Shown: positions 1 to 11,936 of the stretch, piece after piece
How positions within the stretch are numbered: position 1 is the stretch's first letter
Layout: each line of letters begins with the position of its first letter
DNA from: an uncultured Lachnospiraceae bacterium
GTDB taxonomy: Bacteria; Bacillota_A; Clostridia; Lachnospirales; Lachnospiraceae
Assembly (NCBI GenBank): GCA_947177885.1
Contig: CAMWWF010000052.1
Span: 1 to 11,936 of the forward strand
DNA: 11,936 nucleotides
Direction: 5' to 3'
The notes under the pieces: generated by a model
Seen by the model: the letters and a program-made list of their open reading frames with translations, nothing else
Databases searched by the model: none
Told to the model about the DNA's origin: nothing
Made by a program: the position numbers and the translations under genes

Positions 1-357
1 ATCTATAACCGTGTCGGTTAGTTCATCTTATAAATTCAACCAATAGTAGAAGTTAAAATATATTATTGTAGTTACTTTCTGATATTGATACCGAGAATCC
101 TATTGAAGATTTATTGGACAAAGAAAGCAAAAAATGCAAAATGACAGGCCAACAGAATTAAGAAGACTTTTTTAAGTTTAGACACTTTTCCGCAGTCTCA
201 TCAAGAGCGAAACGAGGACAGATATGCCGAAAAGAGTTACAGACAATTGTTGATCGATAACTATATTGCTATCTTCGCATTGACGAACCGCCAAAACGGT
301 TTATGTGGTAACGATCTCCCGGAATCTCTTTGTGCCTGATTTTGCGAGAAGATTTTG
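1..357. other. AT-rich eroded intergenic region
   Basis: This stretch has no intact gene. The first 180 bases are visibly richer in A and T than the rest of the window, with stops in all frames. The remainder holds the toxin remnant and the left copy of the 41-bp repeat. The composition shift and gene decay suggest a formerly acquired segment, but no transposase, integrase or attachment site is seen. Confidence 0.5.
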
Positions 358-364
358 TCAGTGA
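163..364 (+). pseudogene. RelE/ParE-type toxin remnant, frameshifted
   Basis: No intact gene is present here, but three successive plus-strand frames read as one toxin-like protein. The frame from 163 gives 'SLDTFPQSHQERNEDRYAEK', then 'SYRQLLIDNYIAIF' up to about 276. The next frame gives 'RIDEPPKR' (about 277-298). The third gives 'VYVVTISRNLF', running to a TGA at 362. The pattern (FPQSH, YRQLLIDNYIAIFRIDE, then VYVVT) is that of the C-terminal half of RelE/ParE-family mRNA-interferase or gyrase toxins. At least two frameshifts separate the pieces, and no start codon or antitoxin gene is visible. An open stretch at about 72-173 in another frame (ending ELRRLF) may be an eroded part of the same gene. 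The last codons coincide with a dispersed repeat. The family call is by remembered pattern. Decay is clear from the sequence unless it is a sequencing artefact. Confidence 0.6.
316..356 (+). repeat. Dispersed 41-bp repeat, left copy
   Basis: Positions 316-356 match the reverse complement of 11114-11154 at 36 of 41 bases by eye, with no gaps. The shared core spans the block GGAATCTCTTTGTGCCTGAT (321-340). The two copies are inverted relative to each other and about 10.8 kb apart. Read on the minus strand this copy encodes 'NLLAKSGTKRFRE', while the right copy read on the plus strand encodes 'NLFALSGTKRFRE'. This copy overlaps the end of the toxin remnant and touches the stop codon of the glycosyltransferase. 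Confidence 0.75.
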
Positions 365-1158
365 TAGATCAGCCTCTTCACCCCATGATAAATCCCGGAA
401 AAAGCTTTGCTCTCCGCCATGGCCCTGCGCAGCGGCGCCAGAGTACAGGCCATCACGGCCCTGTATCTGAAAAGCTCTGCCCTACTCATATAAGCGGCAG
501 TGATCTGTCTGTGCTCCTGTCTGTCCCGTTTCCGGTTCTCCCGGCTCTCCGAGTAGCCGCCGCCCTCATAGGAGGCCGCCGCAAAATCCATATGCACGAA
601 CTTCGCCCCTGCCTTATAATAGCACCACAGGAAATGGTCGTAATCGGCCCGGATCCGAAAGACGGGATCATAGGGCTTATCCAGACAGAGCTTCCTGCTG
701 TAAAAGCAGGTCTGATGACAGGGAATATTGCGGTAACAGGCAAATCCATTGATATGGGGTGGTGAAGCGATCACCACCCCGTTTTTCTCTCCCAGTGTAT
801 CCCCATACAGTATCAGTCCGGACAGATCCGTCCCCTGCGCCGTTTCCTCATCTATGTAAGAAGAGGTGCGCTCCAGTACTTTTCCGTCCGGGAAGAAATC
901 CCCGCAGTTTAAGAACAGCACGAAATCTCCCTCCGCATGGGAGACGGCCTGATTCATCGCCTCATAGATGCCCCCGTCCTTCTCCCGGTAAAGCCGTATC
1001 CTGGGATCTCTGCGCATGGCCTCCACAGAGCCGTCCCTGCTGCCGCCGTCCTTCACCACGACCTCATAATCCGTACAGGTCTGGGCCAGAATACTGTCCA
1101 GCGTCTGATTCAATTTATCTCCCGGATTCAGGCACACTACAACCACTGTAAATCTCAT
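358..1158 (-). CDS. Family 2 glycosyltransferase
   Basis: The product (266 aa) is a GT-A fold glycosyltransferase, expected to transfer a sugar from a nucleotide donor to a cell-surface glycan at the cytoplasmic face. It opens with the family's beta-strand 'FTVVVVCLNPGD' followed by 'LNQTLDSILAQT'. It then has the nucleotide-binding segment 'VVVKDGGSRDGS' (about residues 34-45) and the metal-binding region 'FVLFLNCGDFF' (about 79-89), where Gly-Asp stands in for a classical DXD, as in many WcaE-like enzymes. 'IPCHQTCFYSRKL' and 'FRIRADYDHFLWCYYKAG' are also typical of that subgroup. There is no membrane segment, so it is probably peripheral. I chose the ATG at 1158 because GAGGG lies five bases before it; the ATG at 1170 has no good ribosome binding site and would add four residues. 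It is the last gene of the minus-strand block, 89 nt after the HAD-CPBP stop. Donor and acceptor cannot be read from the sequence. Confidence 0.85.
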   Translation of the reverse strand: MRFTVVVVCLNPGDKLNQTLDSILAQTCTDYEVVVKDGGSRDGSVEAMRRDPRIRLYREKDGGIYEAMNQAVSHAEGDFVLFLNCGDFFPDGKVLERTSSYIDEETAQGTDLSGLILYGDTLGEKNGVVIASPPHINGFACYRNIPCHQTCFYSRKLCLDKPYDPVFRIRADYDHFLWCYYKAGAKFVHMDFAAASYEGGGYSESRENRKRDRQEHRQITAAYMSRAELFRYRAVMACTLAPLRRAMAESKAFSGIYHGVKRLIYH

Positions 1159-1247
1159 AAAAACCCTCATTTCCGCGCTGCTGCCTGCGCAGAAACGACT
1201 TTACGGCACGCAACGCGCAGACATAGACCGCCGTGTGAAATACATCT

Positions 1248-2750
1248 TCACAATATATTCTTCTCCTTATGCAGAAGCAGCAGACTGACCGCCATAACCG
1301 CCAGAAATACAATGCATACCGGCCAGCTCACCAGTCCGGACACCGCTAGACTGGTGTAAGTCAGACAGTAGGACAGCACATTTGCCATAATATGTACGAT
1401 CACGGGCATACGGAAGTCCCCAAAATATTCATAGGCATAAGCGATGATACAGCCGATCAGAAAAGCATAGATCGCCTGTACGGTATTCATGTGATAAAGC
1501 CCAAACATCATGGAACAGAGAAAGATTGACATTCTCACCGTCATTCTGCGTCTCATGCAGTTATAAATGATTCCCCGGAATAAAATCTCTTCCACATAGG
1601 GCGTCACAAAACCATAGCACAGCAGTCCCAGCCACATGGCCGCGGAATACTGATCTTCCGCCACCGCCTGATACGTGGCAGAGTTGTCCAGCATACCGGA
1701 AAGAGAAAGCAGCATATTAAAGCCAAGCACCGCCCCCACAACAGCCAGTCCCAGGAACAGATAACACTTTGCAGGATCACCCTTGATGTGCAGGAGCCTC
1801 ATACTGTCCGCCGCCTTACTCAGGGTACGCCTTGACACCTTCCAGAGAACCGCAAGACCTGCCACAAATCCCGCTATCTGCATCAGTGTACCTGCGTTTC
1901 CCGTCAGAGCCACCAGCTGCCCCGTCTCGTCGTGCACAAAGAGAAAAGAGCCCACGGGAATGGTATTTCCTACGGTCTGCAGCAATATCCCCATGATATT
2001 GACTGCCAGTGCCTTCACCATAACAAACAGCAGCAGCGGGAAAAACAGCTGCCATATCTTTTGGAAGGGTGTCAGCACCTGCTGTTCCTCCGCTCCTCTC
2101 AGCAGGAATTTCTCCAGTTCCTCCACAGAGCGCACGATATAATCCGCCTTTGCCGCCTTCAGTTCCTCCATACCGCCATAACCATAGGTGACTCCCACGC
2201 TTTCCACTCCCGCCTTGCGCGCTCCCTCTATGTCATAGCTGCGGTCTCCGATCATATAGACCTGGGTCCTGTCCACCGGCTGATCCCCGAAGAGCTGCTT
2301 TAATGCCTCCTCCACTACCTCATCCTTATTGACCCGCGTACCGTCCAGCTCGCTTCCCACCACCACTTTGAAGAATCTTTTGATGTTAAAATGTTCCAGT
2401 ATCTTTTCCACATAAACAGTGGGCTTGCTGGATGCCACAGCCAGAAACATTCCCTTTGACATAAATCTCTGCAGCATCTCGGAAATGCCGGGATAAATCT
2501 CATTCTCATAGAGTCCCTTATCCCGAAAGCGCTCCCTGTACTTTACCACAGCCGCCTCCGCCTGTTCCTCCGTGAAATCATAGGATTTCATAAAGCTGTC
2601 CTTTAAAGGCGGCCCGATAAAAGACTCCAGTTTATCCAGATCAGGTTCCTCAATCCCAAACGAAGAGAGCGCATACTGTACACAGGTACAGATCCCCTCC
2701 TTGGGGTCCGTCAATGTTCCATCCAGATCAAATAATAAATATTTCTTCAT
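1248..2750 (-). CDS. HAD phosphatase fused to CPBP intramembrane protease
   Basis: A 500-aa two-part protein. Residues 1-215 form a HAD-superfamily hydrolase of the phosphoglycolate phosphatase/PpaX type: motif I 'FDLDGT' (nucleophile D8, acid D10), the 'AVASSKP' motif (104-110), and motif IV 'IGDRSYDIEGA' (167-177). The segment 'ADYIVRSVEELEKFL' closes the domain as in stand-alone relatives. Residues 230-495 are membrane-embedded, with about six to seven hydrophobic helices. They carry the CPBP (Abi/Rce1-like) protease motifs: EEILFRG (387-393), FGLYH with H420, and HIMAN (453-457). All expected catalytic Glu, Arg and His/Asn positions are present in both halves. The start at 2750 is set by GGAGG five bases upstream and by the HAD motif beginning at once; the frame stays open upstream to 2864 but that part has no homology. 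CPBP proteins elsewhere cleave prenylated proteins or give bacteriocin self-immunity. The role of the fused phosphatase is unknown. Confidence 0.88.
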   Translation of the reverse strand: MKKYLLFDLDGTLTDPKEGICTCVQYALSSFGIEEPDLDKLESFIGPPLKDSFMKSYDFTEEQAEAAVVKYRERFRDKGLYENEIYPGISEMLQRFMSKGMFLAVASSKPTVYVEKILEHFNIKRFFKVVVGSELDGTRVNKDEVVEEALKQLFGDQPVDRTQVYMIGDRSYDIEGARKAGVESVGVTYGYGGMEELKAAKADYIVRSVEELEKFLLRGAEEQQVLTPFQKIWQLFFPLLLFVMVKALAVNIMGILLQTVGNTIPVGSFLFVHDETGQLVALTGNAGTLMQIAGFVAGLAVLWKVSRRTLSKAADSMRLLHIKGDPAKCYLFLGLAVVGAVLGFNMLLSLSGMLDNSATYQAVAEDQYSAAMWLGLLCYGFVTPYVEEILFRGIIYNCMRRRMTVRMSIFLCSMMFGLYHMNTVQAIYAFLIGCIIAYAYEYFGDFRMPVIVHIMANVLSYCLTYTSLAVSGLVSWPVCIVFLAVMAVSLLLLHKEKNIL

Positions 2751-2936
2751 CCTAACCTCCATATCGCCGTTCTGCGGCGGTTTAAAATTCCACGGAACCG
2801 ACGTCTCAATGATAAACCGTGTTTTCCCGTATTTTCCGCCGTTCCGATGCAGCCGCATGACCAAGTCATAACATCCGACACCTCCTGACGCCGTACCCCG
2901 TGTCCGGACGCGCCTGAAGCACTTCGCGCATCAGCT

Positions 2937-3440
2937 CTAAAAACTTCTTATCTTATCATTTCCGTCATCTGCCGTATTCTCGATCCGGACAATTTTCACG
3001 TCATATCCCACCGTCTCGTTTACCTGAACATGGGCGGTATCTCCCTCCTTTTTCCCTAGGAGCGCCTTGCCCAGCGGACTCTCGTTGCTGATCATATTCT
3101 CCAGCGAATTTCCTCTCACAGTGGTGACGATCCTGTAAGTCTCCACCGTCTGATCATCCACAAACTCAACGGTGACGGTATTGTTGATCCCCACCTCGTC
3201 CTCCGCGGAATCCTCCGAGATCACTTTCGCCGTCCTGATCATCCTCTCCAGATAACGGATCCTGCTCTCGTTCTGATTCTTTACCTTCTTCGCCGCGTGA
3301 TACTCAAAATTCTCGCTGAGATCTCCGTGGGCCCTGGCTTCTTTCACATCTTCCAGCGCCCTAGGGCGCACCACCAGTTTACGGTACTCAATCTCCTCCT
3401 CCATCTTCCTGATATCACCGGGTGTCAATTCATCGTACAT
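2937..3440 (-). CDS. greA: Transcription elongation factor GreA family
   Basis: GreA rescues backtracked RNA polymerase by inserting a coiled-coil finger into the secondary channel and stimulating cleavage of the transcript 3' end. The 167-aa product has the N-terminal coiled coil (about residues 8-75). Its tip motif is 'ARAHGDLSENFEYHAAK', carrying the acidic pair D40 and E43 that coordinates the catalytic Mg2+. A C-terminal FKBP-like domain carries the signature 'ISNESPLGKALLGKKEGD' (117-134). Length is slightly above the usual 155-160 because of a short charged tail. The ATG at 3440 has GGAG ten bases upstream. It lies 124 nt after the MraY-like gene and 186 nt before the HAD-CPBP start. 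Many Clostridia carry more than one GreA paralogue, and the 'HAAKKVKNQNESRI' segment differs from the usual 'EYEAAKDEQ', so this may not be the housekeeping copy. Confidence 0.9.
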   Translation of the reverse strand: MYDELTPGDIRKMEEEIEYRKLVVRPRALEDVKEARAHGDLSENFEYHAAKKVKNQNESRIRYLERMIRTAKVISEDSAEDEVGINNTVTVEFVDDQTVETYRIVTTVRGNSLENMISNESPLGKALLGKKEGDTAHVQVNETVGYDVKIVRIENTADDGNDKIRSF

Positions 3441-3459
3441 AATACTTTTTCTCCATTCC

Positions 3460-3481
3460 AGTTCCGTCCCGAAACGAAACT
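3460..3481 (-). other. Hairpin in the greA leader RNA
   Basis: On the minus strand AGTTTCGT and ACGGAACT form an 8-bp stem with one G-U pair and a 6-nt loop, about 20 bases before the greA start. On the plus strand the same pair becomes a C-A mismatch, so the stem is better formed in the greA transcript. No T-run follows, so it is not a classical terminator. It may affect greA mRNA stability or translation. Confidence 0.35.
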
Positions 3482-3564
3482 GCCCCTGATGAAGAAGTGA
3501 TATTCAGCCGTCCTGCGTCTGAAATCCCTTCCGGTCGTTTCCGTTCCAAGAAAGAATGCTATTT

Positions 3565-4530
3565 TTAAACCTGAATACCGTATATCACCGCCACCGCCAG
3601 AATAATCTGGATAATGGCAAACCGGAATACCGTCTGGGTATTCGACCAGCCCCAGACCTTACGCACATGGTCATGCAGCGGTGTCCGCGTATTCTTTAAG
3701 ATGCGGATCTTCAAAAACCTCAGCAAAGCCACCTTCACCAGTCCCAGACCGCCGTCCAGGATCAGCACCAGCGCTGCAGGAATATACAGCACGGGAGAGC
3801 CTGTCTTCAATATGGCAATACTGATGAACAGCCCCATGGCCCGGGAGCCCGCATCCCCCATCATCAGGCGGCTGGGCGTGGCATTATACCAGAGATATCC
3901 CAGAATGCAGACCGCAAACAGCAGGATCAGAAAAGAGAAGTCCTGACCCTTGTCCAAAATCCGGGCAATCACATAGATCGTCATAAGGGTAATGATCGTC
4001 AAAGTCCCTGACAGCCCGTCCACCCCGTCGGAACAGTTGGTCACGTTCACAGAGCCCCACACCAGAATCACGACCAGTATGGCAAACAACACCGGCGGTA
4101 TCGTCACCTGCACATGGAACAGCGCCAGTTCAATGGTATTGGGATTATATTTCAAAAAGGTCATCGCCACCAGGGCCGCCACACACAGATCCAGAAATCC
4201 CTTCTTATATTCTCCCCAGGGCATCCTGGAGGAATCATCCAGAAATCCCGTCATCATACATATGATCGTCAAGATCAGATAGATTGCCGTCTCCGGCTTC
4301 ATAGGCGCAAAGAGGAAAGCCGCCACCGCAAAAGCCAGGACAAAAATAATACCGGCCCCCCTTGGTTTTCCCGCAGAGAGCTTTCCGTCATGGGCAAACT
4401 CTCTTCCCCCGTCCTTGGGAAGCAGGTCCGCCAGCTTTGCGGTGGCAAAAACAGTGACCGCAAAGGCAAAAATAATACCGGCAAGCGCCAGCAGAGAACC
4501 GTAAGTTTCCGGAATCATAAAATGTAACAT
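3565..4530 (-). CDS. MraY-like phospho-sugar transferase (divergent paralogue)
   Basis: This is a 321-aa polytopic membrane enzyme of the MraY/WecA/TagO superfamily, which moves a phospho-sugar from a UDP donor to polyprenyl phosphate as the first membrane step of peptidoglycan or other envelope polymers. Family motifs appear in order: 'AGKPRGAG' (53-60, MraY: GTPTMGG), 'GFLDDS' with D98-D99 (MraY: DDxxK), 'NVTNCSDGVDGLSGT' (162-176; MraY: NAVNLTDGLDGLA), 'MMGDAGSRAMG' (223-233), and 'PLHDHVRKVWGW' (284-295) in place of the MraY HHHFE loop. About nine to ten membrane helices are evident. AGGAG lies five bases before the ATG at 4530. It is not in a cell-division/peptidoglycan cluster, and the motif changes make it more likely a paralogue than the essential MraY. 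It could serve peptidoglycan, a teichoic-acid-like polymer or a capsule; the glycosyltransferase at the end of the block would fit any of these. Confidence 0.85.
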   Translation of the reverse strand: MLHFMIPETYGSLLALAGIIFAFAVTVFATAKLADLLPKDGGREFAHDGKLSAGKPRGAGIIFVLAFAVAAFLFAPMKPETAIYLILTIICMMTGFLDDSSRMPWGEYKKGFLDLCVAALVAMTFLKYNPNTIELALFHVQVTIPPVLFAILVVILVWGSVNVTNCSDGVDGLSGTLTIITLMTIYVIARILDKGQDFSFLILLFAVCILGYLWYNATPSRLMMGDAGSRAMGLFISIAILKTGSPVLYIPAALVLILDGGLGLVKVALLRFLKIRILKNTRTPLHDHVRKVWGWSNTQTVFRFAIIQIILAVAVIYGIQV

Positions 4531-4552
4531 AGCCGCTCCTATCTCAAAATAT

Positions 4553-4581
4553 ATTATATAAGGCCATTGTCAGAAGGTTCA
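4553..4581 (-). promoter_or_regulatory. Candidate promoter for the MraY-like gene (proximal)
   Basis: On the minus strand a perfect -10 box TATAAT (4553-4558) lies 17 bp from a weak -35 box TGAACC (4576-4581). It ends about 20 bases before the start of the MraY-like gene, so the leader would be very short. The -35 matches consensus at only three positions. Confidence 0.35.
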
Positions 4582-4627
4582 TCCGTATGATGGCCGTTCG
4601 GCCCCTGAATGCCTTGAATATGGACTT

Positions 4628-4656
4628 ATTTTACCATACTTTTCCCCCATTCACCA
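4628..4656 (-). promoter_or_regulatory. Candidate extended -10 promoter (distal)
   Basis: On the minus strand TAAAAT (4628-4633) is preceded by TGG, giving an extended -10 element, with TGGTGA (4651-4656) 17 bp upstream as a weak -35. It lies in the gap between the GTPase-Rae1 gene and the MraY-like gene. A 12-bp perfect palindrome (ATGAAATTTCAT, 4666-4677) lies just upstream of it and could be an operator. Confidence 0.35.
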
Positions 4657-4696
4657 TATCCTTATATGAAATTTCATGAATAAAGTTCCCAATACG

Positions 4697-7579
4697 CTAT
4701 TCCTCCTCCGGTATGGATATTTTATGAAAAACTTTTTCCCGCACCGGATAGTCTTCCCTTATCCGCCGCTGTGCATTCTCCACCGCATCACGAAATCCCT
4801 GAGCGGACAGCCGGAGCGCGCCTGCACCCCAGATGATCATCTGCTCCAGTCTGTCGGAGGTGGCCACCGTCACATTGGCTTTCTTCGCGATCTTGTGTAC
4901 GGTCTTCTCGATATATTGATCCGCCGTCTCGGCTTCTTTTGTGTACACCACATGGATATTGTGATATTTCATCACGGAACCGGGATTTCCCTTCACCTTA
5001 TAGGCGTCAAATACCAGGATCAGCGTTACGCCCTGACAGCCCTGATAATTGCAGCAGATATCCATGAGCCGGTCCCTTGCGCTGTCAATGTTCACCTCCG
5101 ACAGACTTCGCAGGTCTTCCCATGCAAAAATAATGTTATAGCCGTCCACCAGCAGGTATTCTTCCTTCTGTTCCGCAGGGCGCAGTCTGTACTCCTTCTC
5201 CTCCTGCTTCTCCCGCCCGCCATAGACGGTACTTCCCGTATTCCTCCTATGGTATCTGTAGGGCTCGCAGTCCTGTCTGCTCTTGCCGTAGGTCCGCTGA
5301 AAGATCTCCTCTATCTCCTCCTGTGTGATATAGTCCGATCTGCGGCTCCCGCTGTCCCCCTGCTTTCCCCTGGGGCGCCATCCTGCCGCTCCTGAGGCTT
5401 TCCCGTTTCCCACTGCCCTTTGGGTTTTCGCCATATGGGGATCTCCCGCAGTTTCCCGGAAGCCTGTCTCACCTGAGACTCCCGCAGTTCCCCGAACCCC
5501 CGTCTCATCCGGGAAGCCTGTATACATTCCGTTCCTGATCCGCGATGCATCCTCCGGTGCATCTTCCGTTTTAGAAAGACCGGCCCATCCGCTCTCCACA
5601 TGGGCATATTCCGGCACCTGCCGCCAGTCCACCAGAAACCCGGCTCCATGGGCACAGAAGACGGAGGAGGAAGGATTTTCCGGATCGCTGTCAGGATCAT
5701 AGTCAAACCGGGCAAGCACTTCCTCCGTATCATGGCAGGGTTCATATCCTTTCAAAGCGCATGAAAATCTGCCATGCCCCCTGGTATAGGCACTGACCTC
5801 CCGCTGATATCCGTCCGCCTCCGCTGCCGGTACACTGCCGGTCAGAACGCTGTTCTCCCCCTCCGTCACAGGGCTGTCAAAGCTGCCGTGCATTCTCCGG
5901 ATATCCGACATTGCCCTGCCCAGCTGTTCCGTCGGCACTTCCAATGTGTAGGAAAATACCGGCTCCAACAGGACACTCTCACACTGCATCAGCCCCTGAC
6001 GCAATGCCCTGTAGGTAGCCTGGCGGAAATCGCCCCCTTCCGTGTGCTTCTGATGGGCACGCCCTGCAATGAGCGTGATCCGCATATCTGTGATGGGCGA
6101 ACCTGTAAGCACACCCAGATGCGTCTTCTCCTCCAGATGGGTCAGCACCAGTCTCTGCCAGTTCAGATCCAGTTCGTCCACACTGCATGCGGAAGCAAAC
6201 TCCAGGCCGCTGCCCGGCTCCCCCGGCTCCAGCAGCAGATGCACCTCCGCATAATGGCGCAGGGGCTCGAAATGCCCGATGCCCTCCGCGGCGGAAAGGA
6301 TGGTCTCCTTGTACACAATGCTGCCGCTTCCAAATTCCGCCTCCAGTCCGAACCGCTCCCGGATCAGACTTTTTAAGACCTCGATCTGAACCTCTCCCAT
6401 GACCTGCACATGGATCTCACCCAGAGCTTCTTTCCAGACCACCTGGAGCAGGGGCTCTTCCTCCTCCAGTTGGCGCAGCTGTCCCAGAACCTTCACCGCG
6501 TCGGCTCCCTCCGGCAGGATCACCTGATACGTCAGCACCGGAACCAAAATGGGCTGACTACTGCCGTTCTCATAGCCCAGACCCTGCCCCGCAAAGGTTC
6601 TCTTCAATCCGGTGACCGCACAGATCCCTCCCGCTTCCACAAGATCCGCCGTCTCATAACCTGCCCCGTTATAGATCCTGATCTGATCCGCCTTTTCTTC
6701 CCAGACCTCCCCGGCAGTTGAAGCACTGCCCCGGTTATCCACAATCATCTTTACTTTCAGCGCACCGCCAGTTATCTTGAGATGGGTCAGGCGATTGCCC
6801 GCCGAATCCCGGGAGATCTTATACACTCTGGCGCCGAACTCGATTCCGTACTCAGGAAGCACTGCAAATCTCCGAATACCTCTCAGCAGCTCCTCCACTC
6901 CCTGCAGATGAAGCGCCGTTCCGAAAAAGCAGGGAAATACTTTTCTTTTCCGGATCGCCTCCGCCACAGACTCCTCGGAAAGTCCGCCTGTCTCCAAATA
7001 TTCCTCCATCAGCTCTTCGTTGCACATGGCGAGATTTTCCAGAGCTTCCTCACCGCCGGGCACCTGACCCTCCAGAGATACATTGTCCTGCTCCGTAATA
7101 TCCGGATAAAACTCCACACAACCCTCATCCAGCCTCCGCTGCAGCTCCCGGAGCAGCGCCTCCCTGTCCGTCCCCGGCTGATCCATCTTGTTGACAAAGA
7201 GAAACACGGGAATCCCATATTGCTGCAACAGCTTCCACAGCGTCTGAACATGTCCCTGCACCCCGTCCGCTCCGCTGATGACAAGAATACAATAATCCAT
7301 CACCTGCAGCGTTCTCTCCATCTCCGCGCTGAAATCCACATGTCCGGGAGTGTCCAGCAGCGTAATATCCAGCCCCTCCCATTTCATAGGGGCCTGTTTG
7401 GAGAAAATAGTGATACCCCGCGCCCGCTCCATGGAAAAATTATCCAGAAAGGCATCCTTATGATCCACTCTGCCCAGTTTACGCAGTTCCCCGCAGGTAT
7501 ATAGCATTCCTTCCGCCAGTGTGGTCTTTCCCGCATCCACATGGGCACATATTCCTATCACAAGTTTATCACTCCGCAT
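4697..7579 (-). CDS. Tet(M)/EF-G-like ribosomal GTPase fused to Rae1 NYN endoribonuclease
   Basis: The product (960 aa) has three parts. Residues 1-620 are a Tet(M)/EF-G-type translational GTPase: P-loop 'AHVDAGKTT' (12-20), 'RGIT' (54-57), 'DTPGH' (76-80), 'NKMD' (130-133), beta-barrel and domain III segments, domain IV, and a C-terminal fold ending 'CALKGYEP', like Tet(M)'s LTELKGYH. Residues 625-805 are a polar, Gly/Arg/Glu-rich linker with a duplicated 12-residue unit. Residues 807-950 match Rae1/YacP, the NYN/PIN-like nuclease that cuts mRNA in the ribosomal A site: 'LLVDGYNII' (D812), 'LVFDAYKVKG' (D858), 'TKEAETADQYIEK' (D887) and 'VATSDRLEQ' (D909), so the acidic active-site set looks intact. 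At the domain IV tip, 'GRAHQKHTEGGDF' (506-518) replaces Tet(M)'s YSPVST loop, so tetracycline protection is doubtful. I chose the ATG at 7579 because an AGGAAAG-type site precedes it; the ATG at 7621 lacks one and would sit at the likely transcription start. Ribosome surveillance or rescue is inferred. Confidence 0.9.
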   Translation of the reverse strand: MRSDKLVIGICAHVDAGKTTLAEGMLYTCGELRKLGRVDHKDAFLDNFSMERARGITIFSKQAPMKWEGLDITLLDTPGHVDFSAEMERTLQVMDYCILVISGADGVQGHVQTLWKLLQQYGIPVFLFVNKMDQPGTDREALLRELQRRLDEGCVEFYPDITEQDNVSLEGQVPGGEEALENLAMCNEELMEEYLETGGLSEESVAEAIRKRKVFPCFFGTALHLQGVEELLRGIRRFAVLPEYGIEFGARVYKISRDSAGNRLTHLKITGGALKVKMIVDNRGSASTAGEVWEEKADQIRIYNGAGYETADLVEAGGICAVTGLKRTFAGQGLGYENGSSQPILVPVLTYQVILPEGADAVKVLGQLRQLEEEEPLLQVVWKEALGEIHVQVMGEVQIEVLKSLIRERFGLEAEFGSGSIVYKETILSAAEGIGHFEPLRHYAEVHLLLEPGEPGSGLEFASACSVDELDLNWQRLVLTHLEEKTHLGVLTGSPITDMRITLIAGRAHQKHTEGGDFRQATYRALRQGLMQCESVLLEPVFSYTLEVPTEQLGRAMSDIRRMHGSFDSPVTEGENSVLTGSVPAAEADGYQREVSAYTRGHGRFSCALKGYEPCHDTEEVLARFDYDPDSDPENPSSSVFCAHGAGFLVDWRQVPEYAHVESGWAGLSKTEDAPEDASRIRNGMYTGFPDETGVRGTAGVSGETGFRETAGDPHMAKTQRAVGNGKASGAAGWRPRGKQGDSGSRRSDYITQEEIEEIFQRTYGKSRQDCEPYRYHRRNTGSTVYGGREKQEEKEYRLRPAEQKEEYLLVDGYNIIFAWEDLRSLSEVNIDSARDRLMDICCNYQGCQGVTLILVFDAYKVKGNPGSVMKYHNIHVVYTKEAETADQYIEKTVHKIAKKANVTVATSDRLEQMIIWGAGALRLSAQGFRDAVENAQRRIREDYPVREKVFHKISIPEEE
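5443..5514. repeat. Two tandem 36-bp units in the GTPase-Rae1 linker
   Basis: Two diverged copies with a 36-bp period, each beginning CTCCCGCAGTT on the plus strand at 5443 and 5479, encode a duplicated 12-residue unit (ETGVRGTAG... and ETGFRETAG...) in the linker between the GTPase and nuclease domains. The frame is kept, so the repeat only lengthens the linker. Confidence 0.6.
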
Positions 7580-7834
7580 ATATATGGCTTTCCTTTCACC
7601 TTTTCCTTGACACTTCCTCATATAAGGTTTATATTAATTACGGTTCCCTGTCAACCTTGAAATATCATTTTTTTCAAGTCCGGCCGGGAATGAACCGTTA
7701 TTGTTCACACAGTGCCATCACGGAGCGTTTTTACATACCGGCCCCCTGTCTGCCCTCTTCGGGCACTCAGATCAGGATTGTGAAGGCAGCCGCTGGGGGC
7801 GGCGTGAACCATGACAGAACAATTCCATATAACC
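7580..7834. other. Divergent intergenic region between GTPase-Rae1 and the riboswitch
   Basis: No gene is credible here; open frames crossing it lack recognisable products. It holds the minus-strand promoter candidate and two small GC-rich inverted repeats on the plus strand: TGCCC/GGGCA (7751-7765) and GCCGC/GCGGC (7789-7803). Neither is followed by a T-run. A weak TATAAC (7828-7833) precedes the riboswitch, but transcription starting there would clip the aptamer's first stem, so the thiT promoter probably lies further upstream and was not identified. Confidence 0.4.
7628..7654 (-). promoter_or_regulatory. Candidate promoter of the GTPase-Rae1 gene
   Basis: On the minus strand there is a perfect -35 TTGACA (7649-7654) and a -10 TATAAA (7628-7633), separated by 15 bp, which is shorter than the ideal 17. 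Transcription would begin near 7620, giving a leader of about 40 bases to the ATG at 7579. An inverted repeat (CTTGAAA / TTTCAAG, about 7656-7678) lies directly upstream of the -35 box and might be an operator. Confidence 0.45.
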
Positions 7835-7950
7835 GCTAGGGGAGCACACTGCTGAGATTGGAGAAAGCTGCCGTCGGACACAATGTGAGCCGAAACAGAT
7901 CTTCTCCTGACCCTCATCACTTGAACCGGATAATACCGGCGTAAGGAAGC
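7835..7950 (+). ncRNA. TPP (THI-box) riboswitch aptamer
   Basis: The conserved THI-box blocks occur in order upstream of thiT: 'GCTAGGGGAGC' (7835-7845), 'GCTGAGATT' (7851-7859), 'CTGACCCTCATCACTTGAA' (7907-7925), 'CCGGATAATACCGG' (7926-7939, the pyrophosphate-sensing hairpin), and 'CGTAAGGAAGC' closing P1 with GCT/AGC. The P3 arm is extended, with GGAGAA pairing TTCTCC around a further hairpin. Thiamine pyrophosphate binding should fold the aptamer and switch the downstream thiT off. Identification rests on the signature blocks and on the gene it controls, and the two agree. Confidence 0.95.
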
Positions 7951-7957
7951 AAAAACA

Positions 7958-7980
7958 GCCTGTAATACCTGCCGACAGGC
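7958..7980 (+). other. Hairpin between the aptamer and the thiT Shine-Dalgarno
   Basis: GCCTGT (7958-7963) pairs with ACAGGC (7975-7980) around an 11-nt loop, between the end of the aptamer and the terminator-like hairpin. It probably belongs to the riboswitch expression platform, but its role is not evident from sequence alone. Confidence 0.4.
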
Positions 7981-7991
7981 CTTATTGTGCC

Positions 7992-8023
7992 CCTCCTTAG
8001 CCAATTGACAAGGAGGATTTTTT
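7992..8023 (+). terminator. Terminator-like hairpin that sequesters the thiT Shine-Dalgarno
   Basis: CCTCCTT (7992-7998) pairs perfectly with AAGGAGG (8010-8016) around an 11-nt loop. The 3' arm is also the thiT Shine-Dalgarno, seven bases before the ATG at 8024. The bases directly after the stem are A then six T's, so the structure has the form of an intrinsic terminator. AAGGAAG (7943-7949) at the 3' edge of the aptamer can pair with CCTCCTT at six of seven positions, giving a plausible alternative 'on' structure when TPP is absent. Confidence 0.7.
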
Positions 8024-8704
8024 ATGTCTGATTTCTTTGCATTTCCCACTGAGGAAAACACCTTTCAACTGACCGTCCCCGGTATCATCACCGTGACAGT
8101 CCTGATCCTGCTGCTCATTGCAGCCGCAATCCTGTTCCGCTCTGAAAAAGGGAGCACAACCAGAACAAAAATGGCCACAAAGCAGCTTGTCTTCTCCGGT
8201 GTGGCCATGGCACTGGCCCTGGTGGCCTCAGAGATCAAATTCGCCAGACTGCCTTTCGGCGGTTCCATCACCCTGTTCAGCATGTTCTTTGTCGTTCTGA
8301 TCGGATACTGGTATGGGGCAAAAGCCGGCCTGCTCACCGGTTTTGCCTATGGTCTGCTGCAATTTGTACTGGATCCCGTATTTTATTCCCCCTGGCAGAT
8401 GATCGTGGATTATCCCCTGGCATTCGGAGCCCTGGGCCTGTCCGGTTTCTTCAGTGACAGGAAACACGGACTTCTGACCGGCTATATCGCGGGAGTGCTG
8501 GGCAGGTATCTCTTTGCCCTCCTGTCGGGGGCCATCTTCTTCGCCGCCTATGCTCCTGTCCAGACACCCCTGGGTATCCTTACATACAATCTGGTCTACA
8601 ACGCTTCCTACCTCGCTCCGGAGGCAATTGTCACCGTTGTCCTTCTGGCCATCCCCGCCGTAAAGAACGCTCTGGTGAAAGTGAAGAAGCTGGCCACGGA
8701 ATAG
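8024..8704 (+). CDS. thiT: Thiamine-binding S component of an ECF transporter (ThiT)
   Basis: ThiT binds thiamine in the membrane and hands it to a shared energising module (EcfT plus two ATPases) that is encoded elsewhere. The 226-aa protein has the family blocks 'ARLPFGGSITLFSM' (74-87), 'GLLTGFAYGLLQ' (102-113), 'DYPLAFGALGLSG' (129-141), 'GRYLFALLSGAIFF' (160-173), and 'VYNASYLAPE' (191-200), the last carrying Tyr and Asn/Ser residues of the ligand pocket. Six core helices are present. An extra N-terminal helix (about residues 18-38) and a charged loop precede the core, making the protein about 35-45 residues longer than the usual 180-190. The start is fixed by AAGGAGG seven bases upstream, a site that itself lies in the riboswitch hairpin. 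Control by TPP confirms the substrate assignment. No thiamine-synthesis gene is nearby, which fits a salvage role. Confidence 0.93.
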   Translation: MSDFFAFPTEENTFQLTVPGIITVTVLILLLIAAAILFRSEKGSTTRTKMATKQLVFSGVAMALALVASEIKFARLPFGGSITLFSMFFVVLIGYWYGAKAGLLTGFAYGLLQFVLDPVFYSPWQMIVDYPLAFGALGLSGFFSDRKHGLLTGYIAGVLGRYLFALLSGAIFFAAYAPVQTPLGILTYNLVYNASYLAPEAIVTVVLLAIPAVKNALVKVKKLATE

Positions 8705-8716
8705 TATGAGAAGAGC

Positions 8717-8745
8717 TTGTATTTTGGTTGTCTGCATCCTATAAT
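8717..8745 (+). promoter_or_regulatory. Candidate promoter of the two-component operon
   Basis: TTGTAT (8717-8722) and a perfect TATAAT (8740-8745) are separated by 17 bp, giving a start near 8752 and a leader of about 110 bases. A second TATAAT (8805-8810) without a recognisable -35 lies further downstream. If used, perhaps with an activator, it would start transcription near 8817, just before the leader hairpin. Confidence 0.45.
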
Positions 8746-8770
8746 GATTACGGTACATTTTCTGCACCCT
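8728..8770 (+). repeat. Two direct repeats upstream of the response regulator
   Basis: The 13-base words TTGTCTGCATCCT (8728-8740) and TTTTCTGCACCCT (8758-8770) match at 11 of 13 positions, with a 30-bp period, about three helical turns. The first abuts the TATAAT at 8740. Paired direct repeats are the usual binding pattern of LytTR regulators, so this could be an autoregulatory site, although AgrA-type sites normally have a period close to 21 bp. Confidence 0.4.
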
Positions 8771-8778
8771 GCAGGAGC

Positions 8779-8799
8779 GGCGGTCCGAATATGACCGCC
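8779..8799 (+). other. Inverted repeat between thiT and the regulator gene
   Basis: GGCGGTC (8779-8785) and GACCGCC (8793-8799) form a 7-bp perfect stem with a 7-nt loop. No T-run follows, so it is a poor intrinsic terminator for thiT. It ends six bases before the second TATAAT and could be a protein-binding site or a weak transcript end. Confidence 0.35.
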
Positions 8800-8819
8800 C
8801 CACTTATAATACAGTCGGA

Positions 8820-8848
8820 GCAACCCATGGCCACGGGGCATGGGTTGC
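8820..8848 (+). other. Perfect 10-bp leader hairpin before the response regulator
   Basis: GCAACCCATG (8820-8829) is the exact reverse complement of CATGGGTTGC (8839-8848), with a 9-nt loop. The stem ends two bases before the AGAGG ribosome binding site (8851-8855) of the regulator gene. There is no T-run. If transcription starts from the second TATAAT, the hairpin forms the very 5' end of the mRNA, a position that commonly stabilises transcripts. Confidence 0.6.
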
Positions 8849-8864
8849 AGAGAGGAAAATAACC

Positions 8865-9593
8865 ATGTACAGGATTGGGATCTGTGATGACGATAAGGAG
8901 CTCTGTTCCGGATTAGAAGAACAAATATACCATATTGCAGGAGAATTGTCCGTGAAAGTCGAAGTCGAGGTGTGGTACTCCGGTGAAAGTATCCTGAACG
9001 ATCTGGGGAATGACACGCTGTTGGATCTGATCTTTCTGGATATTGAACTGGTTCACAGAAACGGGATATCGGTAGGCAGATTCATCCGTGACGAGATGGA
9101 TGACATGCAGACCCATATCGTGTATATTTCCTCAAAACAAAGCTATGCCATGCAATTGTTCCGGATCCAGCCGCTTGACTTTCTGATCAAGCCCGTATCC
9201 GATGAACAGTTAAGGGAAGTCCTCTCCAGGAGCCTTCGCCAAAAGCGGGATCCTGACATTTTCTTTGAGTATCAGACCGGAAGTACCGTACGCAGGATCC
9301 CCACAAGGGATATCGCCTGGTTCATGAGCATGGACAAAAAGATCAGGCTCGTGACCAGGAACGGCGAAGAGGAATTTTACGGAAAGCTGAAAAACATTTC
9401 GGAAAAGCTTCCGTCTGATTTTCTGATGATACATCAGTCCTACATCATCAATCGGCTGTACGTCAGCGAATACTCCTACGAATCCGTAAAAATGTCCGAC
9501 GGCACTGTTTTAAGCATCAGTAAGCCCTACAGAAAAAATACAAGAGAGAAAATAAAACAATATCGGAGAGCGGAAATAAATGGTGAATTATAA
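8865..9593 (+). CDS. LytTR-family response regulator (AgrA-like)
   Basis: The 242-aa product is a cytoplasmic transcription regulator. Residues 1-120 form a receiver domain with the acidic pocket 'ICDDD' (6-10), phospho-acceptor D59 in 'LIFLDIEL', the switch Ser at 'YISS' (87-90), and conserved K109 in 'FLIKP'. Residues 130-238 form a LytTR DNA-binding domain: 'IPTRDIAWFMSMDKKIRLVTRNGEEEFYGKLKNI', then 'LPSDFLMIHQSYIINRLYV' in the family's usual place, ending 'SISKPYRKNTREKIKQY'. AGAGG lies nine bases before the ATG. The gene overlaps the kinase gene by 14 nt, so the two are translationally coupled and almost certainly partners. LytTR regulators of this type control peptide-sensing, bacteriocin or surface-protein functions, but no target is evident here beyond possible autoregulation and the downstream lipoprotein. 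The evidence for the family is strong; the regulon is unknown. Confidence 0.92.
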   Translation: MYRIGICDDDKELCSGLEEQIYHIAGELSVKVEVEVWYSGESILNDLGNDTLLDLIFLDIELVHRNGISVGRFIRDEMDDMQTHIVYISSKQSYAMQLFRIQPLDFLIKPVSDEQLREVLSRSLRQKRDPDIFFEYQTGSTVRRIPTRDIAWFMSMDKKIRLVTRNGEEEFYGKLKNISEKLPSDFLMIHQSYIINRLYVSEYSYESVKMSDGTVLSISKPYRKNTREKIKQYRRAEINGEL

Positions 9594-10833
9594 TGTGTTA
9601 TCAGGATCCATCGTAAATATTCTGCACGTACTGCTGATAAAGAAACTGATGGATCTGTTTCTTCCCGCGGAGGATGGGGACGGGAAAAGATTGCAGGCCG
9701 GATTTGTCCTCTATTACCTGCTGACCACCGCTGTATACAGTATTGGGGGCATATCCGTGCCTTATGAGATATGCAATTATCTGGGAATGACGGTACTTAC
9801 GCTTTTCTGTCAGGGGACATGGAAAAAGCGGCTCTGGGTATCGCTGGTACTGTTCAGTATGGATATGGCGTGTTCTCTTGCGGTGTATTTTGCCTTTGGA
9901 CAGAATTTCATCATGAATCAGCTGGCGATCCAGACGCTTCTGCTCCTGATCTGTTTCACGGTCATAAACCATATAACCTGCCCGGCAGACAGCAGGGAAA
10001 TCGCTTTTGACAAATGGCAGACCTGTATTCTCATCGTGATCCCCGCCACAAGCGTATTTATTCTATGTACTTTGCTGTATGGGGAATCCGGTGGTACGGA
10101 GGCGCTGCTGATATGCATTTCCACTCTGATCATCAACCTGAGCGTGTTTTACCTTTATCATGTGATGGTGGAAAACTACAGGAATTTAAGGGAAAGTGAC
10201 ATATACCGGCAGCAGACATACGCATACCGGAATCAGCTGGATGTGATCATGGAGTCACAGAACCGCATTCGGTCTTTAAGGCATGATATGAAGAACCACA
10301 TACTGGCGCTGCAGATGCTTTTGCAGAAAAAGGACTGGGAGGAAGCCGACAGGTATCTGAGCTCCATGCAGGATTTCATGTCCAACCCGTCGGAGTATGT
10401 CACCACCGGAAACGATACCATGGACAGCCTGTTAAACTATAAGCTGCAAAGGGCAAATGATGTTTTAAACACGGTGGAGGCCAGGGTGAACATACCCGAA
10501 AAGCTGATACTGCACTCCTTTGACTTAAATGTGGTACTGGGAAATCTGCTCGACAACGCGATCGAGGCGGCAGACCGGACAGAAGAGAAAAAGCTGAAAA
10601 TAGCCGTCAAACTTGAGAAAGGAATTCTGTTCATCCATATCCGCAACAGCTGCCGGGACATCGCCAACGGAAAGATACAGTCTCTGGAAACAACGAAGGA
10701 GGACGCGCCGAATCACGGAATAGGTCTGGGCAATGTGCGGAGGATCATTGAAAAATATCACGGAGATATGGATCTGGTCTGTGAAAACGGAAATATGAAA
10801 ACGGACATCATAATGTACATCAAAGAGATGTGA
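9580..10833 (+). CDS. GHKL sensor histidine kinase (AgrC-like)
   Basis: The 417-aa product is a membrane sensor kinase that should autophosphorylate and pass the phosphate to the overlapping LytTR regulator. The first 200 residues hold six or seven hydrophobic helices (roughly 6-28, 41-60, 64-80, 86-107, 113-132, 147-168 and 174-196) with only short loops, as in AgrC/ComD peptide sensors. A coiled-coil linker (200-230) leads to the H box 'RSLRHDMKNH', with H235 the likely phosphorylation site. The GHKL ATPase domain follows, with the N box 'LGNLLDNAIEAA' (320-331) and the G box 'HGIGLGNVRRI' (379-389). The start at 9580 lies inside the regulator gene, with GGAG upstream. No AgrB-like processing protease or obvious signal-peptide gene is in the window, so the ligand is unknown. 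Confidence 0.9.
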   Translation: MVNYNVLSGSIVNILHVLLIKKLMDLFLPAEDGDGKRLQAGFVLYYLLTTAVYSIGGISVPYEICNYLGMTVLTLFCQGTWKKRLWVSLVLFSMDMACSLAVYFAFGQNFIMNQLAIQTLLLLICFTVINHITCPADSREIAFDKWQTCILIVIPATSVFILCTLLYGESGGTEALLICISTLIINLSVFYLYHVMVENYRNLRESDIYRQQTYAYRNQLDVIMESQNRIRSLRHDMKNHILALQMLLQKKDWEEADRYLSSMQDFMSNPSEYVTTGNDTMDSLLNYKLQRANDVLNTVEARVNIPEKLILHSFDLNVVLGNLLDNAIEAADRTEEKKLKIAVKLEKGILFIHIRNSCRDIANGKIQSLETTKEDAPNHGIGLGNVRRIIEKYHGDMDLVCENGNMKTDIIMYIKEM

Positions 10834-10918
10834 GCAGCAAATGAATCAGTTTTAGAGTTATTTTCGGCAAAAATATGGTCTGATTTCGCCAAACGTCAGA
10901 ATTTCGTCTCCTGCGCAG

Positions 10919-10924
10919 TATAAT
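10919..10924 (+). promoter_or_regulatory. Candidate -10 box for the lipoprotein gene
   Basis: A perfect TATAAT stands here in the gap after the kinase gene. The hexamer 17 bp upstream (TCAGAA, 10896-10901) is a poor -35, so activity would need an activator or the box may be fortuitous. Confidence 0.25.
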
Positions 10925-11113
10925 AAGTCCATATCCGGGACGATCCGGAACCGGATGGCCATCCACGCGGCTGTGAAGCAGTTAGGATTATAAGACTCTA
11001 TTCGCGGCATAGAGCGGCGGAATGGCTGTCCCACCCGTAGTTGTGAAGTGATCGCGAAACATTCTTTGTCAGAATGTGCATGGCAAATGATATTGAAAAT
11101 CCACAGCCGCCAA

Positions 11114-11154
11114 AGAATCTTTTCGCATTATCAGGCACAAAGAGATTCCGAGAG
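11114..11154 (-). repeat. Dispersed 41-bp repeat, right copy
   Basis: This is the reverse-complement partner of the left copy at 316-356 (36 of 41 identities by eye). It contains an imperfect inverted repeat, GAATCTTTT against AAAGAGATTC, that could fold into a hairpin of about 34 nt. On the plus strand it reads 'NLFALSGTKRFRES' in the same frame as the downstream lipoprotein, without an intervening stop. Confidence 0.75.
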
Positions 11155-11181
11155 TCTATTATGGAACACAGGAGGCAGAAT

Positions 11182-11936
11182 ATGAGAAAAAGAACCTTAT
11201 CTATGACAATGGCAGTGATTTTATGTGCATCCGTGCTTTCGGGCTGTCAGAAAGCACCCCAGGTATCGGATGACAGCGAGATCCCCCACGCGCAGAGTTC
11301 GCTTGACCGGCAGGTCTCAGATATCGCGGGGGAAGGCACGGAAGCCGCACCGCCCGGACAGCAGTCAGGCGGCTTTTATGAGGGAACCATAGGGACAACA
11401 GACAATAAAATGCATATCAGCGCCCAGATCCCGGTTATTCCGGCAAACGTATATCAGATCACGCTGAAGCCCAATGAGGACCTTGACATGGATGCGCTGA
11501 CGGCATTTCTTGACAGCCCCGGCGGCAACATAGAGGATACGTCGCAGGAGCTGCTGGACAGTATCGAAGAATCGGATTATGTGAACACACATGATACCGG
11601 TGAAGGAATGCTTCTTTATTCAAAATTCGGCGACCACAGCGCACTGCAGCTTACCGACGGGGAGAGCGAGGCTTCGTTTACAAATCATACAAGCGCGGGA
11701 TACATTGACTATGATCTGAGGGATACCTATTTGCCAAACGCCCAGACTCCAACGGATATTCCCGTCGGACAGACGGACACGGGTGCCGGTTTTTCCATAA
11801 AAGAGGCGGAGCAGATTCTGTGGGGGAGACTGGAGACGTTGGGCATAACGGAGATTTCTTTTCAAAAGATTGTGTTCAACGAAGGAAACGGATATCATTA
11901 TTATTCTCTCGATTTTGTTCCTTCCTATGAAGGGAC
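11182..11936 (+). CDS. Secreted lipoprotein, 3' end beyond the window
   Basis: At least 251 residues are present, with no stop before the window ends. It begins 'MRKRTLSMTMAVILCASVLSG' followed by Cys22: a basic start, a hydrophobic stretch and a lipobox 'VLSGC', so the protein should be lipid-anchored on the outer face of the membrane. A polar, Gly/Pro/Gln-rich tether (about 25-65) is followed by 'FYEGTIGTTDNKMHISAQIPV', which opens a folded domain. The rest is acidic and mixed alpha/beta, including 'FSIKEAEQILWGRLETLGI'. The layout recalls the uncharacterised DUF6034-type lipoproteins of Lachnospiraceae, but this is from memory and weak. The ATG at 11182 has AGGAGG six bases upstream. The frame stays open back to 11074, but that part is the dispersed repeat. 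It follows the two-component pair by 348 bp and may be one of its targets. Confidence 0.8.
   Translation, partial: MRKRTLSMTMAVILCASVLSGCQKAPQVSDDSEIPHAQSSLDRQVSDIAGEGTEAAPPGQQSGGFYEGTIGTTDNKMHISAQIPVIPANVYQITLKPNEDLDMDALTAFLDSPGGNIEDTSQELLDSIEESDYVNTHDTGEGMLLYSKFGDHSALQLTDGESEASFTNHTSAGYIDYDLRDTYLPNAQTPTDIPVGQTDTGAGFSIKEAEQILWGRLETLGITEISFQKIVFNEGNGYHYYSLDFVPSYEG

Follow-up and report, generated by a model that had tools for sequence, protein, structure and literature searches.

A translational GTPase fused to a Rae1-like NYN nuclease domain in Lachnospiraceae and related bacteria

The locus and its domain layout

On the minus strand of the window, by which we mean the whole 11,936-nucleotide stretch of DNA that was analysed, positions 4697-7579 translate without interruption into 960 amino acids followed by a stop codon (Table 1), and the plus-strand reading of the same interval contains stops. 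This bears out a first-pass annotation made from the sequence, which had described, with no strand stated, one reading frame joining a complete translational GTPase with all G motifs to a complete Rae1-like NYN domain. An alternative start at 7621 would give a protein of 974 amino acids; we favour the ATG at 7579 because it is preceded by GTGAAAGGAA at 7590-7599. No upstream regulatory RNA was found for the gene: an Rfam search of the window matched nothing except the TPP riboswitch of a divergent neighbour, and a scan of the window for promoters and terminators returned nothing reliable. The neighbouring genes in the window (a thiamine transporter, GreA, glycosyltransferases and others) point to no function.

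Table 1. Features of the fusion gene and its product in the window
Feature	Positions	Strand	Residues	Basis
GTPase-NYN fusion CDS (P0001)	4697..7579	minus	960 aa	intact frame; Pfam domains
Likely ribosome-binding site, GTGAAAGGAA	7590..7599	minus		ahead of ATG 7579; read directly from sequence
G domain (GTP_EFTU)	6872..7561	minus	7-236	Pfam; 83-protein alignment
EF-G domain III	6329..6541	minus	347-417	Pfam
EF-G domain IV	5981..6322	minus	420-533	Pfam
Domain IV tip loop, GRAHQKHTEGGDF	6026..6064	minus	G506-F518	comparison with TetO, TetW and EF-G; 83-protein alignment
EF-G domain V (EFG_C)	5729..5974	minus	536-617	Pfam
Subfamily tail	5591..5749	minus	611-663	alignment; ordered in structure model
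Linker	5165..5590	minus	664-805	mostly disordered; pLDDT < 50 at 669-731, 739-751 and 763-802
Short conserved linker helix, ITQEEIEEIFQRTYGK	5285..5332	minus	750-765	helix 753-764 in model; alignment
NYN_YacP/Rae1 nuclease domain	4739..5155	minus	809-947	Pfam; PDB match; 83-protein alignment

Pfam profiles matched the protein with 167 bits for GTP_EFTU, 32 for EFG_III, 64 for EFG_IV, 65 for EFG_C and 160 for NYN_YacP, the last against a cut-off of 24.6 and spanning profile positions 1-141 of 166. Domain II drew no Pfam call and is covered by the alignment with EF-G. The G motifs, the switch II histidine and domains II-V (domain II by EF-G alignment only) place the N-terminal part among the translational GTPases of the EF-G/EF2 superfamily, and a NYN_YacP match that covers most of the domain and exceeds the curated cut-off, with conserved active-site acidic residues, places the C-terminal part in the Rae1/YacP family. 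When the full-length protein was compared with PDB sequences, it scored 255 bits with EF-G, 249 with TetO, 233 with TetM and 91 with YacP (E 3e-25); the NYN part alone matched YacP (5mq8) with an E value of 1.4e-26. The NYN domain aligns with Rae1/YacP of Bacillus subtilis (5mq8, 5mq9) over residues 3-156, and four aspartates (D7, D53, D81 and D104) are conserved.

An AlphaFold2 model built from 60 sequences (mean pLDDT 80, pTM 0.65) is ordered through the GTPase domains and the tail to about residue 663, and again from residue 806, where the NYN domain begins; in a Foldseek search with this model, EF-G structures were the top PDB matches. The mostly disordered linker measures about 142 residues (664-805), and the earlier figure of about 180 had included the ordered, conserved tail (611-663). 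The joining of GTPase and NYN domains in a single frame is real.

Conservation was read from 83 fused proteins, comprising 80 genome loci (the best 80 of 575), two plasmid records and the window, and it is to this set that the following counts refer. All 12 G-domain positions checked, including H80 of switch II, are without variation in 83/83, and G17, K18, T19, D76, G79, H80, N130, K131 and D133 are invariant throughout, as are D812, N815, D858, D887 and D909 of the NYN domain. We take the acidic residues D812, D858, D887 and D909 to be the Rae1/YacP active site. Of all 20-residue blocks in the protein, the one at the domain IV tip is the most strongly conserved, and in the tip loop G506, H509, K511, H512, T513, G516, D517 and F518 are identical in every member. 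In the tail, C615 and C642 are each found in 83/83 proteins, H644 in 80/83, and W652 and H660 each in 82/83; a zinc site was considered for the tail, with C615, C642 and H660 invariant or nearly so. The length of the linker varies among the fused proteins, and its short helix keeps E755 and I759 in 80/83 and T763 in 76/83.

Relation of the GTPase to Tet proteins and EF-G

The ribosomal protection proteins Tet(O), Tet(M) and Tet(W) share the domain order and the approximate length of the GTPase part and lack the NYN domain, while EF-G and EF-G2 share the fold and domain order and differ in the domain IV tip, the tail and the NYN domain. The tip loop of the fusion, GRAHQKHTEGGDF, is unlike both GLYYSPVSTPADF of TetO/TetW and GSYHEVDSNEMAF of EF-G; it reads mostly GRAHxKHTEGGDF in fused members and is largely common to unfused members. 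The Tet tip motif YYSPV and the Tet C-terminal helix, which has a part in dislodging tetracycline, were missing from all 16 subfamily rows compared with TetO and TetW (0/7 fused and 0/9 unfused), and the place of the helix is occupied by the C...FCxH...W...H tail. In a quick tree with long branches, the fused and unfused members formed a clade (support 100) that excluded TetO/TetW, EF-G and four further Tet-like proteins. The protein scored 411 bits with the NCBI tet_protect model against a cut-off of 775, 267 with the TetM/W/O/S model against 1100, and 296 with the EF-G equivalog TIGR00484 against 659. EF-G-like frames of about 700 amino acids are present besides the fusion in two of these bacteria's genomes (G001 and G079).

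Judged by its sequence, the GTPase is a separate subfamily, set apart by its decoding-site loop and its tail, rather than a member of Tet(M). Of the earlier description as Tet(M)/EF-G-like, the EF-G-type domains stand, and the Tet(M)-like C-terminus has to be given up. The first-pass annotation had also suspected that the fused form might be annotated in Lachnospiraceae as a tetracycline-resistance-like protein; the fusion is indeed widespread in this family and its relatives, and some records are named as TetM/TetW/TetO/TetS family proteins, with others named 'translation factor GTPase family protein' or 'NYN domain-containing protein'. Because the tip and the C-terminal helix differ and the score falls far below the NCBI Tet cut-off, the label 'tetracycline resistance' is doubtful.

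Distribution and origin of the fusion

In a scan of one genome per species, a single open frame containing both GTPase and NYN domain was found at 80/80 loci (the best 80 of 575 confirmed stretches), whose record titles are mainly Lachnospiraceae and also include Oscillospiraceae, Butyricicoccus, Flavonifractor and Vallitaleaceae. A protein search scored at least 7976 relatives, and all 120 of those listed carry NYN_YacP in precomputed Pfam annotation. Whole-genome profile searches found exactly one NYN_YacP match in each of 29 distinct fused genomes, which comprise 8/8 of a first set, 17/17 from a 259-genome draw of the phylum and 5/5 more, with one genome present in two sets. From these relatives, the fused gene is probably the sole Rae1 in the genome of the window as well. 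At a fixed place relative to the fused gene, no neighbour occurred in more than five of 72 fused loci, these being the 83 less 11 that were dropped where the focal gene had been missed.

A count of genomes with the same architecture was made in 200 genomes drawn from the family of L037 (Hungatella), that is, Lachnospiraceae. NYN_YacP was matched in 181/200, once in 178 and twice in three. The match lay within a frame of at least 840 amino acids in 164/181, a length by which the fused form is recognised here, the GTPase part having been directly tested in some of these genomes only. Where two matches occurred, they were both inside one 1095-residue frame, and hence in one gene (G103), looked like a single gene cut at a contig end (G133), or comprised a fused gene plus a partial match, located at the end of a contig, which is possibly a second Rae1 copy (G032).

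The 17 Rae1-bearing genomes lacking a frame of at least 840 amino acids are varied. Five have separate GTPase and Rae1 genes (G046, G156, G167, G021 and G041), two have Rae1 and no family GTPase (G012 and G052), and one has Rae1 together with a family GTPase split into two frames (G078). One truncated form (G108, L211) keeps the linker helix and the NYN domain and is without domains IV-V and the tail; domain IV is therefore not always kept. In the remaining eight (G075, G175, G035, G195, G112, G176, G077 and G133), some of which were inspected, contig ends or split frames seem to be the cause. The profile search gave no NYN_YacP match in 19/200 genomes, where either the gene is dispensable or the assemblies are incomplete; all 19 also lack the GTPase, a joint absence explained by a single loss of a fused gene. 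Collectively, in the fused genomes examined, the sole Rae1 copy of many gut Lachnospiraceae and their relatives is the tail of an EF-G/Tet-like GTPase.

Stand-alone rae1 lies after cysS-mrnC-rlmB in 7/10 loci, five having sigH adjacent or close by. In the fused genomes checked, cysS-mrnC-rlmB was intact in 10/10 with no rae1 match in the stretch; sigH came next after rlmB in 7/10, and for the remaining three the 7 kb read showed no sigH. As its ancestral slot in cysS-mrnC-rlmB-rae1-sigH is empty in all ten, rae1 has moved in these genomes. The fused NYN domain, being the sole copy (with G032 as a possible exception) and related to the stand-alone rae1 of this operon, qualifies as a Rae1 orthologue.

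GTPase and NYN trees were built with 31 of the 83 fused rows each. In the NYN tree, the fused domains group with stand-alone Rae1 of Lachnospiraceae (support 100/99), and the stand-alone genes of this family nest weakly among the fused ones (88/73), so that a later release of the NYN domain from a fusion is possible. A single origin of the fusion was not rejected by the AU test in either tree (p 0.576 and 0.471). The unfused GTPase of L. salivarius fell inside the fused clade in the quick GTPase tree; secondary loss of its NYN domain is not supported, as an alternative tree that kept the fused rows together, with L. salivarius outside, was better by 4.3 likelihood units. The simplest history suggested by these trees and the emptied slot has rae1 leaving its operon and becoming attached to a GTPase already present in the group.

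Beyond the Lachnospiraceae draw, 125 of the 142 genomes with NYN_YacP above the cut-off in the phylum draw were not fused. Among 259 genomes of that draw, the GTPase was found in 0/116 of those without Rae1. Unfused members of the family do occur with no Rae1 match, in G843 and G886 and, as a divergent protein (175 bits), in G863 (genome completeness not given), all three from a 398-genome draw; pairing of the GTPase with Rae1 is therefore not obligate. Of the carriers of an unfused GTPase in these 398 genomes, 4/7 had Rae1, compared with 143/259 genomes of the first draw, which sampled the same phylum. Within the orders to which G370 and G390 belong, Rae1 accompanied the unfused GTPase in 44/44 new carriers and was also present in 27/28 non-carriers tested. 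Given these non-carriers and the three genomes with no Rae1 match, we rejected the argument that joint occurrence of Rae1 with the unfused GTPase speaks for a partnership.

Proposed function and competing explanations

EF-G-type translational GTPases put domain IV into the ribosomal A site. B. subtilis Rae1 is described as a ribosome-associated A-site endonuclease (PMC6613710, PMC12320835, PMC10100781), encoded by a stand-alone gene that is co-transcribed with yacO/rlmB and carries no GTPase. Cutting as such does not require a GTPase, given that the B. subtilis enzyme is active on its own. Since both active sites of the fusion are kept, we infer that the protein carries Rae1 to paused ribosomes, and delivery of Rae1 by the GTPase appears to be the best reading of the sequences. 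On balance, we lean towards a housekeeping Rae1 (YacP) that is permanently tethered to a specialised EF-G/Tet-like GTPase acting as its ribosome recruiter and timer.

The GTPase would dock at the factor site of a paused or stalled ribosome, its domain IV reaching into the A site, and would then hydrolyse GTP and depart. The flexible tether of about 140 residues would let the NYN domain move into the A site thus freed and cleave the mRNA there, in the manner of B. subtilis Rae1, the GTPase serving as both recruiter and timer of cleavage, and the cut would lead to mRNA decay and tmRNA-type rescue. Domain IV and the NYN domain are both expected to want the same space and would therefore alternate, or work on a neighbouring ribosome. 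Such a GTP-timed handover of the A site is plausible. We advance more tentatively, as a possibility, that the fusion is a single-chain surveillance enzyme, in which the GTPase would read the A site and hand it over through GTP hydrolysis, and that it replaces free Rae1 in many gut bacteria. Being natural and widely retained, the link of Rae1 to a factor that should act at this site of the ribosome suggests a partner for the nuclease, which bears on how Rae1 enters the A site and what picks its targets, and it offers a ready-made protein for structural and kinetic work.

Counted against delivery by the GTPase were the activity of unfused Rae1 in B. subtilis, the frequency of Rae1 in genomes that lack the GTPase, the unfused GTPases in genomes with no Rae1 match, the form in G108 that is without domains IV-V, the 19/200 Lachnospiraceae genomes with no NYN_YacP match, and G032. 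The main rival is a passive tether, in which fusion would raise the local concentration of Rae1, GTP hydrolysis would be uncoupled from cleavage, and the GTPase would do a separate job such as clearing a bound inhibitor or aiding translocation. The occurrence of GTPases of the same subfamily without NYN, three of them in genomes with no Rae1 match, fits this explanation, as does a linker that is mostly disordered and of variable length; however, a conserved helix lies within that linker (E755, I759 and T763), and separation of the two parts is rare in the Lachnospiraceae draw, where five separate pairs and three Rae1 genes without an intact family GTPase stand against 164/181 of fused length. 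We consider a passive tether rather unlikely.

The fusion architecture itself has been known since 2015. The one paper on it that we found, Atkinson 2015 (PMC4342817), describes in its available text the gain of a YacP-like NYN RNase domain by Tet proteins in ten clostridial species, and puts forward a resistance mechanism; a suggested role in antibiotic resistance was thus in print, where the first-pass annotation knew of no functional description. These Clostridiales 'Tet proteins' have the same architecture and, compared by description only, very probably belong to the same family. The paper predates the 2017 description of Rae1, and its available text makes no mention of copy number, loss from the operon or the different domain IV tip. 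Judging by the paper searches, what is added here is that the fused gene is the only Rae1, that its old operon slot is empty and that the GTPase has subfamily features, although parts of this may be in print already.

On the 2015 proposal, the protein would be a tetracycline resistance protein with an added RNase, the GTPase removing tetracycline and the RNase forming part of resistance. In Tet proteins, loops of domain IV dislodge the drug (PMC4342817). The Tet names of some records agree with the proposal, and overall similarity to TetO is about equal to that to EF-G. Against it stand the score with the NCBI Tet model, the missing YYSPV tip and C-terminal helix, and the separate clade in the quick tree. 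The presence of exactly one match in 178/200 Lachnospiraceae genomes, that is, one copy in most species, and the rarity of neighbours at a fixed place (no more than five of 72 fused loci) also speak against it, and we regard resistance as improbable. If the gene is a housekeeping one, as seems likely in Lachnospiraceae, its 'tetracycline resistance' label may cause resistance genes to be overcounted in gut data.

That an assembly or sequencing error joined two genes, as might be imagined from G195, where the GTPase and NYN parts lie in overlapping, different frames, is refuted by independent genomes, with an intact single frame at 80/80 loci (the best 80 of 575) and NYN_YacP in the 120 homologues listed.

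Neighbourhood of the fusion gene

The TPP riboswitch lies upstream of the thiamine transporter gene and is oriented divergently from the fusion gene. Elsewhere in the window, a second joined frame was identified.

Coordinates of features in the window and in related loci
Feature	Location	Strand	Details
HAD phosphatase joined to CAAX-type protease domain (Rce1-like), single frame	window 1248-2864	-
TPP riboswitch	window 7828-7964	+	Rfam RF00059, 56.5 bits (gathering threshold 54.3)
Thiamine transporter gene	window 8024-8704		Thia_YuaJ match
Unfused GTPase relative	L003:5977-7911		Ligilactobacillus salivarius plasmid pMP118
GTPase-NYN form, 690 aa	L211:2361-4430	-	genome G108
Partial NYN_YacP match	C121:2-400		genome G032

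Shortened and partial forms

The natural protein from genome G108 runs from the GTPase start through domain III and the linker helix motif to the NYN domain, with domains IV and V and the tail absent. Genome G032 carries a fused gene and, at a contig end, a partial match that is its second to NYN_YacP.

Plasmid and phage-labelled records

The unfused GTPase gene of pMP118, which adjoins rpsN (S14), may fall either inside or outside the fused clade; relatives made up 18 of the 20 plasmid matches listed. Relatives of the fusion protein are also encoded in two faecal 'Bacteriophage sp.' records, MT835563.1 (locus L004) and MT835514.1 (locus L005), both flagged UNVERIFIED, which may be bacterial contigs.
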